Below, in pieces: positions 1-52,492 of a stretch of DNA of 52,492 nt (position 1 is its first letter; each line of letters begins with the position of its first letter). The position numbers and the translations under genes were made by a program. Below the pieces are notes generated by a model. It saw nothing but the letters and a program-made list of their open reading frames with translations. It did not search any database and was not told the DNA's origin. Source of the stretch: Indolivaga alginatilytica (GTDB taxonomy: Bacteria; Bacteroidota; Bacteroidia; Bacteroidales; Dysgonomonadaceae); the NCBI RefSeq assembly GCF_003201355.1, contig NZ_QICL01000003.1, positions 1 to 52,492 on the forward strand, written 5' to 3'.

Positions 1-89
1 TTTATCAGTTTAAGCTCTTTCTTCTTGGGAATCATAACTGAAAAATAATGGGGATTATTCTTTTAAGTTAATGATTTTCAAGAGATTGA

Positions 90-485
90 GCAAATAATCA
101 ATCGCTTATTTTATTGATTATAAACATTTTAACTAAACAAATCAGCGGAAAAGTTCAACTACTGATTCGCATTACTAATGAGTTTGATCTCTCAGCCAAA
201 GAAATTACAGATGCTTACAGGTGTAGATGGGATATCGAAGTATTTTTCCGCTTCATAAAACAGGAACTCAATGGGAGTCATTTGGTTTCACTAAATAAGA
301 ATGGAATAGAAGTCATGCTATATATGACTTTGATTGTTGCGATGCTTATATTGATATACAAGCATGCCAATAATATTGGTTATAAAACTGCTAAGGGAAG
401 ATTCACCATGGAAATCAGAAACCTGATAATTTCAATGATTGTGATCGAATATGGTGGTGACCCCTCAATATTCTTCAGAACTTAG
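90..485 (+). pseudogene. IS4-type transposase, C-terminal remnant
   Basis: The reading frame is open from 90 to the TAG at 483-485 but has no ATG. The recognisable part holds the YRxRWxIExFFxxIKQ block (in the middle of the fragment, near R-C-R-W-D-I-E-V-F-F) that is typical of the C-terminal DDE/YREK region of IS4-family transposases. The N-terminal two thirds, with the first catalytic acidic residues, are missing, and a TGA at 87-89 closes the frame upstream. This is a truncated, inactive insertion-sequence remnant, and the window may begin inside it. No terminal inverted repeats or target duplication are visible. Confidence 0.75.
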
Positions 486-494
486 AAAACAAAA

Positions 495-520
495 AGTGGT
501 CGGAAGAAATTCCGACCACT
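495..520 (+). terminator. Hairpin terminator after the transposase remnant
   Basis: Perfect 11-bp inverted repeat (AGTGGTCGGAA / TTCCGACCACT) with a GAAA tetraloop, starting 10 bases after the transposase stop codon. It has no long T tract, so it may be an RNA-stabilising hairpin or the IS end rather than a strong intrinsic terminator. Confidence 0.5.
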
Positions 521-568
521 ACTGTATTTGGTGGTCTGCTTATTTACTTTAATTCAACTAAAGAAATA

Positions 569-1081
569 TTATTTAGTTGAATTTTTATATTTTTCCAGTT
601 CTTTCTGAACACGGGCTAGTTCAGCTTCAAGTTTCTTGTTTTTTGCAGTTTCCGTATTTAGATCTTTGGTAACTATTTTAATAACCTTTTCATGCACTTT
701 ACTTAAATCCTCACAAAGCTTTATATACTTTGCATCTCCAGTTATTGTAATTGTATTGTTTATGGCTCCATTTAAATTAAAGCTATCAAGTGCATTATCT
801 CCAACAGTTAGAGTATTATTTTCTAAAACATACTTTTGTACCATATCATCGGGTTGAACTTTTTTGAAAAATTCAACAGGAAGATTAAATATATTAGCTA
901 CCTGCATAAGGATTTTATCATCTACTATTTCCTGTTGTTCAAGATTATAGACAGCCTTCTGATTGGTATTTAATAACATGGCCAGTTCTTCCTGATTTTT
1001 ATCGAAAAATACCCTTGCCCTTCTGATATTTCTTCCGTGATGTGGCTTTTTCTCTTTTCTTTTTGCTGTATCTATGTCCAT
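569..1081 (-). CDS. XRE-type helix-turn-helix regulator with C-terminal coiled coil
   Basis: A 170-aa protein. A lysine/arginine-rich N-terminus is followed by an XRE/Cro-like HTH (about residues 17-70: NIRRAR...NQEELAMLL...QKAVYNLE, then a third helix region). A short linker comes next, and the last about 60 residues form a heptad-rich, highly charged segment (KLEAELARVQKELEKY) that looks like a coiled coil for dimerisation. It is divergent from the small HTH genes at 1402 and lies in a decayed mobile element, so it is probably the element's regulator. A short palindrome at 1124-1139 sits 43 bp before its start and could be its operator. Target genes are unknown. Confidence 0.7.
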   Translation of the reverse strand: MDIDTAKRKEKKPHHGRNIRRARVFFDKNQEELAMLLNTNQKAVYNLEQQEIVDDKILMQVANIFNLPVEFFKKVQPDDMVQKYVLENNTLTVGDNALDSFNLNGAINNTITITGDAKYIKLCEDLSKVHEKVIKIVTKDLNTETAKNKKLEAELARVQKELEKYKNSTK

Positions 1082-1401
1082 ATCGCTGCTTTTTTAGTTC
1101 AAATCCGGTTCTTACTTACAAATTACTATAAAAATAGTATATTTTTTCTCAACGGTAATTGTTAATACTTCAAATTTAATAAAATATCTGATATGCTTGT
1201 CTCAAAAAGAAGCATAATCATCTGATGAACAGGTAATATTTGAAAATGAATAATTAAATGGATTGCAGTTTTTTAGTTATCATTTAAAAAATGAATGCGA
1301 TTCGCAGATGTAATCAAATGAAAACAAGTGAAATGTAAAGACATATATTTATTTTATAGGAAAAGTAAGATAAATTTCGATATGATTTAAAAATATATCA
1401 T
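1082..1401. promoter_or_regulatory. Divergent intergenic region with candidate operator
   Basis: This 320-bp AT-rich spacer lies between the divergent XRE and HTH genes. It contains the palindrome TACTAT-AAAA-ATAGTA at 1124-1139, a plausible binding site for the adjacent XRE regulator, and no ORF of note. I see no clear TAnnTTTG -7 box here. Confidence 0.35.
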
Positions 1402-1695
1402 ATGGATTATAAAATAATAAACAAGGACACACTTTCTTACATACATGGTAAAATTGCCGAGATTCATAAGCAGGTAACAAAGGAAGTACTATCTACTGCA
1501 AAAATGCCCAAAATGCTGGATAATTATGATGTTTGCAAAATACTGGGTATATCGTTAAGAACCCTCCAATATTACAGAGATAAGGATTTACTTGCATTTA
1601 CCATGTTTCACGGCAAATGTCTGTATAAAGAGGAAGATGTACTGAAGTTTGTTGAAGAACACAAAGGCAAGGTTGCAAAAACTAAAAAGAAATAA
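1402..1695 (+). CDS. Excisionase-like helix-turn-helix protein
   Basis: A 97-aa protein. The N-terminal half is helical. Residues about 40-90 form a winged HTH of the MerR/HTH_17 type (DNYDVCKILGISLRTLQYYRD followed by the wing ...KCLYKEEDVLKFVEEH), with a lysine-rich tail. In Bacteroidetes mobile elements such small proteins (DUF3853/excisionase-like) usually occur in pairs near the integrase and control excision, as Xis2c/2d do in CTnDOT. Here a second copy follows 3 bp downstream (1699-1998) and the integrase at 2112-3335 is convergent. The family call is by motif. The excision role is inferred from position. Confidence 0.7.
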   Translation: MDYKIINKDTLSYIHGKIAEIHKQVTKEVLSTAKMPKMLDNYDVCKILGISLRTLQYYRDKDLLAFTMFHGKCLYKEEDVLKFVEEHKGKVAKTKKK

Positions 1696-1698
1696 TTT

Positions 1699-1998
1699 AT
1701 GGAAGCTATTGATAAAAATTCGACTGAAATAACATCTATTCTACAGATGGTGGATGAAATATAAAAAGCTTATTTATATTATAAGGAATTCAGCAAACCT
1801 CTATTAAACGGGGAACAATTTCTGGATAATAAAGAGCTGAGTGATCTTCTGCATATCAGCCAACGCTCTCTACAGGACTACAGGGATCACGGGAAGATAC
1901 CCTTTTATAAACTGGAAGGGAAGATACTCTATAAGCAATCCGATATACTCAAATTTCTTGCGGATAATTACTATGATAGTTGGAAGGAGGAGAAATAA
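1699..1998 (+). pseudogene. Second excisionase-like HTH gene interrupted by a nonsense codon
   Basis: Read through, this gives 99 codons of an HTH protein paralogous to its neighbour (ELSDLLHISQRSLQDYRD, wing ...KILYKQSDILKFLADNY) before the TAA at 1996-1998. A single in-frame TAA at 1762-1764 (codon 22) splits it just after ...QMVDEI. The rest of the frame is intact, so the change is a point mutation, perhaps TAT/TAC to TAA. A downstream restart would keep the HTH, but there is no convincing ATG between the stop and the domain. It starts 3 bp after the preceding gene, as expected for an operon partner. Confidence 0.65.
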
Positions 1999-2111
1999 AG
2001 GAAATAAAATAATTGAATTATTAAGAAGTGAACGTTCTTTGACATAATGTATTCAATTAAATCATACCCGAAACTTTAATAAGTCTCAGATATGATTTTA
2101 ATTGGTTAAAC

Positions 2112-3335
2112 TTAAGCATTCACTGCAAACTTCTTTCTCAGGGATTCCATCTGATTTTTTAATGTACTGTCAAGTACTCTGGCATATATCGCAGTTGTCC
2201 TTGTACTGGTGTGTCCCAGCATCTTGGCGATGGATTCGATAGATATATTATTGGCCAGTGCAAGACAGGCAAAGGTATGACGTGCAATGTGTGTCGAAAG
2301 ATTCTTGTCAATATTGCAAATTGAAGCTATTTCCTTGAGGTATTCATTCATCTTCTGATTGGACGGTACAGGAAAGACCTTATTATAAATTTCACATTCA
2401 GGATTTGACCTATATTTTTCTATCAGTTTCAACGGTATATCCATCAGTGGAATATTACACATAATATCTGTCTTTACCCTGGTTTTCCTGATCCAGTAAG
2501 CTCCTTCATTATCCCGGAATATATGGTGCTGTTTAAGTCCCTGTACATCGGAGAAGGCTAACCCTGTAAACGAGCAAAAGACGAATATATCTTTTATCAG
2601 CATAAGCCTGGGATTCTCAAAGTCTTTCTCAATAATTCTGGTTAATTCCTCTTCCACAAGAAAATCACGGTTTGTTTTTTCCTGCCTTAATTTTACACCA
2701 GTGAAAGGAGCTGATTCCATCCACCTGTTTGCGGCCGCATAATTGGTAATCTTCTTCAGATTCTTAATGTATTTAACTGTCGTATTTTGAGCACAACTTT
2801 TTTCTGTCTTCAGAAAGTGTTCGAATTCTACGATAAATGCTGTATTGATACTGTTAAAGGGGATATCGCTTATCTTATAAGAGGCTTTCATAAATTCTTG
2901 CAGATAAGTTACGGTTCGTTCATAACGCTGAACAACCTTTTCCACATAATCTTTTCCGATAAGCTCCCTGCACCTTTTGTTATGCTCATTGAAAACTTCC
3001 AGTAGCATTTTGGGTGGTATATATTCTCCATAGAACCTTTTTTTAATGATTTCTGCGGTAATAGGCTTATTGTCCTGTTCAAGCTCCCTGTGGATACGCA
3101 GCACCTTAGTCTTGACCGACAACAGGTAATGGTTCAGTTCTTCGCCGCTTTTATCTTTAGCTTTACAACATTCTTTTTTAGCATCCCACTTATTAACCGG
3201 AACACTCCGTTTAATCTGGACTTCCGCACGCTTTTTGTTTACGGTAATTCTAAGGCAAATAGGGGCTTCACGGTTTTTAAGCAGTTTGGTTTTCTTGATA
3301 AAGAAAAGCACTGAAAAATAATTTCGATCCAACAT
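2112..3335 (-). CDS. Tyrosine recombinase/integrase
   Basis: A 407-aa site-specific recombinase. The N-terminal arm-binding domain covers about residues 1-100, followed by a SAM-like core-binding domain (about 105-205) and the catalytic domain. The catalytic domain shows the His-x-x-Arg block (STHIARHTFA), a second His (MLGHTSTRTT) and the nucleophile Tyr in AIYARV. At the first catalytic Arg position the motif reads TGLAFSD, so Arg I is absent, as described for IntDOT-type Bacteroidetes integrases. Its 5' end faces the 3' end of tRNA-Lys (3579), about 240 bp away. This is the standard arrangement for an element integrated in a tRNA 3' end, but I could not find the matching repeat on the far side. 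Confidence 0.9.
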   Translation of the reverse strand: MLDRNYFSVLFFIKKTKLLKNREAPICLRITVNKKRAEVQIKRSVPVNKWDAKKECCKAKDKSGEELNHYLLSVKTKVLRIHRELEQDNKPITAEIIKKRFYGEYIPPKMLLEVFNEHNKRCRELIGKDYVEKVVQRYERTVTYLQEFMKASYKISDIPFNSINTAFIVEFEHFLKTEKSCAQNTTVKYIKNLKKITNYAAANRWMESAPFTGVKLRQEKTNRDFLVEEELTRIIEKDFENPRLMLIKDIFVFCSFTGLAFSDVQGLKQHHIFRDNEGAYWIRKTRVKTDIMCNIPLMDIPLKLIEKYRSNPECEIYNKVFPVPSNQKMNEYLKEIASICNIDKNLSTHIARHTFACLALANNISIESIAKMLGHTSTRTTAIYARVLDSTLKNQMESLRKKFAVNA

Positions 3336-3521
3336 AATTTTTGAATTTTAGAACGGTTAAAATTAAACATTCAATTTCAAAAATAAGCTATGCAAAAATC
3401 TGTGAATCAACGAAATGTAGACAATAAGGTGGACTAAAAAAATACTTAAAAACAAAGTCCACCTTTTTTGACGTAAATCTATGCGTTATTTCGCATAAAT
3501 GTGTGAATTTTATAAAAAAGA

Positions 3522-3554
3522 AAACTCCCGATAATGTTTGATTATCAGGAGTTT
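3522..3554 (-). terminator. Intrinsic terminator downstream of tRNA-Lys
   Basis: On the minus strand a 13-bp stem with one mismatch (AAACTCC.ATAATC / GATAAT.GGAGTTT) is followed by a T-rich run. It begins 25 nt after the tRNA 3' end. Confidence 0.75.
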
Positions 3555-3578
3555 GCAGTTGTTTTCTTCGATTTTTTG

Positions 3579-3651
3579 TGATCCCGCTGGGGCTCGAACC
3601 CAGGACCCCATCATTAAAAGTGATGTGCTCTACCAACTGAGCTACGGAATC
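3579..3651 (-). tRNA. tRNA-Lys (anticodon TTT)
   Basis: A 73-nt cloverleaf on the minus strand. The 7-bp acceptor pairs GATTCCG with CGGGATC (one G-T pair) and the discriminator is A. The D arm is GCTC..GAGC, the anticodon loop is CTTTTAA reading TTT, and the T arm contains GGTTCGAGCCC. CCA is not encoded. It is likely the target of the integrase at 2112-3335. Confidence 0.93.
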
Positions 3652-3681
3652 TACCTATTGGCTTTTCTTTCAAAGCGAGTG

Positions 3682-3711
3682 CAAAGGTAGTATAATAAAT
3701 TATATATCCAA
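3682..3711 (-). promoter_or_regulatory. Promoter of tRNA-Lys
   Basis: On the minus strand the -7 box TACCTTTG (3682-3689) lies 19 bp downstream of a -33 TTG (3709-3711), the Bacteroidetes sigma-ABfr pattern. The tRNA starts at 3651, about 31 nt after the -7 box. Confidence 0.75.
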
Positions 3712-3769
3712 TAGCGTATTGAAAATATTTCGGAGAAAGATTCTTTTGCTATTCATAGATAGCCTGTCT

Positions 3770-6565
3770 TTACAAGCGGCGAGGAGATCTTCCACCTCCT
3801 CCCGGAGGACCAAATCTTGGACCAGAATCATTATTGTTCATATCCGTCATCTTTGCACCACCTTTGAATATCTGAAAACGGTAAATGAAACTTACCATGA
3901 AGTAGCTTTCTAAAACATTGGTTATCGTTTCACTATTTGACTGGGTTTGGAGTGATTGAGATATGTTCGTTTTTTGATGTAGAATATCATAGATGCTAAA
4001 TTTGATTGTGCCATTTTTTGCTCTAAATACCTGCTTTGACATAGATGCATTCCACAGCCATTCATTAAGTTCAAATCCTTGGGTCGTTCCTGCATTTGCT
4101 GAATAGTTCAGATCTGTGTCCACTATAAGATTATAGGGTAAATACCATGTTGTATTAAAACTACCTCCATAATTGTAAATTGCTTGATTCAGATTACTAT
4201 TTAGGCTATTATTACTAGTGGTATATCTGATGTTACCTCTAATTCCAAAATCGAAGAGTTCGGATCGGTATTGCAGCCCTAAACTTTCTGCTAGATTAAG
4301 AATGTTAGCAGTGTTTTTTAATGAATCGATATATCCATTACTTCGGGTATAATTTCCGAATGTCATCGAGTTGACAGAGAATTTTTTATTTCTCAGGGGA
4401 CGATTCATTATCAATCTTAAATTTGTACTCCAATTACCGTTTATGTTATCAAAAGTACTCTCTTGTCTGCCTCCTTCGAATGAATAAGTTCTGGAAACAA
4501 TGTCATTCGATGCAAAATCGAATCCCCCGAATACCATAATGGCACTAGCTTTCTCCGGGTTAAATTTTTGATAACGTATTCTGAATCGATTGCTGAATGT
4601 TGGTTTTAAGTTAGGATTACCATAGGTTATCCTTAGCGGGTTGGATTCATCTCTTACACTCGATAGTTGGGTAGTTGTTGGTTGAGTGGTTGTTCCCGAG
4701 TAATCGATACGTAGATTATGTCGTTTATCCCATAGATAATTGAATTGAGCTACGGGAGCATAATTAAGTACATTGTTTGAGATTGTGTCATTCTTATTAG
4801 GTGTGATAATCCAGTTGTCCGTCTTAGAGGGTTGGAGCATTACCCCGACAGTATAATTATATTTAGCTCTAACCGATTTGAAGTTGAGGCTTATCTCCTG
4901 ATTTATAAAGATATTTTTCAAATCTTTTGTTGCAGTAGTATCAATAATTGTATAATTACCCAAACCATCGTTTCGGTATGTGTTTTGATCTGCTACCGAA
5001 TAGTTTTTTCTAAAGCTGTAATTAAACTGAATGAAGTTATTTTTTCCGATAGGTTCTACATACGATAAATAGGCTCTCCAATTATATCCCTGATTATCCT
5101 GATTGGTACGTATATCGATAAGTGAGAGTGAATCTCGACCGGAATTCAATCTCATTGTTTTTTTAGACCAGCTTTCTATATCGTTGTCTAAATCGTTAAA
5201 CCCTCCTGATATGCTGAAGCTAAGAACTCTTCCTTTTTTTCCTAACTTACGGCTTACTTCTAATCTTGCATTTGCCGATCGGCTTTCGCCTTCTGAGAAG
5301 TAGGTCGAATTACCCCAGTTCAAGCTATCATTAACGTTCTCATACGTAGTAAGAAAGTCGCTTATACTCGAAGTCTTGTTTTTGCCATATTGCAAACTGG
5401 GAGAAAAAATTACCTTAGTTAACGAATCCGGAGTCCATTCGAAACGAAGATCTGCGCCTGCATTGTCACTATTATTGATTCCTTTGCTATCTGTATTCTG
5501 AAATTGATTACCCTTAGGGGCATTGGTGATGAATTGCACACGGCTATTTGTTCTTAGATCATTCTCAGTCGTTCCAACACGGGTGTTACCTCCCCATTTT
5601 AGTTTGTCGGAGGGAGTCATCGAAAAGTTAAATCCTCCTGTTGTCGATTCTGTAATACCGTTTCCTCCACCAAAATTCATACCTCCGGTTCGTAGCCCTC
5701 TGAACGAGTTACCGGCATTATCTGTAAAACCTTCATTATTGGTATTATTCGATCCGCCCATCAATGTAAACTGATTATCGTTGCGCATATAGTTGGCTAT
5801 ACCACTAACGCCATATCTATCATCACTACCCAATCCACTGGTTGCACTTCCGTACATACCCTGTTTCATGTTTTTCTTTATAGTTAAATTGATAACTGTT
5901 TCGTCTTCGCCGTCATCAAAGCCTGTCATTTGCGACATGTCCGATTTTCGGTCGAGTACTTGCAGTTTATCCACCATTGCGGCAGGAAGGTTCTTGGATG
6001 CAACTTTAGGGTCGCTGGTGAAGAATTCTTTTCCGTCAACTAATATTTTTTTGATTTCTTTTCCATTGATTGTTATTTTTCCTTCAGAATCGACTTCTGC
6101 TCCCGGCATCTTTTTTAGTAAATCCTCCACCACTGCACTGGGTTGTACTTTATACGAATCGGCATTGTACTCTATTGTATCGCCTTTTATTGCAATTTCA
6201 GCGGCTTTTGCTGTCACAACTGCTTCACTAAGCATAATCCCGTCAGCGCTTAAAAATATGTTATCCATCACAACAGACTTTTTGCTTGCATCCACGTTTA
6301 TAAAGGATTCTTTATATCCCAGATACGATACATTTATAATGTATTTACCCGGACTTACAGTGACGAGAAATTTACCTGCATCGTCCGTTGCTAATCCTTT
6401 AACGTAAGTACTGTCTTTTTCTCGTAATATTCGTATGCCAGCCTGTTCAATTGGATCATTATCCGCTTTATCTAAAACAGTTCCTGTGATTCGTATATTA
6501 TTTTGGGCAGTAAGAGGCAAAAGAGAGCAGATTACCATGGCAAATGCAAGCAGTATTTTTTTCAT
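3770..6565 (-). CDS. Outer-membrane beta-barrel protein with CarboxypepD-regulatory-like and plug domains
   Basis: A 931-aa exported protein. It has a signal peptide (about residues 1-20, ending LTAQ) and then a carboxypeptidase-regulatory-like beta-sandwich (about 22-110: ITGTVLDKADNDPIEQAGI ... GYKESF). A TonB-receptor-like plug follows (about 115-235: EAVVTAKAAEI, KMPGAEVDSEGKITINGKE, ILVDGKEFF). The remainder is an outer-membrane barrel of the 'outer membrane beta-barrel protein' family (OMP_b-brl_3). The C-terminus is unusual: it is Gly/Pro/Arg-rich (PRFGPPGGGGRSPRRL) and does not end in the usual aromatic residue. There is no SusD partner next to it, so it is not an obvious SusC. Substrate unknown. 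It is monocistronic, with a long upstream spacer. Confidence 0.85.
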   Translation of the reverse strand: MKKILLAFAMVICSLLPLTAQNNIRITGTVLDKADNDPIEQAGIRILREKDSTYVKGLATDDAGKFLVTVSPGKYIINVSYLGYKESFINVDASKKSVVMDNIFLSADGIMLSEAVVTAKAAEIAIKGDTIEYNADSYKVQPSAVVEDLLKKMPGAEVDSEGKITINGKEIKKILVDGKEFFTSDPKVASKNLPAAMVDKLQVLDRKSDMSQMTGFDDGEDETVINLTIKKNMKQGMYGSATSGLGSDDRYGVSGIANYMRNDNQFTLMGGSNNTNNEGFTDNAGNSFRGLRTGGMNFGGGNGITESTTGGFNFSMTPSDKLKWGGNTRVGTTENDLRTNSRVQFITNAPKGNQFQNTDSKGINNSDNAGADLRFEWTPDSLTKVIFSPSLQYGKNKTSSISDFLTTYENVNDSLNWGNSTYFSEGESRSANARLEVSRKLGKKGRVLSFSISGGFNDLDNDIESWSKKTMRLNSGRDSLSLIDIRTNQDNQGYNWRAYLSYVEPIGKNNFIQFNYSFRKNYSVADQNTYRNDGLGNYTIIDTTATKDLKNIFINQEISLNFKSVRAKYNYTVGVMLQPSKTDNWIITPNKNDTISNNVLNYAPVAQFNYLWDKRHNLRIDYSGTTTQPTTTQLSSVRDESNPLRITYGNPNLKPTFSNRFRIRYQKFNPEKASAIMVFGGFDFASNDIVSRTYSFEGGRQESTFDNINGNWSTNLRLIMNRPLRNKKFSVNSMTFGNYTRSNGYIDSLKNTANILNLAESLGLQYRSELFDFGIRGNIRYTTSNNSLNSNLNQAIYNYGGSFNTTWYLPYNLIVDTDLNYSANAGTTQGFELNEWLWNASMSKQVFRAKNGTIKFSIYDILHQKTNISQSLQTQSNSETITNVLESYFMVSFIYRFQIFKGGAKMTDMNNNDSGPRFGPPGGGGRSPRRL

Positions 6566-7120
6566 TGATTAAAAAGGCATTATTGTTGAATGATTAATAT
6601 CATCAGACCAAGATTTTATTAAAAGGTTTAATCGGAAATCTTCTTTTTTTTATATTTTTTTGTAGAAACTTCGCAATCTCTCCGGATTTACGAATTATTA
6701 AATTTTTAGAATCCGTTAAAAATTATTTATTAGCTAAATTTGAATTTTAAATGAAAACTGCTTTGTTTTAAAATTGCAGGTTTAATTCGAATGGATAGTT
6801 GAGCTTTTTATCTATCAGTAAATAGCTGTAAGTCAATAGTTATTGGTCTGAAAAAAAGTAACAGTTGGACTGGCCCCTGCCCGAATCGGAAAGCAGTAAG
6901 CAAGGAGGAAATAAAACCGCGGAATAAGTGTCACTTTTGTTACCTTTGTAACTTTCTAGATGTTTATTTGCTGAAATACAGATGTTTATAGGGGTCTCAA
7001 AGGTGACACTTATTAGCTGTTTATCGGTTCTTTTGTTACTTAATTGTTTGTGTTTTGTTACTTAATGAGTTTTTATAATAGAACTTTTCAACTCTTGATT
7101 GGAACAATAAAAGAATATAT
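6566..7120. promoter_or_regulatory. Divergent 555-bp spacer with 17-bp inverted repeat and promoter
   Basis: It separates the divergent barrel protein and nucleotidase genes. It holds an inverted repeat with 17-bp arms (6923-6939 and 6998-7014, AATAAGTGTCACtTTTG, one mismatch). A -7-like box TACCTTTG (6941-6948) lies directly inside the left arm. Positions 6868-6905 are noticeably more G+C rich than the surroundings. No gene is evident. Confidence 0.45.
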
Positions 7121-7873
7121 ATGAAAAAAATGATTGGAGGTGCGATGTTGATTGCATTGTGCTTTTCCTGCTCCCGACAACAATATGTTGTTACAAGTCT
7201 GCAAGCTCAGCGATATCCGATTGTGGCGGCAGACTATCCTCAAAGTGATAATGAAGTGGAAGCCCTTGTTGATAAATACAAAGTAAAGCTTGACAATGAG
7301 ATGAATCAGGTGATAGGGATTTCCACACAAGATATGACTTATGCCCGCCCCGAGAGTTTGTTGACAAACCTTACATCGGATGTGATGGAGGCTTACGGAG
7401 GGAAGTATATGAATGGAGCATGCGACTTAGCATGTATGAATGTCCATGGGCATCGAGCTAATCTGGCTAAAGGTAATATAACGGTAGGTAATATTTTTGA
7501 AATATATTCATTTGAGAATACGCTTGTTTTGATAAAACTCAAAGGAAATGATTTATTGGATGCGTTTGAATCTTATGCAAAAATGGGAGGTGCAGGAATA
7601 TCATCGACCGTAAAGCTAATTATTAAAGACGGAAAGTTAGTATCTGCTACGGTAAAAGGTCAGCCTGTGGATAAGAATAAGGTGTATACAATTATTACCC
7701 TTGATTATTTGGCAGACGGTAATGATGGTCTGGAAGCTTTCAAGAACTCTCTGGAGGTTATAGAACCGGGAATAACACTGCGTGATGCTATGATGCAATA
7801 TGTAAAAGATCAAACAGCGGATGGCAAACAAATATCGTCGGTATTAGACGGAAGGATAACTGTAGAGAAGTAA
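7121..7873 (+). CDS. 5'-nucleotidase C-terminal-domain lipoprotein
   Basis: A 250-aa lipoprotein. The lipobox (ALCFSC, Cys near residue 18) predicts acylation and a cell-envelope location. The mature part is the 5_nucleotid_C fold, which binds the nucleoside in UshA-type enzymes. It shows the DLACMNVHGHRANLAKGNITVG block (substrate loop region, residues about 104-126), NIFEIYSFENTLVLIKLKG and YTIITLDYLADGNDGLEAF. The metal-dependent catalytic domain is not here but in the next gene (7950-8777), so this is a split version of the single-chain 5'-nucleotidase, with the domain order reversed relative to the fused protein. The two proteins probably form one periplasmic enzyme for nucleotide salvage. 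Confidence 0.87.
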   Translation: MKKMIGGAMLIALCFSCSRQQYVVTSLQAQRYPIVAADYPQSDNEVEALVDKYKVKLDNEMNQVIGISTQDMTYARPESLLTNLTSDVMEAYGGKYMNGACDLACMNVHGHRANLAKGNITVGNIFEIYSFENTLVLIKLKGNDLLDAFESYAKMGGAGISSTVKLIIKDGKLVSATVKGQPVDKNKVYTIITLDYLADGNDGLEAFKNSLEVIEPGITLRDAMMQYVKDQTADGKQISSVLDGRITVEK

Positions 7874-7905
7874 GGTCACTGACCTTTTTGTTGTTTTGAT
7901 AAGCA
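7872..7905 (+). repeat. 34-bp intergenic hairpin repeat, copy 1
   Basis: First of three copies, with the others at 8798-8831 and 45614-45647 (minus). The consensus is a small palindrome AAGGTCtnnGACCTT with a T run, followed by TTGCTTTGGTAAGCA, which can itself fold. This copy is the most diverged (about 26 of 34 positions match copy 3) and starts at the stop codon of the nucleotidase C-domain gene. It could work as a weak intra-operon terminator or as a small dispersed repeat. Confidence 0.6.
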
Positions 7906-7949
7906 TAGTCAACAAGGTTTGTTTGACTTTAAAAAAGAAAATATTTATA

Positions 7950-8777
7950 ATGAGACTAAAAAATATATTATTGTTTACTCTGCTCTGTGTAGGATTGATG
8001 GTAAACGCCCAAAAAAAGATTGTAATCTTGGGAACAAACGATACTCATAGCCGTATAGAGCCGTTACCCGATAGTGACAAGAGTTATGGCGGTATGGGCG
8101 GTGTTGTAGCACGTGAAGCTTTTATCTCAGAAATGAGAAAACAAAACCCGAATGTGTTACTGTTTGATGCGGGTGATTTTGTACAAGGCACGCCCTATTT
8201 TAATATTTTTCATGGAAGGGTGGAAACTCAAGCGATGAATCTGATGAAATACGATGCCGGAACTTTGGGTAATCATGAATTTGATTATGGATTGGATACG
8301 TTAAAAATGATCGTTGAAAGGCTCGACTTTCCTATTCTTAACTGCAACTACGATTTTTCTAAAACAGTTCTTAAAGATGATATAAAGCCTTATGTTGTTT
8401 TGAATAGATTTGGATTAAGGATCGGTGTATTAGGGGTTGGTGTAGATCCTGAAGGGCTTGTGCAAAAGAATAAGTACGAAGGGATGGAGTTTAAACCTGT
8501 TATAAGCAGTGTGAATTTTTATGCTAAAATACTCAAAGAGTCAAAGCAGTGTGATTTGATTATCTGTTTATCGCACGTAGGTTATAATTCAGATATACAA
8601 TTGGCTGAGCAATCGAAGAATGTGGATATCATTATAGGCGGTCATTCTCATACCTATATGGAAACACCTGACATGCGTAAAAATCTGGATGGAAAAGAAG
8701 TCATGATTTTTCAAACAGGGAAAAATGGGGCGTATGTGAATAAAATAGAGGTAGAGCTGGATAAAATTAAAAAATAA
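7950..8777 (+). CDS. 5'-nucleotidase/UDP-sugar hydrolase metallophosphatase domain
   Basis: A 275-aa exported protein with a signal peptide of about 19 residues (ending VNAQ). I chose the ATG at 7950 rather than an upstream in-frame start because the signal peptide begins there. It is a calcineurin-like dimetal phosphoesterase with GTNDTHSRIEP (metal ligands D-x-H), DAGDFVQG, GNHEFDYG, and the later metal ligands in LSHVGYNSD and IGGHSHTYM. The spacing is that of UshA/5'-nucleotidase N-terminal domains. It hydrolyses nucleotides or nucleotide sugars outside the inner membrane, together with the C-domain partner encoded just upstream. Confidence 0.9.
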   Translation: MRLKNILLFTLLCVGLMVNAQKKIVILGTNDTHSRIEPLPDSDKSYGGMGGVVAREAFISEMRKQNPNVLLFDAGDFVQGTPYFNIFHGRVETQAMNLMKYDAGTLGNHEFDYGLDTLKMIVERLDFPILNCNYDFSKTVLKDDIKPYVVLNRFGLRIGVLGVGVDPEGLVQKNKYEGMEFKPVISSVNFYAKILKESKQCDLIICLSHVGYNSDIQLAEQSKNVDIIIGGHSHTYMETPDMRKNLDGKEVMIFQTGKNGAYVNKIEVELDKIKK

Positions 8778-8797
8778 CGGGAAAGGGGATCATTTTT

Positions 8798-8831
8798 AAG
8801 GTCTCAAATCTTTTTATTGCTTTGGTAAGCA
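8798..8831 (+). repeat. 34-bp intergenic hairpin repeat, copy 2
   Basis: It shares 22 consecutive identical bases (CTTTTTATTGCTTTGGTAAGCA) with the minus-strand copy at 45614-45647 and about 30 of 34 overall. It lies between the nucleotidase operon and the GH3 fusion gene, 18 bp before the latter's ATG. Confidence 0.65.
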
Positions 8832-8849
8832 AAACAACAACTGATAATT

Positions 8850-11800
8850 ATGATTCTGAAATACGACATTAAATATTTTCTGTTACTTAATTTGATTGCA
8901 TGTATGTTTCTTTCTGTTTTTTCGTGTTTCCCGAAAGATCAGATAGAACCTTTAATGATGAAAAATGCGGATAAACTGAAAATGCGGCAATGGGTTGATT
9001 CTGTTTATAACCATATGTCATTGGATGAGCGTATAGGTCAATTGATAATTATACATGTGAATGGAGATAACGGTGCTGCTAATCGTCAGAAGTTAGTCGG
9101 ATTAGTTAGAGACCAGTATGCGGGAGGAGTGTTATTCTCTAAAGGTACTCCCCAAAATCAGGCTGTACTGACCAATCTGGCTCAGGAGAATGCCCGTGTA
9201 CCGTTGATGATTACCTTCGATGGGGAATGGGGGTTGTCGATGCGCTTGGATAATACTCCCCGTTTTCCTAAAAATATGATGTTGGGAGCTATTAAAAACG
9301 ATTCCCTTATTTACTATTATGGCAGGGAGATGGCTCGTCAATGCCGATTGATGGGTATACAGGTTAATTTTGCCCCTGATATAGATGTGAATAGTAATCC
9401 TTCTAATCCCGTGATCGGTATACGCTCCTTTGGGGAAGATCCGAATCGTGTGGCTGCCCTTGGTATTGCTTATGCCCGTGGTTTGGAAGACGGCGAAGTA
9501 TTGCCTGTAGCAAAACATTTTCCGGGGCATGGTGATACGTCTACAGATTCTCATAAAACGTTGCCTCTTATAAATCACGATAAAGACCGCCTCGAGAGTG
9601 TGGAGCTGGTACCTTTTAAAAAGTATATAGATGCAGGTTTGGCAAGTATAATGACCGGTCATCTTAATATTCCTGCCTGGGATAATAGTGGAGCTCCGAG
9701 TTCTTTATCCAAACCGATTGTAACAGATTTGTTACAAACAGAATTGGGTTTTAGCGGACTTATCTTTACAGACGGGCTTGCAATGAAAGGTGTATCCGTT
9801 GAAAAAGATATGAGTGTGAGGGCTATTCTGGCCGGTAACGATTTATTGTTAGGGCCATTAAACGCAAAAAAACAGTTTGAGGCTTTGAAGCTTGCTGTAG
9901 AAAGTGGAGTATTAAGTGATTCAATAATAAATGTTCGTTGTCGTAAAATACTGGAATATAAGTACCTCTTAGGTTTAAGTAAAGGTGTGAAACCTATTGA
10001 TGTAGATAATCTGTCTCAACGAATAAATACATCCTCTGCTGAATGGCTTTGCCGAAAATTAAATGAAGAAGCAATCACTTTGTTGAAAAATGAAGATAAG
10101 ATGGTTCCTTTAAAGTCTTTGGATAAGAAGAAAATAGCAGCAGTTTCTTTGGGTGCATCTCGTAATAATCCCTTCCATACTACTTTAAAGTTATATGGTG
10201 ATATTACTTGCTTTAATGTAATGAGTATTGCCGAACTGAAAAAGCTGCAACCGGAATTAAGTGGCTATAATACTGTATTGGTTTCTGTTCATTCTAACAG
10301 AATCTTTTCCAGTAATGATATACAGAGTTTGGTTGAAGGAAAACAAAGCGTTATTACCTTCTTTACCTCGCCTTATAGTATGGCTCGATTTAATTCCGTC
10401 ATAAAAAGTACCGATGCTGTTGTTCTGGGATATGAAAATACGCCCTTTGCGCAGGAATATGCGGCTCAAGCTATTTTCGGAGGAAATAACATCTCGGGAA
10501 AGCTTCCTGTGACAGTAAGAGGCTTGTATGCGATAGGGGATGGAATAGAAACTGCAAAAACACGACTGGGGTATAATCTCCCCGAAGAGGTGGGTATAAA
10601 ATCGTCTGACCTTGATAAAATACAGGAGATTGTGAAGGATGGAATTGCTCAACAAGCTTTCCCGGGTTGTCAGGTTTTGATTGCAAAAGATGGGGTTGTT
10701 ATTTATAATCAATCATTCGGTTCGTTCGAATATAATGGGTTTCAGGAGGTCACGAATGAGGATATTTATGATCTTGCTTCCATGTCTAAAGCCTCAGCTA
10801 CCGTTCCTGCTATAATGAAACTGTATGATGAAAAAAAGATCACTCTGCAGTCTCCATTGAGTAAATCCGTATCACAATTAAGAAATACGGATAAGGAGAA
10901 TCTAACGATAAGACAGGCTCTGTTCCATGAAACAGGATTGCCCTCTTTTATTCAGTATTACATGCCTGCGATTGATCCCGATAGTTATTCGGGTAGACTT
11001 ATTAGTTATAAACAAGAAGTCTCTTATCCCGCATTAATTGATAACGGAGCATGGGCGAGAACTGATTTCAAATATAAATCGAATTTGATATCCGAAGTTT
11101 CGAAGCCCGGCTTTTCAAAGAGAGTTTCTGAAAATTTATATATAAGCGACACTTATCAGGATACAATCCTTTATCGTATAGCCGAAAGTAAATTGAGAGC
11201 AAATAAATCGTATCTTTACAGCTGTTTGAATTTTATGTTGCTTAAAGAGGTTGTGGAGCAAGTGAGCGATACAGATTTAAGTACATTCTTGCAGAATAAT
11301 TTTTATCAGAAATTGGGTGCTGCAACAACTATGTATAATCCCCTTACAAAGTTTGAGAAAAACAGGATTGTTCCTACCGAGCAGGATGATTTTCTGAGGA
11401 AGCAATTATTGCAAGGTTATGTGCACGATGAAGGAGCAGCGTTTTTAGGCGGTGTGTCGGGAAATGCAGGACTATTTTCAAATGCCAATGATCTGGCTAA
11501 GCTTTATCAAATGTGGCTTAATTTGGGCACCTATGGAGGCGAAAGATATTTAAGTAAAGAAACAACACGTTTGTTTACTACAACTAAAAGTCCGAACAGT
11601 AGGAGAGGGCTCGGATTCGATAAACCCGACCCCCGTAATAACAGATCAAGCCCAACAGCTCCCCAAACCCCTGTGAGTGTATATGGGCATACGGGTTTTA
11701 CAGGTACTTGTTTCTGGGTCGATCCCGACAATAATATGATCTATATCTTCTTGTCTAACAGGGTGAATCCCTCTCGTACACACAAGAAGTTGTCCAGCTT

Positions 11801-11861
11801 GAATATCCGTCCGCGAATACAGTCGGTTATATATAATGCGATAAATAAAGAAAAAAAATAG
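8850..11861 (+). CDS. GH3 beta-N-acetylhexosaminidase fused to a serine beta-lactamase-like hydrolase
   Basis: A 1003-aa lipoprotein (lipobox near SVFSC, residues 22-27). Residues about 50-370 are a NagZ-like GH3 domain: the KHFPGHGDTSTDSH loop (about 222-235) and the TDGLAMKG nucleophile Asp (about 307). A GH3 C-terminal-like linker follows (about 400-560). Residues about 590-1000 are a class C beta-lactamase/DD-peptidase-like domain with SMSK (S-x-x-K, about 645), YSCLN in the Y-x-N position (about 788) and HTG (about 946). Such fusions are common in Bacteroidetes and are thought to act in peptidoglycan recycling or turnover, removing GlcNAc and trimming peptides or esters. The exact activity of the second domain is unknown. 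Confidence 0.9.
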   Translation: MILKYDIKYFLLLNLIACMFLSVFSCFPKDQIEPLMMKNADKLKMRQWVDSVYNHMSLDERIGQLIIIHVNGDNGAANRQKLVGLVRDQYAGGVLFSKGTPQNQAVLTNLAQENARVPLMITFDGEWGLSMRLDNTPRFPKNMMLGAIKNDSLIYYYGREMARQCRLMGIQVNFAPDIDVNSNPSNPVIGIRSFGEDPNRVAALGIAYARGLEDGEVLPVAKHFPGHGDTSTDSHKTLPLINHDKDRLESVELVPFKKYIDAGLASIMTGHLNIPAWDNSGAPSSLSKPIVTDLLQTELGFSGLIFTDGLAMKGVSVEKDMSVRAILAGNDLLLGPLNAKKQFEALKLAVESGVLSDSIINVRCRKILEYKYLLGLSKGVKPIDVDNLSQRINTSSAEWLCRKLNEEAITLLKNEDKMVPLKSLDKKKIAAVSLGASRNNPFHTTLKLYGDITCFNVMSIAELKKLQPELSGYNTVLVSVHSNRIFSSNDIQSLVEGKQSVITFFTSPYSMARFNSVIKSTDAVVLGYENTPFAQEYAAQAIFGGNNISGKLPVTVRGLYAIGDGIETAKTRLGYNLPEEVGIKSSDLDKIQEIVKDGIAQQAFPGCQVLIAKDGVVIYNQSFGSFEYNGFQEVTNEDIYDLASMSKASATVPAIMKLYDEKKITLQSPLSKSVSQLRNTDKENLTIRQALFHETGLPSFIQYYMPAIDPDSYSGRLISYKQEVSYPALIDNGAWARTDFKYKSNLISEVSKPGFSKRVSENLYISDTYQDTILYRIAESKLRANKSYLYSCLNFMLLKEVVEQVSDTDLSTFLQNNFYQKLGAATTMYNPLTKFEKNRIVPTEQDDFLRKQLLQGYVHDEGAAFLGGVSGNAGLFSNANDLAKLYQMWLNLGTYGGERYLSKETTRLFTTTKSPNSRRGLGFDKPDPRNNRSSPTAPQTPVSVYGHTGFTGTCFWVDPDNNMIYIFLSNRVNPSRTHKKLSSLNIRPRIQSVIYNAINKEKK

Positions 11862-11869
11862 GCATCCGC

Positions 11870-11899
11870 TTGCAGATATAGAAAATTGTTATACCTTTG
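11870..11899 (+). promoter_or_regulatory. Promoter of tRNA-Phe
   Basis: A -33 TTG (11870-11872) and -7 box TACCTTTG (11892-11899) lie 19 bp apart, and the tRNA begins 18 nt later. Confidence 0.75.
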
Positions 11900-11917
11900 C
11901 AATCGCAAAACGGTTAA

Positions 11918-11990
11918 GGTGCCATAGCTCAGTTGGTAGAGCAAAGGACTGAAAATCCTTGTGTCCCTAGTTCGATTCTTGGTGGCACCA
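11918..11990 (+). tRNA. tRNA-Phe (anticodon GAA), restored at the left end of the element
   Basis: A 73-nt cloverleaf with acceptor GGTGCCA / TGGCACC, discriminator A, D arm AGCTC..GAGC, anticodon loop CTGAAAA (GAA) and T arm CTAG-TTCGATT-CTTG. From position 11931 onward its 3' 60 nt are part of the 100-bp att repeat, so this copy has been completed by the element or shares its 3' part with it. The second copy at 28951 lacks the first 13 nt. Confidence 0.95.
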
Positions 11991-12030
11991 CTTTAAAAAG
12001 TTTTAGATTAAAGAGTTACATGAAAATGTA
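11931..12030 (+). repeat. attL: 100-bp direct repeat (tRNA-Phe 3' part plus terminator)
   Basis: Identical for 100 bp to 28951-29050. It begins in the D loop of tRNA-Phe and covers the anticodon arm, T arm and most of the downstream terminator. The base before the repeat differs (C against A), and so does the base after it (G against A). Confidence 0.95.
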
Positions 12031-12036
12031 GCTCTT
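12011..12036 (+). terminator. Terminator of tRNA-Phe (left copy)
   Basis: Stem AAGAGTTACAT / ATGTAGCTCTT with a GAAA loop and a run of T. It has one G-T pair. In the right copy the base change G to A turns this into a T-A pair. Confidence 0.8.
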
Positions 12037-12082
12037 TTTTTATTCCCTTAAAGCTATGTTTAGATGGTGATTTACATAGGTT

Positions 12083-12103
12083 GTGTAAACCAGTGTGTAA
12101 ACC
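12083..12103 (+). promoter_or_regulatory. Left candidate integrase arm site (paired 9-mers)
   Basis: Two GTGTAAACC copies lie 12 bp apart, immediately before the integrase ATG at 12104. The same 21-bp arrangement (18 of 21 identical, same orientation and spacing) occurs at 28876-28896 just inside attR. A site overlapping the integrase translation start would also allow autoregulation. Confidence 0.6.
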
Positions 12104-13303
12104 ATGAGTATAACTATTGATGTGATATGCTACACTTCAAAGGTATTGAAAAACAATGAGTATCCTTTAATGCTAAGATTGACTAAGGATAGGCAGAGGA
12201 AGTATAAAAGTATTGGTGTGTCAACCAAATTTGAAGATTGGGATTTTAATAAAAATCAACCTAAACCTAACACTCCAAATAGAGATTTGATATTAGAACT
12301 TTCAGCCAAACTAATAGGACAGTATAGAAAGTTGGTATTGGAGTTTAAAGCAGAAGATAAAGATTATACCTTATCTACTTTATTAGAGAGAGTTAATAAG
12401 CCTATAAAGAATATTCCAGTAGGAGATTACTTCTTAAAGTATATATCTTCTCTAAAAGTTCAAAAGAGGAGTGGATATGCAGCTTCTATACTACAAGTAT
12501 ATAACTCACTTATCAAATATAATAAGCATCTGAATATATATTTTTCAGATATTGATGTTGCATGGCTTAGAAATTATGAATCATGGTTAAGAGAGGGAGG
12601 CTTAAAAGAAAATACTATAGGTATTAGATTTAGGACTTTGAGAGCTATATATAACTCAGCTCTGGAAGAAGGAATAGTTAAAGCTGAATATTATCCATTT
12701 AAAGCCTATAAAGTATCTAAACTACATCAAAAGACTGCTAAAAGAGCATTGAAAAAAGAGGATATATACAAGATAATATACTATGATACTGCAAATAGAG
12801 AGGGTTATACCCTATTAGCTATAGAGCTATTTACCTATTCTTATGTCATGGGAGGTATTAACTTTGTTGATATGGCTTATCTAACAAAAGATAATATAAT
12901 TGGTAATCAATTAATTTACTCAAGAAGAAAAACTAAGAAGTTAATCAAAATGCCTATCCATCAGGTAGCTATAGAATTGCATCAAAAATATAATGAAAGT
13001 AAATATATCTTTCCTATTTTATCTGATTACCATATAACTGAGCAGCAAAGAATCAATAGAGTTCATAAGGTGATAACTAAGGTTAACAGAGAATTAAAAG
13101 CTATTGGAGAAGAATTGAATATACCAATCAGCTTAACAACTTACGTTGCAAGACACTCATTTGCTACTGTTTTAAAGAGGTCTGGTGTATCTACTTCTAT
13201 CATTAGTGAGTCATTAGGTCATAGTAATGAAAAAGTTACTCAGACCTACTTAGATAGCTTTGAGAATAGTCAAATTAATGAAGCTATGAAGAATTTATTA
13301 TAA
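12104..13303 (+). CDS. Tyrosine recombinase of the 17-kb element
   Basis: A 399-aa integrase. The N-terminal arm-binding domain is about residues 1-95 and the SAM-like core-binding domain about 100-210. The catalytic domain has YVARHSFA (H/R pair, about 345-352), SLGHSNEKV (second His) and Tyr in TQTYLD (about 385). The first catalytic Arg, usually in an RGM/TGLR-type block, is replaced (YVMGGINFVDMAYL), as in the IntDOT-like group. It lies about 110 bp inside attL with its own candidate arm sites, so it is the enzyme that moves this element in and out of tRNA-Phe. Codon use is AT-rich and almost without CG, like the rest of the island. Confidence 0.93.
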   Translation: MSITIDVICYTSKVLKNNEYPLMLRLTKDRQRKYKSIGVSTKFEDWDFNKNQPKPNTPNRDLILELSAKLIGQYRKLVLEFKAEDKDYTLSTLLERVNKPIKNIPVGDYFLKYISSLKVQKRSGYAASILQVYNSLIKYNKHLNIYFSDIDVAWLRNYESWLREGGLKENTIGIRFRTLRAIYNSALEEGIVKAEYYPFKAYKVSKLHQKTAKRALKKEDIYKIIYYDTANREGYTLLAIELFTYSYVMGGINFVDMAYLTKDNIIGNQLIYSRRKTKKLIKMPIHQVAIELHQKYNESKYIFPILSDYHITEQQRINRVHKVITKVNRELKAIGEELNIPISLTTYVARHSFATVLKRSGVSTSIISESLGHSNEKVTQTYLDSFENSQINEAMKNLL

Positions 13304-13308
13304 GATTT

Positions 13309-13358
13309 AATACATAATCTATTGAATTAATAACTATTCTTTCATTAGATTATGTATT
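13309..13358 (+). terminator. Inverted repeat after the integrase
   Basis: Perfect 13-bp arms (AATACATAATCTA / TAGATTATGTATT) with a 24-nt loop and trailing T residues, placed 6 bp after the integrase stop. The long loop makes it a weaker terminator, and it could also be a protein-binding site. Confidence 0.55.
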
Positions 13359-13383
13359 TTTACTAAAAGAAAAACTTGAAACT

Positions 13384-14253
13384 ATGCTAGGAAAATTATT
13401 TGAACAACTTCCAATTAACGAAGTGTATAAAGATTTATTTAAGCCAAGTATGAAAAAAGCTGGAGAAGCTTTGGCTGTAGTAATGGATAGTGCTACTTTA
13501 ATATTACTACCCTTAAGACTATTGAATGAAAGATCTAAAGTTTATTTTCAGAAGAATATAGAAAAATACTCTGAAAAAATAAATGCAGTAGAAGGTTTAA
13601 CTTTAACAGAAGTTCCTCAACATATAGGTCTTCCTATAATAGAAAAATTGACATATCTAAATCAAGAGGATTTATCTAATGCATTTATAAATTTACTAGC
13701 TAAGGCTTCATTTGAAGAAACTTTAATTTTCATACATCCTGCATATCTAGATATCTTAAATAGAATATCTACAGATGAGGCAATAATCCTTTCTGAAATT
13801 AAAGATTGTATTCCATATATAAATATTGCAGTTAGAAAAAATCCCAAAGAAGGAAATGGCTCAGATGCATTAATTAATTCTCTTTTAGAAAAAGCTAAAT
13901 TTATAGAGAATGGTCATGCTAAAGATTCTATTTTAGTTAAACAACTAACAGGAATAGAAGTAGATTTTAATTTAAATTATCCCAATAATATAAATATATA
14001 CCTAGAAAATCTTAAATTAAATGGATTACTAGACTCTAAAGATTCATATGATAAAAATAGGATTCTTACTTATCAAAATTTAGAGGAAAAATATAAAAAT
14101 GTAATAGATGAAGCTCATTCTGTAATTAATGAAGTATTCACTGAAGACCTTGAATATAAAACTGAAATTATAATTCAATATGGATATTTACAACTTACAG
14201 AACTAGGTAAAGGATTCTTAAATATGTGCATAAAAGACATTAATGAGAAGTGA
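13384..14253 (+). CDS. Abi-alpha-like (DUF4393) protein
   Basis: A 289-aa protein resembling the Abi-alpha/DUF4393 family. Family-like features are an N-terminal helical segment with a hydrophobic PLRLLNE-type stretch (about residues 35-55), the central block in which a shared IEKLTYLNQEDLSNAFINLL-type helix pair precedes 'AKAS...HPAYLDILNRIS.DEA', and a C-terminal winged-helix-like part (YGYLQLTELGKGFL). Members are linked to abortive infection and often occur in mobile elements. The mechanism is not established. It is followed 52 bp later by a nuclease gene, so the two may act together. It ends in TGA. Reading that as sense would add only five codons before a TAA. Confidence 0.7.
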   Translation: MLGKLFEQLPINEVYKDLFKPSMKKAGEALAVVMDSATLILLPLRLLNERSKVYFQKNIEKYSEKINAVEGLTLTEVPQHIGLPIIEKLTYLNQEDLSNAFINLLAKASFEETLIFIHPAYLDILNRISTDEAIILSEIKDCIPYINIAVRKNPKEGNGSDALINSLLEKAKFIENGHAKDSILVKQLTGIEVDFNLNYPNNINIYLENLKLNGLLDSKDSYDKNRILTYQNLEEKYKNVIDEAHSVINEVFTEDLEYKTEIIIQYGYLQLTELGKGFLNMCIKDINEK

Positions 14254-14305
14254 GATATAACTTCATAATTATCTACAATAATTGAATCTTCATAAAATAC
14301 AAAAA

Positions 14306-15256
14306 ATGAGTAAATACTATAATCTTCATCTAAAAGATAATCTTCAAATTTATAAAAAACAATTAACTAGCTGTGATTTTAATGATTTTCATGATGAGTT
14401 AAATTTTTTCTATGATAGAATACAGAGTGAACCTATATTAAAAGAAATCATCAACAATATTATTATAAAGTATCCAATAAATAATATGACTCTTAATAAT
14501 TGGTTAAGGGAATTAAGTTACAATAATGTAAAATATAAAGACAGAGAGCACAAGCTATCTTATTTAATTCATACACTGGAGCATTACTATAAATCAGAAT
14601 ATACCCCAACTTGGGATGACTCATTTGGCACACAACCTCTTGAGTGCAATCTGAATTTTTTGAATAGAATAATATATCCTATAATCAACTACGTTGATGA
14701 ATCTCTTGATAATATTAGCTATATACTATATATCTTAGAAAAATATAAGTTAAGAACAGAGTGGTTTACTAAAGATTCTTTAAGGGATAAATATAAGAAT
14801 ACCCTTAACAGACAGTATGAACAAGTCTTAGAAGATGATATTAGATTGTATTTATTTGACCAAGGAATAAATTATCCTTTCTCTACTCCTAAATCAGCTT
14901 CTGGAAGAGCAGATGTTATTAGTTTAGTTGATACAGAAGACCCTCTGGTGATGGAAATTAAAATCTATGATTCAGAGAAAGGATATAAGAAAGATAGAAT
15001 AATTAGTGGCTTTACTCAGATAGTGAAGTATGCTAATGACTATCATAAGAATATAGGTTATTTAGTAGTTTTCAATCTTGATCAAGTTGAGATAGAAATT
15101 GAGAATATAGAACCTGATAATAAACTCCCTAATAGAATTATATTTAATGGTAAGACCTATTATATAATTATTGTCAATCTGAATTATGATGCAACAGCTA
15201 GCAACTTGAAGAAATTAAATAAGGTTACTATATCATATGATGAATTGACTTCATAA
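14306..15256 (+). CDS. PD-(D/E)XK-like nuclease, probable defence protein
   Basis: A 316-aa protein. The start at ATG 14306 is preferred to an upstream in-frame TTG at 14282. The N-terminal 170 residues are helical and unassigned. The C-terminal domain has the restriction-endonuclease-like signature GRAD (D203), then E217-I-K219 in MEIKIYD, 14 residues later, followed by an alpha/beta segment (GFTQIVKYANDYHKNIGYLVVFN). The spacing fits PD-(D/E)XK enzymes of the DUF/Mrr-like sort that cut DNA or RNA. It is adjacent to the Abi-alpha-like gene inside a mobile island, a typical place for anti-phage modules. Substrate unknown. Confidence 0.6.
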   Translation: MSKYYNLHLKDNLQIYKKQLTSCDFNDFHDELNFFYDRIQSEPILKEIINNIIIKYPINNMTLNNWLRELSYNNVKYKDREHKLSYLIHTLEHYYKSEYTPTWDDSFGTQPLECNLNFLNRIIYPIINYVDESLDNISYILYILEKYKLRTEWFTKDSLRDKYKNTLNRQYEQVLEDDIRLYLFDQGINYPFSTPKSASGRADVISLVDTEDPLVMEIKIYDSEKGYKKDRIISGFTQIVKYANDYHKNIGYLVVFNLDQVEIEIENIEPDNKLPNRIIFNGKTYYIIIVNLNYDATASNLKKLNKVTISYDELTS

Positions 15257-15843
15257 ATAAAGTAAAATCTCTCAAGAGCATATCAACTGGCAACTTGTTA
15301 TTTACTACTGCTGTAGACCTAAAATTTTAGAGGTGTAAAAACAACTTAGAGGTGGTAGGAATACTACATCTTCTCAATTTAACAATTAGAAGCATGCTAC
15401 TCTTCTCTAGTTCTAAAAAAGATAGGTCAATAATCTCATTATGAGCATATTACCCTTTAACTATATTTAGTTAAATTATACTAAATACAGAAAAATAGTT
15501 GGCTAAAAATTAGGAAATCTCAATAATTTAACCTACCTTTGTATCTATAAATCAAGAGAATAAGATTCCATTCTCACATAATCCATATACATCATATTTT
15601 TATATCAACCTTATTGACTAAGAGTCAATAGGACTTCTTGTTGTTTAACTATAATACTTTCCATATGTGAAGCATTAGTAATAAGTCTCCTCCAAGAGAA
15701 AGATAAGAGTAGTATTTCATTCTAGTTTCATGCTTTTTTTGTGTCTGAAATACCAATCTCTATAATAGAATCAATTAAAACAAAAAAAGTATATCAATTA
15801 AACTGCTCATTAACAGCAGAATTATTTAATAATTAATATAAAT
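15257..15843. other. 587-bp non-coding region with repeats and inverted repeats (possible origin or control region)
   Basis: There are no ORFs. It contains the 12-bp palindrome CTAAAATTTTAG (15319-15330), the direct repeat TTAGAGGTG twice at 19-bp spacing (15327, 15346), an 8-bp hairpin TATTGACT-AAG-AGTCAATA (15612-15630), a -7-like box TACCTTTG (15534-15541) and the twin inverted repeat at 15733-15789. A short hairpin CTGCT..AGCAG sits in the leader of the next gene. It lies directly upstream of the helicase genes, which suits a replication origin plus promoter. No CG dinucleotide is present. Confidence 0.45.
15733..15789 (+). repeat. Twin inverted-repeat module, copy A
   Basis: Arms CTTTTTTTGT / ACAAAAAAAG enclose exactly 37 bp. 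A second module at 24937-25003 has longer arms around a 37-bp core of the same length. The cores share TCTGAAAT at the same offset and 22 of 37 bases overall. This copy precedes the TGA-containing helicase gene by 54 bp. Confidence 0.6.
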
Positions 15844-17640
15844 ATGAAGAATACTATTAAAATTAAAGCTCCAGAGTGAGCTAGTTACTTAGGAGAGTTT
15901 ATGACAGAGCTACCTGTCAATTGCTTGTTTAATAAAGGAGTGACAGGATGTGGGGGAACTGAACTAGCATTGAAAAATGATAAGCATACTATTGTTGCTA
16001 TGCCTTTCATTTCTTTGGTAAATAATAAAGCTGAGAAGGAGGAACATAAAGGAGAAGTGCTAGCTATATATGGAGATACCCCAACTCATGAAATTGAGGA
16101 ATATATAAGAGTTCATAAGGTCTGAAAGATTGCAGTAGTCTATGACTCATTACCCAAAGTAATTAAAATCTTCCAAGATTTAGGAATAAACCCTTATCAA
16201 AAATGTTTCCTCTTAGTAGATGAATACCATGTACTATTTGCTCAATATGTATTTAGGAATAAGTCTGTTAAAAGATTATTAGAATTAGCTCCTAACTTCA
16301 AGGAAGTAACTTATATGACAGCAACCCCCATAGAAGAAGAATTTATGCTAGTGGAGTTAAAAGAACTTCCTATCCTAGAGGTTATTTGGTCTAACAGGAG
16401 AAAAGTTACAGTTGTAAGACAACCTGTATCTTCCCCTCAAAGATATGTTTCTGAACTAATAACTAAAAAATTAGAAGATAAGAGTTTTGGTAATCTTCAT
16501 TTCTTTGTAAATAGTGTGAAGGTTATCAGCAATATATTGAAAAGAACTAATATAAATTCAGTAGATGTCAAGGTTGTTTGTGCTGATAATCCATATAATG
16601 ACAGAAAATTAGGAGCTTATAAGATAAAGAAACCATCAGATAAAGCCTGTAAAATAAATTTTTATACATCTACTTGCTTTGAGGGATGTGACATTTTTGA
16701 TAAAGAAGGTAAAACCTATGTAGTTAGTGAGGGGAGAAATCCCAATACATTATATGATATATCTACCTTGTTTATTCAAATTATAGGGAGGATAAGAGAT
16801 TCTAAATATGGGAATGAGGTATATCATATCCACTCAAGCAGTAGCTATGCAGGAGATGTATCTTATGATGAGTTTAAGGGTATAGCAGATAGAGAATATA
16901 GAGTATCAGCTTCTTGTATCAATGAATATAACTCAGAACCTGTACATCTAAAAAAAATGAGAGTTGAGAAATGGAGTAAAGAGCATTTTGAGAACAGATT
17001 TATTTATGTAAATGAGGAATATACCTTTGAGCTAGATAGAAATCTGCTCAATAAGAGCTTGTTAGACTATAAGCTAAAGTCAGAAGTATACAACAAAAGT
17101 ACCTATTTGATTCAGAGTTATAAAGAGAATGGATTAAATGTAAGAAGCTCTGAATATATCAAATACTCTGATAAATTAAAAGCTAATACTTCAACAAAAG
17201 GCAACTTTAAAGAAGCAATAGAGGAATACTATCTTTTGGCAACCTCCCAAAACTGAGGTAATAATACTGAGAGAATGCAGATAATCAAAGGTAGATATAG
17301 TTTTATCAATGATGCTTATTATCAACTTGGTATTGATGGAATTAGAGAATTAGCTTATAATACAACTCTTATAAAAAGAGAATTAGTAAAGATTTCTGAT
17401 AGACCTTTAGTAAAGAAGATTATTGAGCTATTAATTAAGAAGATAGGTTATCAAAATCCAGTTGATAGAGATGCCAGCAAAAAATATCTCAGAGAAGTAT
17501 ATCAGATATTAGGTATCAATAGAGGTGCAACAGCATCTAAACTTAAAGACTATTTTATCATCAAAGAATCCTCAAAACAAAGAGATGGTAAAACCATTAT
17601 ACAGATTGAATTAATTAAAGAAAAAACAAATTTAAAGTAA
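15844..17640 (+). CDS. SF2-like helicase with three in-frame TGA codons (TGA read as Trp?)
   Basis: One frame runs from ATG 15844 to TAA 17638-17640, 598 codons, interrupted only by TGA at 15877 (codon 12), 16123 (codon 94) and 17254 (codon 471). Read through, it has all helicase-like blocks in order: motif I FNKGVTGCGGTEL (29-41), motif II VDEYH (125-129, DExH-like), motif III MTAT (158-161) and motif VI QIIGRIR (312-318). A C-terminal domain (about 475-595) is shared with the next gene. Motif I lies after the first TGA and motif II after the second, so no single fragment is a working helicase. Two TGG codons also occur. It is probably the element's replication helicase. Decay is the alternative, but there are no other stops or frameshifts. 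Confidence 0.75.
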
Positions 17641-17646
17641 ATAATT

Positions 17647-18132
17647 ATGAATATGAAAGAAGAAAATATAACTGAGAGAAAAGAAAATATGAGTATAATA
17701 AAATCAAAAAATACAGATAAAATTATGAAAAACCAATCAAAATTCAAATGAACACTTATTAAGTATGATGAAGCCGTTCAATCTGGGCAGACATCAATAG
17801 TACAATTTATAGATAAAGAATATCCTCTTATTAGTAGTGTATATATTAATGTGGGGATGGATAGGGTAAGAGAACTTAATTATAACAAGAGGAGAATCAA
17901 TAATGAATTGTTTACTACATACCAAGAAGTAATCAAGGAATTAGTTCTTAGAATTGTACATAAGACTAGAAAATACCCTATTAAATATATAAAGATGATA
18001 CTAAAGGTCATATACTTAAAATTAGATATAGATAAGAAAGCTAAATCAACAGACCTTAATCTTCTATTCCAAACTAGTCCTTGCTATATAAATAAGAATG
18101 GAAAAATAGTAAGAGGTATTATCATATGGTAG
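17647..18132 (+). CDS. Helicase-associated domain protein with one in-frame TGA
   Basis: ATG 17647 to TAG 18130-18132 gives 161 residues if TGA at 17749 (codon 35) is sense. A lysine-rich N-terminus is followed by a domain paralogous to the C-terminus of the preceding helicase. Matching blocks are INVGMDRVRELNYN against YQLGIDGIRELAYN, then a helical stretch, then AKSTDLNLLF against ATASKLKDYF. It begins 6 bp after the helicase stop, so the two are probably co-translated. A start at ATG 17857 after the TGA would remove the first part of the domain. Function unknown; it may be a DNA-binding or helicase-loading subunit. Confidence 0.6.
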
Positions 18133-18193
18133 TAATCTTAATTAAATAGATAATAGCACATTTACAATATATAATAATATAAAGTAAGTGTGC

Positions 18194-18201
18194 TATCTTT
18201 G
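18194..18201 (+). promoter_or_regulatory. -7 promoter box for the second helicase
   Basis: TATCTTTG matches the Bacteroidetes TAnnTTTG consensus 26 bp before the ATG at 18228. The -33 element is unclear. Confidence 0.55.
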
Positions 18202-18227
18202 TATTATAACCATTAACTCAATATGAT

Positions 18228-20372
18228 ATGGGAATTATTGAAGAAGTACCTTTGTTTCCTCAAGAAAAAATTAAGGAAGAGAAAGCCTTAAAAGATTGGT
18301 CTGATATAATATTTGAAGTCTCAGTCCCTCTATTTGGAGATATAGATGATGGTAGATCAACTATCAGAGAGGCTACAATCAAGACAGGTAAGTATTATAT
18401 TGATGCTGCTAAAGCAGTTCCAAGAATTGAAGTAAAGAGTACCAATAAAGAAGCTGTTATATATCTTAAATCTAATGAGAAAAGATTATCAGAGATATTG
18501 GATTGTATACCTTATGGTCTTATTAATAAACAACTGACAGGTATAGGTGCTACTTATTTAGAAATGCACTCAAGTAGAAATTCAATCATAGTAACTCCTA
18601 CAAGGACTTTGGCTTATAATAAATCCCTAAAAGAGCCTGATAAGTATTTATATGTAGGTACTAAACTTAATGGTAAGACAACATCAGATAAGGAAATACA
18701 AGATTATTTAGATAGGAATATCAAGCCTAAGAAAATATTGGTAGTAGCTGATAGTCTTTATAAGGTTATCAGAACTATAACTAATACAGGAATAGATATT
18801 TATAGAGAATATTTCTTAATGGTTGATGAGATTGATACCTTACAATCAGATAATCATTTCAGACCTCAGTTATCTAATGTTGTAGATTATTATTTTAAAT
18901 TCAGACAAGATAATAGAGCTTTAGTATCTGCTACTATCAAAGGATTCTCCCACCCTAAACTGATAGAAGAACCCTATATAACAATAACTTGTCAATCACC
19001 TTTAAGAAGAAAAATAAATTTATTACATACCAATAACATCAATCAATTACTATCAGATGAGATAAAAAGAATAACAAAGAAATATCCTAATGGTAAGATA
19101 CTTATTGCTTACAACTCTGTTCAGAATGCTTTAAAAACAATCAACTTATTACTCCCAGAACTTCCAAGGGAAAATTTTGGAATTTTATGTAGTGATGCAA
19201 GCACAGATGAAGTAGGAAATTATAAATCTGTTATTGAGAATGATAGATTAACTCATAAAATAAACTTTATGACTTGTGCTTTCTTTGCTGGGATAGATAT
19301 TGAAGATAAGTGCCATCTAATAGCAGTTTCAAATGTTAGCAAAGGATATTCTTTATTATCAATCAACAAGATGACTCAAATTTATGGAAGATGTAGGAAT
19401 GGAATAATAAGTGATACAATCATATACAACTCTAATAAAAAATCATTCAGATATATCAATAACTATAAAGATAAATTAAAATATAAAGCTCAGAAAGTTA
19501 TTGATCTTTTAGAGTCTGCTGACAAACTGAAAGAGGGAGATAATGACCTAACAGATTTATTCAGCAGAATAGAGAAGGTTATTATTGAGAAAGCTGATGA
19601 AAGATTTTTCTTTGATACTCCCATAAAATTAATCAGAAAGAATATTGATAAGAAAAGGGAAATATCCTATTTCAATATTGATGCTCTATATGAACAAATG
19701 GAGGTTTATTCCTCTCTATACTCAACAAAAGATGCACTAAAAGAACAATTGATTAAAGCTAATCATGAAGTGATATTCAATGAAATATCCTTTGATGTAG
19801 AAGAGCTGCAAACCAATGAATATGATAGTAGAGATATTATTCTGAATAAAGTTCAACTGTGTAAAGATAAGGTGCTTGAGATGAAAAGAAATAATACCTT
19901 AACTGATGATCTGTTAAACTATGAGATCAGACACACCAAAAGAAAAGAAGCTGACTATTATAAGAGAATAAAGGCTCATTACCAATATATTGACATTAAC
20001 TATTTAGCAGATAAACTTTATGATATTTCCTTAGAGAATAAGAAATCATATAGAGGGGTTAAGAATGCACTATCTTTTTGGATATTAGATGATAATCATT
20101 CTTTTAAGATGCAAATATCAGAGGCTTTTAAAGACCATTCTAAAAAGTATTCTTCTCAAGAAATAGCAGAAATACTGAAACCAATAATCAAATATCATTT
20201 CTTTAAAACTTTAAACCAAAGCAGGCTAGTAGGACTATTTAAAATTTTCTTTGATTGGACTTATACACAAGGAAAATACCTTATTAAAGGGACTAATCCT
20301 TTAGCAGTACCAGAGCCAATAAAAAAAATATCTGCTAAAGAGGAAATTTTATATAACTATTTTGAGATATAA
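18228..20372 (+). CDS. Second SF2-like helicase, standard code
   Basis: A 714-aa protein with the same layout as the helicase at 15844. Motif I is in INKQLTGIGATYLE (about 98-111; the usual GKT is replaced, as in its neighbour). Motif II is VDEID (199-203), motif III VSATI (about 236) and motif VI QIYGRCR (384-390). The last 300 residues are helical and end in a domain with YSSQEIAEILKPIIKYHFF, reminiscent of the neighbour's C-terminal domain. All Trp are TGG and no TGA interrupts it. It has its own promoter box. Two diverged paralogues side by side suggest a hetero-complex or two unwinding steps in element replication. Biochemical role inferred. Confidence 0.75.
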   Translation: MGIIEEVPLFPQEKIKEEKALKDWSDIIFEVSVPLFGDIDDGRSTIREATIKTGKYYIDAAKAVPRIEVKSTNKEAVIYLKSNEKRLSEILDCIPYGLINKQLTGIGATYLEMHSSRNSIIVTPTRTLAYNKSLKEPDKYLYVGTKLNGKTTSDKEIQDYLDRNIKPKKILVVADSLYKVIRTITNTGIDIYREYFLMVDEIDTLQSDNHFRPQLSNVVDYYFKFRQDNRALVSATIKGFSHPKLIEEPYITITCQSPLRRKINLLHTNNINQLLSDEIKRITKKYPNGKILIAYNSVQNALKTINLLLPELPRENFGILCSDASTDEVGNYKSVIENDRLTHKINFMTCAFFAGIDIEDKCHLIAVSNVSKGYSLLSINKMTQIYGRCRNGIISDTIIYNSNKKSFRYINNYKDKLKYKAQKVIDLLESADKLKEGDNDLTDLFSRIEKVIIEKADERFFFDTPIKLIRKNIDKKREISYFNIDALYEQMEVYSSLYSTKDALKEQLIKANHEVIFNEISFDVEELQTNEYDSRDIILNKVQLCKDKVLEMKRNNTLTDDLLNYEIRHTKRKEADYYKRIKAHYQYIDINYLADKLYDISLENKKSYRGVKNALSFWILDDNHSFKMQISEAFKDHSKKYSSQEIAEILKPIIKYHFFKTLNQSRLVGLFKIFFDWTYTQGKYLIKGTNPLAVPEPIKKISAKEEILYNYFEI

Positions 20373-20395
20373 TAATAGACTAGATATTTATTCCT

Positions 20396-20403
20396 TACTT
20401 TTG
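20396..20403 (+). promoter_or_regulatory. -7 promoter box for the DUF4145 gene
   Basis: TACTTTTG (TAnnTTTG consensus) lies 18 bp before ATG 20422. It supports that start rather than the in-frame ATG at 20362 inside the helicase gene. Confidence 0.5.
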
Positions 20404-20421
20404 TCACTAAAGTATCAAGAT

Positions 20422-21087
20422 ATGAAGTCTATAGAACCTAAAAAGAATCTATTAGTTTTTACATGCCCTCATTGTAAAACAGTATCCACACATGAATGGG
20501 GAGAGTATAAATACCAAGAAGATGTAAATTTATCTCTTGGCGGTTTGGATTTTTTCAGCAAACAAGAACATAAGAAAGTAGAAATCTCAAATCTATTTTT
20601 TTCAAGGTGTGCTACATGTTATCAAAAAACAGTTTGGATTAATGATAAGATGGTTTATCCCAATATAGCAGCACCAGAACCAAACTCTGAAATGCCTCAG
20701 TCTGTATTAGAACTTTATAAAGAAGCAGAAAGCATATATATTAATTCTCCAAGAGGAGCTGCTGCCTTACTAAGATTATCAATTCAAATCTTATGTAAAG
20801 ATTTAGGTGAATCAGGTAAGAACATTAATAATGACATAGCTAATCTTGTTAAGAAAGGTCTTCCTGAGATTGTACAACAATCATTAGATATAGTTAGAGT
20901 AACAGGAAATGATGCTGTTCATCCTGGATTAATTGATACTGATAACCAAGAAACTGTTACTAAACTCTTTGAGTTAATCAATATTATAATTGAATATATG
21001 ATAGCTTTACCTAAAAAAGTTAGTGGCTTATATTCCTCATTACCATCAGATAAAGTTCAAGCAATCAATGATAGAGATGGTAAATGA
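20422..21087 (+). CDS. DUF4145 domain protein with N-terminal zinc ribbon
   Basis: 221 aa from the chosen ATG. The N-terminus has CPHCK and, about 35 residues on, CATC, a likely zinc ribbon. The C-terminal half matches DUF4145: SPRGAAALLRLSIQILCKDLG, GLPEIVQQSLDIVRVTGNDAVHPG. DUF4145 proteins are common in defence islands and are often joined to nuclease or helicase components. Activity is unknown. It ends in TGA followed by 11 sense codons and TAA, so read-through would add a short tail. A strong terminator follows at 21114-21146. Confidence 0.8.
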   Translation: MKSIEPKKNLLVFTCPHCKTVSTHEWGEYKYQEDVNLSLGGLDFFSKQEHKKVEISNLFFSRCATCYQKTVWINDKMVYPNIAAPEPNSEMPQSVLELYKEAESIYINSPRGAAALLRLSIQILCKDLGESGKNINNDIANLVKKGLPEIVQQSLDIVRVTGNDAVHPGLIDTDNQETVTKLFELINIIIEYMIALPKKVSGLYSSLPSDKVQAINDRDGK

Positions 21088-21113
21088 CTAATACTAGAAT
21101 TAGAATTTTATAT

Positions 21114-21146
21114 AAGCTAACAGAAAAATTAATAATCTGTTAGCTT
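21114..21146 (+). terminator. Intrinsic terminator after the DUF4145 gene
   Basis: Perfect 11-bp stem AAGCTAACAGA / TCTGTTAGCTT followed by TTT. Confidence 0.8.
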
Positions 21147-21306
21147 TTTATTTATGTAACCTTTCATAAGAGTATATACCACCATATCCTTTTGACAATA
21201 TATTGAACTCGCCACTGCTTAAGACAATAAAATATACATAACTATTTTATCTACTTCAAGAGTTATACTTATCTTTATAAATGACTTTATTAAAATTAAA
21301 TATAGA

Positions 21307-21786
21307 ATGGATTATACAGTAGAAGATATAGACATACAAAAAGATATTGAAAGATTAGGATTAACTCAACCTAGTGGACTTTCATTTCTTCCAGAAAATT
21401 TAAAAACAGCAAGTACTGATAAAGATTTCATTTTTACAGATAATTTTGTAGAACTCAACAAAATATTTAAAGAGAATGAAATAGATTTTGATATACTAGG
21501 AGGTGATAATAATCTTTATAGGACAAGAAAAAGTAATCAGATTTATCTACCAGCTATACTTTTTAGTCTTGCTACAGTCTTAGAGAATTCTGCATTAATA
21601 ACTATTTCATTGAATCTTATTTCTAACTATATATTTGATTTATGTAAAGGTAGTTTACATAAGAAAACTGTAAATGTTGATTTTTACATTGAAACAAAAG
21701 AAAAAGGAAAAACAAAGAAGATAAGTTATAAAGGAGATTCTGAAGGATTTGCTAAGTTGGAGAAAATAATAAAGGCAATGAAATGA
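21307..21786 (+). CDS. Unknown 159-aa protein, first gene of an overlapping pair
   Basis: I do not recognise a family. The N-terminal 75 residues are acidic and soluble-looking. Residues about 76-108 are strongly hydrophobic (IYLPAILFSLATVLENSALITISL) and could be a membrane helix or buried helices. The C-terminus is a small beta/Lys-rich segment (VDFYIETKEKGKTKKISYKG) ending KLEKIIKAMK. The stop codon overlaps the next start (ATGA at 21783-21786), so the two genes are translationally coupled. The pair stands alone after a terminator and a 160-bp spacer in a region rich in defence-type genes, so a two-gene anti-phage or toxin-antitoxin unit is possible but unproven. Confidence 0.6.
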   Translation: MDYTVEDIDIQKDIERLGLTQPSGLSFLPENLKTASTDKDFIFTDNFVELNKIFKENEIDFDILGGDNNLYRTRKSNQIYLPAILFSLATVLENSALITISLNLISNYIFDLCKGSLHKKTVNVDFYIETKEKGKTKKISYKGDSEGFAKLEKIIKAMK

Positions 21787-22448
21787 AAAACTTTAAGATT
21801 AATCCCAATGTGATATTAGAAGAGTTTAATAAAGTAGCTAAACTTGCTCAAAGAAAGGCTTTTATTACAGTTGATACTGAACTGCAAAAAGAAGAAATAG
21901 AAACTATACAAAAATATAGAATCCAACTAGTAGAAAAAAAAGAAATATATAAAGTAGAAAAATTAGAAAATGAAGCTAATCTTATTTACTGTCTTGAGAA
22001 TTCTTTATTAGCTTTAGAACATGAGTTAATGATGCTAGTTAATATTAAAGAGGGTAGGATGAATGAAGCTTGGGATAATCTGGTTGATGCACAAGTAACA
22101 TATGGAACAGTTCTAAAAAATAGTTTCTTTTCTATTGAATCAGAGGAAGGATATCTTAAGAGACTAGAAGCTTATGAAAGATTACTTTTCCCTCCAATGA
22201 TATTCACTAGTGTTGGTGGAATTATAAGAGAGAGTCTTTGCTCTTTATGTAATGATGACTATAACAAATGTAATCATATTAAAGGTAAAATCTATAATGG
22301 AGAATGTTGCACAAGAATAATTTCAAGAATGGAAATAGAAGAAGTTTCTTTTGTTGATGTACCTGCAAATAAACATTGTAGAGCAATAACTACAAAATCT
22401 AATGGTAAGACTATAGATGTTTTAACCTTGAAAGAAGTTGATAATTGA
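21783..22448 (+). CDS. Unknown 221-aa protein with Cys/His knuckle, second gene of the pair
   Basis: The N-terminal two thirds are helical. The C-terminal part has C-S-L-C-N-x4-K-C-N-H-I-K-G-K-I-Y-N-G-E-C-C, a likely zinc-binding knuckle, followed by EEVSFVDVPANKHCRA. This block resembles a widespread but uncharacterised C-x2-C...C-x-H-I-x-G-x-x-Y...E-x-S-x-V-x-x-P-A arrangement, loosely similar to the end of prohead-protease-like domains. I can give no activity. It overlaps the previous gene by 4 bp. It ends in TGA, and reading that codon as sense would add about 21 residues before TAA. Confidence 0.6.
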   Translation: MKNFKINPNVILEEFNKVAKLAQRKAFITVDTELQKEEIETIQKYRIQLVEKKEIYKVEKLENEANLIYCLENSLLALEHELMMLVNIKEGRMNEAWDNLVDAQVTYGTVLKNSFFSIESEEGYLKRLEAYERLLFPPMIFTSVGGIIRESLCSLCNDDYNKCNHIKGKIYNGECCTRIISRMEIEEVSFVDVPANKHCRAITTKSNGKTIDVLTLKEVDN

Positions 22449-22610
22449 GAAGGATTAAAGCTCAAACTAATTCAAGCCTTGTATTCAAGAATCCATAAAA
22501 TAATTTAATAGAATGTGTTAGCCGATGAGATAACCACAACTTAACTCCCCCCTGCCATTGGAAATTGGGTTAATACCCCCTATGTTTAATTATTAAATAA
22601 CAATATTGAT
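22449..22610 (+). promoter_or_regulatory. Leader region of the 90-aa gene
   Basis: This 162-bp spacer has an unusually C-rich stretch (22545-22580) and TTAAC..GTTAA complementarity. It contains one of only about eight CG dinucleotides of the element. It could be a structured leader; no protein is evident. Confidence 0.3.
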
Positions 22611-22883
22611 ATGGAAAATTTAAAATTCTTACAAACTTGGTCTGTAAAAGACTTCAAGAACAATCAGCAAGTGCAGGAGATTGAGATTAAAAAGAATGAA
22701 TCAACAGGTAAATGTTTCTTTACTTATGGATTTGAAACAGGTGCTTGTTCCAAAAGAGTAGCAACAGGAGAAGTAACTCTACCTGTTATATCTCAAGTAT
22801 GTGTACCTATGACAGGAGAGATGTTCTTCCTGTTACATCAAAAGGGAGAAACAGGAGGAGCTACAACACTAGCTAAACTTTAA
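22611..22883 (+). CDS. Small conserved-looking 90-aa protein
   Basis: A compact soluble protein with no signal or membrane helix. It has a charged N-terminus (FKNNQQVQEIEIKKNESTGK) and then a Gly/Thr-rich beta-looking segment (TGACSKRVATGEVTLPVISQ, VPMTGEMFFLLHQKGE). It stands as a single transcription unit between a leader and a strong terminator (22907-22938), suggesting high or independent expression. It lies immediately upstream of the Sak4-like gene. Function unknown. A role in recombination or replication control would be a guess from position. Confidence 0.6.
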   Translation: MENLKFLQTWSVKDFKNNQQVQEIEIKKNESTGKCFFTYGFETGACSKRVATGEVTLPVISQVCVPMTGEMFFLLHQKGETGGATTLAKL

Positions 22884-22906
22884 TAAGATATTTTACTTTA
22901 ACAGCT

Positions 22907-22938
22907 AAAGGTAAGGAGTTTAATTATTCCTTACCTTT
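22907..22938 (+). terminator. Intrinsic terminator after the 90-aa gene
   Basis: Perfect 11-bp stem AAAGGTAAGGA / TCCTTACCTTT with a T7 tail. Confidence 0.85.
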
Positions 22939-22973
22939 TTTTTACAGCCTCTAAGAACTTAAAAAATAACAAA

Positions 22974-23849
22974 ATGAACTTAAGACAGTCACAAAGGATG
23001 CAAGCTAAAATTAAGCTTGCTATAGAAGGATGCTCTGGTAGTGGTAAGACCTATTCAAGTCTACTACTAGCCAGTGGTATAACAAGTTGGAATAAAATAG
23101 CAATCATTGATTCTGAGAATGGTAGTGCTGATTTATATGCACACTTGGGTAACTATAATGTATTGACATTACAAACTCCATTCACTCCTGAGAAGTATAT
23201 ACAAGCTATTGAAGTATGTGAAAAAGCAGGAATGGAAGTCATTATTATTGATAGTATTTCTCATTGTTGGGAGTATCTATTAGAGTATCATTCAGGGCTT
23301 CAAGGGAACAGCTTTACCAATTGGGGAAAGATAACACCAAGACAGAACTCTTTTATTCAAAAGGTCTTGAGCAGTAATAGTCATATCATTTGTACCATGA
23401 GAACCAAACAGGATTATGTCCTGACTGAAAAGAATGGTAAGATGATACCAGAGAAAGTTGGTCTTAAAGCAGTCATGAGAGATGGAGTAGATTATGAATT
23501 TACCATAGTCTTTGATATTGATATAAAACACAATGCTGTTGCCAATAAGGATAGGACAGGTATGTTTGTTGGTAAACCAGAGTTTTTAATATCATCTGAT
23601 ATTGGAAAAAGAATACTCCAATGGTGTAACAGTGGTGCTGATATAAATACTGTTATATTGGCTTTGAAAAATGCTCAAACAGAAGAAGAACTCTATTCTA
23701 TCTATCATCAATATCCAGAATGGAGAGAACAATTAACTCCTGCTCTAATGAACAGAAAACTAACCCTTCAATCCCAAGAAAAACAATCAATTATTTCAAA
23801 CCCTTCAAACATATTGAATTATGGAAACAATGCAGCTATTACCAGTTAA
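22974..23849 (+). CDS. Sak4-like/RecA-fold phage ATPase
   Basis: A 291-aa protein of the phage AAA (Sak4-type) group. Walker A is GCSGSGKT (19-26), followed by IIDSENGSADLY and Walker B VIIIDSIS (about 91-98), then CTMRTKQDYV (sensor-like) and RDGVDYEFTIVFD, which is the usual order in this family. These proteins assist single-strand annealing or recombination in temperate phages and mobile elements. Its last 29 bp overlap the start of the DUF3871 gene, so the two are coupled. Together they look like the element's recombination/replication module. Confidence 0.85.
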   Translation: MNLRQSQRMQAKIKLAIEGCSGSGKTYSSLLLASGITSWNKIAIIDSENGSADLYAHLGNYNVLTLQTPFTPEKYIQAIEVCEKAGMEVIIIDSISHCWEYLLEYHSGLQGNSFTNWGKITPRQNSFIQKVLSSNSHIICTMRTKQDYVLTEKNGKMIPEKVGLKAVMRDGVDYEFTIVFDIDIKHNAVANKDRTGMFVGKPEFLISSDIGKRILQWCNSGADINTVILALKNAQTEEELYSIYHQYPEWREQLTPALMNRKLTLQSQEKQSIISNPSNILNYGNNAAITS

Positions 23850-24870
23850 AACCAATGCTATACTACCAGTAAGCAGGAATAATAATTTAGGTTATACTCC
23901 AAATATTATTGATATTACCCCACTTGTTGAAAGACCATTAGAGAAGGGCAAGGCTAAGCATTTCATTGAATCTAATACTCAAGAAGTAGATATATTCCAT
24001 CTGAAAAATGAATGTGTTGTACCTGTCTTTTCTAAAGATAATGAACTAACAATCAGCCATCCTAATTTTATTGAAACAGTTTGGGAAGCATCTAATAAAT
24101 TCTTTCCCAATGAAAGATTCTTAGAGCCTGATATAAGAGTATCTCATGTAATCAAAGGAAGAATACCAGAAGCAATACATAAGCCTGTCAATCAGCTTTT
24201 AGATAGGGATAAGACCATTTATTATGAAAGAATGGCATTCTGTTTTGAAATACCATCTATTCATGAAGATATTGAGGGTAACAGGCTAAACTTAACTATT
24301 GGAGGAGTAAGAGCTTATAACCATGAGAATTTATATAGCAAGAAAGGAGTTGAAAAATTTAAAGTCTTTATAGGGTTTAAGAATTTGGTCTGCTGTAACC
24401 TATGTGTTTCAACAGATGGTTATAAAGAAGAGATCAAAGTAATGAGTATTCAAGAGTTGTTTAAGGCTGTAATTACTCTCTTTCAGCAGTATAATGTAGC
24501 AAGACATTTGCATCTGATGAGTAGCTTTAAAGATTCTTATCTAACAGAACATCAGTTTGCCCAATTGATAGGTAAATCAAAGTTGTATAACTGCTTACCC
24601 AATCCAATAAAGAAATCTTTACCCTCCTTTGATTTTGGAGATAATCACATCAATGCAGTAGCCAAAGCTTATTACAATGATGAGAATTTCAAAATAGAAG
24701 AGGGTGCTAATGCTATTAACTTATGGAGAGTATATAATCTTTTCACTACTGCCAACAAAAACAGCTATGTTGATAATCTACTTGATAGGTCATTGAATGC
24801 TACTGATTTGACAGCCGGAATTAGCAAAGCTCTTCATGGAGATAATGAGTATAAATGGTTTATTGAGTAG
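23821..24870 (+). CDS. DUF3871 family protein
   Basis: A 349-aa protein matching DUF3871, a family I know from Bacteroidetes mobile elements. Shared blocks are KHFIESNT, VVPVFSKDNELTISH, RVSHVIKGRIPEAIHKPVNQ, YYERMAFCFEIPSIHEDIEG and LYSKKGVEKFKVFIGFKNLVC. The C-terminal third (DFGDNHINAVAKAYY...INLWRVYNLFTTANK) is also typical. Function is not established. The constant neighbourhood with a Sak4-like ATPase suggests DNA recombination or replication. It overlaps the ATPase gene by 29 bp, and the stop is TAG. Confidence 0.85.
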   Translation: METMQLLPVKTNAILPVSRNNNLGYTPNIIDITPLVERPLEKGKAKHFIESNTQEVDIFHLKNECVVPVFSKDNELTISHPNFIETVWEASNKFFPNERFLEPDIRVSHVIKGRIPEAIHKPVNQLLDRDKTIYYERMAFCFEIPSIHEDIEGNRLNLTIGGVRAYNHENLYSKKGVEKFKVFIGFKNLVCCNLCVSTDGYKEEIKVMSIQELFKAVITLFQQYNVARHLHLMSSFKDSYLTEHQFAQLIGKSKLYNCLPNPIKKSLPSFDFGDNHINAVAKAYYNDENFKIEEGANAINLWRVYNLFTTANKNSYVDNLLDRSLNATDLTAGISKALHGDNEYKWFIE

Positions 24871-24936
24871 CTATGCAACAGGAGAGGCTTATACCCCTCT
24901 TTCTATTCTCCTCTTTGTTAAAGATCAGATGTCAAT

Positions 24937-25003
24937 AACTACATTTTTTGTCTCTGAAATTGGATTTTCTATATAAAGAATGATTGATACAAAAAATGTA
25001 GTT
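24937..25003 (+). repeat. Twin inverted-repeat module, copy B
   Basis: Perfect 15-bp arms (AACTACATTTTTTGT / ACAAAAAATGTAGTT) enclose 37 bp. Core length and the TCTGAAAT block match copy A at 15733-15789. It lies 66 bp after the DUF3871 stop. It could be a regulator-binding site, an origin component or a hairpin RNA. Confidence 0.65.
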
Positions 25004-25055
25004 CAACTATCTTCCTTATATTTGAAACAGTAATACATATCAAGCTATAAAATAT

Positions 25056-25342
25056 AGCCCATGCCAATGTTTTGGTTCTAACTTCTTTTGAGGTAGATGA
25101 TTTGAATCTCAATAAAAATGAATATTTTTGTTGGATAAACAAGATCAATTTACTTATGAAGAATTAGAAAGGATTAAAACATAATTAATATAGTGCATTT
25201 GCATTATTACTTGAGTAATCAGAAAATCACCACTTTTCAATATTATATCACTCATAAAGTAATAAGTAGATGCCCATGTTATAGGCATGGGCTTAACTTA
25301 TTTGAGTGATGGGTGTTGTGGTGATACCTCTGATTTCAGTAA
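25056..25342 (+). ncRNA. Large nested stem-loop, possible structured RNA or single-strand origin
   Basis: Six nested complementary pairs, all perfect: TTACT 25207/AGTAA 25338; AATCAGA 25217/TCTGATT 25329; ATCACCAC 25226/GTGGTGAT 25318; TCACTCA 25248/TGAGTGA 25303; AATAAGT 25261/ACTTATT 25296; GCCCATG 25272/CATGGGC 25286. Together they form one 136-nt rod with small internal loops. Upstream, AGCCCATGCC (25056-25065) is complementary to 25284-25293 and would compete with the apical helix. Two further small hairpins follow (25350-25377, 25362-25389). No ORF crosses it. An RNA regulator of the WG-repeat gene or a DNA-level origin structure are both possible. Confidence 0.55.
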
Positions 25343-25417
25343 GGCTAAGTACCATGCCTTCCTTGTGTAAAATGGTATAGAGTAACAAGCTAGTTCACTA
25401 CACTTACCATAAAGAAT

Positions 25418-26740
25418 ATGAGGTATTCTATTTCAAATCTATCTGATGATTTTGATGAGGTTATAGCATATAATAATAATTTTTTTGCTGTAAGATTAGG
25501 GTGTAAATGGGGATTAGTAAGCAATGAAGGTTGTTTAGTATTACAATGTATCTATGATTGGATTTGGAACATCCAAAATGAAAGAGTAATCATTAGATAC
25601 AAGGGTAAGAAGTCATATATACCTTTAACACTACTCCCATCTAAATATGATTTCATTTATGGTTTTCAACATGGTTTCTCCATTGTCAAGTTAAAAGAGA
25701 AATATGGAGTTATAACAGAAGAGGGGAAAGAAGTATTCCCTTGCATCTATTATAACCTTATGTATTCAGAAGATAGGCTATTTAGAGAGCATATAGACAA
25801 CAATCATATTGCAAGTAGATGCTATTATGGCAATTACATTGTTGTTGATAAATGGTCACTTACAATAGATAATAATAAGTACTCTCAAATTATTGAACTA
25901 TCTAATGGCTTCAAAAAAGTATTAGATGTTAAGGGTAAATGGGGTATGCTAGATGTCTACAATAGAGAATTAATACCTTGTCTTTATAATGACATTAAAT
26001 GCTTAATATATCAGAATATCATTAAAAATGATATAAATCCTTTTCCCAATAGGATCTATTTTGAAGCTTCATTGAATGATGTGTTTTATATCATTAGTTT
26101 GGATAATGATATAATCTTTGAGGGAATAGAAAAACCCTATAAATATCTTCATGATTTACTGTTGAAGAAAGCTATTCATGTGTTAGAAGAAGATATATCT
26201 GAATATGATTTTGGGTATGAGCCTATTAGTTATTCCCAACAATATAAAATAGTCTCTGAAAATAGTAAATGGGGATATACTAACATGCATGATAATATAA
26301 TTATTCCTATAAAATATGATAGTGTCAGAAGACCTTCTGATAAATTATTTCCTGTAAAAAATAATGGCAAATGGGGTTTTGTAGATATACAAAATCAAAT
26401 AGTTATTCCATTCAAATTCAATAATGTATCATTCAATGGGTTTGTTGAAGGGTTAGCTGCTGTACAGATGAAATACAAATGGGGCTTCATCAATACTCAA
26501 GGAGAAGTAATTATAGGTTTTCATTATGATTCTGTTACTGATTTCAATATGGGTGTTTGCATGGTCTCTAATAAATGGGGAAGGGAGTATTTAAATAAGG
26601 ATGGTATTATTATTAAGATGGAAATATATGACAATATATATGAAGATGATAATCAGAAGTCTATCTATGATAGTGAATATTACAATGAAGGTCTTGATAT
26701 AGATCAACAAGACCAAAAATTCTGGGAAGATATATTATAA
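25418..26740 (+). CDS. WG-repeat (KWG) protein
   Basis: A 440-aa soluble protein built of about seven WG repeats, each with a K-W-G (or K-Y-G) followed by a G and an I/V-P-x-x-Y-D type end: CKWGLVSNEG, EKYGVITEEG, GKWGMLDV, SKWGYTNM, GKWGFVDIQN, YKWGFINTQG, NKWGREY. WG repeats form beta-propeller-like scaffolds and are frequent as cargo in Bacteroidetes mobile elements. No signal peptide. The acidic C-terminus is rich in D/E/Y. It is the first of four cargo genes at the right end of the island. Binding partner unknown. Confidence 0.88.
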   Translation: MRYSISNLSDDFDEVIAYNNNFFAVRLGCKWGLVSNEGCLVLQCIYDWIWNIQNERVIIRYKGKKSYIPLTLLPSKYDFIYGFQHGFSIVKLKEKYGVITEEGKEVFPCIYYNLMYSEDRLFREHIDNNHIASRCYYGNYIVVDKWSLTIDNNKYSQIIELSNGFKKVLDVKGKWGMLDVYNRELIPCLYNDIKCLIYQNIIKNDINPFPNRIYFEASLNDVFYIISLDNDIIFEGIEKPYKYLHDLLLKKAIHVLEEDISEYDFGYEPISYSQQYKIVSENSKWGYTNMHDNIIIPIKYDSVRRPSDKLFPVKNNGKWGFVDIQNQIVIPFKFNNVSFNGFVEGLAAVQMKYKWGFINTQGEVIIGFHYDSVTDFNMGVCMVSNKWGREYLNKDGIIIKMEIYDNIYEDDNQKSIYDSEYYNEGLDIDQQDQKFWEDIL

Positions 26741-26756
26741 ATCAAATTATATAACA

Positions 26757-27566
26757 ATGAAAACTAGACTATTTACTTTTATTTTATTAGCAACAATGAT
26801 GATGTGTTTCTCATCTTGTACTAGTGATGATCCTCTTAGTGATGATGAGGGAACAGGTGGTGGTAACAATCTCAAGACAGGTCAAATACAGATGAAGACT
26901 ACTCCTAACACTAATAAATTTGTATACTTCACTCTCAATGCAAAGAAAGTTACTATTGATTGGGGAGATGGGCAGGTAGATGAACTAACTCCCAACAATG
27001 TAAGTAAAGAATTTAGACATGAGTACACCAATCAGAATCTTCAAGAAATATCTTTAAGTACAGAAGGTATGACTGAATATAATTATAAATCTAATGGTGG
27101 AGGACAACTTGCTGAATTAAAGTTGGGTAATTGTCCTGATTTAGAACTCTTCTCTACATATCAGCAATCCCAACTCACAGTATTAGAATTTGGAAACTGT
27201 CCCCAATTAAGATCTCTGAGTACATACAATTGCTTAAAATTAAGCCATTTAAATCTAAAAGGATGCTTGTCTCTAAAAATGATAGATTGCTATAATAATA
27301 ATCTTTCAGAATTAGAACTAGGGGTTTGTTCAAGTTTAGAAAAGTTGATTCTTACCTCTAATCAGTTAACCTCTTTAGAATTAAAAAACTGTCAATCTTT
27401 AAAAAATATAGAATGTTATGGTAATGACCTCTCAGAATTAGAATTAAATAAGCTATTCAATAGCTTACCTAAAGTAAATGGATGGATTAATTGTTTGGAA
27501 AATCCTGGCTGGAAAATATGTGATAAGTCAATAGCTGAAAAGAAAGGTTGGACTGTTTATAATTGA
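26757..27566 (+). CDS. Leucine-rich-repeat lipoprotein
   Basis: A 269-aa lipoprotein. The signal peptide ends at a lipobox (MCFSSC, Cys near residue 21), followed by an acidic Gly linker (DDEGTGGGN), which in Bacteroidetes often directs surface export. A PKD-like or beta domain with TIDWGDG comes next (about 66-72), then about five irregular leucine-rich repeats (LKLGNCPDLELF, LEFGNCPQLRSL, LNLKGCLSLKMI, LELGVCSSLEKL, LELKNCQSLKNI). It ends GWTVYN followed by TGA, a usual place for the C-terminus of such proteins, so TGA acts as a stop here. Probably surface-exposed cargo. Confidence 0.85.
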   Translation: MKTRLFTFILLATMMMCFSSCTSDDPLSDDEGTGGGNNLKTGQIQMKTTPNTNKFVYFTLNAKKVTIDWGDGQVDELTPNNVSKEFRHEYTNQNLQEISLSTEGMTEYNYKSNGGGQLAELKLGNCPDLELFSTYQQSQLTVLEFGNCPQLRSLSTYNCLKLSHLNLKGCLSLKMIDCYNNNLSELELGVCSSLEKLILTSNQLTSLELKNCQSLKNIECYGNDLSELELNKLFNSLPKVNGWINCLENPGWKICDKSIAEKKGWTVYN

Positions 27567-27636
27567 TCTGAGATAGTATTATCAAAGGGATGGAACCAAT
27601 CATCCCTTCTATTTTTACAATTAGAAATGACAAACT

Positions 27637-28221
27637 ATGAACACATCTACTTACCTTATAATCTACTTATCTATTTGTGCTTTAGCTGTAATAGCTATTC
27701 CTGCTGTAAGGAATCAATGGAAAGATTTTATTAAATCAATACCTCAGAATTATAGGGTTATTGAAAAGGGTAGTTACAATAAGATGATAAAAGTTTTTCT
27801 TTTTATTATCTTTCCATTTGTAATGATTCTATTCTTTATATTAACTCCACTGCTTTTACCTTTATTAATCAAATATAATAGGCACACTAGAAATATTGAC
27901 AAGAAAACATTTAATAAAGAGGAGGTTAAGGATAATAATCTATACTTCTGGAAGACAAATGGTGTAGGAAATATCCAATGTTTAGACTGTAACTATCAGG
28001 AAAAAATAGTATCATTTATTCATGGATTTGATAGTTCATCTACTGGTTTACAATGCCAGTCATGTGGGAAGTTCCATGCTTTAAATGATTGGAGTAGATG
28101 TATAGATAACAATGAACCAATTTATTGTGAATGTGGAGGAATTTTAGAAAGAGAAGAACCTATCTTTTGTTCTAAGTGTACATCAAAAAATATTAAATAC
28201 AGAACTCATTTTATGACTTAA
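27637..28221 (+). CDS. Membrane protein with two zinc ribbons
   Basis: A 194-aa protein. It has two hydrophobic segments (about 5-23 and 50-78), then a cytosolic or periplasmic tail with C-L-D-C ... C-Q-S-C (about 109-148) and C-E-C ... C-S-K-C (about 165-182), each a plausible zinc site. I do not recognise a family. It sits 12 bp upstream of the W-repeat gene and 70 bp after the LRR lipoprotein, within the cargo cluster. Confidence 0.65.
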   Translation: MNTSTYLIIYLSICALAVIAIPAVRNQWKDFIKSIPQNYRVIEKGSYNKMIKVFLFIIFPFVMILFFILTPLLLPLLIKYNRHTRNIDKKTFNKEEVKDNNLYFWKTNGVGNIQCLDCNYQEKIVSFIHGFDSSSTGLQCQSCGKFHALNDWSRCIDNNEPIYCECGGILEREEPIFCSKCTSKNIKYRTHFMT

Positions 28222-28232
28222 ATATGTGAAAG

Positions 28233-28856
28233 ATGAAGAAAATTGAAAGTATCACTAAAGCAGATAGAACTATTGTTCAAGTTGGTTTTAATGATGATAT
28301 TAGAATGGATATGCAGGAGAAGATAAAGCAGCTATACAGGTTCATTTCTCCTGCTAAAGACTTCTCTTTATACTATCCATTTGAGATAGACCAATTAGAG
28401 GATTGGAAAACCATCTTAGATTGGGAATCAATATCATCTAATAGACAAGTAAAATGGTCTGCTGAAATGATTAAAAAGTATCAAGATAAGTGGTATTGGT
28501 TTAGTCTTTGGAGTAATCAATCTATCCTTTGTTGGGATGCTGAACTATTAGAAGAATTTAAAAATAAAGTAGTATGGGATTTTATTTTAAGTACCTCAAT
28601 AGATTGGACTAAAGAACTACATGAGAAGTTTGAAAAGTATTTACCTTCTCATTGTAACTTTGATAGTATAAAGAAAAATTCTACTGATAATAGAGAAAGA
28701 TTTATTAAAGATAGTGGAGTGTATAACCTTTCAGCAGTCTTTAATGAGTTATATTTATATGCTAAACCAATAGATGATAAAGAAGGAATATTCATCTTAC
28801 ATGATGCTATTGAAGAGTATTTGAATAGTAAGATAAGTGAGAATTTAATTAAATAA
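28233..28856 (+). CDS. Tryptophan-motif repeat protein
   Basis: A 207-aa protein with about four repeats of roughly 20-25 residues around W-x-x-I/L-S-x-N-x-x-V/I-x-W-x-x-E-L/M (ILDWESISSNRQVKWSAEM, WYWFSLWSNQSILCWDAEL, VVWDFILSTSIDWTKEL). Similar Trp-rich repeats occur in uncharacterised Bacteroidetes proteins. All Trp codons here are TGG. It is the last gene before attR. Function unknown. Confidence 0.65.
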   Translation: MKKIESITKADRTIVQVGFNDDIRMDMQEKIKQLYRFISPAKDFSLYYPFEIDQLEDWKTILDWESISSNRQVKWSAEMIKKYQDKWYWFSLWSNQSILCWDAELLEEFKNKVVWDFILSTSIDWTKELHEKFEKYLPSHCNFDSIKKNSTDNRERFIKDSGVYNLSAVFNELYLYAKPIDDKEGIFILHDAIEEYLNSKISENLIK

Positions 28857-28875
28857 TTATTAACAATTACAACCT

Positions 28876-28896
28876 GTGTAAGTCACTGTGTAAACC
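28876..28896 (+). promoter_or_regulatory. Right candidate integrase arm site
   Basis: GTGTAAGTC and GTGTAAACC start 12 bp apart. The 21-bp stretch is 18/21 identical to 12083-12103 and in the same orientation, 55 bp before attR. Confidence 0.6.
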
Positions 28897-28950
28897 TAAA
28901 TTGATAAAGGAAATAAATCAAGTGTAACTAATTGATTACTAATGAATATA

Positions 28951-29050
28951 AGTTGGTAGAGCAAAGGACTGAAAATCCTTGTGTCCCTAGTTCGATTCTT
29001 GGTGGCACCACTTTAAAAAGTTTTAGATTAAAGAGTTACATGAAAATGTA
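28951..29050 (+). repeat. attR: 100-bp direct repeat with truncated tRNA-Phe
   Basis: Exact copy of 11931-12030. It contains the 3' 60 nt of tRNA-Phe without the first 13 nt, so it is not a functional tRNA gene, plus the tRNA's terminator. Confidence 0.95.
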
Positions 29051-29056
29051 ACTCTT
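29031..29056 (+). terminator. Terminator of the original tRNA-Phe (right copy)
   Basis: Stem AAGAGTTACAT / ATGTAACTCTT, fully paired, followed by a T run. It differs from the left copy by one base that converts the G-T pair to A-T. Confidence 0.75.
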
Positions 29057-29153
29057 TTTTTTATCTAAAAAAAAACAGATGTTGTTGGTGGGGAGATAAT
29101 CTGTATAAACTATAAGTGTTACAATAAATGATGTAATTTGTTGCAAGTATCAC

Positions 29154-29161
29154 TATCTTTG
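29154..29161 (+). promoter_or_regulatory. -7 promoter box
   Basis: TATCTTTG, 24 bp upstream of the ATG at 29186, fits TAnnTTTG. Confidence 0.55.
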
Positions 29162-29185
29162 CGCTAATATATTATTACTAATATT

Positions 29186-29803
29186 ATGAAATATAAAGCT
29201 CTAATACTATTTTTTATGTGCATCTCTTTAGGGATGATCTCTTTTAATTGTAATGGAGATGCTACATGCCAAGATGGAATAAACCTGCTGCCTATGTATG
29301 GAAGAGTTCAAAAGTGTAAGGAGCAATTGGATAGTGATTCCGAATTCTTAAAAGAGTCTGATCAAAAAGAGCCAAATAGAGCTAAAGCTGCTATAGATAT
29401 AATGAATACGGGTTGGTATTATTTACATCAAGGAGATTACGATACAGCAATGAAAAGAATAAATCAAGCATGGCTTCTTGATAGTACAAATATTGCTGTT
29501 TATTCATCATATGTTGTTATTCTGGATTTAACCAGCAAAACAGATGAGGCTATAAAAATGTTAGACCTTACTTGTGACAAAATAAATACTAGGGTAGATC
29601 CGGATAGTCCTACTCAAATGAATCCAAGTAATCAGATGTTTGCAGAGTTTATAGTGGGAAATACTTTTTTTACATATAAAAAAATGCATAATACAAACTT
29701 AGCTCAGTACTTATATGCAAAACTTGATATGTTGAATATACCCCAATCAAATAAAGAGGCATTAAAAAATCAATTAAGAACAGATATTCCAGAGATAAAT
29801 TGA
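29186..29803 (+). CDS. TPR-like exported protein, possible lipoprotein
   Basis: A 205-aa protein. The signal sequence (about 1-22, ISFNC) could be a weak lipobox. The mature part contains two TPR-like helix pairs (AIDIMNTGWYYLHQGDYDTAM, INQAWLLDSTNIAVYSSYVV) and ends in a helical region. It is the first host gene right of the element, with normal CG content and its own promoter box. Function unknown. Confidence 0.65.
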   Translation: MKYKALILFFMCISLGMISFNCNGDATCQDGINLLPMYGRVQKCKEQLDSDSEFLKESDQKEPNRAKAAIDIMNTGWYYLHQGDYDTAMKRINQAWLLDSTNIAVYSSYVVILDLTSKTDEAIKMLDLTCDKINTRVDPDSPTQMNPSNQMFAEFIVGNTFFTYKKMHNTNLAQYLYAKLDMLNIPQSNKEALKNQLRTDIPEIN

Positions 29804-29822
29804 GGATATATACCGCTCTTCT

Positions 29823-30215
29823 TTAAATTGTAGGTATATGTTCTAGCAACATTATTTTTCCGTTTTTATCGTAATAAGTACAAAGCATTTGAGCTATATC
29901 AACTGTCCATCTTTGAACCCCGGCAGCTGCTGAGTGCTTGCAAAAGGTCATGTAGTTGGTCTGTCCTTGCTGATGTATTGCTAAGGCGTGCTTGAGTCTT
30001 TCGATGTCACCGTTTTCAGCAATTAATAGTGTAGCGTGTTTAGCATCGGAGGCAATGTGAAAATTATCTTTGCCATGATAATCGGCGTGTCCGTCATTCA
30101 CGTAAATACTATAGCTGATAATTCCCACTTCTGTTAATTCTTGAATGTAACGGGGGAAATCTGCTCCGCTTTTTACTCTTGAATGGATTTCTTCTATCTC
30201 ATGAAGTGTGAACAT
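29823..30215 (-). CDS. DUF1398 family protein
   Basis: A 130-aa protein matching the DUF1398/YbcV-like family: SGADFPRYIQELTEVGI, YSIYVNDGHADYHG, QQGQTNYMTFCKHSAAAGV. It is small, soluble and of unknown biochemical function. It is convergent with the preceding gene and separated by 20 bp without an obvious terminator. Confidence 0.85.
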   Translation of the reverse strand: MFTLHEIEEIHSRVKSGADFPRYIQELTEVGIISYSIYVNDGHADYHGKDNFHIASDAKHATLLIAENGDIERLKHALAIHQQGQTNYMTFCKHSAAAGVQRWTVDIAQMLCTYYDKNGKIMLLEHIPTI

Positions 30216-30354
30216 AATCTTATAATTTATATATTATAACTAATTCGATATATTCAATTATAACAATTTATTAGAGAGCTTTGTTCTAGGAGGTTAAGGG
30301 ATGTTTTTTTTGAGTTGTAGAGATATACAAATTAATATTTGCATAGTATATTGT

Positions 30355-31209
30355 TTAGGCTTTCTCAGTCTCGTTGTTTGTGGTGAAGTCTGTCGAAGGA
30401 TTTTCCTCAGGGCTTTCCTCTAGTGCGGGAAGTTCTGATTCTTTTTCTTTAAGAATAAGTATTTCTTTTAAGAATTCTTTATCCATATTTATTTTATCCA
30501 AAGCTTCCTCGGCAGCTCTTTGTTGTGACTCTTTCTTCGAATAACCCCGTCCGGTTCCCGATTCAAAATCGTAAATATCAACAGCGGTATAAAATATTGG
30601 ATTATTGTTATCGTCAGTAAATGATTCTATGAGTCTGAACTCTACAGGTATTTTATTTTTCTGGCTCCATTCGATAAGACGTGATTTGAAGTTGACTTCT
30701 TGTTGAGCCACAGTCTCAATATTAAGATGTTCTACGATGAGTCGTTCGTGTACAAACTTTTTAGCAATTCTATATCCCTGATCAAGGTAGATTGCTCCAA
30801 TTAAAGCTTCTAAAGCATTGCCATACATGTGTGTCTTGTGGTTGCCTGTTTTAGCTGAGGATTTTATGAGGCGATCAAGTCCTAAATTGAGCGCAAGCTT
30901 ATTCAGGGTTTCGCGTTGTACAATCTTCGATCTCATATTGGTAAGGAAACCTTCTTTCTTGTACTCGAATTCCTTAAATACAATATCTGCTACTATCGCA
31001 TCCAAAATAGCGTCTCCCAGAAACTCCAGGCGCTCATTGTTAATCCATCTGCCGTCTTTAAGCTTGATAGATGAGGATTTGTGCAACAGAGCTTGTTCGT
31101 ACAACATTATATTGTACGGATAGAAATTTAGTATCTTGTAAAACGAAACATAAGGCTCTCTCCCTCTTTTGGGAAAAAGCCTTATAGTTCGATATAGTTT
31201 TTTAAGCAC
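30355..31209 (-). CDS. rnc: Ribonuclease III
   Basis: 284 aa. The RNase III catalytic domain has the signature NERLEFLGDAILD (about 58-70; metal-binding Glu and Asp) and the second metal site EALIGAIYLDQGY. A C-terminal double-strand RNA-binding domain follows (about 165-240, with KKESQQRAAEEAL). The tail of about 45 residues is Glu/Pro/Ser-rich and extra to the usual family length. It processes rRNA precursors and structured RNA. It starts 10 bp after fabF in the acpP-fabF-rnc order usual in Bacteroidetes. Confidence 0.95.
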   Translation of the reverse strand: MLKKLYRTIRLFPKRGREPYVSFYKILNFYPYNIMLYEQALLHKSSSIKLKDGRWINNERLEFLGDAILDAIVADIVFKEFEYKKEGFLTNMRSKIVQRETLNKLALNLGLDRLIKSSAKTGNHKTHMYGNALEALIGAIYLDQGYRIAKKFVHERLIVEHLNIETVAQQEVNFKSRLIEWSQKNKIPVEFRLIESFTDDNNNPIFYTAVDIYDFESGTGRGYSKKESQQRAAEEALDKINMDKEFLKEILILKEKESELPALEESPEENPSTDFTTNNETEKA

Positions 31210-31219
31210 TTATTTATAC

Positions 31220-32482
31220 TTACTTATTAAACTTCTTTACGATTACACATGCATTGTGTCCACCAAATCCAAATGTATTCGATAAGGCAGCTCTAACTTC
31301 TCTTTTTTGAGCTTTGTTGAATGTTAGATTCAATTTATAATCAATTTCGCTATCCTCATCTCCTTCAGTGAAGTTGATTGTTGGAGGAACAATGTCGTTT
31401 TGTACAGAAAGTACGCAAAACAGAGATTCCATTGCTCCGGCGGCACCTAAAAGATGTCCGGTCATTGATTTAGTTGAACTGATATTCAAATTGTAAGCAG
31501 AGTCTCCGAATACTTCCTTGATAGCTTTGATTTCCGAAGGATCACCTACCGGAGTAGATGTTCCGTGAACGTTGACATAATCAACTTCTTCGGCTGTCAT
31601 GTTAGCATCCTCAAGGGCAGCTTTCATTACTATCTTAGCTCCAAGTCCTTCAGGGTGAGAAGATGTTAAGTGATATGCATCAGCAGACATTCCACCACCA
31701 ACAACTTCGGCATATATTTTAGCTCCTCGAGCTAATGCATGTTCTAACTCTTCAAAAATAAGACAAGCTGCTCCTTCACCCATAACAAAACCATCACGAG
31801 ACGCACTGAACGGGCGTGATGCTGTTTCCGGAGAATCGTTTCTTGTCGACAGGGCAGTCATTGCATTAAATCCGCCTATAGCCGATTCGCAAATAGAGGC
31901 TTCAGCTCCACCAACTACCATTACACTTGCTTTGCCCAGACGAATCAGGTCAAAAGAACAAATTGCACTATGGGTCGATGATGCACAAGCAGAAACTGTT
32001 CCGAAGTTAGGTCCGCGAAGACCGTGTCTCATCGAAATGTGACCGGATGCAATATCAGCAATCATCTTGGGGATAAAAAACGGATTGAACTTGGGTCCCA
32101 TTTCCTTATTTTGGAAATAGTATCCAACTTCTTCTTCAAACGTTTTTATACCTCCGATTCCGGCAGATACTATTACACCTATTTTATCACAATCTTCAGT
32201 TTCGAACTTAATTCCGGAATCAGCAATTGCTTCTTCCGATGCAGCTATAGCCAACTGCGTATATCTGTCGCACTTGCGTGCTTCTTTTCTGTCAAGATAT
32301 TTAGCTACGTCAAAATCTTTCACTTCACAGGCGAACTGTGTTTTGAATTTCGACGCATCAAATTGAGTAATGGGCCCAGCTCCACTAACTCCGTTGATTG
32401 CACTATTCCATGTGGATTGCACATCGTTACCCAACGGTGTTACTGCACCTAAACCCGTTACTACTACTCTTTTTAATTCCAT
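31220..32482 (-). CDS. fabF: 3-oxoacyl-[acyl-carrier-protein] synthase II
   Basis: 420 aa, full length. The condensing-enzyme triad is visible: Cys in VSACASSTHS (about 164), His in NVHGTSTPVGDP (about 304) and His in TGHLLGAAGA (about 341), with Lys in STKSMTG. It elongates acyl-ACP with malonyl-ACP in type II fatty acid synthesis. It is 19 bp after acpP and 10 bp before rnc, so an operon. Confidence 0.97.
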   Translation of the reverse strand: MELKRVVVTGLGAVTPLGNDVQSTWNSAINGVSGAGPITQFDASKFKTQFACEVKDFDVAKYLDRKEARKCDRYTQLAIAASEEAIADSGIKFETEDCDKIGVIVSAGIGGIKTFEEEVGYYFQNKEMGPKFNPFFIPKMIADIASGHISMRHGLRGPNFGTVSACASSTHSAICSFDLIRLGKASVMVVGGAEASICESAIGGFNAMTALSTRNDSPETASRPFSASRDGFVMGEGAACLIFEELEHALARGAKIYAEVVGGGMSADAYHLTSSHPEGLGAKIVMKAALEDANMTAEEVDYVNVHGTSTPVGDPSEIKAIKEVFGDSAYNLNISSTKSMTGHLLGAAGAMESLFCVLSVQNDIVPPTINFTEGDEDSEIDYKLNLTFNKAQKREVRAALSNTFGFGGHNACVIVKKFNK

Positions 32483-32501
32483 AAATTATTTGTGGAAATT
32501 T

Positions 32502-32738
32502 TTATTTTGCGTTAGCTTCAATATAAGAAACTGCGTCTCCTACTGTAGAAATTTTTTCAGCTTGATCATCTGGAATAGAAATACCGAATTCTTTTTCAAA
32601 TTCCATGATAAGTTCTACTGTATCAAGTGAGTCAGCTCCTAGATCGTTTGTAAAACTAGCAGCATTTGTAACTTCTGTTTCTTCAACACCTAATTTATCA
32701 ACGATAATTGCTTTAACTCTTGATGCTACGTCAGACAT
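32502..32738 (-). CDS. acpP: Acyl carrier protein
   Basis: 78 aa with the phosphopantetheine attachment Ser in [10 protein letters not shown] (about Ser 37-38). It carries the acyl chain for fatty acid synthesis and is first in the acpP-fabF-rnc operon. A TACTTTG-like box (minus strand, near 32792-32800) is a possible promoter. It is divergent from purN. Confidence 0.97.
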
Positions 32739-32894
32739 AACTTTTTGATTTTAATGAATAATTAAATTTTATTTCTAATTTTGTCGATGCAAAGTAAGCG
32801 TATTTTATTAATACGAAACAAATATTTTAAGGAGAAAATTCGTTAAAACTGCACATTTATTGTTTTTGTGTGCAAAATCATATAAAACCTGTTT

Positions 32895-33470
32895 ATGATC
32901 AATATAGCTATCTTCGCTTCCGGATCAGGCTCTAATGCTGAGAATATTACCAATTATTTTAAAGAAAGAGAGGACGTCTCTATAAAGCTTATTGTATCGA
33001 ATAAGAAGGATGCTTATGTACATGAGAGAGCGGAAAAATTAGGAATAGAATCGGTAACTTTTTCTAAAAATAGTTTCGAAAATACAAATGAAGTTCTTGA
33101 TTGTTTAAAAAGTAAACAGATAGATTTTATAGTTTTGGCCGGTTTTTTACTAAAAGTACCTCAAAATATAATAGATGCATATTCTCAGAGAATAATAAAT
33201 ATTCATCCGGCGTTACTACCCAAATTTGGAGGAAAAGGTATGTATGGTGACAATGTTCATAAAGCTGTAGTGGCTGCCGAAGAGGTAGAATCAGGTATAA
33301 CCATACATTATATTAATGAGAACTACGATGAGGGAAACATTATCTATCAGGCAAAATGTGATGTTTTACCTACAGATACGTATGAAGATGTTGCCGAAAA
33401 GGTGCACAAATTAGAATACCTTCATTTCCCGGAAGTTATAGATAAGGTATTAAATCATACAATTAAATAA
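32895..33470 (+). CDS. purN: Phosphoribosylglycinamide formyltransferase
   Basis: 191 aa, usual length. It shows the phosphate loop ASGSGSNAENI (8-18), the formyl-transferase signature with catalytic Asn/His/Asp region NIHPALLPKFGGKGMYG (about 103-119) and HYINENYDEGNII. It transfers formyl from 10-formyl-THF to GAR in step 3 of purine synthesis. It is a single gene, divergent from acpP, and ends at a shared bidirectional terminator. Confidence 0.96.
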   Translation: MINIAIFASGSGSNAENITNYFKEREDVSIKLIVSNKKDAYVHERAEKLGIESVTFSKNSFENTNEVLDCLKSKQIDFIVLAGFLLKVPQNIIDAYSQRIINIHPALLPKFGGKGMYGDNVHKAVVAAEEVESGITIHYINENYDEGNIIYQAKCDVLPTDTYEDVAEKVHKLEYLHFPEVIDKVLNHTIK

Positions 33471-33507
33471 GAAGTAGAGAAGAGCAGGTCTTTTCTTTTC
33501 GAGTATA

Positions 33508-33542
33508 AAAAATGGCGAGAAAGGTAGCTTCTCGCCATTTTT
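33508..33542. terminator. Bidirectional terminator between convergent genes
   Basis: Perfect 14-bp stem AAAAATGGCGAGAA / TTCTCGCCATTTTT with a 7-nt loop. The A and T runs allow termination on both strands (purN and the gene at 33563). Confidence 0.92.
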
Positions 33543-33562
33543 AGAGTATATCTATAATCTTT

Positions 33563-34618
33563 TTAATTATCATATTTTACTTCATACCACACTTCTCCGT
33601 TAGGATTGCCTGATACTGTATTTCTGGTACGGACTTCTTTCGAAATAATCTCTTTTTTCCTTAATCGGTTTACTTCCACTCTGTCAACTTCCTTGCCATT
33701 TATATAGTAGGTGGGTTCATTTCCAAATGGCGATTCCTCTTCTTCGATGATAGTCTGGTTCTTTTTGGGAGTGGCTTCAGATGAGCTGTCGGTATTATAA
33801 GATGGATTTGTAGCAGGCTTTTTTCTTAATGTCGACCGACCCGCCCCACCTGATAGGCGAGATGACATAGAACCGGCACTTGTCGTTTGTGATTGTTCTT
33901 TCCGCAGGTCTTCCAATAGAGCTTCTACTGCTAATGCTGCTTCTTCCATTGTTTTGAATTGACTAGGCTTAACCTTTTTGTCAAAAACAGAAGACTTCTT
34001 GGCGGTTGATTTAGCCGGAGCGGTATTTTTTGTATTTGTTTCCGCCAATTTTGTCTCCGGTTGCGGTAACTCTTCTCTTTGTTGTGTTATAATAGGAGAG
34101 TTTTTTATTGTTCTTGTTTCGCTTCCTGTTTCTGTACTCACTCTTTCACTCGCTCTGGTGTCTGTGATGGCTTCTGTTGGTCTGAGAGCCTCTTTTCTTA
34201 TGATGCCGGATGAAGTTGAAGCTCTGTTTGTAGCAGGTGCTTGAGATTCATTAGAAGATACAGTCTGCGGGTTATTGATTGGTTTTTCAATCGGAGTACT
34301 TTTAGCTTTAGGACTCTCTTCTTTTTTCGAATGTTGTTTTTCACTTTCCTGTGATTTAACATTTTCTGAAGCCGAAGATGTTTTGCCGGTAGTGGTTACA
34401 GGCGTTTCTTCTTGCGATTTTGATGATTGATTCTCCTGTGTTTGATATACGACCAATCCATCATCGTCTATATAAAAGTTGTTGAGAGTTTTAAACTGAT
34501 TTTCAAGACGTTTTTTCTCATTCTCGTCAATTTTAGTACTGCGAGAATTCGAATTGTTGCTTTGAGCAAATACATAAGATGCTATAGCAAGCAGAACTAT
34601 GGTTATTGAGAGTTTCAT
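33563..34618 (-). CDS. Exported low-complexity protein
   Basis: 351 aa from ATG at 34618. This start is chosen because a clear signal peptide begins there and ends near YVFAQS. Residues about 60-270 are Ser/Thr/Glu/Lys/Pro-rich and probably disordered. The last 60 residues (EPTYYINGKEVDRVEVNRLRK ... NGEVWYEVKYDN) form a small conserved-looking domain like those in plug or TonB-peptide repeats. No recognised family. Periplasmic or surface scaffold is only a guess. Confidence 0.65.
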   Translation of the reverse strand: MKLSITIVLLAIASYVFAQSNNSNSRSTKIDENEKKRLENQFKTLNNFYIDDDGLVVYQTQENQSSKSQEETPVTTTGKTSSASENVKSQESEKQHSKKEESPKAKSTPIEKPINNPQTVSSNESQAPATNRASTSSGIIRKEALRPTEAITDTRASERVSTETGSETRTIKNSPIITQQREELPQPETKLAETNTKNTAPAKSTAKKSSVFDKKVKPSQFKTMEEAALAVEALLEDLRKEQSQTTSAGSMSSRLSGGAGRSTLRKKPATNPSYNTDSSSEATPKKNQTIIEEEESPFGNEPTYYINGKEVDRVEVNRLRKKEIISKEVRTRNTVSGNPNGEVWYEVKYDN

Positions 34619-34787
34619 CTTTTTTTCATTTCTGTTAAAAAAATAGCTATACATTCCGACCTTTTTTAAGGTATTCTTAAGTAAGTGCGTTTCGTAAAAC
34701 TATACGTTTCAGTTATCTTGGAACCTGCAAATTTAACACAAATCTTTGACATAAAAAATATAATTTTGTTAACTCTGTGACAGTGTG

Positions 34788-35681
34788 TCAATTTCGTCTC
34801 TGTTTATGCCATACTTGGGTTGAATTGATTATGTTCTGCCACAATATGTATGCTCCCGGTCCAATAGATGAAATAGGATTCAGATAAGTCTGAGCCATCC
34901 ATATAGAGAGTATTGTATTTTTCTGCCCTAGGCCTTGTCCTCCTGCAACAGTGTCGCTGTAGTATCTTCCCAATCGCCTTCCGGTGTAAAATTGAATACA
35001 GCAGATGAATAGAGTTAAGCCGAAGATTGCTAGTGCTGTAGAGAAGTGAGCACGACCCTCCAATAGTAAAAAGTCTACACTGCGTGCTGTTACTATCATA
35101 AGAGCCAGATTCCATAGATAAAACGAATATGATTGCGAGTTTCTTATTTTATTCTGAACTTTTGGCAGAAACCTGCCTAAAAGTATGGCTAGGAAAAAGG
35201 GTAGTAGAAGCAAAATGAAGACTCGTTGAGTGATGCTCTGCAACTCTTCCCAAAAAGAGAAACCCGAGTGATCACCTATAATTGTAAACATAAGAGGTGC
35301 TACTAGTGCAACTGTTAAATTGCTGAGAAGACTAAATGCCGTTAAGCTGGCGGTATTGCCTCCTAACATTCCTGTAATAACAACAGCCGAAGTCGCTGTG
35401 GGAGCCAAAATACAGATCATTACGCTTTGTGCAATAATAGGGTCGATGCCCCGGATTGCTACATAAGCAGCAATACTGCCGACTAATTGGATTGCCAACA
35501 GCCAGAAATGAAGCATCGTAAACCGAACAGCTCGAAGTGAAATATTAGTATAGGTGATGAGTAACATAAAAAAGATCAGGTAGGGTGTTATGAATGCCAG
35601 CTGTGCCAGATAGGAATAAAATAATGTCCCTACAATCATAGATACAGGCATCATGTACGATTTGATCTTTTTGATATTCAT
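34788..35681 (-). CDS. Bile acid:sodium symporter family transporter
   Basis: A 297-aa inner-membrane protein with about nine to ten hydrophobic segments. The family-typical region LAPTATSAVVITGMLGGNT and the following SLLSNLTVALVAP correspond to the discontinuous helix of SBF/BASS carriers. Substrate not predictable; it could be a bile acid, pantoate or another organic anion. It is monocistronic, and no regulator is adjacent. Confidence 0.82.
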   Translation of the reverse strand: MNIKKIKSYMMPVSMIVGTLFYSYLAQLAFITPYLIFFMLLITYTNISLRAVRFTMLHFWLLAIQLVGSIAAYVAIRGIDPIIAQSVMICILAPTATSAVVITGMLGGNTASLTAFSLLSNLTVALVAPLMFTIIGDHSGFSFWEELQSITQRVFILLLLPFFLAILLGRFLPKVQNKIRNSQSYSFYLWNLALMIVTARSVDFLLLEGRAHFSTALAIFGLTLFICCIQFYTGRRLGRYYSDTVAGGQGLGQKNTILSIWMAQTYLNPISSIGPGAYILWQNIINSTQVWHKQRRN

Positions 35682-35779
35682 CTCTGTGCTTTATTTAGCT
35701 GCAAAGATATGCTTTTTCGGCCAACAGCTTTCAGTCAGCAGTTAACAAATCTGCCCGGCTGATAACTGTTGGCTGATAA

Positions 35780-37066
35780 TTACTTGTATGAAAACCATTT
35801 AATAAGTTCTTTTATACTAGGTTTCTTTCCATACATAAGAATCCCGACCCTGTAAATCTTAGCAGCAAACTTAACTGTGAAGAAAACGCTTGTATATAAT
35901 ATAACTATAGATAGTATTTTTTCCCAAAGTGGAATCTCAAAAGGAATTCGTACCATCATAACAATAGGCGAGGTCAGCGGAATCATCGAGCACCAGAAAG
36001 CAAGAGGTCCATCGGGATTCTGAAGGCTGTATATGCCCACGTAAAACGAGAATATAAAGATAAGAGTTACAGGCATTACAAACTGCTGGGTATCCTGTGC
36101 ATTATCTACAGCAGCACCGAACATGGCAAACAGCGAAGCATAGATAAGGTATCCTCCGATAAACAGGAGTAAGAAGGATATAATAATCTCTGCCCAATTG
36201 ATAGAAAATAACATTTCTATACCGGCTAATTGAGAAGATAATCCGCCCATATCAGCTTCTGCAAAAAGAGTACTTTTAGCACCCAGAATAATAGCTAAGA
36301 TACCAAACCAAATACAGAGTTGAGTAATACCTGTTAAACCGATACCTATAATTTTCCCCATCATAAGATCGAAAGGTTTGACCGATGAAATCATAACTTC
36401 TACAATTCTGTTGCTTTTCTCTTCTACCACACCCTGCATTACCATAGTGCCATACATGAGTATAAACATATACATGATGAAGGTAAAGATTCCTCCTACT
36501 CCTGCGGCTATAGAGGAGGATGTTTCTTTTTCCGAGCCGTCATCACTCCATCTTTTTGTGGTAACTTTTATATTGCCGGAAGTTTCGATAACTTGCCGAA
36601 TATCAACTATGATCTTTGTATCAATATTTGCCTCTTGAGCCAACAGGTTTATTTTGTCCGATTTTATAACCTCCGACAGAGTATTGTTTATATACCCTTG
36701 TAAATCGAGAGGTATTTGTTTTTCGGATACAAATGTAGCTGCTGTGGGGTTTTCTGCTAAGTCTCCCGTAATTTGGAGTATGCCGAAAATGTCTTTTCCT
36801 ACTTCTGATTTTAGATGATTGTTTTGTTCTTTACCTGCTATTTCGAACGCATAATGTTCCGAAGATTTCAGATGAGAGGCGTATTTCCCTGTATTATCGA
36901 TTACCGAAATTCGTTTTATTCCCGAATCCTGTATATCTGAAAGTAATAGGGGAACGGCTATTATTGCTACCATCAGAACAGGCATTAATAGGGTGAGAAC
37001 CACGAATGATCTTTTCTTGATCCGCGACAGATATTCTCGTTTTATAATAAGGTTTAATGCATTCAT
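35780..37066 (-). CDS. ABC-2 permease, NatB-like
   Basis: A 428-aa membrane protein. An N-terminal membrane helix (about 20-42) is followed by a periplasmic domain of about 130 residues and then five to six C-terminal helices (e.g. IFTFIMYMFILMYGTMVMQGVVEEKSNRIVEV). This is the layout of NatB/YhaP-type ABC-2 exporters. The ATP-binding gene upstream overlaps it by 4 bp. Substrate unknown; Na+ export is reported for the Bacillus NatAB pair. Confidence 0.85.
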   Translation of the reverse strand: MNALNLIIKREYLSRIKKRSFVVLTLLMPVLMVAIIAVPLLLSDIQDSGIKRISVIDNTGKYASHLKSSEHYAFEIAGKEQNNHLKSEVGKDIFGILQITGDLAENPTAATFVSEKQIPLDLQGYINNTLSEVIKSDKINLLAQEANIDTKIIVDIRQVIETSGNIKVTTKRWSDDGSEKETSSSIAAGVGGIFTFIMYMFILMYGTMVMQGVVEEKSNRIVEVMISSVKPFDLMMGKIIGIGLTGITQLCIWFGILAIILGAKSTLFAEADMGGLSSQLAGIEMLFSINWAEIIISFLLLFIGGYLIYASLFAMFGAAVDNAQDTQQFVMPVTLIFIFSFYVGIYSLQNPDGPLAFWCSMIPLTSPIVMMVRIPFEIPLWEKILSIVILYTSVFFTVKFAAKIYRVGILMYGKKPSIKELIKWFSYK

Positions 37067-37968
37067 AGGTTTGTGACTGTTTGGATGAATATTTCGTTCA
37101 TAGATGGTAATTCTTCCTCAAAAGAAAGAACTTCGTATCTATCGGTAATTTCTCTTAGTATTTGTGAGTTGGACGAATCCCCTAGTTTCTTTATTTTTAC
37201 TTTAGTGGTCTCAATATTCGATTCTTTTGATTCCAACGAAAATAAGGCGGAGGAGAAATCGAAACCATTACCATTTACAATTACGGTAAAAACATGTTTC
37301 TTGTACTTGTTGCGTATTTCCTTTACATTACCTTGAAGTACTACCTGCGATTTATTGATGAGGGTGATTTCATCGCAAAGTTCCTCAACCGATTCCATGT
37401 TGTGAGTCGAAAGGATAATTGTTTTTCCTTTTTCCTTTAGTTCAAGAATCTCTTTCTTCAAAAGTTCCGCATTCACCGGATCAAACCCGCTGAATGGTTC
37501 GTCCAGAATTAACAATTCGGGGTCATGTATAACGGTAGTTATAAATTGTATTTTTTGTTGCATACCTTTTGATAACTCTTCTATCTTTTTGTCTTTCCAT
37601 GAAGTGATATCGAATTTTTCAAACCATTCGTCTATCCTTCGGTTGGCTTCCTTTTTTTTCAGTCCCTTTAGCTCTGCCAGAAATAAAGCATGTTCCTTTA
37701 CTTTCATTTTTTTGTAAAGTCCTCTTTCTTCGGGCAAATAGCCGATGTTGTAAATGTCGGATTGAGAGGAGGGACGACCGTTTAGAAATACTTCGCCACT
37801 ATCGGGAGCTGTGATTCGATTGATAATTCGTATCAATGTAGTTTTGCCTGCTCCATTGGGACCAAGCAGACCGTAAATTTTCCCTTGTGGAACTTTTATG
37901 CTCACATCATTAAGAGCCCTATGACCTGCATATTGCTTTATTACGTTTCTGGCTTCAAGATATATCAT
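37063..37968 (-). CDS. ABC transporter ATP-binding protein, NatA-like
   Basis: 301 aa. Walker A is LLGPNGAGKTT (about 34-44), followed by a Q/L-loop region, the signature LSKGMQQK, Walker B LLILDEPFSGFDP and a His switch (STHNM). The C-terminal 80 residues are the extension typical of NatA/YhaQ. It pairs with the permease at 35780-37066, with ATGA overlap. Confidence 0.92.
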   Translation of the reverse strand: MIYLEARNVIKQYAGHRALNDVSIKVPQGKIYGLLGPNGAGKTTLIRIINRITAPDSGEVFLNGRPSSQSDIYNIGYLPEERGLYKKMKVKEHALFLAELKGLKKKEANRRIDEWFEKFDITSWKDKKIEELSKGMQQKIQFITTVIHDPELLILDEPFSGFDPVNAELLKKEILELKEKGKTIILSTHNMESVEELCDEITLINKSQVVLQGNVKEIRNKYKKHVFTVIVNGNGFDFSSALFSLESKESNIETTKVKIKKLGDSSNSQILREITDRYEVLSFEEELPSMNEIFIQTVTNL

Positions 37969-38135
37969 ATTTATCTAGGTGTTGTTTCTTTATAATTAGT
38001 AGCTGATAGGGTAATGAAAATCACAGAGACATGAGTTTTTTTTATCTGTCTATAATTTTGTAACCTTTTAGTCTGCTAATTTAATTTATTATTCTAGATT
38101 ATAAAGTATAAATTTGCGAGACTAACGAATAACCG

Positions 38136-39383
38136 ATGGAAATACTGTTTGTAGTAGTACTTTTTATAATTTTAGTATCTTTAGTTGTATATGCCAGCTT
38201 AAAACCGAAGAATTCTTTAGCTTCCGGTTGGGGTAACTATTACGCTGAAAACTTAAGTTTAAGCAGTGCTGAAAAGGACTTATTGAATAAAATCTCAACT
38301 CAGATCAGACCGGATGCTTTTTACAAAGTAGCTTTTTGCAGGGAAAATGCCATCAGGCTGTTTTTAAGTGTGTACCGAAAGTTTCCCTCGTTTCTTATAG
38401 GTAGTAAATATTTTGATCTGTTCTATTATTGTAGCTATATATTAAAGATAAAGTATGTTTTTTTACTACCTTCTAATGATGTATGCAGCCCTGAAAGGGC
38501 TGAGGTTAAGAGGTTCGAATCAGTTATTGCAGATTCGGTTAGAGATCTGATAGAAAAAGAATTTTTGGCTTTGCCCGAGCTCGATGCTCAGCAGGAGAGG
38601 TTACTATATGGAGAAGATAGTAAAAGATGGTTAACCATTTTCGAGAAGCTTAAAGCTGATTTTTCAGATGGTATTCAGTTCTATGAAGATATTAAGGGCA
38701 GGGTGCCTTTAAGCGGATCTGTGGTTGCTAAACGCAATCTTTGCTATGATTCTTATTCTTTTATGTTGGATAAAGACAAGGTCTTAGCTTTGAAATTTTA
38801 TATGCATTATTTGGATGTCGGTTCTGCTTCAGATACTTTTAAATTTAAAACTATAACTAAACCCCATCAAAAAATCTTATTTGAAAATGAAACTCAATTA
38901 AAATACTTTCAAAAAATACTGAAAGGTTATAAGAAAAATGAAAACTTGAATAAAGCATTAAGTGAGATTGAAGACTTGTTTGTGAAAAAGAGAAAGAAAG
39001 TTCTTCTGGACGAAAATGCGATAAAATCAGCAAAAGAAGACCTGATAGGTGTGGTGGGCTTATTAAATGAGTACTTGGAGGATGACGAGTTTGCAGAAGT
39101 AAAAGTGACTCCCGTTATGGAAAGTGTAGTTTCTTCTTCATCTATTAGTATAGACTTTAATATTATTCAAATAGAATTTTTAGAAATGTTTGTGTTCCAA
39201 TCATATATTCTCTCTTTTGCGGAAGTTGATGTCTTTGCTAACTCGAAAGGTGTATTTAAAAGCCAATTAATCGATGGTATCAATGATTTATGTTACGACT
39301 TATTAGACGATATGTTGATAGAAGAAGCCGAAGATAATTATATCTTGAATGAGCAGTATTATAAAAAAGTAATGGAAGGTTGA
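38136..39383 (+). CDS. TerB-N/TerB-C-like membrane-anchored protein
   Basis: A 415-aa protein. One N-terminal membrane helix (3-22) leads to a central domain (about 40-270: RENAIRLFLSVYRKFPSFLIGS, then KKYVFLLPS-like and acidic helical parts) that resembles TerB-N. The C-terminal 90 residues (ISIDFNIIQIEFLEMF ... LIDGINDLCYDLLDDMLIEEAEDNYILNEQYY) resemble TerB-C. Iyer and Aravind's Ter-system work places such proteins with ATPases and DNA-processing enzymes. Here it is followed by a membrane hydrolase-like gene, a P-loop ATPase and TelA. Domain calls are by eye. Confidence 0.6.
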   Translation: MEILFVVVLFIILVSLVVYASLKPKNSLASGWGNYYAENLSLSSAEKDLLNKISTQIRPDAFYKVAFCRENAIRLFLSVYRKFPSFLIGSKYFDLFYYCSYILKIKYVFLLPSNDVCSPERAEVKRFESVIADSVRDLIEKEFLALPELDAQQERLLYGEDSKRWLTIFEKLKADFSDGIQFYEDIKGRVPLSGSVVAKRNLCYDSYSFMLDKDKVLALKFYMHYLDVGSASDTFKFKTITKPHQKILFENETQLKYFQKILKGYKKNENLNKALSEIEDLFVKKRKKVLLDENAIKSAKEDLIGVVGLLNEYLEDDEFAEVKVTPVMESVVSSSSISIDFNIIQIEFLEMFVFQSYILSFAEVDVFANSKGVFKSQLIDGINDLCYDLLDDMLIEEAEDNYILNEQYYKKVMEG

Positions 39384-39389
39384 TTTTTT

Positions 39390-40190
39390 ATGGATATTCT
39401 AACCCATACTCTTTCGGGTGTAGCTGTAGCTACCGTTGTAGCCAATTATAATAAGGTAACTCCGCTTCGTAAAGCTCAGATATTATCAGCGGGAGCCATC
39501 GGTGGAGCATTGCCTGATATTGATGCCGTAAGTATGTGGTCTGAATTTGATCAGACCTTTGGAGCATTGTTTAATCTGTCACATTCGGGGCGTGTCATCT
39601 ATGGAAGTAAGTTTTGGTATTCGCACCATGCTTTCTTTCACTCGCTGCCAGGAAGCCTCATTTTAGCGATTTTGTTTTTTTTGGTTATTTATTTAATCAA
39701 AAAAAGAGACTCATCTCGCGATTTAATGGCTTTCTATAAAACCTATTCAAGTATTTTTATAGCTTTCATACTGGGGTATTGGGCACATCTTGCGGGAGAT
39801 TTGCCCACACCTGCATCTGTATGGGGAGGAATAGGTTTCTTTTGGCCTTCGGAAAACTATATTGGAGGATATGGTAAAATCTGGTGGTGGAATAATTATG
39901 ATATTTTTCTACTGATAGTATGTTGCATTGCCTTAAATATTGCGATGCCTGCAATTTCAAAGTCTATTCGGTCAAAATCCGGAGTTTTCAGCCTATCCGT
40001 TGCCATTGTTACTTTTCTTTTGATTCTGGTGCAGATCAATACCCGTCATTACGATTATTCATATGCTGATAATAGATCCAATTATACAAAGATGGAGCAA
40101 AAATCGAAAGAGGAACAAAAGCGAGTCCTAGGTGACAGGCTATATCGTTATATGGATAAACTGGATAGAAGTTTAAAAATCAATTTTTGA
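39390..40190 (+). CDS. YdjM/DUF457-type membrane-bound metal-dependent hydrolase-like protein
   Basis: A 266-aa inner-membrane protein starting 6 bp after the TerB-like gene. His/Asp-rich motifs characteristic of the family are present: MDILTHTLSG at the start, GALPDID, YSHHAFFHSLPG and YWAHLAGDLPTPASVWGG. About four to five membrane helices. Its biochemical role is unproven. Its place in the Ter-like cluster suggests a membrane-associated step. Confidence 0.8.
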   Translation: MDILTHTLSGVAVATVVANYNKVTPLRKAQILSAGAIGGALPDIDAVSMWSEFDQTFGALFNLSHSGRVIYGSKFWYSHHAFFHSLPGSLILAILFFLVIYLIKKRDSSRDLMAFYKTYSSIFIAFILGYWAHLAGDLPTPASVWGGIGFFWPSENYIGGYGKIWWWNNYDIFLLIVCCIALNIAMPAISKSIRSKSGVFSLSVAIVTFLLILVQINTRHYDYSYADNRSNYTKMEQKSKEEQKRVLGDRLYRYMDKLDRSLKINF

Positions 40191-40283
40191 TTGTAACGGC
40201 ATTCAATTATGTTAACCTTATTGCCTTTAGAAAATAAATATCTTTGTAGTGTTACACTGCTTTTGTAAATAATCAACCGAAAA

Positions 40284-42338
40284 ATGGAGCTAAATATAAA
40301 ACCGAAAGAAGCCACTGCTATAATAAACTCGTTAATTGGGGGAGTTGTTCCCAAAATAGGGGTGCAGCATATTACTGTGGGGAGAACAGACGAAGTGGAG
40401 ATGTTTGTGAAAGCGATGGATAATGTGAAAGAAGGGCATAGTATGGTGAAATTCTGGATCGGCGATTTCGGATCGGGAAAATCATTCATGCTACATCTTT
40501 TGACAACTGTCGCTTTAAAACAGCGATTTGTGGTAAGTAATGCCGATTTTACACCACACACCCGTCTTTATTCTAATGATGGAAAGGCTCAATCTCTCTA
40601 TACCTCATTGGTTGATAATATTGCAGTTCTTACCAAGCCCGAAGGTGGAGCCTTGTCTATCTTACTGGAAAAATGGATAGAGCAGGCAATCATGCAAACA
40701 GCTGCGGAAAACAGTATTGAATTAACTAAAATACGCGATACTGAGTATCTTCCTGCAATAAGGAATACAATAATGAAAACCACCAATGAGATAACAGAGG
40801 TTGGAGGTTTCGATTTCGGTCTGGTCATAGTGAAATATTACGAGGGATTTATAGCAGCGGATGACGAGCTTAAGAAAAATGCATTGAAATGGCTTAAAGG
40901 AGAATATACTACTAAAACTGAAGCTAAGAACGATTTAGGGGTTTCCGATATTATCAATGATCGTAATTATTACGAGATGTTGAAAAATCTGACGAAACTA
41001 TTTGTGAAGATAGGATATAGCGGGTTTGTTATCAATCTTGATGAATGTATCAATCTTTATAAGATATCTAATACGGGAATGCGGCAGAAAAACTATGAAA
41101 AACTGATGAGCATGTATAACGATTGTTTTCAGGGAAAAATAGAACATCTGTTTCTTAATTTTGCAGGAACGAGTGAAACTCTTGAAGATAAAGTCAGAGG
41201 CTTTTATAGTTATGATGCCTTAAAAACCCGATTAAAGGTCAATAAGTTTGAGACTGCTAAAATTCGGGATTTTGCTCAGCCGGTTATCCGCTTAATGCCT
41301 TTAAGCGATAATGAGATATTTGTACTGCTTAAAAACCTGAAAGAGATATTCGATTTTAACTATAATGTTTCGATGGATTTTTCGGATGGAGATATCCAGC
41401 ATTTTATGGAAGAGGTCTATAACAAACCCAATGCAGCAGAATTTTTAACTCCCCGTGAGGTGATTCGTGATTTCTTGAATATTCTGAATATCCTTCGTCA
41501 AAATCCCGAAACGGATAAGAACCTGTTGATCGCAGAAATTCAGGTTTCGGATGAAAGACCTCTTGATCTGGAAGAAGCGCAAGAAATAGACAGAGCCGAG
41601 AAAGTCAAGAAGATAATGAAACAGTATAAGAGTTTGAACTTCTCGCCTCAATTCACCGATAAATTAGTAGAAACCTTATTAGATGATGAAAACTGCCTGA
41701 GGGTAGTAGTCGGTTCATTCAAGAATAAAGCAGGTACTCTGATTGCTACCGAGAAGCGATTGGTTTTTATTAATAAGCAATTGAATTTTGTTGAGTCTTT
41801 CCCTTATAGTCAGATTACTGAATTGCATTATGCCAGAGGTACTCAGAACAGTTCTTTATATATAACCCGTAATGATGAGAAGTTGAGTGTTGATTTGATC
41901 CCTAATGTTCAAATAAAGCCTTTGATTGCTCTTTTAGAATCTCAAATAGAAATATTAGAGCGAAAAACTCTGGCTGCGGAATTAGCTTATTGGAATAAGC
42001 TGATTAAAAATGCAGAGATAAAAATGAGTCTTTCTAAAATGGAACGAGTTGCTTTTATTATTCAGGAAAAAGATTCATCAACAGAAGAAACATTCTTTCT
42101 AAGGCATACCGAAACTTTATCTAAACTTCTGAGTCAATATTGTCTTCTTGAAAATTCGGGTTTAGAGACAGAAGAAACAAAAACTTCGATGCAACGTATA
42201 GAGGAAGCTATAAGGACGGCAGGAAGTGCTTTTGAACAAGAGTTAAATACTATCTTTAAAACGGAGATGATGAGCGTAGATGCAGAATCGGAAGTATATC
42301 TTGATAATTTGCGGAATAAAGGTTTTATAGAGTCATAA
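40284..42338 (+). CDS. DUF2791/BrxD-like P-loop ATPase with C-terminal PH-like domain
   Basis: A 684-aa protein. Walker A is GDFGSGKS (60-67), and a Walker-B-like GFVINLDECINLY lies near residue 247. This arrangement (RTDE at 34-37 before Walker A, long insertion after it) is that of the DUF2791/BREX BrxD-like ATPases. A bPH_2-like beta domain follows (about 490-560: GTLIATEKRLVFINKQ ... LYITRND), and then a helical tail. It is followed 15 bp later by telA. The same mix of TerB, DUF2791-type ATPase and TelA suggests an envelope-linked stress or anti-phage system. Function inferred. Confidence 0.7.
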   Translation: MELNIKPKEATAIINSLIGGVVPKIGVQHITVGRTDEVEMFVKAMDNVKEGHSMVKFWIGDFGSGKSFMLHLLTTVALKQRFVVSNADFTPHTRLYSNDGKAQSLYTSLVDNIAVLTKPEGGALSILLEKWIEQAIMQTAAENSIELTKIRDTEYLPAIRNTIMKTTNEITEVGGFDFGLVIVKYYEGFIAADDELKKNALKWLKGEYTTKTEAKNDLGVSDIINDRNYYEMLKNLTKLFVKIGYSGFVINLDECINLYKISNTGMRQKNYEKLMSMYNDCFQGKIEHLFLNFAGTSETLEDKVRGFYSYDALKTRLKVNKFETAKIRDFAQPVIRLMPLSDNEIFVLLKNLKEIFDFNYNVSMDFSDGDIQHFMEEVYNKPNAAEFLTPREVIRDFLNILNILRQNPETDKNLLIAEIQVSDERPLDLEEAQEIDRAEKVKKIMKQYKSLNFSPQFTDKLVETLLDDENCLRVVVGSFKNKAGTLIATEKRLVFINKQLNFVESFPYSQITELHYARGTQNSSLYITRNDEKLSVDLIPNVQIKPLIALLESQIEILERKTLAAELAYWNKLIKNAEIKMSLSKMERVAFIIQEKDSSTEETFFLRHTETLSKLLSQYCLLENSGLETEETKTSMQRIEEAIRTAGSAFEQELNTIFKTEMMSVDAESEVYLDNLRNKGFIES

Positions 42339-42353
42339 AAAAACGCATTTTAA

Positions 42354-43427
42354 ATGGGAGAATTGTTTAAGATAAGTATCCTCGGTGACGATCTGATTGA
42401 GAAATCAGTGGATATTACGCCTCTGTATCAAGAGCAGATCGAAAAAATAAAATCGAAAATAGATTTGAATAATACTTCAGCCATGCAATATGGCATTGTC
42501 TCTCAAAACCAACTGGGAGCATTTTCGGAAATAGTCTTGAAGCAAATGCGGTCGAAGAATACTCTTGCTATTGATAATACATTAAGCACATTGGTTTTTG
42601 AATTAAAAAACTTTGATAGATCGATTACTAAATGGAGCATCTGTCGACTATTTGAGAGTAATAAAAAGCGTATTTTCAGAATTAATAATGAATACAAAAA
42701 AACAGAAAAGACTGTCTCTGATATAGATCGTCAGCTAGAAAAACAGTACCAGACATTGTCAGTTGATTTGAAGATACTCGAAAAAATGTTTGAGCAAAAT
42801 AAGCAGCATTTTGAGAATCTTTCACTTTACATATATGCAGGAGAATTAAAAGTACAAGACTTAAAGAAAGAGTTACCATATCTAAAAGCAAAGGCACAAG
42901 AAAATCAAGATTCTCAGTTGAGATTTGAAGCTCAAAAGCTCGAAGAGCAACTCCAAAGACTGGAGAGGCGAGTACATAACCTGAAATTGAGTAAGGTTGT
43001 CTCCATGCAACTGGCGGCACAAATAAGGTTGATACAAAGTAATAACACATCATTGTTGGATAAACTTCAATCCTGTATGTTGAATACTTTGCCTTTGTGG
43101 AAAAATCAGATGATTTTATCGTTGAATATTGCTAACTCTCAACAAGTGTTGGAGGCTCAGCGTACTTTGTCTTTATTTATCAATAAAGCCATGAGGCGTA
43201 ATAGTAAGACACTCGGTAAATTGAGCTCTCAGATTGCTGGAGAAAATGAGCGCGAAATTGTAAGCTTATCTACTCTTCAAGAGATAAACGGTAGTTTACT
43301 AACAACTGTCCGTGATGTTTTGAATGTACAGCAAGAAGGGAGTCGATTGAGAGGGCAAGCTGAATCCGGTTTGCTTAGTGCCGAAAGAGAGTTGAGCCAA
43401 CTGGCTAGTGGATTGGAGAATATCTGA
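42354..43427 (+). CDS. TelA/KlaA toxic-anion-resistance family protein
   Basis: A 357-aa, mostly helical protein. The family core is clear: LPLWKNQMILSLNIANSQ followed by ...INKAMRRNSKTLGKL. A long coiled-coil region (about 115-215, e.g. EAQKLEEQLQRLERRVHNLK) precedes it. TelA proteins are linked to tellurite resistance and Ter-type stress responses, with no established mechanism. It is the last gene of the four-gene cluster, 15 bp after the ATPase. Confidence 0.88.
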   Translation: MGELFKISILGDDLIEKSVDITPLYQEQIEKIKSKIDLNNTSAMQYGIVSQNQLGAFSEIVLKQMRSKNTLAIDNTLSTLVFELKNFDRSITKWSICRLFESNKKRIFRINNEYKKTEKTVSDIDRQLEKQYQTLSVDLKILEKMFEQNKQHFENLSLYIYAGELKVQDLKKELPYLKAKAQENQDSQLRFEAQKLEEQLQRLERRVHNLKLSKVVSMQLAAQIRLIQSNNTSLLDKLQSCMLNTLPLWKNQMILSLNIANSQQVLEAQRTLSLFINKAMRRNSKTLGKLSSQIAGENEREIVSLSTLQEINGSLLTTVRDVLNVQQEGSRLRGQAESGLLSAERELSQLASGLENI

Positions 43428-43572
43428 GGAAGGATATTTTAGCCGTTTCTCTGTTCAGCTAGGTTGTAAATAGGTGATTCTAAGTTCTAAAAGTTAGCCT
43501 GTAATTTAAGAACCCGGATTTTTTACTTTATAATTTTATTCTGTAAATGTTTGTATTTTATAAGATATCTCC

Positions 43573-43600
43573 TATATTTGCATTGTTAACAAAATTATTA
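43573..43600 (+). promoter_or_regulatory. tetR promoter with operator
   Basis: The -7 box TATATTTG (43573-43580) is followed by TAACAAAATTATTA (43587-43600), a near copy (13/14) of the palindrome TAACAA-AA-TTGTTA at 44249-44262. The operator covers the expected transcription start, so it suits TetR autoregulation. Confidence 0.6.
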
Positions 43601-43616
43601 AACAAATAAGTTGATA

Positions 43617-44231
43617 GTGGAAAAGAAAGATATAACTACCGAACAAACCATATTAGAGGCTGCCGAGCATGAATTTCTGGAGAAGGGTTTTGCCGGAGCT
43701 AAAACTACTGCCATTGCAAAGCGTGCAGGGGTAAATCATGCAATGATTCATTATTATTTCAGAACCAAGGAGAATTTGTTCTCTATGGTTTATCAGCAAA
43801 AAATAAAGACTCTAGCTGAATCTTTCTCGCAGTCATTTAATCAGGATCTACCTTTTTCAGAACAGTTAAGATTAGCTATAGGCAATCATTACGATTTTGT
43901 CGCTGCTAACCCCAGGTTACTCTTTTTTATTTATGGTGAAATAATAACAGATGATGAACGGAAAAAAATGCTTGTAAAGAGTGTATTCCCTAAATTGAAG
44001 AATATAGTAAGAAGACTAAAAGAGGGAATAGATACTGAGGTGGAGAATGGCACTATCCGTTTTATCCGACCTACCGAATTGTTGATGAACATAATTGCTT
44101 TGAATGCAATTACATTTCTGGCTATGCCTTTATTGCAGGTTATAAGACGAGATAGCAAAGAGGTTGAAAAGCTTCTTCTCCAAAGAAGAGAAAATAATAT
44201 TCTGTTTATTATAAATGGGTTGAGAGTTTAA
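43617..44231 (+). CDS. TetR-family regulator of the exporter operon
   Basis: 204 aa if the GTG at 43617 is used; a TTG at 43611 is the alternative and no ATG is available. The N-terminal HTH (about 13-55) has AAEHEFLEKGFAGAKTTAIA followed by KRAGVNHAMIHYYF-RTKENLF. The C-terminal ligand domain is helical. It is first in a row with TolC, HlyD, two ABC ATPases and two permeases, like E. coli CecR (YbiH) with ybhGFSR. Candidate operators at 43587 and 44249 suggest it represses itself and the exporter. Confidence 0.9.
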   Translation: MEKKDITTEQTILEAAEHEFLEKGFAGAKTTAIAKRAGVNHAMIHYYFRTKENLFSMVYQQKIKTLAESFSQSFNQDLPFSEQLRLAIGNHYDFVAANPRLLFFIYGEIITDDERKKMLVKSVFPKLKNIVRRLKEGIDTEVENGTIRFIRPTELLMNIIALNAITFLAMPLLQVIRRDSKEVEKLLLQRRENNILFIINGLRV

Positions 44232-44248
44232 TTTTTTTAGACTACAAC

Positions 44249-44262
44249 TAACAAAATTGTTA
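44249..44262 (+). promoter_or_regulatory. Candidate TetR operator before the exporter genes
   Basis: Perfect palindrome TAACAA-AA-TTGTTA between tetR and the TolC gene, matching 13/14 of the site in front of tetR. Confidence 0.55.
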
Positions 44263-44301
44263 AGTAATAATGTTCGTGGAATGGAAACTTCATCTGAAAA
44301 T

Positions 44302-45561
44302 ATGAAAAAAATATTACTCATTCTGTGTGTTTTGATAAACGGTTGCTTTATGGCATCTGCACAACTGACAATTGAGGCTTGTCAGGAAAAAGCGAAGCAG
44401 AATTATCCTTTGATTAAGCGGTACGGCTTGATAGAGAAGACAAAGGAATATAACTTGTCGAATGCAGGTAAAGGATACTTACCTCAATTCTCGATGTCAG
44501 CTAAAGCTACCTATCAATCGGATGTTCCGCATCTTCCTATTTCTGTACCGGGAGTTAATATAAGACCTCTGAGTCAGGATCAATATGGGGTAACGTTGGA
44601 TGTGAATCAGTCAATCTGGGACGGTGGAGTTATCAGTTCTAAAAAGGAAATGGCTAAAACAGCATCAGAGGTTGCTGCTAAACAGCTGGAAGTTAATCTG
44701 TATACTATTAATGACAGAGTAAATCAATTGTATTTTGGTATACTATTGTTCGATGCAAAAATCAAGCAGAATCAATTACTTCAAGAGGAGCTAGAGCGAA
44801 ATTTTAATCTCATTTCAAGCTATATTGAAAATGGAGTTGCCAATCAGTCTGATTTGGATGCCATAAAAGTGGAACAGCTAAAAACGATACAGACACAAAC
44901 TCAATTAGCTTCGAATAGAAAAGCTTTTATTGATATGTTGTCCGTATTGATCGGAGAATCGATCAATGAAAATACTGTTTTGGAGAAACCAAATTCGGAG
45001 AATCAGTTATTATCGTCACAAATTGGACGTCCTGAATTACACTTATTTGATGCACAGTATAATGATCTCGAAACACAGAAAAAACAAATTAAGGCAGGTT
45101 ATATGCCAAAGCTGGGTCTGTTTGCTACCGGAGGATATGGAAGACCCGGCTTGAATATGCTGGAAGATAAATTTGCAGCTTATTATATAGCAGGTGTTCG
45201 TTTGTCGTGGAATTTTGGAGGACTTTATACTGAAAAGAACGATCATAAACTGATCGAAGCCAATCAGAGTTCGTTAGCCGCCGAAAAGGAAACATTCCTC
45301 TTCAATACCAATCTGGAAGTAACTCAGGAACAAAGTGAAGTGAAGAGAAATCGCGATTTACTTAAGTATGATGATGACATAATAACTCTTCGCAACAATG
45401 TCAAGAAATCGGCAGAAGTAAAGGTTGCAAATGGAACTTTAACGGTAACAGATCTTATGAGAGAAGTAAATGCCGAGGATTTAGCTAAACAAGATAAAAT
45501 TCAGCATGAAATAGAGCTCTTACTATCTATCTATAATCTGAAATATACAACTAATAAGTAA
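44302..45561 (+). CDS. TolC-family outer-membrane efflux protein
   Basis: 419 aa from the ATG at 44302, where the signal peptide begins (ends ASAQL); an ATG at 44281 is also possible. It has the duplicated alpha-barrel repeats of TolC, with long helical stretches (e.g. LFDAKIKQNQLLQEELERNF, then NGVANQSDLDAIKVEQL in each half) and beta strands near GVTLDVNQSIWDGG and AGVRLSWNFGG. It forms the outer-membrane channel of the tripartite exporter encoded downstream. Confidence 0.92.
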   Translation: MKKILLILCVLINGCFMASAQLTIEACQEKAKQNYPLIKRYGLIEKTKEYNLSNAGKGYLPQFSMSAKATYQSDVPHLPISVPGVNIRPLSQDQYGVTLDVNQSIWDGGVISSKKEMAKTASEVAAKQLEVNLYTINDRVNQLYFGILLFDAKIKQNQLLQEELERNFNLISSYIENGVANQSDLDAIKVEQLKTIQTQTQLASNRKAFIDMLSVLIGESINENTVLEKPNSENQLLSSQIGRPELHLFDAQYNDLETQKKQIKAGYMPKLGLFATGGYGRPGLNMLEDKFAAYYIAGVRLSWNFGGLYTEKNDHKLIEANQSSLAAEKETFLFNTNLEVTQEQSEVKRNRDLLKYDDDIITLRNNVKKSAEVKVANGTLTVTDLMREVNAEDLAKQDKIQHEIELLLSIYNLKYTTNK

Positions 45562-45613
45562 ATGAAAATATTTAATGATATACTTTCGGATTATAACAGG
45601 CTACTCACTGTTA

Positions 45614-45647
45614 TGCTTACCAAAGCAATAAAAAGGTCTAAGACCTT
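45614..45647 (-). repeat. 34-bp intergenic hairpin repeat, copy 3
   Basis: Reverse-strand copy of the 34-bp repeat seen at 7872 and 8798. Here the first palindrome is complete (AAGGTCT-T-AGACCTT). It lies in the 129-bp gap between the TolC and HlyD genes. Confidence 0.65.
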
Positions 45648-45690
45648 AATTAAGGTCTGACACAGCTCGGAAATATTTAAGATAAAATAT

Positions 45691-46587
45691 ATGAGAACTA
45701 TAAAAGCAGTATTCATTCTAGTTATAAGCTTTTTATTTGTTGCATGCGGAAATAAAAAGGGCGACTATGATGCTTCGGGAATATTCGAAACTACGGAGGT
45801 TATCGTTTCATCCGAAGCAAACGGAAAAATATTAGAATTTAATCTGGAAGAGGGGCAAATCGTCAATCCTGATGTGCCTCTGGGGTATATTGATACAACA
45901 CAACTATATCTTAAAAAGATGCAGTTATTGGCAAGTAATCAGGCCGTAAAAAGTAAACAAACGGATGTGCCGAGACAAATTGCGGCAATACAACAACAGA
46001 TTGCTACACAAAAAAAAGAACAGGCACGTTTCGAGAATCTGGTGAAATCGAATGCAGCCAATCAAAAACAATTGGATGACATCAATGCACAGATTCTTTA
46101 CCTCGAAAAACAATTGGCTGCACAGACTGAAGTATTGATGAATTCGAATCGAGGTATCTCCGAAGAAAGTTCTTCCATGCAAATACAAGTAGCCCAATTA
46201 AATGACCAGATTGCAAAATCGGTGATTAAAAGCCCTATCAAAGGAACGATACTATCTAAATATGCAGAACAAGGAGAACTTGCCGTGCAAGGTAAAGCTT
46301 TGTTTAAAGTGGGAGACATTGAAAATATGATCCTTAGGGCATACATCACAGCAAGCCAGTTGACTCAATTGAAAGTAGGACAAACCGTGAAAGTATTCTC
46401 CGATTTGGGAGAAGCAGACCGAAAGGAATATTCGGGTACGGTAGGATGGATATCCGATAAAGCCGAGTTTACGCCTAAAACGATACAAACACGGGACGAA
46501 CGTGCTAATCTGGTTTATGCTGTAAAGATAGCCGTAAAGAACGATGGCTATATCAAACGAGGAATGTACGGAGAAATAAAACTATAA
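45691..46587 (+). CDS. HlyD-family membrane-fusion lipoprotein (YbhG-like)
   Basis: 298 aa. A lipobox (LFVAC, Cys about 19) is followed by the lipoyl half-motif (SGIFETTEVIVSSEANGKILEF), a coiled-coil hairpin (about 75-165: IAAIQQQIATQKKEQARFENL ... QILYLEKQLA), then the second lipoyl half (IKSPIKGTILSKYAEQGE after KSV) and the beta barrel (LRAYITASQLTQLKVGQ). It links the ABC-2 permeases to TolC. Confidence 0.93.
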   Translation: MRTIKAVFILVISFLFVACGNKKGDYDASGIFETTEVIVSSEANGKILEFNLEEGQIVNPDVPLGYIDTTQLYLKKMQLLASNQAVKSKQTDVPRQIAAIQQQIATQKKEQARFENLVKSNAANQKQLDDINAQILYLEKQLAAQTEVLMNSNRGISEESSSMQIQVAQLNDQIAKSVIKSPIKGTILSKYAEQGELAVQGKALFKVGDIENMILRAYITASQLTQLKVGQTVKVFSDLGEADRKEYSGTVGWISDKAEFTPKTIQTRDERANLVYAVKIAVKNDGYIKRGMYGEIKL

Positions 46588-46605
46588 GGTAAAGTACTTA
46601 AAGAT

Positions 46606-47520
46606 ATGGTTGCGATTTCAGTACAAAATATAAATAAGAAATACGGAGATATTCAGGCACTGAATAATATCAGTTTCGAGGTTCGGCAAGGGGAAATATA
46701 TGGTATTATCGGTCCCGATGGAGCAGGTAAAACTTCGCTTTTTCGTATTCTTACCACTCTTTTGCTTGCTGAAAGTGGAACCGCAAAAGTAGATGGATTG
46801 GATATTGTCAAAGATTATAAGCAGATTCGAAATAGGATAGGGTACATGCCCGGAAAGTTTTCTCTTTATCAGGATTTGACAGTGGAGGAAAATCTCGAAT
46901 TCTTCGCCACAGTTTTCAATACCACTATAAAGGAGAACTACGATCTGATCAAAGATATTTACAGCCAGATAGAACCGTTTAAAGATCGTAGAGCCGGAAA
47001 ATTGTCAGGAGGAATGAAGCAAAAGCTGGCACTCAGCTGTGCTTTGATTCATAAACCGACTGTATTATTTTTGGATGAGCCTACAACGGGTGTCGATCCT
47101 GTTTCCCGAAAAGAATTTTGGGAGATGCTCCGGAATCTGAAAGAACAGAATATAACAATACTGGTATCGACTCCCTATATGGATGAGGCTATGCTTTGTG
47201 ACCGTATTGCTCTGATTCAGGAAGGAACTTTTCTGCAAGTTGATACACCTGATAATATCATTGAACGGTTTACTGAAATACTTTGGGCTGTGAAAAGTGC
47301 AGAGATGTTCAGGCTTCTGAATGATTTGAGGCAGTATGATCCTATAAAGACCTGCTTTACATTTGGCGAAGTCCACCATATAACGGTAAAAGAGGATTTG
47401 AAGATGGAAAAGCTGGAAAATTATCTAAAAGAAAAAGGTCATGTGGATATCGAAATCTATCCGATGAAACCAAATATAGAGGATTGTTATATGCAATTGG
47501 CACAAAAGGTAGCTATATGA
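46606..47520 (+). CDS. ABC transporter ATP-binding protein (YbhF N-half-like)
   Basis: 304 aa. Walker A is IIGPDGAGKTS (about 34-44), with the signature KLSGGMKQK and Walker B LFLDEPTTGVDP. The His-switch position reads STPYMDE, with His replaced by Pro/Tyr as in YbhF-type proteins. In E. coli YbhF the two ATPase domains are fused; here they are two genes whose stop and start overlap (ATGA at 47517-47520). Confidence 0.93.
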   Translation: MVAISVQNINKKYGDIQALNNISFEVRQGEIYGIIGPDGAGKTSLFRILTTLLLAESGTAKVDGLDIVKDYKQIRNRIGYMPGKFSLYQDLTVEENLEFFATVFNTTIKENYDLIKDIYSQIEPFKDRRAGKLSGGMKQKLALSCALIHKPTVLFLDEPTTGVDPVSRKEFWEMLRNLKEQNITILVSTPYMDEAMLCDRIALIQEGTFLQVDTPDNIIERFTEILWAVKSAEMFRLLNDLRQYDPIKTCFTFGEVHHITVKEDLKMEKLENYLKEKGHVDIEIYPMKPNIEDCYMQLAQKVAI

Positions 47521-48260
47521 ATGAACCTGTAATATATACCGAAAACCTGACAAAGAAATTTGGAGCATTTACTGCTGTCGATAATATATCCTTCAGTGTA
47601 GATAAGGGTGAAATATTCGGTTTCCTGGGAGCTAACGGAGCAGGGAAAACCACAGCTATGCGTATGCTCTGCGGGTTGAGCCATCCTACATCGGGTAAAG
47701 GTGCTGTTGCCGGATATGACATCCTGAAAGAGTCTGAAAAAGTTAAGAAAAACATAGGATATATGAGCCAAAAATTCTCGTTGTATGAAGACTTGAAAGT
47801 CTGGGAAAATATCCGCTTGTTTGGAGGAATCTATGGAATGGAATCAAAGCGGATTGCATCAAAAACAGATTTAATCCTCGATGAACTGGGTTTCTTAGCT
47901 GAGCGTAATACGCTCGTAAGAGAATTGCCATTGGGATGGAAGCAGAAACTGGCTTTCTCGGTATCTATATTCCATGAGCCGAAAGTAGTTTTCTTGGATG
48001 AGCCCACGGGAGGCGTTGATCCTGTAACCCGCCGCCAATTCTGGGAACTTATCTATGCAGCCACCGACAGAGGAATTACTGCCTTTGTGACCACTCACTA
48101 TATGGATGAGGCGGAATATTGCAATCGTGTATCGATTATGGTTGATGGTAAAATAGAGGCTTTGGATACACCTAAAAAACTGAAGTTGCAATTTGAAGCT
48201 GATACTATGGATGAGGTATTTCAGCAATTGGCAAGAAAGGCAACACGATCGGACAACTAA
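47517..48260 (+). CDS. ABC transporter ATP-binding protein (YbhF C-half-like)
   Basis: 247 aa from the ATG overlapping the previous stop. Walker A is FLGANGAGKTT, the signature is the variant LPLGWKQK, Walker B is FLDEPTGGVDP, and the His switch is TTHYMDEA (intact). It pairs with the preceding ATPase to energise the two ABC-2 permeases downstream. Confidence 0.93.
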   Translation: MNEPVIYTENLTKKFGAFTAVDNISFSVDKGEIFGFLGANGAGKTTAMRMLCGLSHPTSGKGAVAGYDILKESEKVKKNIGYMSQKFSLYEDLKVWENIRLFGGIYGMESKRIASKTDLILDELGFLAERNTLVRELPLGWKQKLAFSVSIFHEPKVVFLDEPTGGVDPVTRRQFWELIYAATDRGITAFVTTHYMDEAEYCNRVSIMVDGKIEALDTPKKLKLQFEADTMDEVFQQLARKATRSDN

Positions 48261-48273
48261 AGTTGAGTTAGAT

Positions 48274-48801
48274 ATGGACGAACTTCAAATAATAGTATGG
48301 TTATTGCCTATTGTTTTTATAATGCATGACTTTGAGGAAATAATTTTCTTCAAACCATGGGTTACTAAAAATAGTCTCTACTTGAAAAAACGATTTCCAT
48401 TTTTAGACAAACGCTTATTGCCACGTATGGAAGCATTATCTGTGCCTGCATTTGCTTTAGCTGTTTTTGAGGAATTTATATTGTTGTGTATAATAACTTT
48501 CACTGCTTTCTATTTTGACTATTACAGTATTTGGCTGGCAGTATTTATGGCTTTTTTTATTCATCTGTTTGCCCATATTATTCAATGGATTGTACTCAGA
48601 AGGTACATACCTGCTATAGTGACTGCTATACTTGCTTTATTATATTGCATATATGGGTTTATAGTAATTTTGAGAAGTCAGTTATTTACTGTACCCGAAA
48701 TTATTTTGCTGTCATTGGCAGGTGTGTTTTTTATGGTGGTAAATCTTCTTCTAGCTCATGGCCTTGCAGAAAAGTTCGATAAAAAAAGATCAATTGAATG
48801 A
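48274..48801 (+). CDS. HXXEE-domain membrane protein within the exporter operon
   Basis: 175 aa from ATG 48274 (MDELQI...). The HXXEE motif is in MHDFEEIIFF (about residues 17-26). Five to six hydrophobic segments follow. It starts 13 bp after the ATPase gene and its stop overlaps the permease start (ATGA at 48798-48801), so it is co-expressed with the exporter. No function is known for the family. An accessory membrane subunit or enzyme acting on the exported compound is possible. Confidence 0.82.
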   Translation: MDELQIIVWLLPIVFIMHDFEEIIFFKPWVTKNSLYLKKRFPFLDKRLLPRMEALSVPAFALAVFEEFILLCIITFTAFYFDYYSIWLAVFMAFFIHLFAHIIQWIVLRRYIPAIVTAILALLYCIYGFIVILRSQLFTVPEIILLSLAGVFFMVVNLLLAHGLAEKFDKKRSIE

Positions 48802-49907
48802 AACAGTTCTTATCATTTGTGAAAAAAGAGTTCTTCCATATCTTTCGCGATACAAGAACGATGATGATTATATTGGGGATTCCCGTTATACAGATGCTTC
48901 TTTTCGGTTTTGCTATAACAACAGAGGTAAGGAATGTACAAGTTGCTGTGTTCGATCCATCAAAAGATATTTCAACAGAGCGCATAATTAACCAACTGGA
49001 TGCCAGCCAATATTTTCATGTGGTGAAGATGTTGAATAATCCTGATGAGATAAATGCAGTATTTAAGGAGAATCACAATATTAATCTGGTTGTTGTATTT
49101 GATGAAAAATTCAATGAAAACCTCTTACATACAGGGGAAGCATCTATACAATTGATTGCAGATGCTACCGACCCCAATCAGGCTACAACCCTTTCGGGAT
49201 ATGCAACAAGTATAATAAACTCATATCAGCAGGAACTTTTACAGGAGTATAAGATTCCGATACGAATAAAACCGGAGATGAAGATGCTTTATAATCCTCA
49301 GATTAAGAGTGCATATAATTTTGTTCCCGGAGTAATGGGGTTGATATTTATGCTCATATGCGCTATGATGACTTCTATATCAATTGTTCGTGAGAAAGAG
49401 ACGGGTACAATGGAGATTTTGTTGGCGTCACCGATGAAACCTATTTATATTATTGTTGCGAAGGCTATTCCTTATTTTGCAATATCCATAATCAATCTTA
49501 CTACAATTCTATTGCTGTCTATTTATATATTGAAAGTGCCAGTATCGGGAAATTTCTATTCATTGATTGGGATTTCTCTGTTATTCATAATGGTAGCACT
49601 GTCGCTGGGTATACTTATTTCGACTATTGCCGAAACACAAGTTGCTGCCATGCTGGTTTCAGGGATGGGAATGATACTTCCGGTGATGATTCTGTCGGGA
49701 ATGATATTTCCTATAGAAAGTATGCCTGTTGTCCTTCAATGGATATCGGATATTATTCCTGCAAAATGGTATATTTCAGCTGTCAGGAAGTTGATGATAC
49801 AAGGATTAGGCATTACTTCGGTCTATAAAGAACTGGCTGTACTATTAGGTATGGGAGTTTTTTTAATCACCGTTAGTCTTAAGAATTTCAAAACCAGACT
49901 TAATTGA
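48798..49907 (+). CDS. ABC-2 permease (YbhS-like)
   Basis: 369 aa. An N-terminal helix (about 23-42, TMMIILGIPVIQMLLFGFAI) is followed by a periplasmic domain (about 50-165) and five C-terminal helices with the conserved REKETGTMEILLASPM loop. It pairs with the next permease and the two ATPases. Substrates of this class include drugs or cations, unknown here. Confidence 0.92.
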   Translation: MKQFLSFVKKEFFHIFRDTRTMMIILGIPVIQMLLFGFAITTEVRNVQVAVFDPSKDISTERIINQLDASQYFHVVKMLNNPDEINAVFKENHNINLVVVFDEKFNENLLHTGEASIQLIADATDPNQATTLSGYATSIINSYQQELLQEYKIPIRIKPEMKMLYNPQIKSAYNFVPGVMGLIFMLICAMMTSISIVREKETGTMEILLASPMKPIYIIVAKAIPYFAISIINLTTILLLSIYILKVPVSGNFYSLIGISLLFIMVALSLGILISTIAETQVAAMLVSGMGMILPVMILSGMIFPIESMPVVLQWISDIIPAKWYISAVRKLMIQGLGITSVYKELAVLLGMGVFLITVSLKNFKTRLN

Positions 49908-49909
49908 TC

Positions 49910-51022
49910 ATGATAAAATTTCTTTTAGAAAAAGAGTTTAAGCAGATTCTTAGAAATTCGTTTCTTCCAAGAATGATTATTGCCATGCCACTCATGATGA
50001 TGCTTGTCTTTCCCTGGGCTGCTAATCAGGAAATAAAGAATTTGAGATTGAGCATTGTTGATAATGATCATAGTACATACTCGGAACGTCTGATTCAGAA
50101 AGTAACAGCTTCGGGGTATTTTAATTTGACAGATGTTTCTGCATCCAATAATGAAGCTTTGCAAAGTATAGAATCTGATAAAGCGGATATAATCTTAGAA
50201 ATTCAAGCCGATTTCGAAAGGCACTTGATAACAGAAGGATCAGCCAATGTGATGATTTCAGCCAATTCGGTCAATGGTATGAAGGGCGGTTTAGGAGCTT
50301 CTTATCTCTCTATAATATTGCAGGATTATACGAGTGAAATAAGAGATGAATGGAAACAGGCTCCTGTAATGGCAACTTTACCAATAATAAATATAGTACC
50401 TCAAAATCGTTTCAATCCGTATTTGGACTATAAAGTATTTATGGCTCCTGCAATAATGGTAACATTATTAACTATGCTATGTGGATTTTTACCTGCATTG
50501 AATATTGTGGGTGAAAAAGAAATAGGTACTATCGAGCAGATGAATGTTACTCCTGTTAATAAGTTAACTTTTATTTTGGCTAAACTAATTCCTTATTGGA
50601 TAGTGGGTCTGTTAGCTCTTACACTTTGTATTACATTGGCTGCAACTATATATGGATTGATACCCGCAGGTCGTCTAACGACTCTTTACCTATTTGCCAG
50701 TCTGTATATCTTAGTTGTTTCCGGCTTTGGGTTAGTTGTGTCGAACTATTCCAATACGATGCAGCAGGCTATGTTTGTGATGTTCTTCTTTATTATGATT
50801 TTTATTCTGATGAGCGGGCTATTTACCCCAATATCAAGTATGCCCCAGTGGGCACAAGATATTACAGCTTTTAATCCGCTGAAATACTTTATACAGGTAA
50901 TGAGAATGGTGTATTTGAAAGGTAGTGGTATTACAGATCTCACAATGCAGATGATTGCTTTATGTTGCTTCGCATTATTCTTTAACGGTTGGGCTGTGTT
51001 GAGTTATAGAAAGAGTAGTTAG
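49910..51022 (+). CDS. ABC-2 permease (YbhR-like)
   Basis: 370 aa from ATG 49910, 2 bp after the previous stop. It has the same layout: one N-terminal helix, a periplasmic domain, the VGEKEIGTIEQMNVTPV loop and a helical C-terminal half. It is the last gene of the operon. Confidence 0.92.
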   Translation: MIKFLLEKEFKQILRNSFLPRMIIAMPLMMMLVFPWAANQEIKNLRLSIVDNDHSTYSERLIQKVTASGYFNLTDVSASNNEALQSIESDKADIILEIQADFERHLITEGSANVMISANSVNGMKGGLGASYLSIILQDYTSEIRDEWKQAPVMATLPIINIVPQNRFNPYLDYKVFMAPAIMVTLLTMLCGFLPALNIVGEKEIGTIEQMNVTPVNKLTFILAKLIPYWIVGLLALTLCITLAATIYGLIPAGRLTTLYLFASLYILVVSGFGLVVSNYSNTMQQAMFVMFFFIMIFILMSGLFTPISSMPQWAQDITAFNPLKYFIQVMRMVYLKGSGITDLTMQMIALCCFALFFNGWAVLSYRKSS

Positions 51023-51137
51023 ATTATGTATTATTCTGTTTTTTCATTTAACTGTTAATTGGGATCTCTTTTTCTAAGTATTAGCCTATGTGAGATTTTT
51101 TTAGAAATAAAAAGAGATTTTGTTTATTTTTAATTGT

Positions 51138-51145
51138 TATATTTG
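51138..51145 (+). promoter_or_regulatory. -7 promoter box of the BspA-like gene
   Basis: TATATTTG fits TAnnTTTG. Transcription would start near 51152, about 130 nt before the ATG. Confidence 0.5.
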
Positions 51146-51157
51146 ATTTTTAATTAA

Positions 51158-51240
51158 CACAAGGAGGTCGTCTAAGTTTTAATTTCCAAAGATGTGCGAC
51201 CCAATTTTATCTATTAGATTTCGATAGAGCCTCTCTTGTG
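51158..51240 (+). promoter_or_regulatory. Structured 5' leader of the BspA-like gene
   Basis: Outer stem CACAAG-GAG (51158-51166) pairs with CTC-t-CTTGTG (51231-51240), and an inner stem GTCG (51167-51170) pairs with CGAC (51197-51200), closing a multi-branch-like loop. It lies between the promoter and the ATG at 51282. It could be a cis-regulatory RNA. Confidence 0.4.
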
Positions 51241-51281
51241 AAAACACAATCAGCTTTTAATTATAAACTAACAAAAACAAA

Positions 51282-52492
51282 ATGAAGAACAAACTTTTCT
51301 TAACATTACTCAGTGTTTTTCTGAGTATAACGTATTCGCATGCACAATTGTCGAAGACAATTGATGTCACGACCCCGGGAACATTGTCCCTCTCTCTTGG
51401 AGATGATAAAACAAAAGTCAGTGAACTGACCCTTACCGGTACTATTAATGACGCCGATTTTACTACAATCAAGCAGATGTCTTTACTCAAGGTATTGGAT
51501 ATGTCTACTGTTAATATTGTAAACGGGGCGATACCGGCTTCGGCATTTGAGAATAGAGTTATGGATAGGATTGTATTGCCGGAAGACATTAAAACTATCG
51601 GCGATAATTGTTTTAAGAATACTACTCTGACTAGTCCATTAATTTTCCCCTCCAGTGTTGAATCACTGGGCAACGGTGCGTTGTACCAAATCAGAAGCAG
51701 CTTTGACTTAAGCAAAACCAAAGGCAGTCTAGCGTATATCGGTCAGTATGCATTTGGTAATATCAGTGCTGCAACATTGGATTTCTCGGATTTTAGCAAG
51801 CTGAGTAGTTTTGGTATTAATGGGTCTTCTAATCCCTTTAAAGAGTACAGAGGTCATGTTATTTTACCCTTGCATCTAATATCTTTACCAAATTGTCTTT
51901 TTGAGAGTTTTACCGGTAGTGTTACCCTGCATGAAGGTATAAAAACTATCGGCGATAATTGTTTTAAGAATACTACTCTGACTAGTCCATTAATTTTCCC
52001 CTCCAGTGTTGAATCACTGGGCAATGGTGCGTTATACCAAATCAAAAGCAGCTTTGACTTAAGTAAAACCAAAGGCAGTCTAGCGTATATCGGTCAGTAT
52101 ACATTTGGTAATATCAGTGTTGAGACGTTGAACTTTTCCGATTTTACCAAACTGAGTAGTTTTGGAATAAATGGTGTCAATAATCCTTTTAAAGAGTACA
52201 GAGGTCATGTTATTTTACCCTTGCATCTAATATCTTTACCGAATTGTCTTTTTGAGAGTTTTACCGGTAGTGTTACCCTGCATGAAGGTATAAAAACTAT
52301 CGGCGATAATTGTTTTAAGAATACTACTCTGACTAGTCCATTAATTTTCCCCTCCAGTGTTGAATCACTGGGCAATGGTGCGTTATACCAAATCAAAAGC
52401 AGCTTTGATTTGAGTAAAACCAAAGGCAGTCTAGCGTATATCGGTCAGTATACATTTGGTAATATCAGTGTTGAGACGTTGAACTTTTCCGA
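51282..52492 (+). CDS. BspA-like leucine-rich repeat surface protein, 5' part (runs off the window)
   Basis: At least 403 codons, open to the window end. The signal peptide is residues 1-22 (ends SHAQL). The mature part has TpLRR/BspA-type repeats with IxxIGDNCFKN, LIFPSSVESLGNGALYQI and SLAYIGQYAFGN. From residue about 103 the protein consists of near-identical 117-aa units encoded by 351-bp tandem repeats. Such proteins bind host or matrix components in related bacteria. The stop codon is outside the window. Confidence 0.85.
   Translation, partial: MKNKLFLTLLSVFLSITYSHAQLSKTIDVTTPGTLSLSLGDDKTKVSELTLTGTINDADFTTIKQMSLLKVLDMSTVNIVNGAIPASAFENRVMDRIVLPEDIKTIGDNCFKNTTLTSPLIFPSSVESLGNGALYQIRSSFDLSKTKGSLAYIGQYAFGNISAATLDFSDFSKLSSFGINGSSNPFKEYRGHVILPLHLISLPNCLFESFTGSVTLHEGIKTIGDNCFKNTTLTSPLIFPSSVESLGNGALYQIKSSFDLSKTKGSLAYIGQYTFGNISVETLNFSDFTKLSSFGINGVNNPFKEYRGHVILPLHLISLPNCLFESFTGSVTLHEGIKTIGDNCFKNTTLTSPLIFPSSVESLGNGALYQIKSSFDLSKTKGSLAYIGQYTFGNISVETLNFS
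51590..52492 (+). repeat. 351-bp tandem repeats inside the BspA-like gene
   Basis: Units start near 51590, 51941 and 52292 (the third is cut by the window end). Units two and three are almost identical in DNA as well as protein, while unit one has more differences. The unit length of 117 codons keeps the frame. Confidence 0.9.

Follow-up and report, generated by a model that had tools for sequence, protein, structure and literature searches.

A putative replication helicase, probably written in a phage-type genetic code within ordinary-code islands of Bacteroidales

Can a mobile element keep a gene in a code for which its host apparently lacks a decoder? Two adjacent genes of Indolivaga alginatilytica raise this question. 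They lie in a stretch of 52,492 nucleotides (the window; contig NZ_QICL01000003.1, positions 1 to 52,492), and when translated with table 11 each is broken by in-frame stops. The initial annotation described both frames as interrupted by TGA alone, with no TAA, TAG, or frameshift inside, and this is borne out, as all four inner stops are TGA. It also described two adjacent replication-type genes. The adjacency stands, and we refine the second gene to a stand-alone copy of the helicase C-terminal domain. The features of the locus are as follows.

15844-17640, plus strand: SF2 helicase gene, ending in TAA (table 11 and table 4 translation, family alignment, tree, fold of an intact homologue)
15877-15879, plus strand: in-frame TGA, helicase codon 12 (copies L110 and L098 have TGA at the same column)
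16123-16125, plus strand: in-frame TGA, helicase codon 94 (at the same column L195 has TGA and L196 has TGG)
17254-17256, plus strand: in-frame TGA, helicase codon 471 (other copies mostly have F, L, V, or I)
17647-18132, plus strand: stand-alone helicase C-terminal domain (gene 2), with an in-frame TGA at 17749, ending in TAG (sequence match)

Gene 2 was matched to copy L196 (best E value 2.7e-13), and its stretch before codon 35 has no match to anything. Among the changes that turn a helicase codon into a stop in one step, 76 of 322 (24%) give TGA, so random nonsense mutation would produce four TGAs out of four with a probability of ~0.003 (the fourth is from gene 2, whose codons are outside this count).

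The same restriction to one kind of stop is seen in related copies. We searched with a profile (A1) built from four intact homologues together with the piece of the window copy that lacks stops. The search covered four sets of genomes: 101 from the window's family, samples of 393 from its order and 395 from its class, and 268 from the family of G455 (Alistipes and kin), which we take to be the Rikenellaceae. In that last family all 16 close copies, from 14 genomes, are interrupted by TGA only, with 55 TGAs in the matched stretches. Three of these copies are divided between two frames. Farther matches listed in the family of G455 are stop-free except for one TAG (G455:C3). Two genomes, G455 and G500, have two TGA-type helicase loci each.

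In the window's own family the nearest copies are the window (three TGAs), G079 (three TAGs), and five that are stop-free, one of which is a fragment at a contig end that was scored with one TAA in another search. An extra tiny helicase match with one TAA was also seen in G079. Table-11 homologues without stops are present in similar islands as well, and named records contribute copies from Alistipes, Paludibacter, Tannerella, Seramator, and Dysgonomonas, several of which are loci already in the genome set. No close relative of the window copy was found among 150 relatives or the 101 family, 393 order, and 395 class genomes, nor in a scan of IMG/VR with the window piece. As a control, the island-type integrase gave 76 matches (E values up to 1e-60) in 50 of the 268 genomes, with at most six candidates scored per genome. 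Of these, 74 are stop-free; one exception has a single TGA and the other has TGA, TAG, and TAA.

What does TGA encode in these genes? In an alignment of 30 sequences (island loci counted once each; one other row, L239, duplicates L033), column 226 is TGA in 14 copies and W or Y in all others, and column 692 is TGA in 13 copies and W, Y, F, or V in the others. The window copy itself has TGG and Tyr at these two columns. Profile scores summed over 54 TGA codons outside the window, 52 from islands and two from phage contig L241, are highest for W (+104.7), followed by Y (+52.4), with negative values for the rest; the related copies contributing to these sums are not independent. When the 15 TGA-type loci were scored singly, W was best in 12 and Y in three. 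The 16 TGA-type helicases together contain 55 TGA and 18 TGG codons and terminate with TAA (eight) or TAG (eight), never with TGA. TGA is the terminator of four of 12 table-11 helicase copies.

The proposal that TGA stands for Trp is therefore strongly supported for the family, but the window's own sites do not echo it in comparison with table-11 homologues. Trp had been expected in homologues at codons 12, 94, and 471. Table-11 copies instead have a mixture of S, K, N, E, G, and D at the first, mostly K or R at the second, and mostly F at the third. Scored alone, the three window helicase sites favor no residue clearly, with K first at -0.2 and L next at -0.7. A further expectation, that related islands would share TGA positions, holds for codons 12 and 94 but not for codon 471, and the coincidence of two of three window helicase columns with TGA elsewhere has a probability of ~0.0016 by a simple binomial calculated post hoc. 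Overall, it is very likely that the clade sister to the window copy keeps this gene in a code with TGA as Trp within otherwise standard-code islands; for the window copy itself the likelihood is a little lower.

The two window genes are part of an island of 17.0 kb at a tRNA-Phe site, flanked by 111-bp repeats that are 99% identical and containing a tyrosine integrase. Besides the recoded genes, the island features are as follows.

11918-11991, plus strand: tRNA-Phe (GAA), the integration site (ARAGORN, Rfam)
11931-12041, no strand: left 111-bp att-like repeat (99% identical to 28951-29061)
12104-13303, plus strand: tyrosine integrase in ordinary code, three TGG and no TGA (Pfam PF00589, PF13102, PF17293; codon count)
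13384-14253, plus strand: Abi_alpha-type abortive-infection gene, cargo, ends in TGA (Pfam PF14337, 5.9e-30; PADLOC PDC-S47, 2.2e-62)
14282-15256, plus strand: cargo gene, function unassigned (no Pfam match; weak PADLOC PDC-M14B match, 0.0015)
18228-20372, plus strand: distant helicase paralogue in ordinary code, three TGG and no TGA (DEAD, 1.7e-6)
20362-21087, plus strand: DUF4145 DNA-binding protein, ends in TGA (Pfam, 4.5e-14; phrog_1305, 4e-35)
22974-23849, plus strand: Sak4-like annealing ATPase (Pfam AAA_24; phrog_1366, 6.4e-76, and phrog_124, 7.1e-9)
28951-29061, no strand: right 111-bp att-like repeat, with a tRNA remnant below threshold (repeat comparison)

Five predicted genes of the window island end in TGA, among them the Abi_alpha-type and DUF4145 genes. 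In five of 11 sister loci, two tRNAs of the same kind lie 9-10.3 kb apart around the locus. Defense-type cargo occurs repeatedly in such islands, as the Abi_alpha-type gene in the window, an SpbK-like TIR gene in L092, and a bSEFIR gene in the table-11 island of D. mossii; LRR proteins are further cargo in L090 and L100. No terminase or portal was found among the window proteins scanned (10 entries with Pfam, 10 with phrog profiles). The protein encoded at 21783-22448 has weak matches to prohead proteases and head proteins and a 32.5% match to Halorubrum virus Humcor2. Comparison of this protein with the prophage of G046, a genome described below, revealed no link.

As far as checked, the integrases and other island genes are in the ordinary code, and it is the helicase, in the window together with gene 2, that is recoded. 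The integrases of 14 TGA-type islands contain 40 TGG codons and no in-frame TGA, and six of them end in TGA; set against the 55 TGA and 18 TGG codons of the helicases, the difference is pronounced (Fisher, 8e-17). A second protein family shared among islands (cl3) has 33 TGG codons and no stop in eight hits. A third (cl1) is stop-free in nine of 10 hits, and the tenth, in L197, spans a TGA and a TAA. Further table-4 frames containing TGA are listed in the islands. In L198 a decayed integrase (4825-6093) with TAG and TAA, ending in TGA, lies beside an intact-looking TGA-type helicase.

The copy in G079 shows a parallel case with a different codon. In this TAG island (L029:10569-13150, from G079:C46) the helicase has three TAGs and is followed by a radical-SAM/DUF5131-like gene with two TAGs; both frames stay open only when TAG is decoded, and ordinary genes flank the pair. 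One helicase TAG stands where its four nearest table-11 relatives have Gln, and Gln is the best-scoring residue for the helicase TAGs, weakly (+3.5, followed by S at +2.6 and K at +2.4). The two TAGs of the second gene face one Gln and one Arg in D. mossii.

Both reassignments are used by phages, and phages also carry this helicase family. Five of the eight IMG/VR phage records with the family that we tested recode. Open reading frame coverage increases under table 4 in four of the eight records (in L107, for example, from 0.47 to 0.77) and under table 15 in L281 (from 0.45 to 0.84). Coverage of L106 rises somewhat under both codes, from 0.43 to 0.53 and 0.59, and L108 and L236 show no gain under either table. 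The long table-4 frames of L107 contain TGA and, as listed, lack TGG. In L241, portal and terminase pieces lie between TGAs. The published survey of crAss-like phages, in the part drawn on here, describes 243 phages that reassign TAG to Gln or TGA to Trp (PMC7886860).

The initial annotation had supposed that recoding phages bring a tRNA with anticodon UCA, and this is true of some of them. UCA tRNAs were found in two of nine phage records searched (G1135 and G1136), which perhaps represent one kind of phage because the tRNA sequence is identical. No suppressor tRNA was identified in the L241 phage stretches. A tRNA-like sequence in L241 was considered, and we do not claim it as a suppressor since its anticodon is unclear. 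Closer to the window, the genome G046, from the same family, contains a TGA-recoding prophage, L288 and L033 (G046:C6:145000-184999), with head, portal, terminase, and tail pieces. Its helicase homologue has no TGA (record L239 has an identical sequence). A divergent tRNA-like sequence (L033:8673-8745) with anticodon UCA and a perfect anticodon stem lies ~530 bases upstream of this helicase; it was missed by ARAGORN and scored 27.5 bits against an Rfam cut-off of 29.

The role of the helicase was approached via a predicted structure for the intact D. mossii homologue (pLDDT 81, pTM 0.65); sequence searches provided no useful solved relative. In the PDB the model resembles SF2 helicases, and the viral models similar to it include phage helicases and replication origin-binding proteins. 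Matches to UL9-like viral origin-binding SF2 helicases include proteins of Marseillevirus (Foldseek, 2e-13) and HSV-1 (2.6e-8). However, identity to these is 11-13%, the TM-scores are 0.36-0.42 over the query, and other SF2 helicases match too. From this predicted fold we suggest that the helicase is probably a replication initiator.

We propose that the window element is a satellite-like island whose helicase would be translated only once a recoding phage supplies a suppressor, a reading that the sequence comparisons make reasonably probable. Without the suppressor, ribosomes would stop at codon 12 and no helicase would be made. Infection by a TGA-recoding phage, or induction of one, would bring in a suppressor tRNA with which both genes could be translated. 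Island replication, or interference with the phage that is linked to replication, would then be switched on. We infer three things here: that translation is gated, what the helper is, and that the gated step is replication. More broadly, islands of Bacteroidales may keep their replication helicase under a genetic-code lock, unreadable by the host, with the suppressor tRNA of recoding phages as the induction signal. This arrangement would have had at least three origins on the tree (TGA twice, TAG once), matching the two codes of the phages; we place this generalization slightly above even chances. If so, the element would detect a virus through the code it uses, a signal that the phage could abandon only at the cost of its own recoded genes. 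Recoding phages would face a parasite or enemy dependent on the recoding, with implications for why phages change codes over short distances. Standard annotation would also be breaking up a genuine gene in various public genomes. Searches of open-licence PMC papers, judged by titles and the openings of abstracts, listed neither recoded genes within standard-code islands nor satellites gated by the code, which is a weak negative.

An unlikely alternative form of the lock is that the helicase is itself an anti-phage effector, untranslatable until the suppressor of a recoding phage arrives, with the stops acting as the sensor. Stops of a single kind, the lack of a suppressor found at home, and the defense-type cargo of the window, L092, and D. 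mossii islands would all be expected of such a system. That cargo, however, is in the ordinary code, and the gene that is recoded looks like a helicase for replication, with relatives carried by the recoding phages.

A helicase that depends on a phage for translation also has to be weighed against a decoder resident in the cell. In the searches run, no UCA tRNA was found in islands or in hosts outside the G046 prophage. The window genome (G000) has 44 Rfam tRNA matches, with 150 of 308 candidates scored. ARAGORN, run on the Rfam stretches of G000 and on the window, named 44 genes, none with a UCA anticodon; it saw one tRNA-Ser absent from the Rfam list and did not confirm one fragment of 30.5 bits. 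In G640, which consists of one contig, all candidates were scored, and none of the 48 tRNA matches has UCA. Two Trp tRNAs and one phage UCA tRNA formed the basis of a further model (R1), which was applied to seven genomes; in G000 it scored 150 of 224 candidates, and in G046 150 of 162. Its top match was tRNA-Trp(CCA) in all seven, and ARAGORN called no UCA in 22 of the 30 R1 loci, those on which it was run. Scanning for UCA anticodon arms yielded three across the 16 islands, where 2.0 were expected, and zero in the window island; none of the three has a T arm and acceptor, a filter stricter than known phage tRNAs would pass. Release factor 2 (prfB) is encoded in all six genomes searched. The host thus seems unable to read the code of the helicase, which is why the gene probably works only with a recoding virus that supplies the decoder.

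It is improbable, in our judgment, that a divergent UGA-reading tRNA or a readthrough factor escaped these searches and allows expression in ordinary cells. The integrases of the same islands terminate at TGA, and UCA arms are no more frequent in the islands than chance predicts, even though the same scan picks up such arms in L278, L290, and the G046 prophage. In favor of an overlooked decoder are the tRNA-like sequence of that prophage, which eluded ARAGORN and fell below the Rfam cut-off, the scoring of 150 of 308 (Rfam) and 150 of 224 (R1) candidates in the window genome, and the existence of recoding crAss-like phages with no detectable suppressor, as noted in the consulted part of PMC7886860.

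Selection and phylogeny bear on whether the genes function at all. In ten pairs of TGA-type copies dN/dS is 0.05-0.15, and the same holds past the first TGA; some of these values are upper bounds only because dS is saturated. Two table-11 pairs have values of 0.09 and 0.11. Calculation of dN/dS across the TGA sites, a check proposed at the outset, therefore indicates purifying selection in the sister clade. In the tree the window copy is sister to a 14-locus TGA clade with support of 94/89, just below the star of the tool, on a branch of 1.31, a length that lowers confidence in the placement. Two interrupted copies fall among table-11 copies: that of G079, with three TAGs, and that of Paludibacter, whose single TGA is perhaps a plain nonsense mutation. 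The initial annotation also suggested that the genes might have come recently from a recoding replicon. Given the position of the window copy beside a TGA clade under purifying selection, recent arrival appears less likely than long upkeep.

These results make it quite improbable that the genes are dead cargo, captured from recoding phages and decaying, with the restriction to TGA simply inherited. The existence of relatives in recoding phages, the long branch of the window copy, and the splitting of three of the 16 close copies are compatible with such a fate. Nevertheless, the low dN/dS across species largely refutes it for the clade, the window helicase retains 49 of 52 near-invariant family columns, and the TGA-type island copies group together, the Paludibacter copy excepted. 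True decay also yields mixed stops, as in the L198 integrase and G714:C83. A pseudogene was likewise considered for the window locus and rejected, as the window has only TGA and no frameshift and the clade shows the same low dN/dS, but split frames do occur in those three copies. Barely credible is low-level natural readthrough by the tRNA-Trp(CCA) that the hosts possess, serving to restrict the dose: UGA is the leakiest stop, but most copies hold two to five TGAs and the losses multiply, so almost no product would result, and the TAG lineage (G079) would be left unexplained.

A helicase gated by phage decoding would set these islands apart from known systems. They share with crAss-like phages the same two reassignments, an association with Bacteroidetes, and the involvement of suppressor tRNAs, so far as the portion of PMC7886860 used here describes them. 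In those phages, however, mostly late genes are recoded and the phage often brings its own tRNA, whereas the window type is a small island in a standard-code genome in which the helicase is recoded (joined by the following gene in the window and in G079) and no suppressor was found. The window island resembles a small phage satellite because it has an integrase, site-specific repeats, and defense cargo; the helicase and the Sak4-like gene are its candidate replication genes. Like PICMI, PICI, and PLE (PMC10803314, in part), islands of this type are site-specific integrase elements of ~9-17 kb with a replication-type gene and defense cargo, and their scanned proteins include neither terminase nor portal. 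They differ in that the proposed switch lies in the genetic code rather than in a phage protein or an AlpA-type regulator, and in that the replication gene is an SF2 helicase. The gene set differs from that of PICMI as well, given in the same portion of PMC10803314 as an integrase, AlpA, a DUF3987/DUF5906 primase, and a Fis regulator; of these, the integrase alone is present among the 10 window entries scanned with Pfam.

No direct repeats occur upstream of the window helicase. Direct repeats with a period of 63-64 bp were observed upstream of the recoded helicase in two of seven upstream regions examined (L194:8507-8676 and L197:10657-10784), and these are possible origin or control sites.
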